From: Porpolomopsis calyptriformis
Taxonomy: Eukaryota > Basidiomycota > Agaricomycetes > Agaricales > Hygrophoraceae
Direction of reading: 5' to 3'
Assembly: GCA_951640195.1 (NCBI GenBank)
Contig: OX621174.1
Coordinates: forward strand, 744,001-808,000
Length of the DNA stretch: 64,000 nucleotides
Shown here: positions 1 to 64,000 of the stretch, piece after piece
Layout: every line of letters starts with the position of its first letter
Numbering within the stretch: the stretch's first letter is position 1
Position numbers and translations under genes: made by a program
Notes under the pieces: model-generated
Told to the model about the DNA's origin: nothing
Database searches by the model: none
The model's input: the letters and a program-made list of their open reading frames with translations, nothing else

Positions 1-8
1 TTGCAAGT

Positions 9-878
9 CTAACAGGTAGGAAGATGGGGGGATGCTAATAGCCTGCAAAGATTGGCGAGGTTGCTATTAGTGGGGGCAAATTGACGAAGGTAGTCGGGCA
101 CATGGAGAGGTGTTTCGTGACCCCAGTAAAGATACAATGGCATGTTCATTTGCCAAAGCATCAGTAGCATCCACTTGAACTGGCAAGTTGCCATATCGAT
201 GAACCTGCCAACTTTGGGAGTATTAAAGAAATCTCCTGCTACCGAATACTCCAGTTCAGCAAGCCATTGATGATGAATCCCTGTCTGTTCCAATACCCTT
301 TCATGCCAGTTGATGGTTGGGCGAATCGCTGATTCCCAGTCCATAAGCATGAACATGAATGAGACTGATGCGATGAGGGGGATAAATGCATCCCTCGATT
401 GGGATGCTATGAGTTCAACTTGCTGGTGGGTGCGATAATTCAGCATGTAGCCATACTGCGTTGGCCAGGGCCAAAAATGGAAGTAATCAGGAAGCCTTGC
501 AGAGGAAATGTTAAGCATTGCATAAAGTATTGCTTGTAGGTTTCGCTCCAAAGTCGTCCACTCCAATTGAGCCGCAGTAGTGAGTGACCAATTCCTCTGG
601 GAGTGATGTTGTATAATGGACAAGTTTTCATAGCGTAATCGATGGAAGAGAGTGCCGTAAAAGGGTTGATGGAGGGGGACTAAGAGCATGAACGGCACTT
701 CATTGTAGGGCCAGCCAATCTGCCAAATTTTATTGAATATCACGGTCGAGGAAGGAGCAGGGGTGTCTTGAGGATGCGGCAGGTGGTTGAAGATCCTAAC
801 GTCGCCTTTGACAACAGTATACAGTTGGTCCCTGAAAAGAACATGACAGCCATTATAAGTGAAAGACTGAGAACCCAT
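9..878 (-). CDS. Uncharacterised Agaricomycete family protein, possibly truncated
   Basis: Open for 289 codons from a true ATG at 876-878 to a TAG at 9-11. I recognise the pattern from memory as a family present in many copies in mushroom genomes. Visible hallmarks are FNHLPHP near residue 30, SSTVIF near 44, FHRLRYENLS near 78 and SRDAFIPLIASVSF near 160. No catalytic motif, signal peptide or clear membrane segment is seen. Relatives as I remember them continue further, so the TAG, which could come from CAG by a C to T change, may truncate it; the rest would lie left of the window. It sits downstream of, and on the same strand as, the broken gene starting at 1707, and the two families often occur together near transposons. 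Function unknown. Confidence 0.6.
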   Translation of the reverse strand: MGSQSFTYNGCHVLFRDQLYTVVKGDVRIFNHLPHPQDTPAPSSTVIFNKIWQIGWPYNEVPFMLLVPLHQPFYGTLFHRLRYENLSIIQHHSQRNWSLTTAAQLEWTTLERNLQAILYAMLNISSARLPDYFHFWPWPTQYGYMLNYRTHQQVELIASQSRDAFIPLIASVSFMFMLMDWESAIRPTINWHERVLEQTGIHHQWLAELEYSVAGDFFNTPKVGRFIDMATCQFKWMLLMLWQMNMPLYLYWGHETPLHVPDYLRQFAPTNSNLANLCRLLASPHLPTC

Positions 879-1706
879 CTGAAAGGGAGCATATCAGAAA
901 AGCTGTGTGCAGGAAAGGAATTGGGAAAACTTACAATTTCAGAGAGATGATTGCGAGGTCTGGTATGTACAAATCAACAGCAGGAGTGAAAGATCTGATT
1001 GGTGTTAGAACACCTATTAGACTGGTAGGATTGTGATAGAGTCCAATTGGCATTAGAATGCCTATTGGAGGATTATGGGCATTGGTTTAAAGGAGATGCT
1101 TGGCTTTGTTTGCAGGAGTGCTGTCCTAAGCGTAAGCGGGGTTTGAATTATAAATCCACGTGAGCCCACCTGTTGCGATCTGGTGTGCTGCACATCATTC
1201 AACGATGTGCAGAGCTAACCTTGCACAACGTTCCAACAATGTACAAGGCAACTCTCATATATCTCAGACACTATTCTAATGGCGTCTGGGTGTTCAACAA
1301 CTCTGTAGTTTCAGTCTCATGTTATTTATGCCAGTGGTCTCTCCTCCTTCACACCTTTCAATCTTGTCCAGGGCCGAACTCTTCAATACTCCTAAAAGCT
1401 GTTCTAACAGCATCTAGGCACAGCTAGTTTTCGTCTGCTAGCCAATGTGGTTCGTCGTTTCTCGGAGAACTATCAAATATTCAAGATGCAGATAGATCGT
1501 CTTGTAAGTGTCCTTCTACTATCCCATTCTCTGCAAATCAGATTTTGACTTTGGGTTGGCAAGCCAGTGACCACCAGCATGTTCAAATTCGCCGCCATGA
1601 TTCTCATTTGTCGTTGTCCCCTGCTTTCCCATATTCTTTTGTTCCTAGTAAGTCTTTTGTGAATGGCTCATTCAACTTCCATTGTAATAATACAATTTCG
1701 TCCATA
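879..1706. other. Intergenic stretch without a convincing gene
   Basis: About 830 bases with only short ORFs. Two small hairpin motifs lie at 1001-1014 and 1049-1062 (reported as a finding). Otherwise I see nothing that supports a gene. Confidence 0.5.
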
Positions 1707-2268
1707 TCAGATATTCGCTGTAGCCAGTACCAGAAGCTCAAAAGCTTCCTCAGACACACATAGTTCATCCATAACATAGAATGGTCTCTCCCTCTCCTGC
1801 ACCTCGAGCCATTCTGGATTGTACATCTTCCATGGAAGATTTGTTACCACCCTCAATCTCCCAGGTGAGATAGTTCTGATCCTAGGAGCAGTTTTAGCCC
1901 CCTTTGTGCCATGAATTCTGGGTACCTCCCCAGCCTTGTCAATCATTCTGAGATAGTCACCTATCTCCTCCACTCGCCATACACACAACTTCACACAATA
2001 CACAGCCATTGTACGGTTACCTATCTTCTCAGTATCAGCCTCTTCAGATGACATACCCCCGACAGATAGCTTATCGAGGATTTCTCGGAAGTATTCCCAT
2101 GTGGAGAGATTGATAGCATGTTGGCTGGCTTTGATTTGGATCACCCTCTCCATGATGTCAGCACATTTATCACACTTCTGTCACTAGGTTAGTGCCTTAT
2201 AGTTGTCTCATACAGATAGTGGACTTACTCGTTTCCGAAGTGACCTACCACTTACATCTGCCATCCAC
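1707..2268 (-). pseudogene. C-terminal fragment of a transposon-split Agaricomycete gene
   Basis: The 3' portion of a minus-strand gene whose other pieces lie at 12604-12785 and 18947-20779. A long exon (1707 to about 2153) carries the block LSVGGMSSEEAD, which I recall from a widespread uncharacterised mushroom family with the pattern GVxGMSSDE. A distal block resembling NLPWKMYNPEW follows. Upstream, 2154-2235 looks like an intron starting GTAAGT, and 2236-2268 is the end of the preceding exon before the inserted LTR element. When the LTR element (2269-12603) is removed, coding continues in frame into the 12604-12785 piece. Function unknown. Confidence 0.6.
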
Positions 2269-2841
2269 TGATGCGATGTGGAGCCGTCTGAGCTCTGGGA
2301 TCTGCCCCGAGAGATGATGGGAGGCACAATGGAAAGGAGCTATCAAAGAAATCGTGAAAATCGAAGAAATAGAAGAAATCGGAAAATCGGAGCACTCTCT
2401 AGAGTGCTAGAGGCGGTCGAAGAGGCTCAAACATGAAGGACTGGATGTGGGACGATGGGATCTATCTTCCTTTTCTATGATACAAACATATCTACAAGTA
2501 AATATATCTGTGAAAACAAAGATCCCTTTATATGCTATATAGTAAAGGGATGAGACTTCTGAACGAAGCCACCAGTGAAAGGGACTATGGAAACGATGAG
2601 GAACTACACAATGGACGTCTGGCTATCAGATGCATCCTTTGATATGAGCTGCGATCGCGAATCGAAGGATCGGAGAATTCGAAGAAATTCGCAGAAATCC
2701 GAAGCATTCGGCGATAAATCGCTGGACAGGAAGCCGAATCGCGTAGTCGGGGACATCGTAGTAGTGTAGTAGACGTCTGGGGGATTACGTCGATATATAA
2801 AACATGTCCTCCGGACCTCAGGGGACCAAGGGGTCGTATCA
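2269..2841 (-). repeat. LTR (3' side) of the gag-only retrotransposon
   Basis: Uninterrupted 573-base copy. Compared by eye with the split copy at 5105-5326 plus 12253-12603 it shows about 16 differences. Most fall at CG/TG/CA positions, for example TGATGCGATG versus TGATGTGATG at the outer edge. Confidence 0.8.
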
Positions 2842-3165
2842 TCTCCTCTGGACTGAAATAATGACTGTCCTCAGTCATATCGATCGGAGGCGAGTCGAGA
2901 CGATCGGAGATGAATGAGACGATGTGGGCGACGTTGGAGAGAATACAGTGTTGAACTGCATCGAAGTCTTGGGTATAAACGAAGAAGAATCGTGTTATCT
3001 AGAATAAAATAAAAGAAATAGTGAAAATTAAATTTATCGAAGTAGCATCGCGTTCGGGGGCGTCGGGGATGTTAGAGACGTTAGAGACGATGATAGGATG
3101 CTTGTATTCGTCACGAACGATCGAGGTTTAAAGGCCTAGAACTGTAGATATTTAAAAAGAGAAAA

Positions 3166-4968
3166 TCAACGATGATGGAGTAGTTGGTCTTTGAGGCGAG
3201 TCGGAGACTGTAGCATCAATCGAAGGGTATCTATCTGGGTTCGGAGAAGTCGCTGGAGTAGTCGGAGACGATCGGGGGACGTAAGGGGACAAGCTTTATA
3301 CTGAGCACCAGTAGAACGATAGGAATAGGGGTAGAGAAGTGCTGGAACGAAGGCGATAACAAAGACGAGAGTAATTGCGAGTAGTTGATCATAGACGAGG
3401 GGTGTAGGCGACTGGTTCGATCGCAGAATCGAAGAATTCGGAGCAGTGGAAATATCAGAAATAAAATGAAATACTAGTTGGGCACAATAAACAGTGTTCT
3501 TGAATAGCTGAGAAACGACCTGGAATAACAATATAACGAAGATGGCGATGGCGATGGGATCGACAAGGAGAGTAGGTGCATGCGAAAAGTATGGCGAATT
3601 TCGGGTTTTAGAGGTCTTCTTCCTATAGTGCTTTTTATAGGGGGTACTAGTGATCTGAGTCGAGATAGCACAATGGGAAGTTGTGTCGAAGGTCTGGCTT
3701 GTACTTGTGCATGATACGATCGTAGTGGGCATATTTTCGACCGTGGAATATTCGCTGATTGTAGGGGAATCAAGGAGACGATTTGGGGAAGCAGTAAGAG
3801 GGGGATAGCTAGGTGTAACCTCAATAGCTGACGTTTGGGGTGTTTCTTCTTGGCGGAGATGATCGGGTTCGGTGCTAGTAGTCGCTGGGGACGTCGTGGG
3901 ATCGATTTCATGCGAAGAAACATAGACGGCAACAGTGGGAATAGTGATAGGGGCTGAAATAGACGAAAATGGTAATTCCCCTGTAGAGTGTGACTGTGGC
4001 TGTTCAGGATCATGTAACTTGGCATCTGGAAACGTCGTAGGAGTGTCCTGCACGTCGTTGGAAGCTAGGACATCAGAGACAACCGAGATCGAAGTGGTAG
4101 ATGATGAGGGGGAAGAAAACCCGAAAGTTGGCTGAGTTATTTGAGGTACTGGAGGCGAAATCGGAGGCAGGGAAGTGATCGGGATGTGGTAGGGGATATC
4201 CATGGGTGCTAGCGATCGAGTTTCGGGAGGCGCTAGAGTCCTAGAAAGAGCTTCGAAAAAATTGTCCATGAAAGAAGTTAAGTCACTTGATCGAGGAATA
4301 ATTGCGGGTTCGGGGAGTGTCCATTTCCGAGTGGTAGAGGTGTCTGGCACTCCGAATAGCTGTTGCGATCGGAACTGGAATGAAGACGAGGGGTGGAGAA
4401 CGAATAGTGCAGCACTATAGATGTCATCTAGGATATAGGGGTCATCTGGATAGTGGTCTGGAAGCTTTATCTGAAGGCGATTCGATATCCGCGACCAGAG
4501 CGATGGCTGGAAGCCTCGAATGAAGGCACGACTCTGTTCGGAAAGAGAAAGACGATGCTTGTTTACTAGAAAACACGAAATCTTGAGAAAACTGCGATAG
4601 TAGACACCAAGATCAACCTCGTTGGTGATCTCTTTGGATTGTTGGAGTCCTATGAGTGACTCCAAAGCAGTGATCGTGAATCGGGAGTCCTTGCTTGCCT
4701 CGGGGTAAAGTTGAAAAATAGCTACCACAAAGTCTTGGTAGCTGAATCGTGAATCGAACTGAGGGACACCTTCCCATAGATCGAATGTGTCTGTATCAAG
4801 GTAATGACAGGCATATTACTTCTTTAATTGCTCCGATCGAATGTGGCAACTGGAGAAGAGGGTGTCTAGATCTTGAAAGTAGGGGTGCAGTTCTGTGGGA
4901 TCCTGATGCCAGGAAAAAGACGGGGTGCTATCATGGCCTCTGAAAGGCATAAGTGGCACAGCATCCAT
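3166..4968 (-). pseudogene. gag: Gag-like protein of the LTR element with one internal stop
   Basis: Starts MDAVPLMPFRG near 4968 and is open in one frame to 3166 except for a single TAA at 4816-4818. The N-terminal third matches a gag family I recall from mushroom retrotransposons: MPFRGHDST at the start, then a block resembling SEQSRAFIRGFQPSLW and LPDHYPDDPY. The middle is very rich in Ser, Thr and Pro. Near residues 440-510 there are two hydrophobic stretches that could span a membrane. No zinc knuckle, protease or polymerase follows. The one stop could be a mutation (for example CAA to TAA) or, less likely, a readthrough signal. It lies between the two LTRs in the direction the element reads. 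Confidence 0.65.
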
Positions 4969-5104
4969 GCTGTGAACGCAAAAAGAATGGCTAGAAATGA
5001 GTAGTAACTGGGGGAGAAGATAATAGGGGGTATAGACAAAAGGGGGATAGACAAAGGGGGCAGTATCCACGAAAGCTCAAGGCACCTCGTGGTGGGCTCC
5101 AGAA

Positions 5105-5326
5105 TGATGTGATGTGGAGCCGTCTGAGCTCTGGGATCTGCCCTGAGAGATGATGGGAGGCACAATAGAAAGGAGCTATCAAAGAAATCATGAAAATCGA
5201 AGAAATAGAAGAAATCAGAAAATCGGAGCACTCTCTAGAGTGCTAGAGGCGGTCGAAGAGGCTCAAACATGAAGGACTGGATGTGGGATGATGGGATCTA
5301 TCTTCCTTTTCTATGATACAAACATA
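5105..5326 (-). repeat. Left part of the second LTR, before the CACTA insertion
   Basis: Matches 2269-2490 nearly base for base. It ends at CATA (5323-5326), where the CACTA element begins. The LTR resumes after a repeat of CATA at 12249-12252. Confidence 0.85.
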
Positions 5327-5590
5327 CACTACAGGTAGTAGAAAGGCTGAAATGAAATGAAAAATTGACTGAAAAGTATTGAGCTGACTTACTACTTTTG
5401 AGTGAAACCACTGAAAAAAGTCATTTAAAATCAGTGATGAAAAATCACTGAATGTCTCGTTTTGTTGTCTGAAAAGCAGTGAGTTACTCACTGCAATCCA
5501 GTTATAATGACACTGAAAATTCAACTATGATGCACTGTTTTTCCGATGACTAGGTGCTACTTTCCACGCATTCACTCACTGAATTGTTGG
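5327..5590. repeat. Left terminal and subterminal repeats of the CACTA element
   Basis: CACTA-type terminus followed by about 240 bases dense in the hexamer CAGTGA or its complement TCACTG. In CACTA elements such repeats bind the transposon-encoded accessory protein; that role is inferred here. Confidence 0.75.
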
Positions 5591-5949
5591 TGGATGGTCA
5601 CTGTTTTGTATACACATAATCATTGTATTGTATGCAGGTACATCAATGAATTCAAGTAAACATAAAGACTGGGGAATTGTCAGACACAGACTTGAAGAAA
5701 GGTCCAAAATAGCCGCGCAGTGGTATTACAGGTTCAGCGGAAGGCACTGGGTTTGAACAGGTTCACGTAGCAAGAACAAAGAAAGCCAGCCAGATGATGG
5801 AGACCAGAAAGCTGTACAAGTGAGAACAAGGAAAGCCAGCCAGATGACGGAGACCAGAAAGCTGTACACAGAGCAGTTGAAGCTGGCGGAGAAGCAGCAT
5901 ACATAGAGCGTGTTTGGTTTGATATGCCTAAGAGGCCCTCATTGGAATC

Positions 5950-8747
5950 TTGTCCACAAGCTGCAAAATTTTTGATGTAGAGAACTACGGCAAAAAGGAC
6001 CTGTGGGGCAATACTTGCCTTGACCATCCTTGGAAGTGGATGCCCATTCTTATCATAACGTCTCTCGGACATGCTAGACCTGCGTTCGCTGTTCACGTTT
6101 GCCTGGACACATGCGTAGTGAGTAACATGCACATAGCTAGATGCCTCATACCTGATTCATTTTCTTGCAAGCCAAACGGCTGTTGCCTAATAATATTTCT
6201 TCAACTTCCTTGTCCTCCTGGTAATGTATTTTTGTGCCTGTGTCTCCACTCTCCAGCATGATTTGATACGCTTCTTCAGCAGTGCACCCAAGATCATCGG
6301 CAATGAGCAGGTGGGCAACATAGGGCACGAGGATGTAGGTGACGTATGTTGTGTACTTGATTGGTTTGAGTACATCACTGGTAGTGGTGAGCAGATTGAA
6401 TAAGCGATATATTGTGCTTTGAATAACAATGCAGCCTTTGTGCCTGAAGCTGCAGGTGCAAAAATAAATTAGAATGATTCAGGATAAGTAAAACTCACTA
6501 TCCCGGCCACGCATTATCAATAATCAGCCCCGGTGCTATATTCCCATCAGCAAACTTCTCGATGCCTCTTCCCCTTGGGTATTTCGCAGCTATACCCTCG
6601 TTGAATTGTTGTTGCGCAAGGTTGTTAGACTTGAGGCCGTCCTCAAAGATCAAGCGATGAAGGTCATCCTTAAGCGGAAGGATTCGTTCTACCAATGCTG
6701 TGAAGTCAATATCCACTGGCCAACCTTGTTGTTCTGCATGTGCGCGAGCCTCGAGAGCTTTGTGCGCTCCTCTAATATAAAGGCAGATGTTGACTCGATG
6801 CCTCATACATGCACCTGAATCAGCTCCTTTGGCATGGATGAGATCGTGGTAAATTTTGAATAGATGCCGCAGCTCGTTGTCGACAGCAAGAATTTCATCA
6901 TTGCAACCTTCTTCTGGGCATGAGGATGGAATGTTGATGTTGGCAAGTAGGTCAATGTCATCCTGTGATGATCAATTAGTTGTACATTTTTATATATTAC
7001 ATAGTGTACCTCTTCACTTTGACTATCATCCTAGAATACCTGTTAGTAAAATAACAATACAGATTGGGGTGCTTACTTCTGATCTATCATCTAGAGGACC
7101 CTGTGGATTCACCTCTTCATCAGCTAGTCCATCAGCTTGCTGTGTAGTCTTCTTACCAGGTAGCCTAGAAGACGCTACAGGTGCTAGCACTGTCTTGCGA
7201 GCTAGCTTAGGTGTTACTCCAGTAACTGCCTTTGTAACATTGATAAGCATCCCTGGCCGAATGACATTCCTTGTAGGTATCTTAATTGTAGATGTCTTTG
7301 AGGCAGTAGTCGTCTTCTTTGAGGCAGTAGTCATCTTCTTCGAGGCAGCGGCTGTCTTCTTCGAGGTAGTAGCCGTCTTCTTCGAGGCAGCGGCTGTCTT
7401 CTTCGAGGTAGTAGCCATCTTCTTCGAGGTAGTAGCTGTCTTCTTCGAGGCAGTGGCTGCCTCTGGGGTGGGATTCATCTTCTTCGAGGCAGTGGCTGTC
7501 TTCTTCGAGGTAGTAGCCATCTTTTTCATTTGGTGTTGTCAATCTGTGTGTAGTAAATACATACGGTTCACCCTTACCTTCTTCCGGTGTGCTTGTTCTA
7601 CTTCTTCTTCCTCTTCATCACTCAGTTTATTGTCACTGTCAAGCTCTTCATCAGTGAGGGTTTCATGTCCAGATTCCTCATCTCTCTCGTCCTCTTCTTC
7701 ACTAGTGGTTTCGTTATCCACAGATTTCTGTTGATTGACACAACATTTCTTGGAGTGAGTATATTTATCATTACTTATCTTCAGATGCTTGTAGTTCATG
7801 GTTGCTGCTCCTTTTGAATTGGCCTGGCTTTTTGAGGCAGTTGAGATAGTATTTCATTTCCTAATAGCTTTACTGCTAGGAGCTTTTCGTTTTTTATGTT
7901 GCTTCACATGTAATTAGATAGTTTACTGAAATAAAATCAACGCAATTCTGTCTCACCTGAAAGGATTGTTCTGGTACATCTATGCCAGACATTGGTTCAT
8001 CACTAGACTCTGTTGCCATTTCCGAGTCAGTTCCATCAGTAATGTCAACTTGGACACCCTCATGCTCAGACTCGCTCTGTTGCAGAGTCAGGGTGCGAAC
8101 ATTCAGTACTTGCCACAACTCACCTCACTGTCCAGGTCAACAGACCTTTTGACACGGGCCAAATGATTGCGAAGGAAACAGCCAAAAAGATCCCAAACTG
8201 GCCATCCATCAGCATATTTGGCAAGGAAGGGGTGCTTTTCCTGCACCTATATTGAGGTTAAGCATGAACATAGTGTAGGACTAAATTTTGGCACACACCA
8301 GAGCAATCAGCTTAGCTACTTGCAGCTGACTTTGACCCTTGATCATCTTTGATTTATCAAGGTGTTTCGTAGCTATGTCACGACAGATGGCCTACATACC
8401 ATAAATTAGATATCTTCACGGCAAATTAAATACCACTTACTACAAACTTGTTGTATCTTGCCTGGTTTTCAGCCAAACCCATCGCATCTTGCAAGTTGTA
8501 CCCTAGTGGGGGGGCACGACTGGCCAAGCCTTTAGGCTTCTGTATTAACATTTGATACACCACTTTTTTTGTTACAGTTCATTTGGATGCTTTGGCTTTT
8601 CCTACAAATATTGCGGTCAGATGACAATTGTGCAGTGAATAAGACTTACTTATGTTGTAAATCAAGTACTTCCTGGTGGAGATTGCACACACTTGCGCTT
8701 ACTGAATTGAGCTTGTTGGCAGGTTTCTTGATGGACTGACATGCCAT
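5950..8747 (-). CDS. CACTA accessory protein gene, multi-exon
   Basis: Read leftward from an ATG at 8745-8747, with several short exons. Recognisable pieces are MACQSIKKPANKL (first exon), then KPKGLASRAPPLGYNLQDAMG (near 8460-8540) and HPFLAKYADGWPVWDLF (near 8170-8250). Acidic Ser/Glu-rich stretches follow near 7600-8100, then a Lys-Ser-Thr-Ala repeat (7290-7529). A later exon (6498-6806) contains AHKALEARAHAEQQGWPVD. I recall the pattern from the second gene of mushroom CACTA elements. By position it may be the TnpA-like DNA-binding partner, but no DNA-binding domain is recognised. Exon edges are approximate and the 3' end below about 6150 is uncertain. It starts 156 bases from the divergent transposase, so the two may share a promoter. 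Confidence 0.55.
7291..7529 (-). repeat. 21-base tandem repeat coding for SKKTATT-like units
   Basis: About ten degenerate 21-base units keep the reading frame and encode seven-residue units of the type KK(T/M)A(T/A)(T/A)S. One unit carries an insertion reading NPTPEA. It lies within the accessory gene of the CACTA element and gives a strongly basic segment next to acidic ones. Confidence 0.85.
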
Positions 8748-8903
8748 GATGCTGCAGATGATGAGGGTAGGGAATGAAGTTGACTTGTTGCGACTTGAAC
8801 TTGGAAGAAAAAAAAAGTAGTATGATGACATCTTCTATTTTTGGATGTAATTTCCTGTTTTGGACAGAAGCCCATCTCCCGCTGGTGCAACAACATTTCC
8901 CTC
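8748..8903. promoter_or_regulatory. Short divergent promoter region inside the CACTA element
   Basis: 156 bases separate the start codons of the accessory gene (minus) and the transposase (plus). It includes an A-rich run (8809-8818). Shared divergent promoters are usual for compact transposons; no specific site is identified. Confidence 0.35.
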
Positions 8904-11900
8904 ATGGCGCTTACTCGCAAACGTCACAAGCGATGCCGCTGCCGCCCATCATGCTACAAGATTCTTGCCTATTCGACTCGTCTTAAGCACTATAAAGCTG
9001 CAGATAAGAGCACCATCTTACCCTCCGATTCTGTCTCCACAGCAAGCAACTCGATCAGCGAACTCTTGGACCCTGAAGGCGTATGTCGTGAATCAACTCC
9101 TAGGGAAGTAGCTTCAGATATAGAGGAGGACATGCCTTGCAAGAGTGATGACTACATATCACCTGAGATAAGCAATTCCAACTCTGATACTGAGGATCGC
9201 ATTATGAATCAACCCACGCTCGATGAGATGTATAATGAGTTGAGAGATATGTTGGGTCCCAAGCACGAGGCTGACTTGTGGGATATTAGTGAGCTTGCAC
9301 TTTTATAAATGAATAAACACTGGTGCAAGCTGTAATCTTGCAGGAAACAATATTCTCACTGATAGAGACTGAGACAACATCCACGCATTTAAACTCAAGA
9401 TGTTCAGTAACATCCCTCGGCATACCTTTAACCAGGTCCGCCATACGTTCCAACACAAGTGTGATATCGATTCAGAATGGGTGATGATTCATCGAATCGC
9501 CCTTCTGGCTGGCATCGAACCCCTGGCAATCGATTGTTGTAGGAACTTTTGCATTGCTTATACTGGAAAGTATGGGCTGCTAGAAGACTGTCCATTTTGT
9601 CACAAGAATCGATACACCCATGACCACAAACCACACCAAACTTTTCTATATATTCCAGTCATCCCTCGGCTCCAGAGTTTTTACCAGAGTAAATCCATGA
9701 TCAATAAACTCTCATATCGACATTCATATCAGCACCAACCTGATCGAATTGGCGATGTTTTCGACTGTACCCACTACTGTCAACTCCTTGATCGCAGAGT
9801 TGTAGTTGATGGTATAGAACGTCCTTATAATTTTTTTTCAGACAAACGCGACATTTCGCTTGCACTCTCGCTGGATGGTTACCTCTTATTCAAAAAGCGG
9901 AGGAATGGACCCTCTGCGATGCCTATACTTCTTGTCAACTACAACCTCCCACCAGAAATTCGTAATCATTGCAAGAATCTCCTTTGCTTAGGTGTTATCC
10001 ATAAGCCTAAGGATCTTGCTTCATACCTAGTACCCTTTGAAGATGAATGTGCCGAGCTGGCGGTAGGCGTTCAAATGTTTGATGCAAGCGATTAAAGCCT
10101 TTTTCAGCTACACGGATACACAATCTTCGAACTTGGTGATATCATAGCGATTGAGAGAATGCTAGGCTTGAGAGGGTACAATGCCTTTTGCCTGTGCCGC
10201 TCTTGTACAATCAAAGGTGTCAGGAATATTTCAGGTGAAGGCAAGATTTATTATGTCCCCCTCACCACTCCCACTGTTGATCACCAAACTCACCCATCTA
10301 TTGATCCATGTGCACTCCCACTCCGCACCCATAACCGCTATATCTCATCTCTCAGGCGATGGGAATCTGCTACCACCAAGGATGATCGGGAGGCCATTGG
10401 AAAACACTACGGAATCTGACATCTACCTGTGTTACAGCGCATCTCTTCAATTGACTATGGATCGTCATTCCCATGGGAATGGCTACATATATTCTGCAAG
10501 AACACTATACCAAATCTCAAGAAACACTGGATGGGTAAATTCAAAGGACTTAGTGTTGGCGTGGAATGCTACATGATCCCGGACAAAATCTGGGAACATA
10601 TTGGTCAGGAAACCACTAATGCTGTTGCAGAAATTCCGTCATTGTATGTATGTGTCCTGGGTGACATCTACAAGGACTCTGGTCACTACACAGCTAAGGG
10701 TTGGGCATTCTGGTTCATGTATGTTGCCCCAATCGTTTTGAAGGGACGCTTTCAGGACAACAAATACTATGACCACATGTGTCTACTGGTGAAGATCATG
10801 AAGAAAACGTTGCAATTTGAACTCACGCTTGAAGAAATTGATGAGATGGAGGTCGATATTATCAACTGGGTTGAATTATATGAAGAGTACGTTACCAAAT
10901 TCTGATTCATATATATATTCCGAAATTTTACAGGTACTACTACCAATATCAAGAAGATTGCCTCTCAGCCTGCATCCTCACAATACACGGACTTCTCCAT
11001 ATGCCAAACGACATCCACTCTGCTAGCCCATCCTGGTCAACATGGACGTTTCCCACAGAATGATTTTGCGGGATGCTTCAAACAGGTATGCACTCTCGAA
11101 GTAATCCCTTAGCCAATCTGGATAAACGGGCACTCAACATGGCATATCTTGGACAACTTGCTGTCAAGTACGATCTTCACAAAGAACTCTCTAGCTTTGA
11201 AGATAGATGGTCAGACCAGTTGAGACAAGGTGAAACAACCTACCCAGAGTGTATGTCTAATTTGCTATTTCTTTTGAGCAAATTATAATTCTGCCAACAG
11301 ATCCAGATCACATCTTCCGGATGCCTTGCATCAGTGACTATTGGCCTGGTCATGATCTGCACAAAAGGATTATCAAATATTTCACAACCTTGCTTGGGCG
11401 CCGTCGAGATGCTGTTGCAGCACACCTACCAGACACCATGCCAATGTGGGGTAGGATGCGTATCTGCCATGAAGGGGATTCGATCAGGGCCGCATTCTGG
11501 CTCAGAAAACTCTCAAGGCGTGGCCAAACTTATTGGAACAATTCATATATTCAGGTGCATGACCATCTGTCAGTCATTTTACAGCTAATCGATAATTTGA
11601 TATAGTATGAAGTCACCTTCATTGGAAAAGATGGCGAAGACGTCAATACGATCAACTATGGTACTTTGGAGCAAGTTATGGTGTGTCACTTAGGAACTGA
11701 GACTGTTTGGGGCAATCTCTGGGGCAAGACACAAGTTCTTGCACTCGTTACTCCCTGGAGAACAACAGGCAAGAATGCAGCTTGGACAGTGACCCATTTC
11801 ATGCACGAATTGAAACCAATCATCACCGATATCAAGAACATTCGTGGCATTGTTGGCCGTGTAAAAAGTCGAGGACGATGGGGTATTGTCGACCGGAATG

Positions 11901-11971
11901 CAGGACTTGGGAGGGGGGCATTCATCATAAATTCAGATGGCTCGAGCTCAGACTTGTCAGATTCAGACTAA
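8904..11971 (+). pseudogene. CACTA tnp2-like transposase with four nonsense codons
   Basis: Starts MALTRKRHK at 8904, with a Cys-rich segment (CRCRPSC) typical of the N-terminal zinc region. After a short acidic region come blocks I recall from mushroom tnp2-like transposases: AFKLKMFSNIPRHTF, SEWVMIHRIALLAGIEP, FVPFEDECAEL-like, CRSCTIKGVRN, YTAKGWAFWFMY and IVGRVKSRGRWGIVDR. Introns consistent with the frame are 9289-9343, 10887-10933 (GTACGT donor), 11252-11300 and 11555-11605. In-frame stops lie at 9370-9372, 10093-10095, 10417-10419 and 11061-11063. Three are TGA where relatives have Arg, so each fits CGA to TGA. No frameshift is needed. Confidence 0.85.
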
Positions 11972-12009
11972 TCAGCATGTATTCATGCTACTATAAATCT
12001 TCTTGTGCA

Positions 12010-12248
12010 ATGCAACAAATGTCACTCAGTGAGTTCGTCACTGAAAGAAAGTAAGATTAAAAACTGTGGTAACTGAATTTAAATGACTGCCAAAAAAGTA
12101 TATTCTTTTCAGTGAGTGAGCAACTGAGTCACTACTATTCAGTGACTCGCTGAATACTCGTGAGTGCTGGATACAATGCCTTTGTCACTGCTTTTCAGTA
12201 CAACAGTGACAAAATCACTACTTAGTAGTGATTTTACTACCCATAGTG
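12010..12248. repeat. Right subterminal repeats and terminus of the CACTA element
   Basis: Dense CAGTGA/TCACTG motifs, many as short palindromes such as CACTACTTAGTAGTG, ending in the inverted repeat TACTACCCATAGTG. Confidence 0.75.
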
Positions 12249-12603
12249 CATATCTACAAGTAAATATATCTGTGAAAACAAAGATCCCTTTATATGCTAT
12301 ATAGTAAAGGGATAAGACTTCTGAATGAAGCCACCAGTGAAAGGGACTATGGAAACGATGAGGAACTACACAATGGACGTCTGGCTATCAGATGCATCCT
12401 TTGATATGAGCTGCGATCGCGAATCGAAGGATCGGAGAATTTGAAGAAATTCGCAGAAATCCAAAGCATTCGGAGATAAATCGCTGGACAGGAAGCCGAA
12501 TCGCGTAGTCGGGGACATCATAGTAGTGTAGTAGACATCTGGGGGATCACGTCGATATATAAAACATGTCCTCCAGACCTCAGGGGACCAAGGGGTCATA
12601 TCA
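12249..12603 (-). repeat. Right part of the split LTR plus CATA duplication
   Basis: 12249-12252 is the duplicated CATA; 12253-12603 matches 2491-2841. A TATA-like stretch (minus-strand TTTTATATATCG near 12555-12566) could be the LTR promoter core. Confidence 0.85.
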
Positions 12604-12785
12604 CCGCCTTTTGGAATACACTTGAACACATGTTGCGACCTGCGTAGGTGTCTCAATCTCACCACTTGCAGGTAAGAAACAGGGCTGAACCAGTGCCCAG
12701 GCTTCTTGCGATCTCTTAAGCTGGCCCCGTAGTTCTCCCATGATGTAGTCCTTGGAAACATCAGGAAGACCCCAGCCTCCCTGTT
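12604..12785 (-). pseudogene. Middle fragment of the transposon-split gene
   Basis: On the minus strand this short piece encodes GGWGLPDVSKDYIMGEL and, further on, ETPTQVATCVQVYSKRR. I recall the pattern from the same mushroom family as the 1707-2268 fragment (a Leu-Pro-x-x-S-x-x-Y motif, then a run of basic residues). It is bounded by the gypsy element's TSD (12781-12785) on one side and the gag-only LTR element on the other. Confidence 0.6.
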
Positions 12786-13245
12786 TGTTACGACTTCCTT
12801 GTTTTTCGACCACTTGTCCCCTGTCTGTGACTCCTGTGACCTGTCACACTCGATTCATCGACCACCGTGACCGTGATGTGACATGTGACATTACTGATTG
12901 AACCTCCACCCACCTTCCTTTCGTTTTCTCTTTCTCGATTATCTTATCTTATCTCCCCATCTAATCTTATCTTATCACTAATCCTCATAGATTGGAGATG
13001 TTTACGCTATTGGTCAAAGAAGACATGCTCCGCAGTAGCTGCACAAGGCTGCGTATTAGTCAGCCATTCCATGGAACGTCCTCATAATGATCACAATCAC
13101 ATTCTAGACTCAGATAGATATAAGTAGAGTATGATACGCTTATATCTCCCTTAGTCTTGAATTTCAACATTGTTTCCTCTATCTTATGCGATAGACTCCT
13201 TGTTGTCCCTGGAAGCTACCTGAGACACCACCGCCAACGTAACAG
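12786..13245 (+). repeat. 5' LTR of the decayed gypsy element
   Basis: Contains a TATA box at 13119-13123 and a likely transcription start near 13153. Every difference I could find from the 3' LTR lies at a CpG-derived dinucleotide. Confidence 0.92.
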
Positions 13246-13258
13246 AAATTCAAGACTC
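13246..13258 (+). promoter_or_regulatory. Self-complementary primer-binding site
   Basis: GAAATTCAAGACT immediately follows the 5' LTR and is the exact reverse complement of AGTCTTGAATTTC at 13153-13165, 30 bases after the TATA box. This is the geometry of Tf1-type self-priming, where the mRNA 5' end folds back to prime reverse transcription. Confidence 0.8.
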
Positions 13259-13301
13259 CTCTCTCACCTAGCTTCTCTTCGCAAGAGTCCCTGGACAAGA
13301 T

Positions 13302-14045
13302 TTGTCTGATCAGTCTGTTGTATTACAACTGGCTAGATCGCCTCTCCAGAATCCACCAGGCTCCCCCCCCGATGGACCCATCCTCTTTTGTTTCGAGAAC
13401 CACAGTGACCAACCGCACGGTATCGAATTCGACCACACCATTGAGCAACACGCTCGCGAAGAAGTTGAGCATTTCGCTCAAGGACGATTGAGTATCACAG
13501 ACTATTTCGTAAAATTGGAACTCTTGTTCCGTCAGGCTGGTCTTGCTGGCCAGAATAAAGAATGTATCCGCATCATCAAGAAGAATGTCCGCCAGGACAT
13601 AATTCAGCAAATGTATGTGAACCCGCCACTCCCCACCAAGTACGACAAGTACCACGAGAAGGTAAAGGCCATCGGACAGCTCATGGAACATTTCCGTGAA
13701 CAAGAACACTATCAACATCCGAATGCCCCCCTTCCTCGTCCGTCTTTCAGGCCATCCGTGCCTCGCTTCCAACCCCCACCCCAGCAAGACCATCAGGTGC
13801 CATCTGGCATCATTCACGGCGGTCAAGGGTTGCCCATGGACCTCAGTAAGACGCGTCAAGTTAACAAGTGCTACAACTGTGGCCAGGTCGGACATTTCCG
13901 TCGGGATTGTCCTCAGGAGCTCAAGAAGGTCAACCTTCGTGCCCTCCAGCATGAACTGACGCACGACGAGCTCTCAGAGTTGATGAACTTCCTTTCCGAA
14001 GAGGAACACGCTCCAGAGGAACCTACCCCCGACTCGGTTGAATAG
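13302..14045 (+). pseudogene. gag: Shortened Gag with zinc knuckle
   Basis: The frame is open from 13272 but has no clear ATG. It keeps the C-terminal half of gag: FAQGRLSITDYFVKLELLFRQ, then a CCHC knuckle (CYNCGQVGHFRRDC) near residue 190. The usual upstream core of this family (the YDG...F-type capsid region) is missing, so an internal deletion is likely. Ends in TAG at 14043-14045; pol follows in the -1 frame. Confidence 0.75.
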
Positions 14046-14059
14046 GATTTTGGCGATGG

Positions 14060-17000
14060 TTGTTAGAGATGCGCTCCCTCTATTCAACAGAAAGCTGTTT
14101 GCTTTGGCATTGCGAACAGACAGTACCGGACTTTTCTCCTTCTCCCCTTTTTTCTCTCTACAACACCTCAACGGCATGTACACTACCATATACCACCAAG
14201 CCCATTAATAAAACTAGTCCCCCACTGCCCATGCTGAAAGTAGATGTTGAGCGCCCTGAATCCCTTCAAACTCCTACTCCCGAACCATTGTCTCTCCCTT
14301 CTGTTGATCCAATCGACATCAACTCTCTTTCTTCCCCTCTAGAAATCATTAACGCCATTAAGGAACAAGCTAATTTTGCAATTCCCATTCTCTCCAAATG
14401 GTCTCACCCTGCCTGATCGCGAGAGATGACTCAGGATACAATTGACCAAATCAATTCCCTCACAACAGAGAATGCCATCCGAGCCCTGAATGAACTCAAG
14501 GAACCCCATGTATTCATTCATGGCTCTGGAGGAAATCAGCTAACTCTCAAAACTGTCATTACTACCTTGGATAATCGTGCCAAACACCTCGCTACTGCTC
14601 TTGTCAATAGTGGTTGCGAAGGTTCATGTATTGATATTAAGTACGTCCGCGAACACGATCTACACACTACCAAACTCACTTGACCCATCCCTGTACACAA
14701 CGCAGATGGACAACCCAATTCTAAAGGGCCCATCTCAGAGATGGTTGCGCTGGAGCTTAGGATCGGTTCCCACATTGAACGGATAAACTTCGGCATCACG
14801 AACCTCAGCAAGTCTCAAGTTTTCCTTGGACATGATTGGCTGAAACTCCACAACCCCTCCATTGATTGGAAGGCAAATTCTCTTGTTCTCAACCGATGCT
14901 CTCCTGATTGTCGTCCCTCTCCTTTCCCCAATTCCATCAACACCAACAACCTCAATCTCGAGGATGGCGACCATCTACTCATGGTCGACCTCAACCCTGC
15001 AATCCAAATTCGATTGGTTGGTATGAAATCACAGGATCTCACAATCAAGGCCTGGGAAGAAGACTAGAAAAAAAACTGTACATGGAAAGAGATTGTACCC
15101 GAATACCTCCACGAATTCCAAGACGTCTTCACCAAGGAAGACTTTGATGAACTCCCCCCAAGTTGTCCCTGGGATCACGCGATTGAGCTCCTCCCCAGAA
15201 CCAAAGAAAAGCTTGACTGTAAGGTTTATCCCCTCTCTGTGGATGAACGCGCCCAACTGGATGAGTTCTTGGAAGAAAACCTTTGTACTGGACAGATTCG
15301 CAAATCCATCTCTCCCATTGCCTCTCCCTTTTTCTTCATTAAAAAGAAGGATGGTCAACTATGCCCTATCCAGGACTACTGGAAGCTCAATGACATGACC
15401 ATCAAAAACTGATACCCCCTTCCTCTGATCAATGAACTGATCGATACCCTACAAAATGCCCACTATTTCACCAAGCTGGACGTTCGCTGGGGATATAACA
15501 ATGTCCAGATCAAGGAAGGAGACGAACATAAGGCTGCATTCAGAACCAACCACGGCCTATTTGAACCACTGGTCATATTTTTCGGTCTCACAAACTCGCC
15601 AGCTACCTTTCAGAACATGATGAACGACATTTTCCACATCCAAATTGTTGAAGGACATGTCTTAGTATACATCGATGATATCCTCATCTTCGACAAGGAC
15701 CTTGAAATGCACCACCAACATGTTTACGAAGTTATGACCACACTTCGCGAACATAAACTCTACCTCAAGCCAGAGAAATGCGATTTCGACCAACACCAAG
15801 TGGAATATCTTGGAGTAATTGTGTCTGAAGGCCATGTCAAAATGGACCCCGTCAAGGTTCAAGGAATCACCAACTGGCCAACCCCGGAATGCAAGCGCGA
15901 TGTTCAGGCCTTTCTTGGATTTTGCAATTTCTACCATCGATTTATTCATCACTTCACCGGAATTGCCTGCCCCCTTAATGTGCTAATAGGAAACGCTCCT
16001 TTCGACTGGACTCCTGAATGCCAGGACGCTTTCAATGCCCTGAAAACGATCATTACCACCTCTCCTGTCTTATCTATTGCTAACCATGATGACTTGCTCT
16101 GTGTGGAAACCAATGCTTCCGATTATGCTTTGGGTGCTGTGCTATCACAAAAACAAAATAATATCTGGAAGCCCATCGCCTATATCTCCAAATCGTTTAC
16201 ACCCACGGAACAAAATTACCAGATCTACAACCACGAATTGCTCGCAATCATGACTGCACTCCAAGAGTTCAGAAAATGGCTCCTGTCTGCTAGACAAGTC
16301 TTTGAGGTTTGGATGGATCACGCCAACCTCCAGTACTTCAAGCTACCACAGAAGTTGAACAGACGCCAGGCCAGATGGCTCACGGAGCTGCAGGATTATC
16401 ACTTCTCCCTCCACCACATCGCCGGTAAGGCCAACTCCAAGGCCGATATCCTGTCGAGACAACCAGGTTTTGAGAGGGGGGTGAACGACAATGACGACAC
16501 TATTTTACTTCCGTCTAATCTTTTTCCTGCCTCGGATCACCCTACTGTAGACCTCCGTCAGGTTCAACATGAGATTGAACCCATTAATTTTCGCTCACGA
16601 ATCCGGAATTCGTATTGTAACAAAGAAACACAAGCCACACTCCTTCAAGAAAAACGCGAAAACAATTGGAAGACTCAGGATGACGGCATCAAGACCTTTT
16701 TGGACCGAATCTACGTCCCAAGGGATCTCTCTCTCCACAGCGACATCATCGCCCAGTACCACGACAACCCTCTCTCCGGACACTATGGCTCTTTCAAGAC
16801 CACTGAAGCTGTGTGTCGCAACTACTGGTGGCCCACTGTCAAGAGAGATGTCAACACTTATGTCTGTGGTTGCGAAACGTGTCAATGCACCAAGGCCTCT
16901 CGGTTGCCCACGAAGACTCCTCTACACCCCTTTGATCCCTCCACCCAACCATGGGATACGATCACGGTTGATCTCATTGGCCCCATACCTGAATGTCAGG

Positions 17001-18241
17001 GCTACAACGCAATTCTCACCATTGTTGATCATTTCTCCAAGGTAGTTAAGTTCGAGGCTACCCATATCGAACTGAACTCTGAGGGATTCGCCAAGATCAT
17101 CCGGGATTGAGTTATCCGAGACCATGGCATCCCCTGACGCATCATTCACGATCGCGATCCGCGATTCGTTTCCAAATTCATGACCGACCTCTTTCACCTT
17201 CTGGGCACTTCCCAGAATGTCTCTACCACTTACCATCCCCAAACCGATGGCCAGTCCGAACGAATGAATCAGATGCTTGAGTAGTACCTCCACGTCTTCA
17301 TCAACCATTATCAAGACAATTGGAAGGAATGGCTCGCACTGGCAGAGTTTTCGTACAATAACTCTGTCCATGCAGCCACACAACAAACTCCTTTTTACGT
17401 CAATTACGGCCAAGACCCCTGGACGGGAAGTGATACCACAGAGGAAGTCTGAAACGAATCTGCGACCCAATTCGCTGGTTGGATGAAGAAGATTCATCAA
17501 GAAGCTGAAGCCACCCTGAAGGAAGCAAACGAGAAAATGAAGACTGCTCATGACAAACATGTTCGAACTACACAAGAGTACTTGCCAGGAGACAAGGTAT
17601 GGTTGGCTGCCACCAACATCAAAACCAAATGACCCATGAAGAAGCTGGACAATAAACGCTTCAGACCTTTCAAGGTCATCGAAAAGGTTGGTCGCTCCGC
17701 CTATAAGCTCAAACTCCCTCGTGAATGGTTAGGACTATATCCGGTCTTCGACAAGTCATATCTCTCTCCTTATCGTCCCCCTTCCTTTCCAAATCAAAAG
17801 AGACCTCCCCCTCCTCCCCCACTCCAACTAGAGGACGACGTTGAGTATGTTGTTGATGAAATTCTGGATTCCCGATTACGACAAGGAAAACTCCAGTACC
17901 TCGTGCACTGGGAAGGTTACACCAGTGAGGAAAATACCTGGGAACCTGAGACCAACGTCAAGAACTCTCAGGAATTGGTCGATGAGTTCCACGCTCTCCA
18001 TCCCGAACGACCAGCCCCAAGGCTTCAACTACATGTCATCCATATGGACGACTTCTTTGGAATTGATGAACAGCTCTATGATCCCATCACAGACTCCACG
18101 GGCAAAGACTACAGACCGCCCAAGGTCAGCGATAATATTGATGTTCTCGTTCCATTGTCCCCAACAGAAGTCGATCGGCTCTTCGACCATGACTTCAATG
18201 GTTCCACCCTTCTTCCTCCCCTCCCATCAACCACACAATGA
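14060..18241 (+). pseudogene. pol: Pol polyprotein with nine in-frame stops
   Basis: One frame throughout. Domains in order: protease near 14600-14650, with the active-site motif altered to LVNSGCEGSCID; reverse transcriptase with YIDDILIF near 15667; RNase H with ETNASDYALGAVL near 16110; integrase zinc finger (HxxxxGH...CxxC) near 16745-16890; integrase core with TVDLIGPIP and HPQTDGQSER; and a chromodomain (YVVDEILDSR...YLVHWEGY...TWEP) near 17840-17960. Stops are at 14414, 14681, 15065, 15410, 17108, 17135, 17282, 17450 and 17630, all TGA or TAG. Most sit where relatives have Arg or Gln, consistent with CGA or CAG mutated by C to T. Confidence 0.9.
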
Positions 18242-18487
18242 GTTTGGATTTACGAGTCGAGCCCAGTGAACGCGATCACAATTGTTCTACGACTAGATGA
18301 TCGAGCCCAAGAGCTCCGACTCTATCAACTCATCTCTCCCTTGTCTGCTTTGGAAATCCGTCATCGGTATCAATACCATCTCCCAACCTCTCCCTGTTAC
18401 GCGCCAAGATGGCTGCTCCGAGACTGTTCAAGACATCTCCAGCACCTGCGTTAACATTGCATGGACGCGAATTTGAAGAGAGGGTGA

Positions 18488-18946
18488 TGTTACGACTTCC
18501 TTGTTTTTCAACCACTTGTCCCCTGTCTGTGACTCCTGTGACCTGTCACACTCGATTCGTCGACCACCGTGACCATGATGTGACACGTGACATTACCGAT
18601 TGAACCTCCACCCACCTTCCTTTCATTTTCTCTTTCTCGATTATCTTATCTTATCTCCCCATCTAATCTTATCTTATTGCTAATCCTCATAGATTGGAGA
18701 TGTTTACGCTATTGGTCAAAGAAGACGTGCTCCGCAGTAGCTGCGCAAGGCTGCGTATTAGTCAGCCATTCCATGGAACGTCCTCATAACGATCACAATC
18801 ACATTCTAGACTCAGATAGATATAAGTAGAGTACAATACGCTTATATCTCCCTTAGTCTTGAATTTCAACATCGTTTCCTCTATCTTATGCAATAGACTC
18901 CTTGTTGTCCCCAGAAGCTACCTGAGACACCACCGCCGACGTAACA
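18488..18946 (+). repeat. 3' LTR of the decayed gypsy element
   Basis: One base shorter than the 5' LTR. Flanked on the right by CTGTT at 18947-18951, matching 12781-12785. Confidence 0.92.
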
Positions 18947-20779
18947 CTGTTCCTCGCGCGTAGCCTGTAGGATATCGCAAATTTTCTCGAGGATTAGGTT
19001 GTTCCATTGAGAGTTGGTGTAGCCATGGCCAAAGTAGAGCCTCAGGTCTTCGCCAGGTCCATTCCCCCCTCCGATGTTGCAAGCTTCAATATCATCTTCA
19101 TCCGCAGGCATGTAGGATGCAAAGTCATTAGCTCCTGTTGTGTGGAATATGTTCTTCCATATTTCGCGTATTGCTTGCTGCAGGCAGATCAGCCAAGTGA
19201 ACCCATCAGCAGATTAGCTGCCATTATGTACCTTCCACCAATGATCTTGTTCTGAGCTGATGAGTGCCTGCTGAGCTTTGATTGCTGTCGCCCTGGACCT
19301 TCTCGAGTTCACGCCCTTCGATCTTCTGCAGGCACCCTCAGCTGTTATCTCCCCTTGACCCAACCTTCTCAACACCTCTTCCACAATCAACTTCACCATT
19401 TCAATAGACTGGGGATCTTGTGGATCAAATCTTAGGACTTTATCTGGTATTGCAGAATCCACTGCTGGAGTCGCCGGATTCACCGTCATAGGAGGAGCTG
19501 GCTGCAGGGGCACAGTGGGGAGTGTACTACCCTGACTTTCAAACAAGCGGTCTGCAGCTTGGAGATTTCGGGCAGCTCGCACAACCGGCATAACAAACTG
19601 TGGAACTCCTTGTGGTGGGCCTTTTGGGAAACTTTCTTGTGCTACCTGGGGGACAGCTCTGGGGGAAGATGTTGCCACAGAATAGTGCTTTCGAGTCAAG
19701 TGTCAGCTATAGGAAAGTTAGAGATGAAATCCAAAACCCACTTGGTGGCGCTGCCTCATTGTCATAATTTCATTTGTTTTGTTACTCTATAGAAGTTGTT
19801 ATTTGCAGGTGACCAACACATGTGAAAACTTATTACTATTGCTTTCTCAAATTCTATACACAATGCATCCTTCTCTTGTTCCTGGTGGGTCCCGGTGTCA
19901 ACGACTGTCTATGTGCAATGCGCAATGCGCAAATCACTTACGAGCTCACCGTTGACATCTCATAGCTATTCAATGTGGGTTTCATACTCCAGCAGCTGCT
20001 CCACAAGCTGCCTCTCAGTGTCATTGTTGTGGTCGTCAGTCTGGGCCATATTCGTATTCTGTTGCAGCGTTTGCAATCGAGTTTCAAGTTCTCAATTGAA
20101 CTGTTCATGAAGTAGCACCATCTACTGCTGCCATGCTTCTCGTTCCTGCTTCATAGTGTCCTAGGCTTGCTAGAGGCGCCGTGACATTTCTTGCAGTCGA
20201 CTACTTTCTTCCTTCCACTTGTTAGCCACTAATGTTACCCTCTTTTTGTGATAGCAGGCATCTTCCACCACCTAAAAGACACGTGAATAATTCTGGTGCT
20301 TTTTAAAAAATAGCCAGCTCACTTGATCATATCGAGCACACGAAGGTCCTGCTACAGCATGCCTTTTGGATTGCAATGTACCTCTTTCTATTACATCCTG
20401 GGGTCATATCAGTTAACTGAACTATGCCATATATATGATTCATACATACTTGGTGGTCATGTTGCGTATCATCTGAGGCTGCGGCGTACTCTCCTGGCAT
20501 GGATTGCAAATGTTTACTATTATCTCTGCTGGCGCTGTTGTGCCGAGAGTCTTGTGCAGATAACAGCCAAGTATCTGACATTTGCGTGGATGAGCTTGAC
20601 TTTCCTAGGCTGGATGAAAGGATTAATGGATAGGGTGAATCAGTGGGGGATACTACCTGGGTGTCGGTGCCAGTCTCTGGTGTTGGAACACCTGAGACAA
20701 GGAAGGATATAGTTCTGGAAGATGCATGCACCTCATCTATTTGAGGTCTCCCAATTCCTGCATCATCAGATTCCTCCAT
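18947..20779 (-). pseudogene. N-terminal part of the transposon-split gene
   Basis: Read leftward from an ATG at 20777-20779 (MEESDDAGIGRPQ). A Ser/Thr-rich start is followed by a Gln/Glu-rich region near 19850-20280 with coiled-coil character (ERQLVEQLLEYETH). That region is interrupted by several stops, for example L*QA*DTM, that fit CAG/CGA to TAG/TGA. A clean 162-codon ORF follows at 19214-19699 (MTRKHYSVATSS), then exon pieces at 18952-19111 with ADEDDIEACNIGGGNGPG. The order matches an uncharacterised Agaricomycete family recalled from memory. Its remaining pieces are at 12604-12785 and 1707-2268. Introns are likely near 19150-19215 and 20400-20455. Function unknown. Confidence 0.55.
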
Positions 20780-21139
20780 TGTTCCGATGGCTTCAGTAAT
20801 CCATTGTCCTCACTCCTTTTCATTATCCCAGATGTGGCAAATCATAGATCAGCCAATCATTGCAGCATTGCAATTCATTCCTGCCTGCTATGTGCAACTC
20901 ATAGATTGGCCAATCATTACGATGCATACCATTCCACTGACTCTGCTTGGTTTGCATAGCATATTCATTGCCCAATTGGTTACGCTACTACTGTTTCTAA
21001 TTAGCATCTACGCCTGATCTGGGTTGAGCAGATCTCAATCTCCTGGGGGAGACGCTTCCTTGGGCAATTTTGTAAGCATCGAAGCAAAGGCGCAACTCTA
21101 TACACCATGATCAGTTATGCCCACCTTTCAAATGGTGAC
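20780..21139. other. No gene recognised
   Basis: 360 bases. A near-repeat of the words AATCATAGATCAGCCAATCA and ACTCATAGATTGGCCAATCA (around 20838-20915) is visible; nothing else stands out. Confidence 0.4.
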
Positions 21140-21451
21140 TTACTGTTTGGCTACATGGTTGGCCAACCGTGAATCAGATCCTCGCATATTTACAACTGAG
21201 TCCTTATTTCTGGAAGCAACCCTCATGACGACAATGCTACCTTGCATCTTGAGACTGCAATTAATGGGAAGTAATGTATACCTCTTGAAGAATATGCGAA
21301 AAGTGGTACTTGATCGATGCTTCTTGATGCAGACATACATATCGTGGATATACAATTGAACCTTCAAGTAATCTAGAACACTTTCGATGCAAGGGTAGCG
21401 GGAAGTTTGTGGATCAGACGACGAGCATTGTGTATGAACCGAAAGGTTCAT
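21140..21451 (-). pseudogene. Fragment of an uncharacterised gene cut by a solo LTR
   Basis: An open stretch of 103 codons encodes TTFRIFFKRYTLLPI and VVMRVASRNKDSVVNMRG, a pattern I recall from an uncharacterised mushroom family. The solo LTR at 21463-21821 sits just upstream. Coding-like sequence on its far side (about 21822-22015, minus) may be the missing 5' part. The 3' end near 21140 may be an exon edge. Function unknown. Confidence 0.4.
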
Positions 21452-21462
21452 TGGGGAGGCGG

Positions 21463-21821
21463 TGTCAGAGATATATTTTTTCTTTTTCCTTTGCTCGTCT
21501 ATTCCTATTTACATCAGACAGTTTACATCAATAGCCGCTTAGCCACCCAAGCTCCACTTAGTAATAGAAGGTGACCAAGCCATATCTATATTTAGTCTAC
21601 CATCACTCTCCTTATCTACATGACTCATCCATAGTCGTTACGACTCACACGTAGTCAGCATGACTCATACTTGGCTAGTATATAAAGCTAGCAGTAGATA
21701 GACTTAGGATAAGTCTGTTTCTTTCGTTAACACCCCAATCAGTAGTCTTCCAACCCTTTAAAACCCTACACCCAGAGCCTGAAGTAAAACCTTGCGATCA
21801 ACCCTAGACTGCCGTCTAACA
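21463..21821 (+). mobile_element. Solo LTR of a gypsy family related to the 30-kb element
   Basis: 359 bases start TGTCAGAGATATATTTTTTC and end GTCTAACA, with TATATAAAG near 21679. The ends resemble the LTR of the intact element at 30045 (TGTCACGG...ATAACA). Perfect GGCGG duplications flank it at 21458-21462 and 21822-21826. No internal region remains, so it is the product of LTR-LTR recombination. Confidence 0.85.
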
Positions 21822-22129
21822 GGCGGATCCAGCTTTATACAGTCAGCTATGAAGAAAGATGTCGTTTGCCTGAAACATGGTCATCAGTTCCACTAATGTC
21901 TGCAAATTATTCAAATACTCACCTAGGACGAGTGCGGGATGAATAGACGTTGATTAACCATAGCAAAGAGTCGATGTTCAGCCGGCTGCGTGTGTTGATA
22001 GGTGAGAGACGCCCTAACGATCTTTGATGCATTCTTATGTAGGAAGGAACAATAACAATATAATGTAAAGTGTCGATATTTTTCTCAATTTATGTATTTG
22101 GTGATGAAACAATAAACATTATATGTTAC

Positions 22130-22716
22130 AATCGGGCATGCGAACCTGATGGCGATGTGTCCTGGAGCTAATCTGATTAGTAGTGGTATTCTTGGCTGTA
22201 GACCCCTTTAATGCAGCAGAGCTGTACTTCAGCTGGGTGATGAGCATGAGGTCAAGAGGCTAGAGGCTGTCGTACTCATCCAGGACAGGGAATTCAGCTA
22301 CCATCTAAAGGAAGAGGTCAGCATGAAGTCTGAGGGTATGTAATATTCTTACCTGTTCCCTGACCTGGTCAAGCTGACCTTTATCTTGGTCAGTGAAACA
22401 CTCTGATTTATTCAGGTGTTGAGAAATATAAAACTGAAGGCAATTCTGAACAACATGTTAGGGATGGATTGGAACAGTGGATGTAAAATAGAAAGCCAAC
22501 CTTAATATCTTCTACAAAGGCTACCTCCCAATTCAGGAGTTCATGCAATGGCTTCTGTCCCACTCCCTTTGGCCTAGGTATCTTGATTGTTGCAGGGGTC
22601 GGTCGTGAGGATGCAAAAGTGAGATAGCGAGAATTGTCCAACAGTGGGAGATCAGGACACTCGCTCTCAGCCCCATCAGAGGTCTCTTCATCTTCAGATG
22701 GTCCAGGTGAGCTCAA
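22130..22716 (-). CDS. Transposon accessory-type protein, fragment
   Basis: Starts MSSPGPSEDEETSDGAESE at 22716 and has an acidic N terminus. A block PRPKGVGQKPLHELLNWEV is followed after a likely intron (GTTGGC to TTCAG, about 22444-22500) by a segment with HLNKSECFTDQDKGQLDQV, then EFPVLDEYDS. The order resembles the accessory gene of the CACTA element at 5.9-8.7 kb: a KPKG block, then a helix-rich block, then a PxLxxY block. It lies divergent from the WD40 gene and, further on, from the second transposase. Probable remnant; exon limits are approximate. Confidence 0.4.
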
Positions 22717-23199
22717 CGGGCTACTCTTCGCATGGGAGGATGGAGGGTGAGGTGTGGCATCTCGGTCTCGATGATTTTCTCCCCCACTGTTTCAGGATGA
22801 GCGATAAGGATGAAAACGAAGTTCAGGGGTGGGGGACAGTTGGTGAGATGCACCCAGATGACTGCCCATGAGATCTTCATGTGCCAGCAGAGACTGACCA
22901 TTGCCAACATCACCAACAAGATCCATAGCACACAATAAAACAATCATCGGGCGGGGAGGAGGAGCAATTGAAGCAAAAGGAGGAATAGACTTGGATGTCA
23001 CCATCAAGGTAATCGCGAGGATGGTGAGATAGTTTTGGGTGCAGAAAAGTGATTGGATTCATATAAGGAAATCAATTAGAGCATGTGTCATGCTCATATG
23101 TTATAATGGAATAGTAGAGTCCACCATTGTTAGTAGTGCCCACCATTGTTGGCACGGTGTTAAAATTCAGACATTGGGATTTCTTTAAGTAGTGTTAAA

Positions 23200-24516
23200 A
23201 TGACCCAACCCCCATCTTCACTGAATGGTAAATACATCCTCAAAGGTACCCTGAAAGCGCACCGCAGTGCCATTTTATGTTTCGGTTCAACGGATGATAG
23301 TAGGATCCTTGCCAGTGGAGGTGAATATCCAAAACCATTCCCCTTATTTGTGCTAATACAATTACAGGAACTGATGGCATGAGGTTGTGGAATATCCTGA
23401 CAATGAAGGCTATAGACTGTCCAGGTGGCGCAGGAATGAGAGGGGCTACTACTGCTGTTGCGTGGATTAGACGCGAGGATGAACCCAACGAAGCATTGTT
23501 TTATGGAATGCAAAATGGCTATCTTATTTGCTGGAAGCAAACGAAAAATGGGCATGTTTCTGTGAGTGCTCATCTTCTGCATAGGTTTCAGTGTTCATGG
23601 ATTACCAGGCATCATTTGAGGAGCTGCACTGTGTACAGCTCGCCAAGCCTGGAGAAATCACTGGACTTGCATTCGATGCGGCATCAAACCACCTCATCAT
23701 CTGCAATCATAATTCGGTTGTACAATTATTCACTATAGATGGGTTGATGAAACCGCGTGCCATCTTCTCCATCACCATTGAGAACTTTCTCCCAAAGGCG
23801 ATCACATTCGGCCATATGAATGGAGACACAAGAGAGGTATTGACTTTCGGACTCCACAGTGGTCAAATGTGAGCCTTACTTTCTCTCTACTGCTGTAACC
23901 TGATATCCAAGTATTCGCAGACACACCTTGTGAGGAAGCGATGGGAAGATTGAGCATACCTGAACTATTGGGGGAATGATGTACATTGGTTGAGATGCTG
24001 AATTCTGTTCTACGTTTACACATTCATGCTCAGAGGGGATGCGGCGGTGAATGCGAGGAAAGGTGTCTTCTGCATTGACAAGCCTTCTCAAGGGGTGGCT
24101 CTCTATCGGCTGGATACAGGGACGTGAATTTGCACATTCCCCATACCTATTACACGATCGCAAAGGCCCCAACAAGTGTCCTTCACAGAAGACTGCAGCA
24201 TCATCGTCAGTAGTAGCGATCACGGAGTTGTCTATGTTTTTGACAGGAGAGGTGGTACTGTATTAGATAAACTGAAGATGGATCCAGATGATTGGATTCA
24301 GACTGTTACAGTGAGAGAGGTTGTCTAGTAAACTCCCAACTAAGACAATTCCAGGCAATGGATGTGAACGGCACCCCAGTCATTCTTGCTACGAAGTCAA
24401 GAGACATTGGTGGAGATAACAATATCTTCATCTGGAAAAAATGTGTGAACAAACGTCTGGAACATGATAATCAGGCTTCTAGTCCCACCTGGAACAGCTT
24501 GCGTATCGCGTGTTAG
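23200..24516 (+). pseudogene. WD40-repeat protein gene, probably degraded
   Basis: Starts MTQPPSSLNGKYILKGTLKA and shows WD40-type repeats: KAHRSAILCFGSTDDSRILASGG, then after an intron GMRLWNILTMKAI, then EITGLAFDAASNHLIICNHN. Later come CSIIVSSSDHGVVYVFDRR and WIQTVT, and after an intron (about 24311-24352) GTPVILATKSRDIGGDNNIF. I recall this family as multi-copy in mushrooms. A TGA at 24125-24127 lies in frame where relatives carry a basic residue, so a CGA to TGA change is likely; an unrecognised intron could also explain it. The gene sits between a transposon accessory-type gene and a tnp2-like transposase. Confidence 0.6.
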
Positions 24517-24894
24517 ATTCTCACGTTCTTAGCTTCAGCTGCCTTCGTCTACCAAAACCTTAAGGTATGATTCCATCCACACAAGGAAGGTTCTCCTGAT
24601 GAACTGTCAAACAGGTTGGTGCATCTTGGGAAATAGAACATATGGGTTGCAAGATTTTGGATAGGGATTGGCTTGCTGAGAGCTGCATTGCTGATGGGGA
24701 TGATTGGGATAAATTCAGGGTCTGGGGATAAGGAATGTCTAGACACAGTTAGAACCACCTCTAGAAATGAGAGTGGCAATAATAGCAACAATGGTGGAAT
24801 ATCAGGCACTGACAGTGATGATGCACAAATTTGAAAGCGCAGGCTGCCAAATCGATAGGCCATTAGCAAGGGATCTAGCAGCACCTGCACAGTG

Positions 24895-25016
24895 TTGAAC
24901 ATTGTGCACGCAGGAATGGTAGAGCACTTCACAACTTTGAACATTGTGAAGGGATGAGAAAAGTGTAAGAGGAGGAATAGCAAAGCGCTTCGCAACATTG
25001 AACATTGTGAAGCGTG
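24895..25016. repeat. Repeated hairpins with TTGAACA-type loops
   Basis: Two inverted repeats: CTTCACAA (24927-24934) with TTGTGAAG (24944-24951), and CGCTTCGCAA (24986-24995) with TTGTGAAGCG (25005-25014, one G-T pair). A third, weaker copy precedes them near 24893-24912. Confidence 0.6.
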
Positions 25017-25189
25017 GAAGGAAGCAGTTATGTGCTGTTGCAGATTGTTACACTTTGTTATGCTTTCTGTTTGTTCTTGTTCCTGACGCTTACGCTCTCA
25101 TCAATTAAAGCTCCACTTGTGCAAAACACATTCAACCCCAGCTCCTCAAAGCCTAACAACAATTCTATACCCACCCTTGAAGTTTCCTA

Positions 25190-25470
25190 TCTGCCCCATC
25201 TTGTTGGTGTTCAATGCCAACAAGACTGCTTCTCGAAGTCTAACAAATTCCCACCCACTCGTCTACCCCATCTTGTTAGTGTTCAATGCCAACAAGACTA
25301 ATTCTTGAAGCTAACAAGTTCTGCCCACCCTTGTAGTCTTGTCCGCCCCCTCTTGTTAGCGTTCAACTCTAACAAGACTGATTCTCGAAGCCTAACAAGT
25401 TCCACCCACCCTTGAAGTCTCTTTATATCACATCTCATCAAACCCTTGTTAGTGTTCAACGCTCACAAGT
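25190..25470. repeat. Minisatellite of 70-80 base units, each holding a hairpin
   Basis: Three to four units repeat the order hairpin, TCGAAGCCTAACAAG-like segment, CCCACCC segment. Hairpin arms are CTTGTTGG/CCAACAAG at 25200-25224 and CTTGTTAG/CTAACAAG at 25352-25376. The third-unit stem changes on both sides together. Confidence 0.75.
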
Positions 25471-25533
25471 TCATCCTCCCCTTTTATCTCTCATTGTCGT
25501 TCCCAAATCTTTATAGTCTGGTATTCCTCAGGG

Positions 25534-28500
25534 ATGAAGCAGTATTATCTATGTCAATGCAAACTCCAGGATAATGAACACATGGTCCCCAAATCTAAAA
25601 GACTTGCTCACAACCTTGTGCTGCAGCTGAAGGCATCCGAGGTGGGTTTCTAATGCTATATATCCCTCCCGGCTAATTCACTCAACCCCTCTTAGAATTC
25701 ATCCCTTGTCGACTCAATGAAAGCCTTAACAGTGACAGACAAGCCTGAGACCAATGTAGTATGTGTTCCTCAGTCCTTTTCACCTTATTTTTTGAATAAC
25801 AATTGCTTCAGGATGCAGATTGCTCAATTTCCGACAGCAAGCTCGCTGATTTAATAACAGCTGTGACCCTCACTGATGATGCCTCTAATGTGACTGAGCA
25901 GCCAAGCAAGCTGTGGGCCTCTTGCACCAAGTTTCAACAGTCCAGGGCTGCCCATTCGGTGATTGGGGGGAGTATTCCCATTGGTGAGCTAGAACACAGT
26001 GTCCAGGCACTTCTCCTCAATCCACCTCCCTTTATCAGTACTCCTCCACATTCCCAACCCACTCACCACAATCCACTTCCCTTTATTAGGACTCCTGCGC
26101 ATTCTTCACCAGCTCGCTTTTCTGCTTCGACTATACCCCCCGCCACTCCCAAACAAAACCCCTCTGCTCTTATGAGCAAACCTGTTGGGGTGGTTGTCAG
26201 GAAAGCTCTTAATATCATTGCAAAGATTGAGTAGGAGATGCTTGCCATTGGCCCCACGCTCATTGTACCACATGACATTGATTATAGAGATGTCACCCAA
26301 GTTTTTCAAATGTGGGCATGACTGGAGGCAGCTGCAGCCCATGTTGATGCTGCTGAGCAATCCTTAAAATGCATCTGATGCTTGGAACAGGAGGTCCTTG
26401 CTTGTATAGACACTGTGGTCACCTTGTTGAAAGAGATGGATGCTCATCTCAGTTTCTTAGGAGCTGCTTTGCCTTCGCTGCCTGAGACTAAACCCGTCTT
26501 TTTTGATGCGAGTACATTTTGTCCATCACCGCTGCTTGGCATTTTTAAAAATATTACTGTGTCCTTAGCTCATATCTATGAAAACCCCATAGAGAGGTTA
26601 GACTTAATCACTCAACTAGCAATATTGTTAGGAATTGTGTGCAACATGATAATGGGCATTAGCACCAAGCTGTGTAACTTTATCATCAGCGTGGTGATGC
26701 TCATAGTGAAAATAGCTATGGCTACAGTATCTACGAAGGGAAATGAAGAATATGAATGTTACATTTTCAACTAGCTACCAACAAGTTTGTACACTGCCCT
26801 GAATCGGTTCAACATCGATGGACAGACCAAAATCTATGCTGTGTGTCCCAAGTGTAACTACACATACAAACCTTCTTGTGCTAGTTTCAAGGCTAGCTAC
26901 CCTACTCGATGCACCAATTGTATACTGGGACCCTCTGGATCTAGTATGTGTCATACAGAGTTGCTTGAAAATTGTCATGGCTGTCTCTGGCCATTGAAGC
27001 CATTCCTTGCGGCATCTTTTACAGACTATCTTGCCTGATTGCTGAGTAATGCTGACATTGAGTGCCTTTGCGACAAAGCCTGCGATAATGCTGTGAATGC
27101 TCTCAAGGAGCCTCCTAATCCAGATGTGATGAATATCTTCCATGCTGAGTTCATGAAAACCTTTGAAGGTCCCACCCCAGGAAAATTGTTCGTTAACAGA
27201 GGGGATAGGGTTCGCTTGGCATTTGCTATACAAACTGACTTTTTCAATCCGAATGGCACCAGAATGCATAGGAATCACGATTCAATCGGTATCATCTCCC
27301 TGGTCAATCTCAATCTTCCCGTTTCAATTCGCTACAAGCCAGAACACTTATTTTTAGTGGGTATCGTACCAGGCCCCAAGGAACCTGAGAAGGAAGAGAT
27401 TTCATATTTCTTGCAACCAGTCATTGATGAATGTGTCGTTGCATGGAAACTGGGAATTCATGTCTCCAAAACTGCGTCTTGTCCTGAACAAGGTTGTGAT
27501 GTTGAAGTAGTGATCGTTCTCTCTGTCAATGATCTGCCTGCAGCCTGCAAGGTATCGGGGAATGCAGGTTGTTGGTCTGACCTTTACTGCACTGCCTGTT
27601 GTTGTTACAGCTGGGAGACCATGTATCATAGCAACTTCTGCAATTGGGAACCAAGAAATGGATCAGAAATGTGTCGGCAGGCTGAAGTGTGGCAGCATGC
27701 TCAGACTTCCAAAGAGAGAGATGTCATCTTTACCCAGTATGGCGTGCGATGGTCTGAGTTCTGGAGACTACCCTACTGGGACCCCTCGTGGATGCTTGTA
27801 ATTGACAGCATGCATTGCATTCTTGAGGGTCTGGTCCATTATTACTGTCGCTATGTCCTCCAACTTGATGCCAAGCAAGCAATGACCAAGGACTCCATAG
27901 TTCCTGCGTTCCTCTATCCCTGGACACAGTATAGTCTGAATGTACCTCCAGAATATCGTATCAAGCACAAGAGGGAGATAAAGCAGATTTTAGAGATTCA
28001 CTCGATATTAGTTCTGCCCTTTAATAGTGGTGCAGGATCGATCACCTTGGATGAGCTGATGGTTAAACTCCTCAACAAAAATTTACCTGCTCTCAAATTC
28101 ATTTGCTACTCTCTTGATCTGTGGATGAAGGTTGTATGCCAGCAGGGAAAGATAGTCCCTGCACAAACAAAAAGACATTTTGCAAGTCTGCTGATAGACT
28201 GGGTGAGTCGAAACGCCATCTTCATTCATAACAACTCTAACATATATTCTGCAGCATCATACCATGCCTCTGACCTCTGTTACCTTCCTGCCTAGAGTCA
28301 CCACCCCTGAAACCATCAAGTACATCCAACAAGTAATCAAGGAGACCTTAACGCCCTCCTGGATCAATTCTGTGCCCACCAATTATGGTGAGAACTCTGT
28401 GGGCACCATCAAGGCTGATGAATGGTGCACTTTGAGTACGGTGTACCTTCCGATAGCCCTTGTCACCTTGTGGGCAGGAAAGGGTGACAAGCAGCCAGAA

Positions 28501-29396
28501 GAGTGCTTGCATTTCACTGCTGTTTTAGACCATACGATAACACTATTTCAAGCAGTTAACATCATTTGTCGATATACTATGAACCTCTAATGTGCAATGG
28601 CTTATCGCAATCTTATCAAACAATAGGTTGATGGTTTGCATATGCGTCACCCACACACAATGAATCACACGCGCCAGCCAAATGCCCATGCTCCCTTCCA
28701 TCTATACGACTACATCCTCCTCTTTGGACCTGTTGTCTCCTGGTGGTGTTTTCCCTTTGAGCGTCTGATTGGCACATTGCAGAAGATTAAGACCAACAAT
28801 CAGATTAGTGGTAAGTATTATTATTTATTCATGAAGTTGGCGTATTTATTGTTGACATCATGCTAGGTGAAATGGAAGCAACCATCACAAAGTTGTACAT
28901 GAGAGGAGCAAATCTTCGGAGGTGGTTGAACAAACCAGGATGCCCCAAGATCATATGACAATTCAAACGCCTTTTTGATAAGTCCTTTTCCTCTCAGGGC
29001 CAAGTAGATGGGAATGATGACCGGGACAAGGTGCAGTTGGAGCGTGCTTACTACAAACACAATGATATCATTTTTTCCCATTCCTCAACACATCTTGGCA
29101 ACAGTTTTATTTTGTACTATCCTACAAATTCTTCAACAACGCCAATTGCTGGGAGCATTCAAAAGATAGAGACCATTAACAACCAGGTGTTCTTTTTTGT
29201 CAAGCGCCAAACTCCACTTCCCCCAACCCAATCAGATCTGTTTTATCGATACACGTTCTTTCCTGCCACAGTTTATTCCTCAAAGATGGATGATGGGCCT
29301 GATGATGTGATTGATCCACAGTCAGTGGTGTCTCATATAGCACGATTTGAGTATTCTTCTGAATGTGCTGTCATTGTAAATCTATCAAGGATATAG
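25534..29396 (+). pseudogene. Second tnp2-like transposase, decayed by nonsense mutations
   Basis: Starts MKQYYLCQCK at 25534 and is followed by a Pro/Ser-rich region. A hydrophobic helix-rich stretch and then CPKCNYTYKPSCASF (zinc region, near 26850) come next. The core contains FEGPTPGKLFVNRGDRVRL, KTASCPEQGCDVEVVIVLS, RWSEFWRLPYWDPSWMLVID and SMHCILEGLVHYYCRYV. The C-terminal part contains ADEWCTLSTVYLPIALVTLW and WWCFPFERLIG. From 25803 to about 28290 one frame is kept, with stops at 26232, 26319, 26376, 26772 and 27036. Further TAA, TAG and TGA codons occur near 28588, 28624 and 28956. An intron with GTGAGT donor starts near 28202. The family differs from the 9-12 kb transposase. No terminal inverted repeat was identified. 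Confidence 0.82.
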
Positions 29397-30044
29397 GTAG
29401 ATTTATGAACATGTATTTATGTAGCTCTAATTGTAATCTTTTGTTTATTTGAGAATGTAAGAACAGTAGCGTATGATGATTGTACGCCTCTTGCATGCTT
29501 GTTGGATGCCTCTCGCACGCTTGTCGGATACCTGTCATACACTTGTCAGAGGCCTGTCGTATGCTCACCATGTGATTAGTTTTGGGTGTACCGAAACTAT
29601 TAGTTTCGGGATCCGTTTTGGGAGTTCCGAGGCTGAGGACGGAACTTTTGCTTTTGGCATGTCTGAAATCAGTACAGAAACTTGAAGTTCGGCAATAAAT
29701 TCCTGGCAGCCTGAAATTTTTGATTTCAGGAGTTGGAAAATTAGTCCCAAAACTTGAGTTATTATTTTGAGTTTCAAGATACCTGAAATGTTGAATGTCA
29801 GGCAAAAATTCAGTGCACCCTAAAACAGCACATATTCATATAGTTTCTGTGTAAATTTCAGAAATCCTCATTTTTTAAATTTCAATTCTGTTTTTGGTGG
29901 TCCTGAAATTTACAGCAAGATCTTAAGTTTCAGTTTAGTTTTCAGTACAACTGAAATTTTTTAATTTCCAGTGTGAGTGCACCCTGGGCAGCACTTACGA
30001 AAGCCTATTAGGCCCATTTTTAGGTGATGGGAAATCTGCCTAAC
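29397..30044. other. Probable subterminal region of the second transposon
   Basis: A four-unit degenerate 22-base tandem repeat (GCCTCTCGCACGCTTGTCGGAT type) lies at about 29487-29574. Then come many CTGAAATT/AATTTCAG words at 29640-29970, and two copies of GTGCACCCT followed by CAGCAC (29812-29831 and 29976-29995). Such clustered inverted words are typical of DNA transposon ends, but I could not find the partner terminus on the left. Confidence 0.4.
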
Positions 30045-30414
30045 TGTCACGGACATCTTTTTTCCTTTTTCTCTTAGTCATACTTGATTAGTCTCTGTTC
30101 CGTCTATCCTTCCGTTTTACCATTCTATACATAGAGACTGATCACATGTACCTTCCTTCCGACTCTTCACGAGTCACATTCCGTTTCCGATATTCCTTTT
30201 GTGACTCTTCACTAGTCACATTCCGGATTCCGCTTTGTAATCGTACATACGACTGACTCATGGCGATTCAGGTAGTTAGTATATAAAGCCTGATTTCTAG
30301 TCAGTAGGTTAAGTTCGATTCCTAGTTAGCTCCCCCACTCTTTAGTCGAATTCCATTTCCTCATCAGCCCCTCCAACGCGAGAAGTAAAACCCTTCGACT
30401 ACCGAATCATAACA
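30045..30414 (+). repeat. 5' LTR of the intact gypsy element
   Basis: TATATAAA at 30280-30287, with the predicted transcription start near 30311. I found no difference from the 3' LTR by eye. Confidence 0.93.
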
Positions 30415-30415
30415 A

Positions 30416-30426
30416 GAATCGAACTT
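30416..30426 (+). promoter_or_regulatory. Self-complementary primer-binding site
   Basis: GAATCGAACTT, one base after the LTR, is the exact reverse complement of AAGTTCGATTC at 30311-30321. That stretch begins about 24 bases after the TATA box. The 11-base length equals that known for Tf1 self-priming. Confidence 0.8.
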
Positions 30427-30589
30427 CCTTCTTGCGCATCAAACCACTTCCACTCTGGATCCTGCCGAAGACTTAACAAGGTCAATCTTCTCATCTGCAG
30501 ATTCAGATACTCCCTTTCAACCAATAGTATTCCAAACCCCCGCACAATCCATCATCCCCCTTTCCCCCTCATCATCATCACTGACATCA

Positions 30590-32014
30590 ATGTCTCAACA
30601 AGAGTATGAAGCCGATCAATCCGTTCCCGCACCAGGACCCAGTAACATCCCCCCTACCATTCAAGAAGAAGAAGAAGACGTCGTCCCATTTAACATGGAA
30701 CAAGAGCTCAGAGATTTAAGAGCACAAATCGACCAGTTCCGCGGTTGGTACTACAGCGAAGTCGACGTCAATGAAGAGCTCCGAAAGGAGCTGAAAGCTC
30801 TCAAAGAAAGTCGACGCGAAGAATCTGAACCAGCCACCCCTCCCCCACGACGACGATCTGTGCTTCGGGGACCTGGACTTTCCCCCTCGAATCCTTTCGT
30901 TTATCCCACAAGAAGAACCCAATCCGTCCAACCTCCATCCCAACCAACCTTTCCCACTCAACTACCCACCCAGACGACTGCTCCCCCCACACTTCCAGCC
31001 CCCACCAAAATCAAAATCGCCGATCCGACCGAGTATGATGGAACCTCCGAAAAGCTTGAAGACTTCATTCATCAATGTCGACTCAACTTTGTGGTCAAAG
31101 ACTACAACGATAAACAGAAGATCATCTATATGCTCTCCTACCTCGGTGACGGCAATCCACGGGCCTGGGGACGACTGTTCACAGAAGGAGTTGACAGGAC
31201 GAGGAATTTCGTATGGGACTATGCAACATTTTTGGACGATTTCAGGGAAGCTTTCGGAAGGATCAACCCAGCGGCGAAGGCGCGGATCGAGCTAGAGAAA
31301 GTGAAGATGACAGGAACGATAGAAGACTACAACCTTCGGTTCATGCAACACGCAGCAAGAACTGAGTACAACGAGACTGCTCTACTTCGGTTTTACAAAG
31401 CCGGACTCCCCCAGCCGATCCGAACGCGGATCTACTCGATGGACAATATGCCGTCGACTTTGCTGGACTGGACGACGAAAGCGGCCCAGTTCGAAGAACA
31501 GTACCAGGAACAACGAGCCGAACAAGCATTGTGGTCAAGTCGAGATCAAAAAGGAAAGAAGTCTGAAACCAAATCGAGTCCACGAGGAAACCCTTCCCGC
31601 TCCATCACCACCACCACCACTTCATCCCCGATTAAACAAGAATCGAGAGAAGCCTCTCTCAAGACAGCGAAACGAGACAACTCCTCCATCACTTGCTACA
31701 ATTGTGGCAAAAAGGGACACTATGCCAACGAATGTCGAAGTCCACGTGCTGAAGACGTTCCGGCACGTCAAGAATCCTCAAACTCTACTCGAGGAAAAGG
31801 AGGAAATCGCGGTCGAGGCAAAGGACGGAATGTCCGAACGATCAATCGGGTCGATACAGAAGAATTGGAAGCGCGGATAGAGGAGGTATCAGAGGACGAC
31901 GAAAAGGAAAAAAGGATGGCAAAGGACGACTTGAAGGATATGGGAATCGCAAATTGGAACAAGGAGAGACGGGCTGCGCTAGCTCGAGCGTTAAAAGAGC
32001 AAAAGGATTTTTAG
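30590..32014 (+). CDS. gag: Gag polyprotein
   Basis: 474 residues from an ATG in context ATCAATG. Acidic N terminus with a coiled-coil stretch (about residues 35-80), Pro-rich segment (85-140), capsid region with EYDGTSEKLEDFIHQCRLNF and a PRAWGRLF block, and basic Ser/Thr-rich linker. A CCHC knuckle CYNCGKKGHYANEC lies near residue 374, and an RGK-rich region follows. Gag packages the element RNA into virus-like particles. The frame overlaps pol by 61 bases, with pol in the -1 frame. No classical slippery heptamer is obvious in the overlap. Confidence 0.92.
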   Translation: MSQQEYEADQSVPAPGPSNIPPTIQEEEEDVVPFNMEQELRDLRAQIDQFRGWYYSEVDVNEELRKELKALKESRREESEPATPPPRRRSVLRGPGLSPSNPFVYPTRRTQSVQPPSQPTFPTQLPTQTTAPPTLPAPTKIKIADPTEYDGTSEKLEDFIHQCRLNFVVKDYNDKQKIIYMLSYLGDGNPRAWGRLFTEGVDRTRNFVWDYATFLDDFREAFGRINPAAKARIELEKVKMTGTIEDYNLRFMQHAARTEYNETALLRFYKAGLPQPIRTRIYSMDNMPSTLLDWTTKAAQFEEQYQEQRAEQALWSSRDQKGKKSETKSSPRGNPSRSITTTTTSSPIKQESREASLKTAKRDNSSITCYNCGKKGHYANECRSPRAEDVPARQESSNSTRGKGGNRGRGKGRNVRTINRVDTEELEARIEEVSEDDEKEKRMAKDDLKDMGIANWNKERRAALARALKEQKDF

Positions 32015-35000
32015 TCCGGCCAAGTGCTAAAAGCCCGAGCACTTTGGCTGTGTCCCATGTATGTGTACCACCATCTATGAAAAGTTTTTGTTTTCTTGGC
32101 ACACTTGAACAGGGCAAAGGCGCTCTCGAATTCTATCTTTGGATCACGAGTGCCGACAATCTTCGACGAGTGGCTATCATAGCACTCATTGACTCTGGCG
32201 CCTCAGGGAATTTTATTGACGAAGCATTCGTTCGTCAAATGGAGATATCGACCTATCTGTTGGATGAGGTTATACCGGTACGAAACGCTGATGGTTCCGA
32301 GAACCGAGGAGGTCCCATCACGCACGATACAGACCTGTTTATTGAGGCACCAGATCTATCCTTTCGAGAACGAATCCGGTTGGAGGTCACCAACTTAGGA
32401 AAAAAGCAACAGGTCATCCTCGGCTTCCCATGGCTCTTGCGACACAACCCCACCATCAATTGGACAAAAGGCACCTTAACCTTTGCGTCTGGTGACACGC
32501 TGTTCAGTAGTATGCGAGTCGGAGTGTTGCCCCCACAGGAAGAACTCTACGTCTTCGATTCGAGTCTGAAACATGACTCCTTTATCCGTTTGGTCGGAGT
32601 TGACCACTCCCGACCAGTTTCCATCGAGGAGGATATCAAATCCTTTATTCCCAGTCGTTATCACAATTTCTGGCGTGTTTTTCATACCGCAGAATTCGAC
32701 AAGCTTCCTCCTCGACGTCCTTTTGATCATGCGATCAACCTCTACCCGAACACCAAGTTTCAAGTCGGAAAACTCTATCCCCTTTCCCCCTATGAACAGG
32801 TAGAACTTAATAAGTTTATCGACGAAAATCTCAGAACAGGTCGGATACGTCCATCGAAATCACCGCAAGCTGCTCCCTTCTTCTTTGCGAAAAAGGCTGA
32901 AGAGATCAATGCTAAAGGTCTCAGTGCTGGTCTACGTCCCATCCAGGACTATCGCTACATCAACTCAAAAACCATTCCTGATCGTTACCCCCTTCCCCTT
33001 CTATCGGAAATCCTCCAAGTACCGAAGCTTGCTACTGCTTCACTCTTTACAGTCATCGATATTCGATGGGGATTTAACAACATACGACTCAAGGAAGGTG
33101 ACGAATGGAAAGCAGCTTTCATCACCAATCGAGGACTCTTCAAGCCGACCGTTATGTTCTTTGGACTACGGAACTCCCCAGCATCTTTCCAACGAATGAT
33201 AGACGTTCTCTTTAAAACCGTTCTGGACTCTGGCTGTGTCCACATTTATATTGACGACATTCTCATCATGGGCGACACCCCCGAAGAAATCCGCCACTGG
33301 ACTGACGAAACCCTTAAGCTCATGGAGAAGAATCAACTATCCGCCAAACCCGTCAAATGCCAAATGGAGAAGACCTCTGTTACATACCTTGGTACTATCA
33401 TCAGTAAAGGTCAACTCGCTATCAATCCAAAAAAGGTAGACGCCATCATCAATTGGCCGACGCCCCAAAAGCTGCGAGACCTCCAGTCCTTCCTTGGCAC
33501 CACCAACTTCTGGCGTCGTTACATCAAAAGTTTCTCCTCAGTCGTTCGTCCCCTCTGTGGCCTTTTGCAGAAAGACCAACCTTGGGATTGGTCTCCCTTG
33601 TGTCAAAAAGCCTTTGAGCAACTCAAACATCTCGTCACTACAGCCCCTGTCCTTCTTACCCCGCGGCCAAACCTTCCTTACCTCTTGGAGACTGATGCCT
33701 CAGATTTCGGTATTGGCGCGGTCTTGTCTCAGAAACACGACAACGGTTGGCACCCCGTTGGCTTTTTCTCGAAGTCTCTGCTCCCTGCCGAGTACAACTA
33801 TCCTACCCATGATCTGGAGATGCTTGCAATCATCACTTCCCTCAAATATTGGCGTTATCTTTTAGAGGGCGCAAGGGATACTGTGTTGATAAAGACGGAC
33901 AATTTAGCGCTCAAGTATTTTATGCAGAACAGATCCCTCTCCAGACGACAAGCACGTTGGATGGAATTCTTAGGAAGATTCGACTTCAAAATCGAGTATT
34001 CCCCTGGAGTCAAAAACAAAGCCGATGGACTCTCCCGCCAACCCGACCACCGTCGTACAGAAAAAGAAGAATTAGAAGGCCAAGCCCTCCTCCCCCCCGA
34101 ACGTTTCATCAATGCTGTCATTTCCATGTCCGAACCTTCCTTTATGTCAAGACTTCGCTTCCCCGACTTCAACGAAATCCCAGAGGACACTCGCATCAAG
34201 TTATCCGATCCCTCTTCCGGCTACTCCTTCATTGACGGAATTGTGAGAGATGCAGGAGATCGTATTGTTGTGCCAGCAGACGTATTGCTACGCACAGAGA
34301 TAATTCGATTGACCCACTCCCTGCCCCATGGAGGCCATCCCGGAATCGAGAAGACACGTGAGCTTGTGTTGCGGAACTACACCTGGAGTAGTGCTGCCCC
34401 TGACATCCGTGTATTCGTATCATCCTGTCCGACCTGCCAACAAGTCAAGCTCTATCCTTCGAAGCCTGCAGGTCTCCTGGAACCCATTCCCCCTTCGTCT
34501 CGACCTTGGGAAGAAATCACCGCCGATCTAATCGTGGAACTCCCCCAATCATCTGGCTACGATGCTGTCTTAGTCGTTGTCGACCGCTTTACCAAGCGCG
34601 CTCACTTTATTCCGACGACATCAAATATTTCTGCAGAAGGAGTCGCAAAACTCTTCAGGGACAATGTATGGAAACACCACGGCTGGCCAAAGAAGATCAT
34701 AACCGATCGAGGAACTCAGTTCGCTTCCAAATTTGCGAAAGCTCTCAACACTCATTTGGGAATCATCTCCGGTCTATCCACCGCTTATCATCCCCAAACT
34801 GATGGTCAAACGGAACGCACCAATCAAGAACTCGAACAATACCTTCGTTTGTATACAAACTTTATGCAAGACGATTGGTCCAACTGGCTATCCCCAGCTG
34901 AATTCGCTTACAATAACCGACAGCACTCCTCAATGAAACACACTCCCTTTTACCTTGATACTGGCCAACATCCCTTCGTCCCATCTGTCCCTGCGGCCCC

Positions 35001-35574
35001 TACTTCCAACCCAGCAGCAGATACCTTCCACGATCATCTCACAGAAGCCCGTGAAGAAGCCACAAAAGCTCTAGAAACAGCGGCCGAAACCATGAAACGC
35101 TTCGCAGATCGTAAACGGAAAGATACCCAACTCCAAATAGGTCAATTTGTTTATCTTGATACTCGTAACTTAAAAACAGGTCGTCCAACCCTCAAACTTG
35201 ATGTCCGACGCACTGGACCGTTCAAAGTTCTAGAAAAGATCGGAAAAGTCTCTTATCGCCTGGCCCTCCCCTTATCATGGAAAATACACGACGTCTTTCA
35301 CGTTTCACTCCTGAGACCCACTAATATTAACTCCGATCTCCACCCAGAGGAAGTAGATGATAATCTCCGTCCACCTCCGGATGTCATTCAAGAGAAAGAA
35401 GAATATGAGGTCGAACAAATTCTCCAACATCACGGGTCCACCCGACGTCGTACGTATTTGGTCAAATGGGTCGGCTATCCCATTGAAGAAGCAACCTGGG
35501 AACCGAAGAAGAACCTCTTCCATGCGAAAGAACGAATTCTAGAATACGAACAATCAATTCAAACGGCGACCTGA
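31954..35574 (+). CDS. pol: Pol polyprotein with C-terminal chromodomain
   Basis: The frame is open for 1206 codons from 31954; the true N terminus depends on how translation passes from gag. Protease IALIDSGASGNFID near residue 78; reverse transcriptase with YIDDILIM near 432; RNase H with ETDASDFGIGAVL near 577. The integrase zinc finger has HSLPHGGH and CPTCQQ near 790-830. The DDE core shows TADLIVELP, ITDRGTQF and a Glu in QTDGQTERTNQELEQYL. The chromodomain (YEVEQILQHH...YLVKWVGYPIEEATWEP) is near 1145-1185. All catalytic residues I can check are present. The chromodomain is expected to bind methylated histone H3 Lys9 and steer integration. Confidence 0.95.
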   Translation: MEQGETGCASSSVKRAKGFLVRPSAKSPSTLAVSHVCVPPSMKSFCFLGTLEQGKGALEFYLWITSADNLRRVAIIALIDSGASGNFIDEAFVRQMEISTYLLDEVIPVRNADGSENRGGPITHDTDLFIEAPDLSFRERIRLEVTNLGKKQQVILGFPWLLRHNPTINWTKGTLTFASGDTLFSSMRVGVLPPQEELYVFDSSLKHDSFIRLVGVDHSRPVSIEEDIKSFIPSRYHNFWRVFHTAEFDKLPPRRPFDHAINLYPNTKFQVGKLYPLSPYEQVELNKFIDENLRTGRIRPSKSPQAAPFFFAKKAEEINAKGLSAGLRPIQDYRYINSKTIPDRYPLPLLSEILQVPKLATASLFTVIDIRWGFNNIRLKEGDEWKAAFITNRGLFKPTVMFFGLRNSPASFQRMIDVLFKTVLDSGCVHIYIDDILIMGDTPEEIRHWTDETLKLMEKNQLSAKPVKCQMEKTSVTYLGTIISKGQLAINPKKVDAIINWPTPQKLRDLQSFLGTTNFWRRYIKSFSSVVRPLCGLLQKDQPWDWSPLCQKAFEQLKHLVTTAPVLLTPRPNLPYLLETDASDFGIGAVLSQKHDNGWHPVGFFSKSLLPAEYNYPTHDLEMLAIITSLKYWRYLLEGARDTVLIKTDNLALKYFMQNRSLSRRQARWMEFLGRFDFKIEYSPGVKNKADGLSRQPDHRRTEKEELEGQALLPPERFINAVISMSEPSFMSRLRFPDFNEIPEDTRIKLSDPSSGYSFIDGIVRDAGDRIVVPADVLLRTEIIRLTHSLPHGGHPGIEKTRELVLRNYTWSSAAPDIRVFVSSCPTCQQVKLYPSKPAGLLEPIPPSSRPWEEITADLIVELPQSSGYDAVLVVVDRFTKRAHFIPTTSNISAEGVAKLFRDNVWKHHGWPKKIITDRGTQFASKFAKALNTHLGIISGLSTAYHPQTDGQTERTNQELEQYLRLYTNFMQDDWSNWLSPAEFAYNNRQHSSMKHTPFYLDTGQHPFVPSVPAAPTSNPAADTFHDHLTEAREEATKALETAAETMKRFADRKRKDTQLQIGQFVYLDTRNLKTGRPTLKLDVRRTGPFKVLEKIGKVSYRLALPLSWKIHDVFHVSLLRPTNINSDLHPEEVDDNLRPPPDVIQEKEEYEVEQILQHHGSTRRRTYLVKWVGYPIEEATWEPKKNLFHAKERILEYEQSIQTAT

Positions 35575-35698
35575 TCACTCTTTCACGGTATCAACTCCCC
35601 TCGTTTATATTTTCACTTTTGTCACCTCTTCCAAACTCCGACTCTTCCTTATAATCTCTTTCGTCTCCATCTTTCATTCTCAAGAAATCGATCTCGCT

Positions 35699-36277
35699 AT
35701 GCCCGCCGAACGCTCGCATCAAACTGCCCGCAAGTCTACTGGTGGTCGTCCACCCCGCGCTCCTCGCATGTCCACTGGAGGGCAACCCCCTCGTCGCGCT
35801 CCCCCTCCGCTCGCTTCCACCTCCTCCGCTTACGGTGAAGCCGAGCTCGCCGGACAACTCTGGCAGCACAACCGTCGCGCACGAAATCGAGACCTTCCCA
35901 TATGGCCAGAGGAAATCGTCGCTCCACCCATCCCGCCCGAGCAGATCATCGAGTCACTACAGAAAGATATCGATTACTACAAGAACGAGATTGCAAGACT
36001 AAACGAAGAATTGTACAACCAAGGAATGAGCTTGGACGGAAACAGAAGAGGGAGTGAGTACTGGCGAGAGCAGGCCAAATACTGGGAGGCAAAGTACGAG
36101 GAAGTCGCGAAGGTACTTCCCCATCTTGATTCTCCAGTTCCCCCTGTTTTCCCGGGTCCACTCATCGTTCCCCCCGGTTCGTCGTCGAACCCCATCACCA
36201 TCCCCGATGACGACGATATTTCCCCGGTCGACATTATTTCCCTGTCGACCATCGCCTCCAACAAGGACTCAATCTAG
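35699..36277 (+). CDS. ORF3 with histone H3 tail-like N terminus
   Basis: 192 residues, 125 bases after pol and before the 3' LTR. Residues 8-16 read QTARKSTGG, identical to H3 residues 5-13, followed by RPPR against H3 KAPR. A degraded second copy (PRMSTGGQPPRR) follows at once. Then come a Pro-rich stretch, a helical region likely to form a coiled coil (about 85-145: EQIIESLQKDIDYYKNEIAR), and an acidic tail with ITIPDDDDIS. There is no histone fold, signal peptide or membrane segment, so it is neither a histone nor an envelope protein. The element also encodes a chromodomain, so the mimic may be a ligand for it or for host H3K9 readers or writers; that is inference. Confidence 0.85.
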   Translation: MPAERSHQTARKSTGGRPPRAPRMSTGGQPPRRAPPPLASTSSAYGEAELAGQLWQHNRRARNRDLPIWPEEIVAPPIPPEQIIESLQKDIDYYKNEIARLNEELYNQGMSLDGNRRGSEYWREQAKYWEAKYEEVAKVLPHLDSPVPPVFPGPLIVPPGSSSNPITIPDDDDISPVDIISLSTIASNKDSI

Positions 36278-36357
36278 TCCTTCCCCTCCTCCACACCCTT
36301 CAACACTCTCGAAGCCGCCTCGAATTTCGGGACGAAATTCCTTTTAGTGTGGGTGTA

Positions 36358-36727
36358 TGTCACGGACATCTTTTTTCCTTTTTCTCTTAGTCATACTTGA
36401 TTAGTCTCTGTTCCGTCTATCCTTCCGTTTTACCATTCTATACATAGAGACTGATCACATGTACCTTCCTTCCGACTCTTCACGAGTCACATTCCGTTTC
36501 CGATATTCCTTTTGTGACTCTTCACTAGTCACATTCCGGATTCCGCTTTGTAATCGTACATACGACTGACTCATGGCGATTCAGGTAGTTAGTATATAAA
36601 GCCTGATTTCTAGTCAGTAGGTTAAGTTCGATTCCTAGTTAGCTCCCCCACTCTTTAGTCGAATTCCATTTCCTCATCAGCCCCTCCAACGCGAGAAGTA
36701 AAACCCTTCGACTACCGAATCATAACA
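36358..36727 (+). repeat. 3' LTR of the intact gypsy element
   Basis: Matches the 5' LTR throughout by eye. Followed by the CTAAC duplication at 36728-36732. A conserved-looking stretch, GGGACGAAATTCC, lies about 35 bases upstream. Confidence 0.93.
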
Positions 36728-37116
36728 CTAACAGGTCACCTCTGAGTAGAGGTCTAAACCTGGATTCAGATTCCTTGGACCTCTCGAGGCCATGAGAGAT
36801 TACTGAGATGACCACAAGGGCTCTTCTCCACCTACCGCAAGTGCTCTTTTGGACCTATCCTGGGCTCTTGTCCCACCCACAGAGGTCACATTTTACTTTT
36901 TAAGGAGGCTCGTAAAATAAAAATAGCACAACAAAAAAACATATATATATTGCTGCAACAAAAAAGCCAGGGGCAACAAGAATACAGAAAACACAAAAAA
37001 AGACACAACTGAGATACTTCAAGAATGCCCAACCAGGCCCCCTCAGGTTGTTTGGGTAAAGGCTGAAGGAGCATGCGGGGCGAGATGCCTGCAGCTCAGT
37101 GAGCCATGCGTGGAGG
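36728..37116. other. No gene recognised
   Basis: About 390 bases containing the displaced continuation of the sequence left of the gypsy insertion, then an A-rich stretch (36895-37010) and the 3' flank of the next minus-strand ORF. Confidence 0.4.
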
Positions 37117-38013
37117 CTATCCTAGAGGCTCAACAGACTGATGAGGGCCCTGCCAGTATGGTGGCCCATAGTAGTGCGGCAGGAGGTTGTACCATCTGTG
37201 ATAGTCACCTGGTGGAGGGCCACCTAGAGGAGGCGCATAGTACTCCAAAGGTCTGTATTCACTTCCTGGGGTGGCAGATTCGCTGTACTCACCCTGCCTA
37301 TAAGGTGCCAGCATGGGCGGCTGAATGCGAGCAACATTTGGATGGAAATCGTAAGGTGGTTGCTCAAAATAGCTGTAGGACATGACAGGGGGAGGCAGAA
37401 GGTATTGGTAGTAACTGTCCTGGAAGTTACCGGCGGGGTGCTCATACTGTCTCTGCTGATGGCCTTGGTCAGGTTCTGTGGGCCATGGTAACCTCCTGGG
37501 TGCCTCTAACGTGTTGGCGGAGAGGTCAGAGGGGGCTGCCATGCCCTCTGACACTTGCAAGGCTATAGCAGCTAGCTTGGGAGTATTGGGGGAGAGGTCG
37601 GAGGGGGGTCCTTTGTCCTCTGAGATAATACCAACTCTATTGACAGCTGGTGTCCCTTGAGGTGATTCGTTGTCCACTTGCAAGGCCATAGGAGCTGCCT
37701 TGGCAGTGTTTCTAACCGCGCTATGTAATTGGTCATGCAGCATGGAAGCATGGCTTGCAGAGGTACCCTCATCTTGATCAGATGAATCCTCTTCAGAGCG
37801 AGGGTCATTCTGTGGATGGCTAATCACCTCTGCCCTGGATGCTGGTCTCCTCTGGGGCTGGGCACCAGTAGGCATGATATTATCAGAAAAAAGATCCCGA
37901 GGGTCATCCTGGGTAGTGTTCCCCTTGGAGGTGCTGTACGTGGGCTTGGGTTTGGGATGTGCCTTTGAAGTCATACTTTGGTCTATTAACAGGTCAACAA
38001 AATTAGCTTTCAT
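37117..38013 (-). CDS. Pro/Tyr-rich uncharacterised protein
   Basis: 298 codons from an ATG at 38011-38013 (MKANFVDLLIDQS). The N-terminal half is polar with DPR and SEEDSSDQDEG stretches. Two internal blocks resemble each other (PSDLSPNTPKLAAIALQV and PSDLSANTLEAPRRLPW). The C-terminal third is rich in Pro, Tyr and Gly (PPPVMSYSYFEQPPYD). No known domain is recognised. It follows another minus-strand gene of unknown function and may be its 3' exon or a separate gene. The frame is long and compositionally unlike its surroundings, so I think it was coding. Confidence 0.45.
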   Translation of the reverse strand: MKANFVDLLIDQSMTSKAHPKPKPTYSTSKGNTTQDDPRDLFSDNIMPTGAQPQRRPASRAEVISHPQNDPRSEEDSSDQDEGTSASHASMLHDQLHSAVRNTAKAAPMALQVDNESPQGTPAVNRVGIISEDKGPPSDLSPNTPKLAAIALQVSEGMAAPSDLSANTLEAPRRLPWPTEPDQGHQQRQYEHPAGNFQDSYYQYLLPPPVMSYSYFEQPPYDFHPNVARIQPPMLAPYRQGEYSESATPGSEYRPLEYYAPPLGGPPPGDYHRWYNLLPHYYGPPYWQGPHQSVEPLG

Positions 38014-38054
38014 CCTGTAGACAGAGCTGTCAGATTACCAGATGAGGATTTGAA

Positions 38055-40254
38055 TCAGATGGTTTTGCATTTCACATCTTTCTCCATCCTGTTCTCCTCT
38101 GACCTACTCAAGATCTCTAGCAGCTCACCCTCCCTGTTTCCCTCTTCCTCTGAGCTACTCTCTATGAGCATTACTGACTTGACCCTTTTTCCCCTATGAG
38201 GACTCTTCAGCAGGCCTTTTCGCTTGAGTGGAACTCCTAGGTGAAGAGGTTCGAGATGCTGGTCATCTGATGAGTGGTCTGAGATGACAACTGTCCCATC
38301 CGCTGAGGCCATTCTAGCAGGTTGCTGATTAGAGGGGCAACTAGAGGCAGCAACTGCGTCTCCTGCTTGCTTCTTCTTGGCAGTGCGAGTTTTTGGGTGC
38401 GAAGGAAGAGGGCAGTTATTGGACTCTTCACAATTTCACTTCACTATGCAAGAGGTCGAAGATTTGGAAGTGGTTGTGGGGGAAGCGGTTGTGGGGGAGG
38501 GTTGTGGGAGGCCATAGTTGTTGACCTCGCCATTGGCAAACTTATGGTGACCGAATTTCACAGAAGAGCCTACACAGGGTGGAGCGCCGATGATCACAGG
38601 CATCCTTGAATTCTTCAGGTTGGCTTGTGAAAGTGTCAGTAATGTATTAAGGGTATGAGATGATAATCATCTACCTCTCTGTTCCATTGGTACCTTGATG
38701 AACTTGATTGGGACCTCCTGATCATGGAATGCATTCATTAGGTGGTTTACTTCAGGCTTGCTAAGGTCATTGATGCCCTTGCTCTTCTGAGTGAAAGCAG
38801 GTTTGTCTCTGGGAAATGGTGTGTGTTCAGGATACCCACACAGGGTCACACCATTTGCCACCAAGAAAGGAGGCATGGCAGCCCAGGGGAACGCTTTCTT
38901 GACATTGGGGAATTCTAGACCAACTTTAGCTGTTGATAAGATAGGGTATCAGATACGTGGCAGTAGTGAGCATGAAAATTGAGTATTCTACCAAGTGCAT
39001 CAATAAAACACTGTTTGACATGATCAATGGGGTTAGCAATCATCCCCTCCTCTACTTTCACAGCCTCTGGGGAGGCACGATCATTGACCTCTTATTCACC
39101 TCCAAAGGTATGAGAGACCCATGCCATTGATGTTGTATGGCTGTTCCAGTAGTCAACATGTCAGTTAGAGGGTCATCAGATGCATAACTACTCACTAGAT
39201 GTGAGCCTTGAAGTTCCCCAACATGGTGTCATCATCTGCATGACACTGGGATTGGAAGAACTGCAAGAAATTAGGACCATGACTGGTAGTCGGAATACAT
39301 CTAAAACTCACATCTTTGGCTGCATCTGTGGTGAAAATTTTGCCTAAGGAGGCATCTTGGTTCACGGCTTTACCTGTGAAAATGACTGCTATCTCAAACC
39401 CATGATGAATGCTATAGAACCTGGCCTAACCAAAATTATGTATTAGTTAACATGAAAATCAGAAATGATGACAGATCACTCACTGCTTCAATTACTTGTG
39501 CAGTGAACTTGTTGAAAGTTCACGCATGCTGTGCAACCATCTCACCTGGAGCTCCAAGTGTCCATACCTCCTCGTATGTATCCAAGATGGTTGCCCACGT
39601 ATCTGGAAAGGCTGCCTTGAAAGCCTCAAAGCACTGGCTGCACATTTTTCCTGTGATATTAGCAGCTATCACAGATTCAGTAGCTAGACAATAGCAAACA
39701 TAATAAATGAGCTCACCTTTCACACCAGAAACGCCAATGCGGAGGAGTTCTTGATTTTGGTTTGCGTTGTCCTTGAGGTACATCTGATAGATGTTCCATT
39801 GGTTGCCATTGTGTCCATTTTTCTTGTCCCATAAGTGGTGGATTTGGACTGCTGGGAGATGTGTCTTTGATAATAGCCTCTGTATAACTGCTTCGAGCTC
39901 TAGAAAGCTAGTCTCAAGATGCTTATAGTTCTCTTTAGATATCTGCCCAATTGAACTGCCCTCTGCTTCAGCTAAAGGATTAGGTCCATCTGGGGGGCCT
40001 GGGGGGAGTACTAGGCCTTCGAAGCCCAAGGCATCCAATGTTGCTGCTGGCACAACTCCACAATGAGGTTTGTATGGAGTTAGTGGCCTGATAGGACCGG
40101 GCTGGCTTTTAGAGGGAGGAGGAGGTGAAGGAGAGGGAGGAGGAGATGAAAGAGAGGGAGGAGGAGGCAAAGATGGGTTGAGGGGTACAAGCTTGGCACA
40201 GCAGTTTTGTGCAGTGGAGATCACCCCAACATCATTAGGCGTGGTATGTATCAC
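38055..40254 (-). CDS. Uncharacterised Agaricomycete multi-exon gene
   Basis: Several exons on the minus strand. The first long one (39520-40254) is Pro-rich at the start, then has NYKHLETSFLELEAVIQRLL, IHHLWDKKNGHNGNQWNIYQ and DTWATILDTYEEVWTLGAPG. A later exon (38667-38876) has CGYPEHTPFPRDKPAFTQK and KGINDLSKPEVNHLM. The last (38055-38312) is polar with GKRVKSVMLIESSSEEEG and ends in TAA. I recall this order (helical block, then YPE-FPGE-KGISDL block, then basic/acidic tail) from uncharacterised proteins common in mushroom genomes near transposons. Exon limits between 38876 and 39520 are unclear. Function unknown. Confidence 0.45.
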
Positions 40255-40700
40255 AGTCTGAAGGCAGGTTAGTGTGATCTGTGGGGGGGTTGAATTGCGT
40301 CTACGTTTTGAGTTACGGGCAGGGCCAGTTTTCTGGCTGGCAGCGATGGGGAGGGCTTGCTTGGGTGAGGCTTGAGGTGGGGCAGATCACCTGCAATCAG
40401 CAAATTCTGAAAGCTCCATCTTTCACAGGGGGCTAGTAGGGGTGGAGAGGGTGTAGGTGTGATGCGGCTTACTAAGAGGGATGTAAACAAAACACGAAAG
40501 ATGCATTGTTGGGAAGCGCCTATTTGTTGAAGGTTCAAGCCTCACAATGCTATTGGGATTTGCATACTGGCAGACGGAAAACAAGGAAGGAACATTAGGA
40601 GGAGTCCAGAATGCAAGTTGATTACAGGGAAGTATTCAAGCTTCACAAGATGTCAATGGGAACCTAAGTTAGAGTTCCACATAGCCTAAATGAGAGGCTG

Positions 40701-41016
40701 TTATGTTTTTTTTTCATCATCCTTGTTATCTATTTCTTCAATGTTGATGTTGATGACCTCAAACTCAGAGTCGATGACCTCCGCGACCTCCTTCTCTAAC
40801 AAGTGTACCCATTGTTCTTGCAACTGATCTATATCGCTGCACTCAACTTGATATACTCTTTCACTGGAGTGAATAAAGATAGTGAGTCTGTACTGAACCA
40901 ATGATGTGGACATGGGCTTACACTGCATTAAGAACTGCCAGCATTGCATCTGTTAACTCGATTGGGCTCAGACCAAATTCCTCATCGCTATCGCTGTTGG
41001 TTACAGAGGTGGGCAT
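40701..41016 (-). CDS. Small acidic two-exon protein
   Basis: ATG at 41014-41016 opens MPTSVTNSDSDEEFGLSPIE. A likely intron (GTAAGC donor, about 40860-40922) joins to a second exon encoding VYQVECSDIDQLQEQWVHLL and an acidic end DNKDDEKKT before TAA at 40701. About 83 residues, strongly acidic, without a recognised domain. It is not obviously part of a transposon. The start, intron and stop make a clean model, but no family supports it. Confidence 0.4.
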
Positions 41017-41558
41017 TATATATGAACAGATGGGAGGGAGGGTAGGGAAGATGGAAGAGAAGAGATAGGAGAGGAGGGCAGGATTGGGGAAGAATTAGAG
41101 TTGTACGTTATAATGTAGAATGTGGAGGAAGGCAAAAAGCGTAAGCAACAGGATTAACATGGGTAGGTTCTCCCAAAATAGGAAGGTCAGGGATGGTGAA
41201 AAGAGCCAATAGGATGGCAAATAACTATGCTCTTACAGAAAAAATAATGAATGTAGTCCTAATACCCATCCAGAAATTATGAAAATGTATGGTGCAGACT
41301 CCCTTGGCAATGCCCCTTCCAATGGAAGTGAAATTTTGAGAGACCTCCCCAGAGGTAGGATTTAATCTCAATGCTAAATATTTCATTGTGCACTTATTCA
41401 TTCTCATTATGGGATGTTGAGCACAGTTCCATAGTCTCACTGAAAGGACATCAGCCATCAATGCATGGTGCCGCACTGCATCTTCAATGGAACAGTCCAT
41501 ATCTCTGTTATCTGATACAGTTCCCTAACTAACATTGACCTTCCAGTGCTGCTTTATC

Positions 41559-42105
41559 TCGTCATGCTCAGAATCGTAGATACTATCTACGCACTCATGG
41601 ATGACAAGGTTCGATCCCCATCCCCCCAAATCTACACCTCCCACCTTGCTTGATCAGTCAAGCATCATTTCCAGTAGCAAGCCCTTCCTCTTGCCCATCC
41701 TCCGAGGCTCTTGAAGAGCTTGATCAACTTGGACTTGAAAAGTGGGATCAAGACCCTCCATACCCACCAGGGGACTACTCCCACAACCCTCAAGATACAC
41801 GCTTCACCGAGAAGCTTGTTGAGACAATGCACGCGAGGTGGTTACTACAAGAGCAGAAGAGAGATTGGGAGAGGGAGGAGTCATTTCAGGAGGAAGGGAC
41901 TTCCACAGAGATGCAAATCGCATGGCTAAGGTGTGAATTGGCAATCGAAATCATTGATTGGAAGAAACTAGATTACTATCTATCTACATACCATGCTGGT
42001 GCTCAGGAGATATGCATTGCAAACCATTGTCTGCGATGGCATGCCAGGACTGCATGTCATATTGCACAAGTTCTTAAGGATAGAGAATCAACCGTCATGT
42101 ATTAG
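41559..42105 (+). CDS. Hypothetical protein, possibly two exons
   Basis: A short start (MLRIVDTIYALMDDK, 41563 onward) may splice to an open frame at 41650-42105 encoding EALEELDQLGLEKWDQDPPY. That frame also has a Glu/Arg-rich helix (LQEQKRDWEREESFQEEG) and an end with HCLRWHARTACHIAQ. No family recognised. Kept because the frame is long and its composition is protein-like. Confidence 0.3.
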
Positions 42106-42285
42106 TGTGCAACTCTACATTAAATACATAAGTACTATACTGAGATGGGAAGGGAGAGGGCAAGATGGTAGACGAAGCTTCGCAAGTGAATAATATCAGA
42201 CTCTTGGATACCAGGACCATGATAGCCTCGCAGGACTGACGCAACTAGTGCTAAAACCCAGATACTATTAGTTCTCATATTAAGT

Positions 42286-42525
42286 ACAGTTGTAATAAAA
42301 TTAATTAAATAATTTATTATTTAAATCAATATCTGCTTGGCAAAAAAGTAGTATTTTTTGAATATTATTTATTTTGTTTGTTTTATTTGTATTTATTCAT
42401 TAATTTTAATTATTTATAAGGTTACTATTCTCTTTTAGTATTAAAAGTATTTAAATAAAAATATTTTTCTATTTTTTAGTATGTTATCATAATAAATTTT
42501 AACTTTTGTTAATCTTTCTTGGTGA
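42286..42525. other. AT-rich block
   Basis: About 240 bases made almost only of A and T, with ATTAATTAAATAATTTATT-type strings, in a region otherwise near 45-50% GC. No coding. Could be the end of a decayed element or a captured organellar piece; I cannot tell which. Confidence 0.5.
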
Positions 42526-42601
42526 AACCAACTTAAGTTAAGTAGAATTATATGGAGGTACAATCCATATCCAATAGACCAGCACAATCATATCCATTCA
42601 T

Positions 42602-45600
42602 TTAGACAGGTGAACAAGGGAAGGTAAACACCTTCCAATCCTCTGCATCAACACAGAGGTCCTTGTTATATTTGTGGGCAAGGGAGATGAAGCGGTTGAC
42701 AAGAGTCATGACATCCTTGAAACAAAATGAGTTATGAAATGTGAGAGTAGGACAAAAGTGAACATACCTTAAGGTCTTGCATCCATATGTAGTCAGCAAG
42801 ACTATCAAAGAGCAGCAAATGGTTTTCTTAGATGTATATAATGCAGGCGACCCAGTGCTCAGCAGCTGGTTGGTGTATGGGAAGAATCCACACACTTTTT
42901 TCCCAGTATGAGGTCCGCCGTACATTGCACCAGAGGTCTTCATCAGGTAGTTTGCATCGGATGCATGGGAGGTTGAAGGTGGAGAGAATTGTGTAGTCAT
43001 GAGCTGCGAAGAAATCAAGGAGGAGAGCCGCGCCTTCATTGACACACACATCATTAAACCTTGCAGTAGCTGATTTGAGAATGTCAAGATCTTAGTGACA
43101 GAGGTAAACGGTGGGTAGTCCACCTTTCCACATGAGATAATGGGGTGCATAGTGCATCGCAGTGCATGTAAACTGCTTTGGGTGAATGGCCTCTGTGAGG
43201 CCATGATCTGTTCAAAAATCCACCTACAGCAATAAGCATGATATGACTGATGTTGCAAAAATACTCACCGGCACTCCTGACAACATATTGGGTGTCTTGT
43301 CCCATCATAACTCATCATCATCATCTGTATCAGAATCAAAGACCTCTGCAACAAGGAGGTCAGAGATGGGGATGGGGGTGCAAGGGGGATCATTGTTGAC
43401 CTCTTGCTGTTCTGGTTCCACTTCCAAAACAACCAGATGTATCCAGATGAGTGGAAGATGTGGGAGAGATCCTCTGGTCAGTCTGTCTGCAACCCCTTTG
43501 GCATGGCAGATGTGTGACTGGAAATGTAAGTCAGATGCTAAAGGATTTGACTACTGAGATTTGAGGTGGAGGATCCTGATCTGGTATTGCTGAAGCAAGG
43601 CATGTAATAGGAGACAGGATGGTGTTCGAAGAGCAAGCTCAACGGCAGTCAGCTCTTGTCCAAACCAGTGACAAAGATTGTCAGCTTTCATACCTAGACA
43701 ATAGTGTTCCTCGAGACATCACTCAGCCTTGAGCATAGCATGGATACCTTCTCATACATTAAGATCCTGGAGCCAACAGGGAATGAACCCTGTTGATGGG
43801 GTTACCCAGACATCCTCCATAAAATGGGGACAGTCCTGCAGTTTGGTGAGCTCTATGGGTAACGGCTGGGGCAGAGGGATGGACAACCCTGGTCAGTAGA
43901 GGGTTTCGAGCTTCTCACAGTAACTATTGAACTTCTGGATTGCTGTCATAAGTGCCGGTTTGCATTTTGTAATGGCCCTGCATATATGCTGGTGAAGTTT
44001 GGTGCCTATGATACATCTCTATATGCATTCAAATAAAGCTGGACTTGAACTCACTGAGAGCCTCCTCACAACCTCTGACAGCTTGGTTAAGTTTATCCCA
44101 CTCAAAAAAACTACCAATCACCTGTTTCTGGATGTTAATCTTGAGATCGCGAGCCAGGAGCAGCATTTGTATAAAGTCGAACTCAATTCCATGAAGCTCT
44201 GGGAATGCTTCATGCACATTGAGTGACGAGTAGAGATTGTCCACCTTGGTCTTGAGGTGCTTATGGGTGCATTCCAGACTTGTAAGGAGGGGAACTGTTA
44301 TAAACTGGTCGCTGTCAAGATGGTTTTACTTTGGAGTGCTCTGTCCCAAGACAATGATAATGTCTCAAGTCCTAGTTATTGGGTGTCTAACGAGGAATCA
44401 GACTTAAGGTCTGAGCATGACTAACTAGGGGTTTATATACTGACTACGCTACTGCGGATGAGTCAGTGTTTACATGAGGAATACATGCAACGAGTAAAGA
44501 TAAGCATGATAGAAGACTCAGAGCATGTGAAGAGATGAAACATAATCATCAGAAATAAAAGGTGTCCTATCTAGGATAGATGAAAAAGATAAGGTCATAG
44601 TAAGTCCCATGATGAAACTGTGGGGAATCCCTGGGGAATCCCAAGCAAAGATAAGACTAATCTGACTAAGCAACAATGACTAACATAGAGAAGGAATGAA
44701 AATTTATGTCCATGACAGGAACGGTGTCTTTGCCAAGTGACCCTTTGGCTAACGTAGAGTGCGCTGCCTAGAGGGTCTTGTCGATGATATCGAGGTCACA
44801 TTGCAGAGTGAGAACTGAGTCCAGTTCCTTCTTGAGATGCACTGGAGCATCTGATGACAAGTGTGTTAGGAAATAGTAGTTAGAGATGGGAGGAGAGTGC
44901 CCACGAGCTTGCAAGGAGAGCTGGGACTCCTGCTGGAGTTCCCACTGCTCCCGCAAATCTGGGAGACTGATTCCACATGTTTCCAATGTGGTTTGAGCCT
45001 TCCCGCCTTGGCCTTGGACACCAACACACAGACGGCACCAGATCCAGTCTCCAAGATCGTCGTGCAGTTCCTGACCAATTGCATGTGCTTGTTGATCAAC
45101 AAGCCAGACCCTCTGTGACCTCTGTAATAAATACAGTTAGTCCTTGTAGAATCGCAAACTGCCCACTTACACCAGACAACCTGGTAATCCCAATAAGCTT
45201 TCGGAGCCGAGACCACAATCACTCAACCCCTTCCCCATCTGTCAATCCAAGGCCCACCTGAAGTTGTGGGTTATAGACAAGTTGACAGGCCCATTGATGA
45301 CCATATACATGTATAGCATTGGTTGCAAACATTATATGTCTGGCAACATGGTCTGGGAAGATGTTGTACTGTGTGAGGGAGATTCACATCAAACAGTGCA
45401 TAAAGCATATCACAGTCAACTCACTAAGTGGGCTGAGTGGTCAAGAATGCATCCGACATCATACAGAACTGCCACCGTTGCCTCAAGAGGTAAGAGCTTA
45501 AAGAGGTGGAGGATGAGGGCGACAGGATATTTCTGTTGCTCCCCAGGCATATCCATGTTCACAAAGAATAATGGGATGTCATGGTGGCAGATCAAGCTCA

Positions 45601-47163
45601 TGACCCCTGTATCATTGAATGGTTCCATCTTCTTTTTATTGCCAGAACTATTGGTCGCATTATGGGAGCTCTCACATTTGTCAATGGCCTCATCGGGAAC
45701 TGTTGCCTCATATGATTTCGGTGCAGACCTCTGAGCAACCACATCCACTTGCTCTTTAGGAAGGAAATATGTCAGGTCATAGAATTGTGGGCTATCCCTG
45801 GCGGTTTTGCAGTGGCGATGATGGAAGTTACCATCTGTTGCTACATGAATATCGGCACCTCTAGATGAATGTCAGGTATGGCAAGGCTGCAAGTCTGGGT
45901 CAGGGCTTACTAGTTGAGTGGCCATCCATATGTTAAGCTGCCAAAACAGGCTGGACAGTATTGCCACAAAATTCTTGAACACTCACCTGGAATCAAGCTG
46001 GTGCTAGTGCTAGAGGTGGGTGTCAGGGAGGCTGCCTCATCACTGGAGGGCTCCTGGGAGGCTTGAACTATTTTAGCCAAATTTTCTAGTGCTAGATCCA
46101 GCTTCTGTTCTACCATAACACCCAGGTTATTGTGCCATTGAATGGCATATCCAAGGCTACAGTGGAAGGGATCACATACTGGATTCCCCTGCATTGAAGT
46201 GAGTGAGTGATGCTATTACACTGAAGATGGAAGCTCAAAGATTATAATTTGGTCCAACATATGGAAGCCTCACTAGGTGTAGAAAGAATAAAGGGCTGAG
46301 GCCATAGCATGCACAGCATCGCATGATCGCTCAAATAGAGCTTAGTAGAAGTCTAGGAGATGGATCGTGACAGCGAAACATGGCTGGGATGGGGCGGTGG
46401 GAAATAATCCATTCTTGATGAGAAGTTGAGTAATACTTTGGCAATCACAGGTGGTGATAGACATGGCTGCGAAGTCTGATGGGAAAATTAGTATTTACAT
46501 CATATTTAAACTAAATCCTCATGATCATAATACAGGCAGGTTATCTCGGTAGTCTTGGGCTTGCAAAGATCACTGTCGCAAGTGCCGTAGAGGCTGGTTG
46601 GGATAGGAAGAACCTGGGCATTCGAGCGATTAAGATAGTCAAAAAAGGGGGTGAAGAGGCTTAGCAGTAAAATGGTCCAGGAGTGGTATAGCTGATGTGA
46701 AGACACATCAGGCTGTATTCGTCGTGTGGCAGTCCATCAAGGTTGCATAGGTGGTGAATTGTCTGAGGTATGGTTGTCAAGAATGGGAGGTTCATTGTCA
46801 AGCAACATTTGAACATCATCATGGTCAGGGAGATAAGTAAATGACTGTGTATTGGTGTCTGTATGAGATGGAGCTGTTGGGTGCTGTAGAGCCTGAAGCC
46901 TGGCAAGGGCTTCTTTGTATTTGAATGTCTGGTTAGGGACGGTTACACGTGAATTGGTCTTTCACTTGTCATGGGGTTTGACTGGGCTGGTGAAATGCTT
47001 CCCAAATGGACGTGAAGTTGGTTGGCAGGCGCGAGTTGGTAACATGGTCATGAAGTAAATAGATTGGGAAACCGAGAATGGTAATCCATCCTAGAAGATG
47101 CAAGGGTAATGGAGAGGCTTGAGAGAGCCTCTCTGGATGTGCAAGGATGTAAGCTAAATCCAT
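42602..47163 (-). pseudogene. KDZ transposase with Ulp1-like protease, decayed
   Basis: Read leftward. The N-terminal region (46500-46900) has a Cys-pair segment (TSLYGTCDSDLCKPKT) like the CxC domains tied to KDZ transposases. The core (45416-45748) contains DTGVMSLICHHDIPLFFVN, GEQQKYPVAL and VAVLYDVGCIL, as in KDZ RNase H-fold transposases. Next are THAIGQELHDD-type and CGISLPDLREQWELQQ blocks (44866-45120). Then comes EAFPELHGIEFDFIQMLLLA (44029-44244) and EDVWVTP (near 43810). The end (42602-43050) has PIHQPAAEHWVACI and LLLFDSLADY, matching the His and Asp region of C48/Ulp1 peptidases. Several stops (for example TAA at 42828-42830) and frame changes show it is dead. Confidence 0.72.
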
Positions 47164-47208
47164 TTTGGGAAATATATTGAAGAAGCATTATGGGGAGCCA
47201 GTATGGTA

Positions 47209-47568
47209 TGAGGGACCAAACTGGACAAAAATCAAAATTTGTCAATTTGACAAGTCTAAATTACCAAAAAAGGCAGTATCCTGCAGGATCCTGCACTCTC
47301 CTGCACTCTCCTGCAGGATCTCACACTCTCCTGCAGGATCCTTCACCTTTCCTGCAGGATCCCACAGGAGAGTGTGGGAAAGGTGCAGGAGAGTGCAGGA
47401 TCCTACACCTGCAGGAGAGTGCAGGAGAGTGCAGGAAAGGTGCAGGAGAGTGCAGGAAAGGTGAAGGATCCTGCAGGAGAGTGCAGGATCCTGCAGGATA
47501 CTGCCTTTTTTGGTAATTTAGACTTGTCAAATTGACAAATTTTGATTTTTGTCCAGTTTGGTCCCTCA
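47209..47568. mobile_element. Palindromic MITE with TA target duplication
   Basis: The ends TGAGGGACCAAACTGG and CCAGTTTGGTCCCTCA are perfect inverted copies that stay matched for roughly 95 bases. TA dinucleotides flank both sides (47207-47208 and 47569-47570). The centre is built from GCAGGAGAGTGCAGGA-type units in opposite orientation on the two arms. TA duplication suggests Tc1/mariner-type mobilisation. It codes for nothing. It lies 45 bases from the 5' end of the KDZ gene region. Confidence 0.88.
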
Positions 47569-47820
47569 TAAGCCAGACCTCTTAGGTTACTTTCCCATTA
47601 CATAAAAAACCCACCTATCAGGTGGGTAGAAGGTCTCAGAAGTGCTGCCTTAGGTGGCTCGAGCTCCTCTTCACCTTTCTTACTTCAAACGTCTTTCATC
47701 CCGTATTCTTTCCATATGCTCTTGCTCCAACCTTACATGCAGCACGGTAAGCACTTGCTAACATTTCTCGTTCTCCACTCCAATTCACGTCCAATAGAAT
47801 ATCTCTTGCGTTCCAGGACA

Positions 47821-48665
47821 ATGCCCGACGCTCTAAGACTCTCAGTGAACATTCCTAGGGTACATATCTCTCAGGTTTCCTCATCATGGTACGTCCTACA
47901 TATCCCCATTATCAGTCTCAGTGTTGACCCGGTCAAGGCATGGAGCGGCTCCATCCTCTCACATCTCATTCTCTTGATCCCACCCCCGCCTCTTTACACA
48001 ATACATCCATGGATAAACTACCTCTCCGTTCATCTTATCCTCACCGCCTTCTTCCGCGTGTTCCCGTCGGTACGTCTTTATAAAGTAAACTAACGGCTCC
48101 CTTAAGCTCCCTTCGATAGGCTCTTTCCCCGCGTATCTTTGACACCCTCCTCTTCCTCCCTGACGCCATCATCCGCACCAACACCATCACCTCCGCACTT
48201 GACCTTATCCAATCTCATCCAGACCAGCGTCTTTCCCAATCCCTCTTCCTGCGGGTCCTCATCAGCGCAATCGCCTCAGGCGGAGGCAGCGTAACAGCCG
48301 CAACCCTCGGCGTGTGGACACCCAACTGGACTTTCTCAACTCCTGTCTTCCTGCGCAAGGATGCAGGCCTGGTTTCCACGTTGGACTTGTGGGCTGGGTC
48401 GCTCGTTGGTACGCCATCGAATTGTAAAGCCGTCCAGAGATTCAATCCTTCGTTCTGGTAAGGATGTACATACCTTATTCTCGCCTCGCACCCTACCTAT
48501 CAGTCTCTCCTCCTCACCTTGTCCCTCGTGGATGCGGAACATCCCGCCCCAATTCTCGGACCACTTGGCGCCAAGGCCCTGACGGCAAGTCTCCTGGCGG
48601 CGTTGTTCGCGTGGAGGGTTACCCAGATTCACTGGGTGACAAGGAAGAAAGCGAAGAAGGATTAA
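47821..48665 (+). CDS. TRIC-like multi-pass membrane protein
   Basis: Three exons, 47821-48069, 48120-48408 and 48463-48665, give 246 codons in frame, with introns of 50 and 54 bases (GTACGT and GTACGC donors). Hydrophobic segments are spread over the whole length (WINYLSVHLILTAFF, then LFLRVLISAIASGGGSV, then YLILASHPTYQSLLLTLSLV, then ASLLAALFAWRV). The block SAIASGGGSVTAATLG with TPNWTFSTPVF matches, from memory, fungal proteins related to TRIC-type cation channels. It ends with a basic KKAKKD tail. The frame is intact. It is the first host-like gene right of the transposon region. The channel role is inference. Confidence 0.65.
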
Positions 48666-48989
48666 TCATCACGACTTTTGTTAATCATGTAGGACCTTTC
48701 ACGACAATTAGACATCTTCGTTGACTCACCCAAGTTCCATTGCGCAGTAGTAATATGATATCCCCATGCTTGTCGGGCTTTTGCTAACGATTTGGCAGCC
48801 TCGACCAGTTATGCATTCAGTTTGTCAGAGGTTCATTCTTACAGACAAAACTTGTACGGTATCAGCAACCACTAAGACACAAGAGCATATAGCCAGACAT
48901 GGTTGCAGAGTAAGAAGAACTTGGTGCTATTGCGGGAGCAGATTTAGACTTGGGAACAGGTTTGGGATTTGAGGACAACCACAGGCCAT
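48666..48989. other. No gene recognised
   Basis: About 320 bases between the membrane protein and the truncated minus-strand gene; contains only short frames. Confidence 0.4.
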
Positions 48990-49688
48990 TTACAGATTCC
49001 TGGTGGACGCAACTTGCTCTTTCCCCTTATGTGTGTTCTCTCCAGCCTTACTAAACCGATCAACATCATCCACAGCGGAAATTTGTATAATCGCGAAGCA
49101 TACCTTAATCACAACCATCAAGGAATGCAGCAAGATTTCGAATGCATTGCAGTATTGCAGGGCAGTGCGACGATAATCAGGGGCCTCACATGCCCTACGT
49201 CGAGCAGGCGGACCACAACGATTGACGACCATGGGCTGCGGGGGAAATTGACTCGAGGCAACACAGTCGCTGAGTTGTGGGGTGACAGGGACCTTGTAAA
49301 AAATGGTCGCATTCCCACCATGGTAATGCACGGGATCGTCATCATGTCGAGAGTGGCAAGACTGAGCTCCTCACGCTTTCGGTTGTTGCGCTGGAAGGTG
49401 GCAATCGCTTTCGAAATGACCTGAGGCTCGGGATAGGTCCTCTTATCTTCCTGAACGACCAAAAGGATCATAGAGTTGAGGTGAACGAGGCATACATCTG
49501 TTCGCGCCGCTCTGTGGCTATCTCCGCAAGGAATGTCGTAGCGCATGCGAAGGATTGTGCCGAGCTCATCGAAACCTGTGACTTGGAGGACGCTTCTAGC
49601 CAAATCGTCAAGGGCAGTTTCTTGTCCTGCATTTGCACGGGATGCAAGGTCTAGGTAGGCGAGAAAGCGATACGTCTCCGTTGACTGC
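48990..49688 (-). pseudogene. Fragment of a possible PD-(D/E)XK family protein, frameshifted
   Basis: On the minus strand, TETYRFLAYLDLASR, ETALDDLARSVLQVTGFDE and ARTDVCLVHLNS are followed by LLVVQEDKR and EPQVISKAIATFQRNNRKRE. This matches, from memory, an uncharacterised family common in mushrooms. The spacing D...(V)QEDK is like the catalytic Asp and Glu-x-Lys of PD-(D/E)XK nucleases; that reading is inference. Near 49318-49325 the frame changes by one base: upstream ends CITMVG, downstream resumes TIFYKVPVTPQLSDC. The N-terminal side stops abruptly at about 49688, where a DUF4419 gene begins on the other strand. Confidence 0.55.
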
Positions 49689-49690
49689 AG

Positions 49691-50745
49691 TATGCCCTCG
49701 TTATCCGTCCCGACGACGTCTGGCTCGCCATCCTCACCCAATCCAACTTCTTCGTCAACGGCAACGCAGAATCCCTCCGCTCCCAATTTGTCAATCACAC
49801 TGGAAAAATCGAGCTTGTTGTTGTACGCGTTGGAAACCACTACAACGTGGACTTTGGCGAGATGGCGGTGGCAATGACCGAGAAGATCGATGACATGACC
49901 ACAACCTCCATTCGCGATTGGATTCTTCCCAATTTCACCACGACGACCACGAACGACGTCATTACGTCCTCGGTTATCATGATGTCTACCATGCAAGAAT
50001 ACTTCACTTACAGGTTCCAGCTCTTATGCGGGATCCCACCTATCACCCTTGAGGGCGAGAAAGCCGATTGGGAGGAAATCCTGCATAGACTGGACAGATT
50101 GAAGGACTATGGGATTGAGACTCTCGCCTGGCACCACCTACTCGTTCCTGTCATTTCCAGGTTTATCAGGACGTTTGAAGACCCACGCGCGCTAGACATC
50201 ATCGACTTCTGGGAACGAATCCTTCACTACAAGAGTTGGGGAAGTGGTTCATCAGAGCTGGGCGGTTGGATCACCGCCTTTACCGCTTTCACCTCGGAAG
50301 GAAAATGGATGGGTGTGGATCTTCTCCTTCTTTTCTCATTTTTTTCTCACAAAGCTAATATGGCCGTGGTTCCCAGGATTCCCAACTTGACCATACCTCC
50401 CTATCTAGTTCCGAGTTCTTTTCAATCTACGCCCGTCAGCCCATCCAACACTCCTTAATCATTGATGGCACACCCTACCACCGCGTGGACATCGGCGAGA
50501 TCCCCCCGGGTTATGCGGAGGTTGATGTGCTCTTGGATGACAACGGATTGGAAATCCCATCCATCCTTACCGCAGGGCAAATTGGTGCAGAGATCGTAAA
50601 GAGCGAAGCGGGCGAGTACGACACCGTGAAGCCTGTTGCGGCGTGGTGGATGTTCACTAAAAGTGCGGACCGATCTCTACGCAAAGATAGCTTTTGGGTA
50701 TGTATGTTGCGGTATGTCAAAAATGTAATTGTGCAGCGAGCATAG
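49691..50745 (+). pseudogene. DUF4419 protein, 5'-truncated
   Basis: Open from 49691 with IRPDDVWLAILTQSNFFVNG, the hallmark opening of DUF4419 domains, then HTGKIELVVV. After a GTGGAT-to-CAG intron (about 50312-50379) come DGTPYHRVDIGEIPPGYAEV, DVLLDDNGLEIPS and VAAWWMFTK. A last intron leads to a TAG at 50743-50745. The family normally has about 100-150 residues before the RPDDVW block; here that part is absent and the opposite strand carries another truncated gene, so a rearrangement is likely. The function of DUF4419 is unknown. Confidence 0.7.
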
Positions 50746-51114
50746 AATGTGCTGACGCGGTTAATTCGAGTAGAACTGTCAAGACCCTAAGATTGATGTC
50801 GATAACAATGAGCGCAGTACTCATTTCCTAAAGCAATCCATTAGTCGAGATGAAGTCTTGTGGCCTTTTTTTGAAAACCTCACATGGTCGCTTATTAGGG
50901 GCTTGGACAACCAGGCACTCTGATGCCGACATGATGCACTCTACTCCATCCTCACGACAGCCCCCTTTGTACGTCCCTTGCATCTAGTCAATGCGGTGTT
51001 CGTCCTCAACAAACAATAATAATCTTGAAGGAGTCGGGAGGGAGGGAGTGTTCTGGGAATTGGTGGAGGAGGTAGAGTGCTGCACTACCCATCCGAGCGT
51101 GATAACGCCATTCA

Positions 51115-51255
51115 GGGAGCCAACCCATTCTGACACCTCAGGGGACCACCCCATTCTGATGCCTCCAGGGACCAACCTATTCTGATGCCTCAAGGGACCA
51201 ACCTGTTCTGACGCCTCAGGGGGCCCAACCCATCCTGTGCCACTCAGGAGCCACC
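51115..51255. repeat. Minisatellite, about five 26-base units
   Basis: Degenerate units of the type GGGACCAACCTATTCTGATG plus CCTCA. Lies between the DUF4419 fragment and the promoter of the secreted-protein gene. Confidence 0.8.
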
Positions 51256-51300
51256 TCGTGCTAATTATTCAATGGGAACCTTGATCAAAAATGACATTTG

Positions 51301-51426
51301 AGTTGCAAAGGTATAAAATACTCGACATTGGCTCACATCGTCCCACTAAGTGCCGGCCACTCCTCACCACAGAAAGCAGGTCTTTTTGAATACCTCCCTC
51401 ACTGTCAGCTGCAACACTGAACCATC
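51301..51426 (+). promoter_or_regulatory. TATA promoter and 5' leader shared with the gene at 57125
   Basis: CAAAGGTATAAAA at 51307-51319, then a leader of about 107 bases that is largely the same as 57019-57124, including CTCACGACAGAAAGCAGGTC-like sequence. TATA-to-ATG distance is nearly equal in both. Confidence 0.75.
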
Positions 51427-52460
51427 ATGCGTTTCCCAATGATCGCTATTTTCGCCTTGCTCCTTTATGTGCCTGTCAGAGGTGTCGATCCCCCACCCAA
51501 AACATCGCTACAACTTATTTTGCATGGAATCCCGAACAAGTTCACGGACGAGGAGATCAGTAGAGCTATTGTACATCTTTAACTTGCACTCTTTGTCTTG
51601 ATAATTTATATCCTTCAACAGGAGCGTGTATGTACCGAGAAGAATTTCCAAGATTATAGGAACTTTAAAACTTGCAAAATGGAATCAAGGACAAACTACA
51701 ACAACCATTGGTCCTCTGTGGAACCTGCCGCTGTATGCCCAACTTTAGTTTCCTTAAACTCCACGATTTACACCCTTCGACAGATACTGGCATGTAATCA
51801 AGAAGAAGGTCTGGACATAATTTGCCTGAAAGGCAAACTTATTACATTTCTGCACGCGTTTTCTTTTGCACATCTGGAACTCCCAGTGAACGAGGCTCCC
51901 CACCCAGGCTCCAGTTCCCACCAATATGCTCTCCACCCAGGCTCCAGTTTCCCCCCACACCCTCCTTACCCAGGCTCCCATTTCCCCCAACACGTTCCCT
52001 ACCCAGGCCCTCCCCATCGAGGCTCCAGTTTCCCCCCACCCGCTCCCCACCCAGGCCCCAGTTCCCACCAAGACAGCGACCCAAGTGAACTCACGGAGGA
52101 GAATATCACACGAGCTATTGTGCATCTTTAACTTGCAATCTTTGGGGCTTGATGATTCATATCCTTCAACAGATGCGTATATGTACCGGGAAATACAGAG
52201 CAGTCGATAGAATCCAGGCTTGCAATTCCCAAATGAGGCTGTACTTGGCGCAATGGTCCTCCGAAGGACTCCCTTCCGCTGTACGTCCAACCTTAGTTTC
52301 CTTAAGCTCCATGATTTATGTCCTTCAACAGAGAGAGGAATGTAGTGGAAGACCTTCAGTTCAGGAGATAAACAGTTGCCTAGAAGCCCATCTTGTTCAA
52401 TATTTGGAAAATCTTCATGCTGATCATCTTCCCAGGAAGCGAAAGGGGAAGACATTATGA
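51427..52460 (+). CDS. Secreted protein with a duplicated Cys-containing exon
   Basis: Exons 51427-51570, 51622-52119 and 52173-52460 join in phase 0 to 309 residues plus stop. Residues 1-20 form a signal peptide (MRFPMIAIFALLLYVPVRG). Exons 2 and 3 encode related modules: RVCTEKNFQDYRNFKTC with PTLVSLNSTIYTLRQILAC, and RICTGKYRAVDRIQAC with PTLVSLSSMIYVLQQREEC. Between them lies a Pro/His/Gly/Ser-rich linker with HPGSS/YPGS repeats. Exons 1 and 2 both end in a Glu-Glu-(I/N)-(S/T)-R-A-I type segment, and both introns begin GTxCATCTTTAACTTGCA and end CAACAG, so exon and intron were duplicated together. No known domain; probably extracellular. The frame is clean. Confidence 0.75.
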
Positions 52461-52507
52461 GCAGCTCTGTAGCATACTCCTACTCGTGATCCTGTAGCAC
52501 GAAAACA

Positions 52508-53329
52508 ATGACATTGGCATTGATAGCTTCTCTCACCATGTTCAGGTACTGTACACGCGAGACATCAGCCAAAAGTCAATGCAAGATGTCATCAGTCCCT
52601 CTGTTGTACACTATCACATCACCCATCATCTCATGCTGCTCCCAACACCGCTGTTCCAAACTCGCCTGGTCCTTGGAACTAGTAACATCTCGCCTGTTGC
52701 ATCAACTCCACCACCAAGAGGAAGTGATATTATCGCAGCTCTCTTAAGCTGGGTTATGGTGCAGATGAAATGAATCGGCCTTTCAGTTTCCGTGTAGGTC
52801 ATTATATTGTGACGATCGATAAACGCTCGTTTCACTTTCAGCACTATCTAGAAGCGGCAGAAAATATCAGCCCAGGAAAAAAAAGGCTCTCCAACGCTCT
52901 CTCAGACGTACCCAAGGTGAACGCGGAGGCCCTGGACACGGCAAACGAAGCTGCAACTGGCCAGGATGGATATGGAGCAGATAAAGATGATATTTGGAAA
53001 AGTGGGGTTTTGTCATTGGCGACGGATGGTCAAGCCATCAGAGCGAGTTGGTTGGCTATCGTTACTGGGCAAGGGGGCAAGAACATTGAGGCACTGTGCC
53101 TCCCGACCACTGAAAGCATATCAGCATTGATACATGTTAGATGCTTGATAAGAAATTCATGGATTCCAAAGTGCTATCAGGCCCGATCGAAGATGAGTGG
53201 ACGCAACTTTATGAGCGAGATAAATACCAGTCCATCCTAATATTGCTATACGAACAAGTAATGCTGATCTCAGGATTACAAAAAGAAAGAAAGAAAAAAC
53301 CACGCACACAGTCAGTAGCTAGCCATTAA
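52508..53329 (+). CDS. Hypothetical coding region, frame uncertain
   Basis: Two overlapping open stretches: 52579-52773 (MQDVISPSVVHYHITHH) and 52770-53240 (MNRPFSFRVGHYIVTIDK). The second has SNALSDVPKVNAEALDTANE and looks protein-like. They could be one gene with a frameshift near 52765 or two pieces with an unseen intron. No family recognised. Confidence 0.25.
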
Positions 53330-54063
53330 AAGTCCAATGTCCAATGTAAAGGACGATAATGGCAGTGAGCCACCAGAGGCGGAACAGTGCCACACATCCT
53401 TCCTCTTACGTGACTGTCTTTACACAGTCAACAAGTCTGGTGCATGGCACCTGTCGGAAGCTAGCATGAAACAAACAAACTTTAACACCATTCCAAAGCC
53501 TAGATGTGGCAGAGGACCCACTTACGCAACAACATCATCGTGTCCCGAATACTCAGGAAGCTCAGAATCTGCACTGGGACCCTGCTGATCCTCAACCGGC
53601 GTGGCTCAATAGTATACTGGGATTCAGAAAGATGCAATTGATGTTTACAGCACGCAACAGTGGTGGTTTACCCTGTCATGCCTTGGGTATCAGCAAGGGT
53701 AAAATCGCATCAACCCTTTGAGATGTCCCTGATCTTGCGAGCCATGGTGTTTGATACGACGATATCGCTTTCAGCAGATTCTATGATCCTATCTAGAAGC
53801 AGATCCACATTTCAAAAAAAACGGATCAGAAGATTGAACCGCACCTAAGATCCTTCCTTGACTAATGATTTCTGAATCAAAAATAACAAGCAGCAGGGCA
53901 TGTCGTTGGGTGATCTCATTGCTTATTGACAACACTGTAACTGGCAATTTAGGTAGGTATTTTCATGCCATTTGGTGGACCCCTACAACAACCAATTGAC
54001 GTGAATAGACAATCGTTGTAAAGCACATAACCCTCTTACCATGAAATATATGCCAAGACGCTC
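53330..54063. other. No gene recognised
   Basis: About 730 bases with only short frames in several phases. Confidence 0.4.
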
Positions 54064-54666
54064 TCATGATGCAACTCGGAACATCTCGCCGACCAACTTC
54101 TCAATGTCAGTGTCCCCAAGCGCGGAAAGTGCTGCCTTGATATCTGACACTGTCTGGTCCTGTAACCCTTGAGGAGAGCGAGCGTAAATGTCGATGCCTG
54201 CAGGTGTAAACAGCGTCTTGGCAAAGAAAGTGATCACCCACTCCTGGGTTTTCCGAGGCTCGTCCGAGGGGTCACCAATGTCCATCTCCGCTCTGTACCC
54301 CAGAATCTCCCAATGGGAAGACGCGATCATCAGCCAGCCCCGTCCCCGCCAGTCCCACGCAGCAGGCACGGCAGTGCTCGGTTTGTCGATGCCACGGATG
54401 GATTTCACCTTGTCGGATCCAAGGTCCTGGTACGTGACCAGGTCATCGATAGTGTTCGAGTCTGGGAGCGGCGTGTATGTGATCTGGATGTTGTGCTTGG
54501 TCCGCCACATTGGAAGGGTTGAGTGTGTGACATGCCATGTACCGTGTAGCCACGTTGGCTCGGGAGAGGTGAATGTAGCTCCGTGGGTCACAGTGGAGGT
54601 GGACGGAGGACGTAAGATGGCCATTGGGGATGTGGGGTCATGTGGATTCGGTCCAAAACGCGCCAT
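54064..54666 (-). CDS. Conserved fungal single-exon protein
   Basis: 200 codons from MARFGPNPHD at 54666. Blocks WLHGTWHVTHSTLPMWRTKH, NIQITYTPL, DDLVTYQDLGSDKVKSIRGI and AWDWRGRGWLMIASSHWEIL match, from memory, a conserved fungal family. So does EWVITFFAKTLFTPAGIDIY. The alternating GTW, I.Y.P, W.WRG and WE.L strands recall lipocalin-like beta-barrel proteins; this is inference. No signal peptide. The frame is intact. Its start is only 30 bases from the divergent PQ-loop gene; a later Met (MAILRPP) would leave more room. Confidence 0.65.
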   Translation of the reverse strand: MARFGPNPHDPTSPMAILRPPSTSTVTHGATFTSPEPTWLHGTWHVTHSTLPMWRTKHNIQITYTPLPDSNTIDDLVTYQDLGSDKVKSIRGIDKPSTAVPAAWDWRGRGWLMIASSHWEILGYRAEMDIGDPSDEPRKTQEWVITFFAKTLFTPAGIDIYARSPQGLQDQTVSDIKAALSALGDTDIEKLVGEMFRVAS

Positions 54667-54696
54667 GACTGGAACCCGAGCTTGGATTTCATCCAA

Positions 54697-55742
54697 ATGC
54701 CAGTCAGTGGGGTTGCAGAAAATCTTTTTGGCACTCTTGGTGCTGGTCTCGAAGCGGTTTCCAGTTGGTTACCCTGATTCAATTTGTTTTTTGCAGGGGC
54801 GGTGTGCTGGACCATTCAGCTACTTCCTCAAGTCTGGAAGAGCTGGTACGAAAAATCTACAAAAGGGCTGTCACCTTTGTTTTTGTATGGGATATCGCGT
54901 TTGTCATTCAAAAGAGAGATACTGAACCAGTGTCGTACAGGCTGATGTGGGCAATGGCTGCTGCCCCTCTCGGAGTCTATGCTATAGTCCAAGACCTCAA
55001 TTTCCCACTCATCCTCCAACCGCAATTGTTTGGAGTATTGTCATTGATCTCATGGGGCCAGGTCTGAAACTTCCTCTGATTTTTCTGGATACATCCTGAA
55101 AGCTCTCCAGTGTCAGTATTATGGAAACAATTGTTCGCTCTCCAAATCGATCTTGTTAGTGGTCTCGGTTGGATTTGTTCTTGGGGGATTCGAAGCCGGA
55201 ATGATCTTCGCAATCAAGGTCACCTCCTTCAATCCACTTCCTTGGAGTATTATATAAATGTTTTCTCCTTGCAGCCTGCCGTGGAGTCTGGAAACCGACA
55301 CATTGCACTGATATTTGGTTTATTAAGCTCCGTACTGATATCTGTCGCATTACTGTAAGCAGCCTCCTCCGCCTCCTACAGGAGAATAAAGCCTTCGCTA
55401 AAAATAACTCATAGCCCTCAATACTACGAAATTTACAAATATCGCAAGGTAATGGGTATCTCCATTCCATTCATGATAGTCGACCTTCTCGGCGGAATAT
55501 TCTCCATTTTATCTTTGGTCTTCAAACAACACTTTGATGTTATTGCTTCAGTCACGTACTCCCTGGTTGTGGTGCGGATCAATATTTCCTCAAGTGTTCA
55601 TAGTTATGACTGACATCTCGGTAGGTGATGGATGGTGCCGTTATACTGGCTGCTATGATACTGAATCCTCATTCGGAGGAGAGACCAACATCAACCAATT
55701 GCGTGGCTGAGTCGGAGGCAACTAAACAGCAGCCTTTGCCGT
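54697..55742 (+). CDS. PQ-loop seven-helix membrane protein
   Basis: ATG at 54697 begins MPVSGVAENLFGTLG and, after an intron, AVCWTIQLLPQVWKSW, the first PQ-loop. Further exons give LNFPLILQPQLFGVLSLISW, then LLVVSVGFVLGGFEAGMIFA. The second PQ-loop is ALLPQYYEIYKYRKVMGISI, followed by MIVDLLGGIFSILSLVF and VVMDGAVILAAMILNP. At least six introns with GT/AG ends keep the frame. It ends TKQQPLP before TGA. The family includes lysosomal/vacuolar transporters such as cystinosin and Ypq proteins; substrate unknown. Host gene, intact. Confidence 0.8.
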
Positions 55743-57000
55743 GAGGTCAACCAAATCATTCTCAACTCGCCACAGCGATTCCACTCGTGTCGACTGGGCA
55801 AAAACCAAATTTCTCAGATGGACGCGATACAAAACACACAGAGAACGCACAGATTGAGGCCAGCGGTGTCACCAGGGCATTAAGGGTGGTCATACCACCT
55901 AATAACCCTTGGGTCATTTCTCCCCGTTTACCTCAATATCCGCACTGGCTTCAGATGCCAAACAGCTCATGGATTCTGCTTGCTTCTTGGATCATTTCGC
56001 TTCACCTGAAGCAAGGCGTCTCAGACAACGTTAACTGTCTGTAATTTTATTGTATGGTAAGATGTGATTAGCCCGGACTCTACCATCAGGCTGGCAGAAC
56101 GAGATCTCAAATGCTTGCGATAACGCGAGCGCAGGCTACTAGTGTCACCACCATCCACCAATGCTTCTCCCGTGAGTTGACCCGAGTACCCCCTTCAATC
56201 GCTTCATCCTTATTCAAACATCCTCCAAACCGCATCTCAGATCTGTCACAATTTCTATCCTTCCTCTGGGGTGTCCTCCTTGGAGCTAGTCGATCTCTCC
56301 CACACTGTGTGTCTTGCCAGTCTTTACGAGTGAGACGCCCTCTCAGGATCTGGCAATCGCCACCAAGCACGCTCCTGGGAAAACAATGCAGTGTTCATCT
56401 TCCAGACAAGGATGAAACGGCCGGGTGGTCAAGTCATCTTGGAGAAGGAGGAGGAAACGTTCTGTGAATGGTGGTTGTAATGGGTGGTGGTGTGTCAAAG
56501 TGGTGCTCCGCGCGTCGAGCGCCAGGCTATTCAACCTTGGCTCGATACATTCCGTCTATTAAAGAAGTTAAGATTCTTACGTATTCGCCACTGAGAATAG
56601 TATGCAGGCTAAATACCAGTCGAGCCCGCAGGTATCGGTTATGAGGGGTGTGCAAGTGTTAAGGTTGTTGATGCTTTTTTGGACAGCTGCAGCGGAGCAT
56701 TGTAGCATTGAAGATACAGAATCGCCTCGCTCCCCTCATCCAGAGTCGGTTTCAAATTGCCTATGATGAGTTTTCGGCTGCACACTTGCTGTGCCTAATG
56801 GCTGACGGGCCAGCCTGCGCCTGTGGTAGTGCTCCAGTATGTATTAGCATTTCCAGGAATTGCAGCGAAACGCTCGACCACTCCCCCAGAGCTACACACC
56901 ACTCAGGAAGCCAAAGGCATTCCATTTTTGCGGGTCGTTCAATGAGTTTCCAACAGCACACCCTTTGGTGGCCTAGACCTATAATTTTGAAATTCAAATC
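55743..57000. other. Long stretch without a recognised gene
   Basis: About 1.26 kb. Frames at 56111-56467 (plus) and 56107-56534 (minus) overlap and neither matches a family I know. Nothing firm. Confidence 0.4.
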
Positions 57001-57124
57001 AGATACAAAGGTATAAAAGACTCGACATCGGCTCACATCTTTCCAGTAGTGCCTGCCACTCCTCACGACAGAAAGCAGGTCTTTTTGAACTCCCCTCCCT
57101 CGTCATCTACAAGACCGGGCCATC
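57001..57124 (+). promoter_or_regulatory. TATA promoter and leader, paralogous to 51301-51426
   Basis: CAAAGGTATAAAA at 57007-57018, then a leader that includes GACTCGACATCGGCTCACAT and AGAAAGCAGGTCTTTTTGAA, both near-identical to the earlier copy. The ATG follows CCATC in both. Confidence 0.75.
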
Positions 57125-57292
57125 ATGCGTCTCTCAATGATCGTTATTTTCGTTTTCCTCATTTATGCGGCTGTCGTAGGCGCTGCTCCCACACCTCCTG
57201 GTCATCCAACATCTGAAATCCAAGATGACGCACCCACGAGTGATGAGGTAGGATCGGCGGAGGAGAGCAGGCTGGGATCAAGATGTCAATAG
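57125..57292 (+). CDS. Small secreted protein, signal peptide shared with 51427 gene
   Basis: 55 residues. The signal peptide MRLSMIVIFVFLIYAAVVG aligns with that of the 51427 gene. The mature part is short, acidic and unrelated (EIQDDAPTSDEVGSAEESRL), with one Cys near the end. A GAG/GTAGGA donor-like site near 57246 means it could splice onward, in which case the stop here would be intronic. Probably extracellular; function unknown. Confidence 0.55.
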   Translation: MRLSMIVIFVFLIYAAVVGAAPTPPGHPTSEIQDDAPTSDEVGSAEESRLGSRCQ

Positions 57293-57500
57293 TACCAAGC
57301 TCTTGACCGTGGCATTTTGGCGTTGAATGGTGATATTGTATGCTAGCAATTCGTTTCTTGACCGTCGCTCCCCGATTTCGCGGAACGGATTAGATAATCT
57401 AATTTAGATTAGAGCGTTTGCTGTTCGGTTTTTTGACAAGCACAAGATCCGAGAGCGACCAAGCTCCGAGTCCGCGTCTCCAAGGATCTTTGTCGCGGCC

Positions 57501-59246
57501 ATGAGCACATTTCCTCGCTGGATTCGACCGAAATCCGTGGTTCCTACAGTCTCTCCGACCCAAGCAACCTCAGATGACCTGCCTAGGGACCATTTAGTGA
57601 CTGTTGTTCGACTACGCTGCCTCATTGAAGGCCAATCTGCTGTCATCCTAGTCACGATAGCAGGAAACAAGGAGATCAGTGAATTGAAAGAGCTAATTCA
57701 CCAGAAAGGAATCAACACTCCTGACCTCTCGATTCTTGCTAAAGACCTCATCGTGCTGAAGGCGAGTACGTCCCCAGGTCCTCAACATTACAGCCAACAT
57801 TGCTATTCTTTGTTTCAGGTTGACATAGATCTCAAGGGTCATACCAAAGAGTCTCTCAAACAACTTGTAATCAACGAGAACGATGAAGGTGTTCAAGAAT
57901 TGATGGACTGGGAACCTGTCTCGCATTTTTGGCAGGCTCAACTTGATGGGTGTAGACTCCATGTCTTTGTGAAGCTCCCACCTGCTGGTGAGAAGAGGCT
58001 TGTTGTCATGTATGAACATGTCATTGCTCATCTTGCATGATAGTTACACCACCATTTCGAACTTCTTTGCCCAAACAGCAATATGTCACCGTTGTTCCTA
58101 TCAATGGTGGATGTTTTCAAGACCCTATGTTCCTCAAGGTTCATCCATCAACCCCAGTTGTCGCAATGCATGATCGGATTTGCAATGAGCTTCAAATGAC
58201 AGGGTTAATTGGCAAATTCTACCATTCTACTTTGGAGATTCTGCCGCTACCGAAGACACCCAGCATAAGTGAACTAGAGGAGCAAGGTCTGGCCTGCCTT
58301 CGGATTAGGGCTTACCAAAAACCCAAGGATTTCCCAGCCATCGCTATGGCTAATTTTTTCAACACACTTCATGTAGAGGAGGGGCGGCAGGGGATTCACT
58401 TTCTCGTTTGGTTACCTCCTATGGATGGTAAGTTTCTCCGATTATACCTATTCAATAAGTGACATTCTTGCCCCCACAGTGCGATATCCAGATGACCTGT
58501 CTCCTGCCCTCGCCTGGTTCATAACTCTTTCTCTAAAGGAGAGCCTTAATTTTGAGGATGCTACCATTGCCTCACAGAATCAGGAGGAGGGTCAACGGAA
58601 ATTCAAGACTCTCCTGAAGCGCGAGTATGACCAGCCAGGAATCGGTCATCTTTTCGACATGGCCACTGGGAAACATCTCCCTCACAACATCGTTGTGGCC
58701 GCACATATTTTCCAGCGCAAGTGGCGGACCAAACTGCCATGGTTTACATCTCTCACTGACATTGATAACCCTTGTAATGGTTTATTCCTATACAAGCCTG
58801 TGGAGTGGGCATTCAATCGGGCTAAAATCTGTGTAGAGGTTGACCCCCGTGAAAAGATGACATTTCGTCTTCTTGACCAAAACCTCCACAACATCAGCCT
58901 TGTCAACAAGGCTTGCGAGTTACAAGGGCATGGCCATAGTCCTTCTGCAACAGAGAGGTCGCTTCAGATGACATTTGGTGACCTTGATGGGCAGGAGTTG
59001 AAATTTCCTGATGGTGTTCTGATGCGGCCGTCAAAGCGACTTCTGGGATTGCACGCAATCGCTGCTCAGTGGGTGGTCCAGGCCAAGGAACCCTATCAAC
59101 AAATTCGAGAGGTCATGTACAATACATCGGAGGACCAAAGCACCACACAGTTTATCAAGAACCTCTCGATCCTTGCGTGGCAAGACAAGGTTGAGCCTGG
59201 CGTACCTGTAAGTGAGCTTGTCAGCCTTTCGGATATACTGTTTTGA
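57501..59246 (+). CDS. Crinkler-like protein with HNH-type C terminus
   Basis: The N-terminal part (VVRLRCLIEGQSAVILVTIA to DLIVLKVDIDL) has the length and pattern of the ubiquitin-like header of Crinkler (CRN) proteins. Middle segments follow in exons near 57819-57990 and 58080-58430. The C-terminal exon (58482-59246) has an HNH-like core: MATGK, then VVAAHIFQRKW, then NPCNGLFLYKPVEWAFNRAK. The third His is replaced by Glu (VEW), as I recall in related mushroom proteins. The first intron appears to be GC-AG (57762-57818); GTAAGT...CACAG follows near 58430-58480. The junction near 57990-58080 does not resolve cleanly. There is no signal peptide. CRN-HNH proteins are thought to act on DNA in nuclei of rivals, hosts or self; the role here is inferred. 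Confidence 0.62.
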
Positions 59247-59698
59247 TATGGCGTCCTCTGAAGCGCAGTGAATCGGTTGAGCCGGGAGGCGTCGAAATAA
59301 GCACCCCGAACCCGCTTGATCTAGCTCGTTCTAGCTCAAGATTTGTTCCTACGTTCGATTAGATTGAGCCTCTTGGCATTATTTTTATGCCCTTTTGATA
59401 TGCAATTCTACTGTATACCTCAGAAATGGCGTAGCCTTCAAGTCTGAACCATTTAGTTCCCTCCTTTGATCTGCAAGATACATCGTCCAGGGCCACACGC
59501 ATGCCGTGTAGGTCAATAACAGAAAAGATTAAAACTTGAGTAATATGGTCAACACCGCACAGGATTCGATTCGTAATGTACACTCAAGAGACATGACGGA
59601 GGATCAATGCGGGGCCAATACAACACTTTTGGAGCACTGCTTCCTTCCCTTCGCGATTCGGAGATTGGCAGAGAGCGGTGAGATAAAACGGCGTCGTA
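59247..59698. other. Convergent intergenic region
   Basis: About 450 bases between the 3' ends of the Crinkler-like gene and mago nashi; no coding seen. Confidence 0.5.
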
Positions 59699-60489
59699 CT
59701 ATATAGGTTTGATTTTGAAATGCAGCGATATGAGGGAAAATATGAGACACTTGAACGTTTGGCGGTGAGTTGTAATTAGTAGTAGTGAGGTGATAACTAC
59801 CCACCTTGAGGTCTTGAACGAGGTAATAAAACACGCGGAGCCCTTCTGGATCTTCGCTGTCTTGAATGTCGACTAAAGAGCCAATTTTGGCGGTCTAAGT
59901 TGGCGTAACATCGTCATTTCTTTCTTTTCTAGGATAGTGTGCAGGACGCGCAAACGTACCTCGAAGGCTATGTGGTCGTTACCGACCCGGATCTCCAGTT
60001 CTTGCTTCCCCACGATATTTTTTTTTGGCCAGTTAGCGTCGTCTTCCCTGCATGAGGCAAGGATAGTGAGACAGGAGAAGGATGGGAGGCACAGAACGAT
60101 CTCCATACTTGGTGATCTCGCTCGATTCCACTATCCGCTTGAGTTCCTTCACTACGAGAGGTCCGACCCACACTGTTGGGATTGGATCAGTCGGGTTTGG
60201 AGAAAGGATGGCCAGGAAAACTGACTTTCTTTGCGAATAAGACTGTCATTTCGGTAGTTTGAATTATTGGCGTAGCGCAGCCGTCCGTGAGAGTACTCAA
60301 ACTCGAGAAATTCGTGGCCATGTTTACCCGAGTGACCTGTGCTGGAAGAAAACTATGAAACCGATCTGCGTTTGGATCATTGTCCTGAAACAAAACGCAC
60401 TAGTATCTACAGCATTATCAGCATCGGATGTTGCATTCCGGTGTGCGGCCGTACCTGAGATAAAAAGGATCGCTGTCGTGCCCTGCCAT
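59699..60489 (-). CDS. mago: Mago nashi, exon junction complex core protein
   Basis: Seven exons on the minus strand: 60455-60489, 60401-60406, 60226-60341, 60109-60172, 59960-60047, 59805-59894 and 59699-59749. They sum to 450 bases, that is 149 residues plus stop, the family's normal length. Recognisable blocks are [70 protein letters not shown] and the C-terminal [12 protein letters not shown]. Exon 2 is a 6-base microexon (ATACTA) needed to give the invariant RYYTGH. Mago pairs with Y14 on spliced mRNA to lock eIF4A3 in the exon junction complex. All conserved positions I can check are present. Confidence 0.97.
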
Positions 60490-60629
60490 GGATGCGGTAC
60501 AGTAGTGTTGGGTGACGATCACCTGTCTAAGTCACGTCTTGTCACACACCCACACATTTCCAAAGTCAAGTTGCTTGTTCAAATTCACGGAAAGTTGCAA
60601 TAGATTCAAGAGTAGAAACAACATAGGAA

Positions 60630-62311
60630 TTACACCATTGTCCCCTGAGTAGAGCGGTTAGGATAAGGGGGAGGGAGCTCCCGTAGTACCACGCCACCAT
60701 CTCGATGTTGGATCACAATATCCTGCTCCGCAGCTGAGCCTGACCGATTCCCTGATGAAACAGGCCTTACATCGGCAGAAAAACTACGAGTTGGCGCTGG
60801 TGGAAGGCGTGGCCCACGCTGGAGAGTCGTAGCCGTAGCTGCGCGTCTGACTTCACTCGCGGAGAGCCCACTAGCTTCAATCGCCTTGGCAGATCTTTGA
60901 AGGGGCACATCCACGCTTGACGAGGCGCGGGAACGGCTGGAGGGAAACCTTGACGGGTAGTGGGGAGAGCCGCTAGAATCGGAGTCGTGGCGCTGAGGAT
61001 ATGGGGGCAGCGGCCGAGCATCCCATGTCGCCGAAAAACGACCTGAGAGCGATAACGGTGAAGTGATAGACATGGGTTCTCGAATCTCCTCGAACTTTCG
61101 AGGTGTTATATCCTGTCCATCCATTTTATCTATTTGTTTCTTCTTTCGATGGTATAGGTATAGAGCAAAAGCGCCGGCAACGACGAAGAGTAGAATGATG
61201 GTGAGAGATATCGCAATTTCGGTGGATGTCCGCTTTCGCGATTGGGCACGGGCGGCGGCGGCCGAAGCAGCGGCATCAGCTGCTTGAACCACCGTCGCGT
61301 TACCACTCGATGAAACCAAGCCAGTGCAGGAAGTATCAGTAGATCCTTGTGTATGAACAAGCGGTGTTCCTCTGGCAAAGGTGTTGTTGCTGCGGGAATG
61401 AAACAAGTTATAATGGAATTATCACTTGAATTCAAGATAGTGCTTACCTATCGCTGATAGCAGCTATGAAGGGAAGGAAGACGATGTTAACAATCCATTC
61501 TTTGCTACAGAATACATGAATCGACCGCACCTAAGAGTACAGTATTTGGATCTGCGCGATCAATAAAAGTGAATGAATTATCCAAAGGTCCCATGGTGAC
61601 GTTTGTGATGATTGGAGAGTCCAGGGCCGCTAGCGTTACTGAGTATGGAGGTACACCTCCACTTATTGTCAACCCCCATGGTTGGCAGGTGGTAAGAGTA
61701 CTGGTGAGATTTGAGGTGACTGTAAATGCTGAAGATGGTGGAGGGGGTAGACACGAGGTGTTATTTCCAGCTGGACATGCGTACATGAAAGATTGCCCAT
61801 GAACACGTGTTAGCAATGACTCACCAATTACGGTGTACATGTTGGGCGCGATTCCGCCAGCGTTCCCAGTTGAATCAACCATACCCAACATCAAAGTGGT
61901 TCCTGGATGGATGAGTCGACGATTGACACAGTGCGCATGTTGCAAAAAATATTAGCTCACCTGCTACATGGTCGACTACCCAATTAAGCGCCGTCGGGTC
62001 CGTTCCGACATAATCAGTTGTGGGGATACCGCCAATCTCCATAGCCATCATATAATATGGCGGCGTGCCAAACGAGACACCGTCATTGTGGAGGGAGGTT
62101 ACCACAAGACTGACGTCCTGGCATTCTGAAAGAGAGGTAGACACAAACTGAAAAGTGTTTGGGTGCGTGAGAGTGACAGCAATACAAATAATGAAGGAAA
62201 CCGTACGTTGTCTCCAAACTTCCACACGAAAGCATTCTTTTGAGCGTTACAAGATGAAAGGAATGACAGTTGAAAAAGGAAGACTAAAGTGAAGTTGAAT
62301 GTGGGGAACAT
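60630..62311 (-). CDS. Single-pass membrane protein with secreted N-terminal region
   Basis: ATG at 62309-62311 opens a signal peptide (MFPTFNFTLVFLFQLSFLSS). Exons then encode LHNDGVSFGTPPYYMMAMEI, PTALNWVVDHVAG, TLMLGMVDSTGNAGGIAPNM and TTCQPWGLTISGGVPPYSVT. These are twin GGxPPY beta-type units with several N-glycosylation sites. The last exon (60630-61406) has Ser/Ala-rich sequence, a membrane helix (AISLTIILLFVVAGAFALYL) followed by YHRKKK, and a Ser/Pro-rich cytoplasmic tail with RELPPPYP. The layout matches a family widespread in Agaricomycetes, of unknown role, perhaps in the cell wall or signalling. Exon edges are approximate. Ends 140 bases before mago, same strand. Confidence 0.68.
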
Positions 62312-62997
62312 CTTTTGAAGACGTTTGAAGGAACGAGACTCCATAGACCAGCTCTGGCGAAGAAAGAACATGGTTTCAGGACGCCTGGCAAGGCGCACTC
62401 TACGTAAGGGAGGGTCAAATGAGAGGTAGGTTGGTGAGGTAACCGGCGTACGCACCTGGTCAAACCTGGACGAGGGCGTTTGAGTAATGAAGGGGAAAGA
62501 AGAGAACCTACATGGCAAGTTCTCTGCCACAATGGTTGTGTTGCAACCGACCTGGATCATATCACCGCGATCAGCCGAAGTGGCAGATACAGTACATTAA
62601 TCAACCGAGGCCAACAATCGGGTTCAATTAATGGGGATATCGTTCCGAACGGCTACAAGTCGTCAGGCACTCGAGGCATCGACCTTGGATTTGTTGTGGA
62701 ACTTATGTCTAAAGTTGCTGCTTGCTGACATACTGCTTGCTGACATAAGACTATTTTACTCACCGTATGATGATCATTAAACAAGTCTTAGAGCCTTGTT
62801 CTCCCAACTGATGCACATTGCATGCACACATCGTTTCCAGAACGACATCAAGTTCGAAAAGATGAAACAGATTCTCACGACCACGCAGTTGGATGAGCAG
62901 CGTGGATCCAGCGGTATTTGTACCACGTGATATCCCGATGGTTAACTATCACGTGACAAACACCTCCCGTTTGTTATGTAAGCAAGCTTGCGCGTTC
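62312..62997. promoter_or_regulatory. Divergent intergenic region before the proteasome gene
   Basis: About 690 bases between two divergent start codons. Frames here are short and unconvincing. It should hold both promoters; no consensus element is clear. Confidence 0.4.
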
Positions 62998-64000
62998 ATG
63001 GATCACTTCAAGCGAAACGATTCATACGACCTTTATGGCATTCATCCTGGTGCACACATGTCTGTTGGCACCAAAGGCGTAATATCAGCTGGTGTACAAC
63101 ATACCCAGTAAGTTCTTCATACTCTTGTGTTATTTCGTCGATAAGTTGTGGGCTTTAGAGAACCCATCGTGACCGGCACGAGTGTGTTGGGTATCAAGTA
63201 CAAGGACGGTATTATGATGGCCACTGATACTCTAGGTCTGTGAAAGCTCTTTGCGACCGCAGCCTTCTAAGAATGCTATCATTCGACAGCCTCGTATGGT
63301 TCTCTTGCCCGATTCAAGAATGTCCAGCGTCTCCATGCTGTTGGCGATAATACCGTCATCGGCGCCGGAGGGGACATGTCGGATTTTCAATACATACAAT
63401 CCTTTTTAGAGCAACTTATAATCGACGAGTCTACTGCACAAGATGGCCACAGTCTTGGCCCGGCTGAGATACACGAATATCTTGCCCGGGTGATGTATAA
63501 CCGCCGCTCGAAAATGAACCCATTGTGGAACTCGCTGATTGTCGGTGGAGTCAAGGATACCAAACGGTGATCACATATCACACTTTATTCACCGCAATCT
63601 CTCATATGACTTTACTCGTTCAGTTTCCTCGCCTACGTAGACCTTCAGGGTACCACGTATACTGCGACGACCCTTGCAACCGGTTATGGCGCCTACATTG
63701 CGCAACCATTACTTCGTAAAGCAGTTGAAGGGCGGGTGAATGATCTATCAGAATTGGAAGCACGACAGATCTTAGAGGAGTGCATGAAGGTGCTTTATTA
63801 CAGGGATGCACGAAGCTTCGATAAAGTGGGTTGCTCCGTGTATTTTTGCATTTGTCTCACCAGCTCAATATTTCCCCGCGTCTCAAGTATCAACTGGCTA
63901 CTATAACGGTTGCAGGCGTGTCGATCTCAGAGCCAATCAGTCTCGAGACGGAATGGTCGTTCGGAGAAGGCATAAGGGGTTATGGAACGCAGGTACAATG
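62998..64000 (+). CDS. PRE4: 20S proteasome subunit beta type-7 (PRE4/PSMB4), 3' end outside window
   Basis: I chose MDHFKRND at 62998 as start because the family begins this way; an upstream in-frame ATG at 62893 exists. Then come [60 protein letters not shown] and [19 protein letters not shown]. These are followed by [20 protein letters not shown] and [14 protein letters not shown]. Introns begin near 63108, 63236, 63569 and 63828. The last visible exon ends at a GTACAATG donor at the window edge. The subunit is a structural, non-catalytic beta subunit of the 20S core. Intact as far as seen. Confidence 0.95.

What the first reader, a model, noticed from the sequence alone, without database searches (positions are those of the whole stretch)
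35699..36277. Retrotransposon ORF3 begins with a histone H3 tail mimic around Lys9
Residues 8-16 (QTARKSTGG) equal H3 residues 5-13 exactly, with RPPR following where H3 has KAPR, and a second degraded copy (RMSTGGQPPRR) directly after. The same element encodes a pol-terminal chromodomain, a module known to read methylated H3K9. An element-encoded H3K9-like peptide with a coiled coil could bind the integrase chromodomain, recruit the host methyltransferase or HP1, or block silencing. I know of no described gypsy ORF3 of this kind.
Basis: partly seen in the sequence, partly recalled or inferred. Interest (0 to 1): 0.87.

Follow-up and report, generated by a model that had tools for sequence, protein, structure and literature searches.

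The report
Retrotransposon protein copying histone H3 tail
A high-copy fungal jumping gene carries a small extra protein whose front end copies the part of histone H3 that cells mark to silence jumping genes, and natural selection has kept that copy almost unchanged, which suggests that the element uses it to engage the silencing machinery or its own matching reader domain.

Summary
A complete Ty3/gypsy element (30045-36727; 370-bp LTRs identical; TSD CTAAC) carries ORF3 at 35699-36277, between pol and the 3' LTR. Its residues 8-16 equal H3 5-13 (QTARKSTGG). The host genome holds about 100 ORF3 matches.

In 73 fetched copies the motif is the most conserved 9-residue window of the protein. In 65 of them, with CpG-type changes set aside, it shows 1 amino-acid change against 34.6 expected at the silent rate, and 24 silent changes. 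The degraded second repeat is less constrained. The ARKSTGG pattern hits this genome 70 times: 3 in histone H3 genes, 67 in ORF3.

The integrase chromodomain keeps the full methyl-lysine cage in 70 of 71 copies. A second gypsy family has a homologous ORF3 without the H3 tail; in the one pol frame read, no chromodomain was detected.

Five database proteins, one from the polypore Daedalea quercina, carry 2-4 such modules each, with K14 replaced in each module tabulated.

Best reading: an element-encoded H3K9 mimic on a coiled coil, methylated by the host and bound by chromodomains, its own integrase's and/or HP1. Methylation and binding are inferred. No such ORF3 appeared in the paper searches made.

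The parts
30040..30044 (.). 5' target-site duplication CTAAC
30045..30414 (+). 5' LTR, 370 bp, TG...CA
   Evidence: 370/370 identical to the 3' LTR
30413..32014 (+). gag open frame (stop to stop, 533 aa; it overlaps the last bases of the LTR): Ty3_capsid and CCHC zinc knuckle
31753..35574 (+). pol open frame (stop to stop): aspartic protease, RT, RNase H, integrase, chromodomain
35404..35553 (+). integrase C-terminal chromodomain with cage residues Y, W, Y
   Evidence: Pfam Chromo 47.5 bits; PDB matches Oxpecker, HP1, CBX1, CDYL, MPP8, SUV39H1; cage YWY in 70 of 71 copies
35699..36277 (+). ORF3, 192 aa plus stop, the H3K9-mimic protein
35720..35746 (+). QTARKSTGG, identical to histone H3 residues 5-13 (mimic Lys = ORF3 K12)
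35765..35797 (+). second, degraded repeat RMSTGGQPPRR (Lys replaced by Met)
35936..36115 (+). ORF3 residues 80-139: long predicted helix with a heptad-like pattern, probable coiled coil, in the part shared with the family-2 ORF3
   Evidence: AlphaFold2 block pLDDT 95-98 over residues 81-130; residues at heptad positions; homology
36358..36727 (+). 3' LTR
36728..36732 (.). 3' target-site duplication CTAAC

Best explanation
ORF3 is an element-encoded mimic of the histone H3 tail around Lys9. SHOWN: a low-confidence (probably disordered) N-terminal tail carries H3 residues 5-13 and sits in front of a predicted long helix with a heptad-like pattern; protein-level purifying selection holds the motif harder than the rest of ORF3; the element's integrase carries a chromodomain with an intact methyl-lysine cage. 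INFERRED: the host H3K9 methyltransferase (one Pre-SET match was found in the genome) methylates ORF3 Lys12, and the methylated tail, presented in two or more copies by the coiled coil, docks into chromodomains. Host HP1 is the second reader, with dampening of silencing as the effect.
For: Exact 9-residue match in frame at the N-terminus. Among 73 fetched copies QTARKSTGG ranks 1 of 184 nine-residue windows for identity, 98.5% against a mean of 89.3%, with K12 in 73 of 73; the losses at R11 (8 copies) are CGC to CAC or TGC, CpG-type. On a tree of 65 copies, non-CpG amino-acid changes in the motif number 1 (expected 34.6 at the silent rate) against 24 silent (expected 18.6), p=0.0002 versus the rest of ORF3 (p=0.004 on internal branches alone, 0 against 16); whole-ORF3 N/E is 0.27 on internal branches against 0.12 for the integrase part. 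The motif has 13 DNA spellings in ORF3. Chromodomain cage YWY in 70 of 71; the nearest solved domains include H3K9me readers. Tail-less ORF3 homologue in a gypsy family with no chromodomain detected in the one pol frame read. Low-confidence tail plus long helix. Pre-SET match present. Published: the MAGGY chromodomain binds H3K9me2/3 and directs integration (PMC3350952, passages); trimethylated H3K9-like peptides of ATF7IP and GLP bind the MPP8 chromodomain at 193 and 337 nM, with no detectable binding without methylation (PMC7618375, passages).
Against: No methylation, binding or expression data. Only two ORF3-bearing families could be compared, and only one family-2 pol frame was read in full, so the tail-chromodomain pairing rests on n=2. 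Far more chromodomain candidates (718 in the first look, 150 scored) than ORF3 copies exist in this genome, so chromodomain elements need not have this tail. Unmethylated tails probably bind poorly, so the model needs a host enzyme to reach ORF3. HP1 was not found with the chromo-shadow model, but its control was silent too (inconclusive). Other parts of ORF3 are also well kept (residues 1-7: 0 of 10.0 expected on internal branches; residues 34-80: N/E 0.14), and CpG-type changes did hit the motif (7 amino-acid changes). Similarity to H3 chains in the PDB is weak by E-value (best 0.078).
Confidence: 0.5

Rival explanations
1. Anti-silencing decoy: the H3-like tail is a pseudo-substrate or pseudo-ligand that titrates the host H3K9 methyltransferase and/or HP1 away from element chromatin. 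The integrase chromodomain is irrelevant to it.
For: The conserved core covers the K9 region but not the H3 N-terminus (position 4 is H in ORF3 and S in the L071 variant). Five other proteins carry 2-4 modules each, as a multivalent decoy would, with no Pfam match at E<=0.1. Position 14 is not K in any of the 19 modules tabulated, which would uncouple the mimic from K14 acetylation or ubiquitylation (recalled roles). Element copies show CpG decay and the genome has DNA-methyltransferase-like matches.
Against: Family 2 is a transposon in the same host and would profit equally, yet its ORF3 has no tail in the copies read. One weakly expressed ORF would have to titrate abundant host proteins (inference). 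No expression data.
Confidence: 0.25
2. Nuclear-import or histone-chaperone mimicry: the tail imitates the H3 import signal so that ORF3, and the element particle with it, enters the nucleus through an H3 karyopherin.
For: H3 has an import signal read by Kap123 (PMC5677370, search listing and start of abstract only). An integrating element needs nuclear entry. Basic residues flank the motif.
Against: S, T and G of the motif are kept in 72 or 73 of 73 copies, while the flanking basic residues R17, R20 and R23 are R in 61, 52 and 36 of 73, although many of those changes are CpG-type. Position 14 is not K.
Confidence: 0.08
3. The tail serves an H3-unrelated role (for example binding element RNA or gag, or a phosphorylation or 14-3-3 site), and its likeness to H3 is accidental.
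For: The tail is basic and precedes a probable coiled coil. ARKS is also a kinase and 14-3-3 type site (recalled).
Against: ARKSTGG is exact in 67 copies; the same extended signature (RTKQTARKSTGG-R-APRK) occurs in another fungal protein, with up to 16 of 21 positions equal to H3 1-21 in four modules; backward-pattern control 1+1.
Confidence: 0.12
4. A neutral relic of captured host H3 sequence, without function.
For: The host H3 gene at C5:682829 matches the window's motif at 23 of 25 bases of what by eye is its first exon, which ends within codon 13 (one search printed 25 of 27 and 7 of 9 codons because two intron bases were included).
Against: 1 amino-acid change against 34.6 expected at the silent rate, with 24 silent changes against 18.6 expected.
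Confidence: 0.02

Closest known systems
H3K9-like mimic motifs in silencing factors (G9a/GLP, ATF7IP, SETDB1, DNMT3A)
   Same: ARK[S/T]-type peptide in a non-histone protein, methylated by an H3K9 methyltransferase and bound by the chromodomains of HP1 or MPP8 (PMC7618375, passages; PMC10611923, passages)
   Different: Those are host proteins, and their matches to H3 are short (recalled to be about 4 residues). Here nine residues are exact, the carrier is a retrotransposon, and the element also encodes a putative reader.
Viral histone mimics (influenza NS1, SARS-CoV-2 ORF8)
   Same: A genetic parasite encodes an H3-tail-like motif (recalled; papers touching ORF8 and influenza seen only as search listings)
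   Different: Viruses of animals, other H3 sites or shorter matches, no chromodomain integrase (recalled). Here an LTR retrotransposon of a fungus.
Chromoviruses with group I chromodomains (MAGGY, Tcn1)
   Same: Ty3/gypsy with an integrase C-terminal chromodomain having Y24/W45/Y48-type cage residues; the MAGGY chromodomain binds H3K9me2/3 (PMC3350952, passages)
   Different: No H3-like ORF3 is mentioned in the passages read.
LTR retrotransposons with extra ORFs 3' of pol (bdelloid rotifer elements, plant Retand)
   Same: An accessory ORF between pol and the 3' LTR, coiled coil included in some (PMC5408684, passages; PMC11963269, search listing)
   Different: Those in the passages read are env-like, enzymatic or of unclear function; the word histone does not occur in the main text of PMC5408684.

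Membership tests
Ty3/gypsy chromovirus (host element) | RT-RNaseH-integrase order with a C-terminal chromodomain, LTRs, target-site duplication | tested here: met
Group I chromodomain | Three aromatic cage residues | tested here: met
   YWY in 70 of 71 copies; alignment to CBX1 and CDYL chromodomains
Group I chromodomain | Binding of H3K9me2/3 | not testable with these tools
   needs recombinant protein
Histone H3K9 mimic | ARK[S/T] motif equal to H3 around K9, in a predicted disordered region | tested here: met
   exact 9-mer; residues 1-17 and 19-30 pLDDT <50, taken as disorder
Histone H3K9 mimic | Motif under protein-level selection | tested here: met
Histone H3K9 mimic | Lysine methylated by an H3K9 methyltransferase and bound by a reader | not testable with these tools
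   needs mass spectrometry and binding assays
Histone H3 (whole protein) | Histone fold downstream of the tail | tested here: not met
   no histone family among Pfam matches at E<=1, the only match being ODAD1_CC at 0.17, under its cut-off; long helix and no PDB fold match at E<=10
Env-like ORF3 | Relation to a known envelope family, membrane-spanning segment | tested here: inconclusive
   no envelope family in Pfam; no membrane predictor was run, and I see no long hydrophobic stretch by eye

The most novel reading that the evidence does not exclude
Agaricomycete mobile elements and associated genes have repeatedly adopted H3 5-17 as a portable module (K9 kept, K14 removed, one to four copies per protein), a class of chromatin decoys. 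In this retrotransposon the decoy is paired with the element's own H3K9me-type reader, so that the parasite carries both halves of the histone-code interaction and can switch its integrase or its silencing by host methylation of its own protein.
Probability: 0.35. Interest if true: 0.93.

Novelty: new variant of a known kind. Interest (0 to 1): 0.8.

Why it matters
How transposons in H3K9me/DNA-methylation hosts tolerate or exploit silencing is an open question. An element that encodes both an H3K9me-type reader and a selected copy of its histone ligand would be direct evidence of an arms race, or a partnership, at the H3K9 mark. It is testable with one peptide and two recombinant domains. The multi-module relatives suggest that it is not a single curiosity.

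Tried and rejected
Homologues of ORF3: none at E<=1 with the single sequence. A profile of 16 sequences found only P0001 at E 0.84, which shares the module but not the rest. IMG/VR: no relative by profile and no DNA pattern match. GTDB genomes: no pattern match (prokaryotes only). Solved-structure search by sequence: H3 chains only weakly. Foldseek against the PDB: no match at E<=10. NCBIfam: one hit far under its cut-off to a type III secretion family over the helix, discarded. Chromo_shadow search: empty, and its control was empty, so it says nothing about HP1. Considered and dropped: ORF3 as a Pol read-through product (the frame upstream of the ATG is not conserved, and L020, L024 and L053 have a stop just before it); ORF3 as a histone; splice signals for ORF3 (the script's short 5'-site motifs and [CT]AG acceptors gave no hit in the stretches scanned; not pursued). 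Searches were translations in a wrong frame and are not used. Folding an artificial chromodomain-linker-tail chain was considered and not done.

Full report
WHAT IS THERE. The window holds a complete, apparently recent Ty3/gypsy retrotransposon at 30045-36727. Its two 370-bp LTRs are identical (370/370) and flanked by the 5-bp duplication CTAAC. Gag (Ty3_capsid, CCHC) and pol (protease, RT, RNase H, integrase, chromodomain) are open. Between pol and the 3' LTR lies ORF3, ATG 35699 to stop 36277, 192 aa. Residues 8-16, QTARKSTGG, are identical to H3 5-13; RPPR follows where H3 has KAPR; a degraded second copy follows at residues 23-33.

NOT CHANCE. The genome (G000, 33.5 Mb, 17 contigs) was searched with a degenerate pattern for ARKSTGG: 70 matches, 1+1 for the pattern read backwards. 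Of the 70, 67 lie in ORF3 copies and the other 3 at the N-termini of host H3 genes. With a shorter pattern for QTARK[S], 11 of 87 matches lie, by eye, outside ORF3 and H3, close to that search's backward control (3+5). ORF3 itself has 128 matching stretches, some of them from a second family. I listed 96 first-family matches that reach the N-terminal part, and 67 of these 96 keep ARKSTGG exactly; two more such fragments were left out of that list and hold no pattern hit, so 67 of 98.

SELECTION. I fetched 73 first-family copies (L001-L073: the 70 best-scoring matches plus three of the 78%-identity variant; L002 is the window's own element). This subset is biased to the better preserved copies. 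56 of 73 have no stop. In these 73, QTARKSTGG is the most conserved of 184 nine-residue windows (98.5% against a mean of 89.3%). Q, T, A, K, S and T are unchanged in 73 of 73, each G in 72, and R11 in 65; the R11 changes are CGC to CAC or TGC, the signature of CpG decay in old copies. The motif's DNA is spelled 13 ways in ORF3 copies. On a tree of 65 copies (8 of the 73 dropped because too little pol was held), with CpG-type changes set aside, the motif has 0 amino-acid changes on internal branches (15.1 expected at the silent rate) and 1 on terminal branches (19.5 expected), against 24 silent ones (18.6 expected). CpG-type changes in the motif number 7 amino-acid and 6 silent. Against the rest of ORF3 Fisher p=0.0002 (internal branches alone 0.004); against residues 17-33, which hold the second repeat, p=0.00015. 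Residues 17-33 have N/E 0.39 on internal and 0.27 on terminal branches, so they are constrained about as much as ORF3 at large. Whole ORF3 has N/E 0.27 and 0.40; the integrase part 0.12 and 0.26; the chromodomain part 0.14 and 0.29. Other well-kept ORF3 parts are residues 1-7 (0 of 10.0 expected on internal, 7 of 12.7 on terminal branches) and 34-80 (0.14 and 0.31). A first count on 73 copies gave 2 amino-acid against 30 silent non-CpG changes in the motif, and 297 against 452 in the whole ORF. So ORF3 is a real gene, less constrained than the integrase, and the H3-like motif is its most constrained part at the protein level. These are parsimony counts on trees made from the same data; gene conversion between copies was not modelled.

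ARCHITECTURE. AlphaFold2 on 16 aligned ORF3 sequences (mean pLDDT 64, pTM 0.30) gives low confidence over most of residues 1-43, a helix 45-64 of modest confidence, a long helix 80-139 (block means 95-98 over residues 81-130) and a low-confidence C-terminus. Residues I84, L87, I91, Y94, I98, L101, L105 and L112 fit heptad positions, so a coiled coil is likely and more than one tail per assembly is expected (inferred). Foldseek finds no PDB match at E<=10.

The integrase chromodomain matches solved chromodomains of Oxpecker, HP1, CBX1, CDYL, MPP8 and SUV39H1. The three cage positions are Y, W, Y in 70 of 71 copies with these positions aligned; the exception has a stop. Published work on MAGGY shows that such a chromodomain can bind H3K9me2/3 (PMC3350952, passages).

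A RELATED ORF3 WITHOUT THE TAIL. A second gypsy family in the same genome has an ORF3 at about 33% identity over the coiled coil, with a different N-terminus and no H3-like motif in the copies read. In the one copy whose pol I read in full (L089) the 1425-aa pol frame has RT, RNase H and integrase zinc-binding matches but no chromodomain at E<=0.1. A divergent member of that family (L092) also lacks the tail, while two old, decayed first-family copies (L090, L091) show recognisable remnants of it. The tail and the chromodomain therefore go together in the two families compared; this is only n=2. The genome also holds many other chromodomain matches (718 first-look candidates, 150 scored), far more than there are ORF3 copies.

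OTHER PROTEINS WITH THE MODULE. A profile search of 5.8 billion proteins gave one weak hit at E<=1 (P0001, E 0.84). It carries three QTARKSTGG-like modules. Searching with it found four more at E<=10 (E 1.7e-5, 6.8e-3, 0.54 and 3.1) with two to four modules each, one of them Daedalea quercina DAEQUDRAFT_482210 (an agaricomycete). None of the five has a Pfam match at E<=0.1, and with the modules masked none resembles ORF3 (one 10-residue match to family 2 at E 0.95). I tabulated 19 modules including those of ORF3. Position 14, a lysine in H3, is R in 14, H in 2, Q in 2 and V in 1, never K; P16 is kept in 18. K9 appears in 18 of 19, but the table was built by searching for ARK (or MSTGG), so that number is by construction; and the database searches favoured relatives of ORF3 and P0001. 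The best four modules equal H3 1-21 at 16 positions. Whether these proteins belong to transposons is unknown.

ORIGIN. The host H3 gene at C5:682829 matches the window's motif at 23 of 25 bases of what by eye is its first exon, which ends within codon 13 (one search printed 25 of 27 bases and 7 of 9 codons because two intron bases were included). Capture of H3 sequence followed by a K14 change is plausible; codon preference alone could also give the match, so this is a lead.

HOW IT MOST LIKELY WORKS. The conserved stretch coincides with the H3 segment that K9 methyltransferases and HP1-type chromodomains contact (recalled: about residues 5-12), not with the H3 N-terminus or K4 or K14. I take ORF3 to be a methylatable ligand for chromodomains (0.5), with the element's own integrase as the likeliest selected partner because of the pairing above. 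An anti-silencing decoy for HP1 or the methyltransferase is the main rival (0.25). Methylation, binding, expression and localisation are all untested. The genome has one Pre-SET match and six DNA-methyltransferase matches; the chromo-shadow search was uninformative.

KNOWN OR NEW. H3K9-like mimics are known in host silencing proteins (PMC7618375, PMC10611923, passages) and in some animal viruses (recalled; listings). Extra ORFs 3' of pol are known (PMC5408684, passages). In the listings of ten searches of an open-access library (complete listings only in 23, 26 and 52, capped in the others) I found no retrotransposon-encoded H3-tail mimic; most subscription papers are not in it. I class it as a new variant of a known kind (histone mimicry). 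The species of the window was not identified.

Noticed in passing
L071-L073; G000 C1:520834/522526, C4:419813/418178, C5:732624/730990, C11:520555/522246, C9:1164903/1163269: Five places hold a 78%-identity ORF3 variant about 1.69 kb from a family-2 ORF3 at the same spacing. In L071 the sequence after ORF3 runs into family-2 integrase. An old first-family copy seems to sit inside a family-2 element and to have been copied with it; in L071 its ORF3 is open with an intact tail while the pol stretch just upstream has a stop.
   Followed up: partly
L089:6469-7185: The family-2 gypsy element has a further open frame of 239 aa after its ORF3, with no Pfam match at E<=0.1.
   Followed up: no
window 27039-28292 (+): Fragment of a tnp2-type DNA transposase (PF02992, 55.4 bits).
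   Followed up: no
ORF3 and pol C-terminal stretches of 65 fetched copies: Terminal branches carry many CpG to TpG/CpA changes (268 amino-acid and 197 silent in ORF3, against 161 and 216 others), as expected if element copies are CpG-methylated.
   Followed up: partly
G000 C5:682829, C5:691287, C2:3412919: Three host H3 genes; the reading frame at C2:3412919 departs from the usual H3 start upstream of QTARKSTGG (an upstream intron is possible).
   Followed up: no
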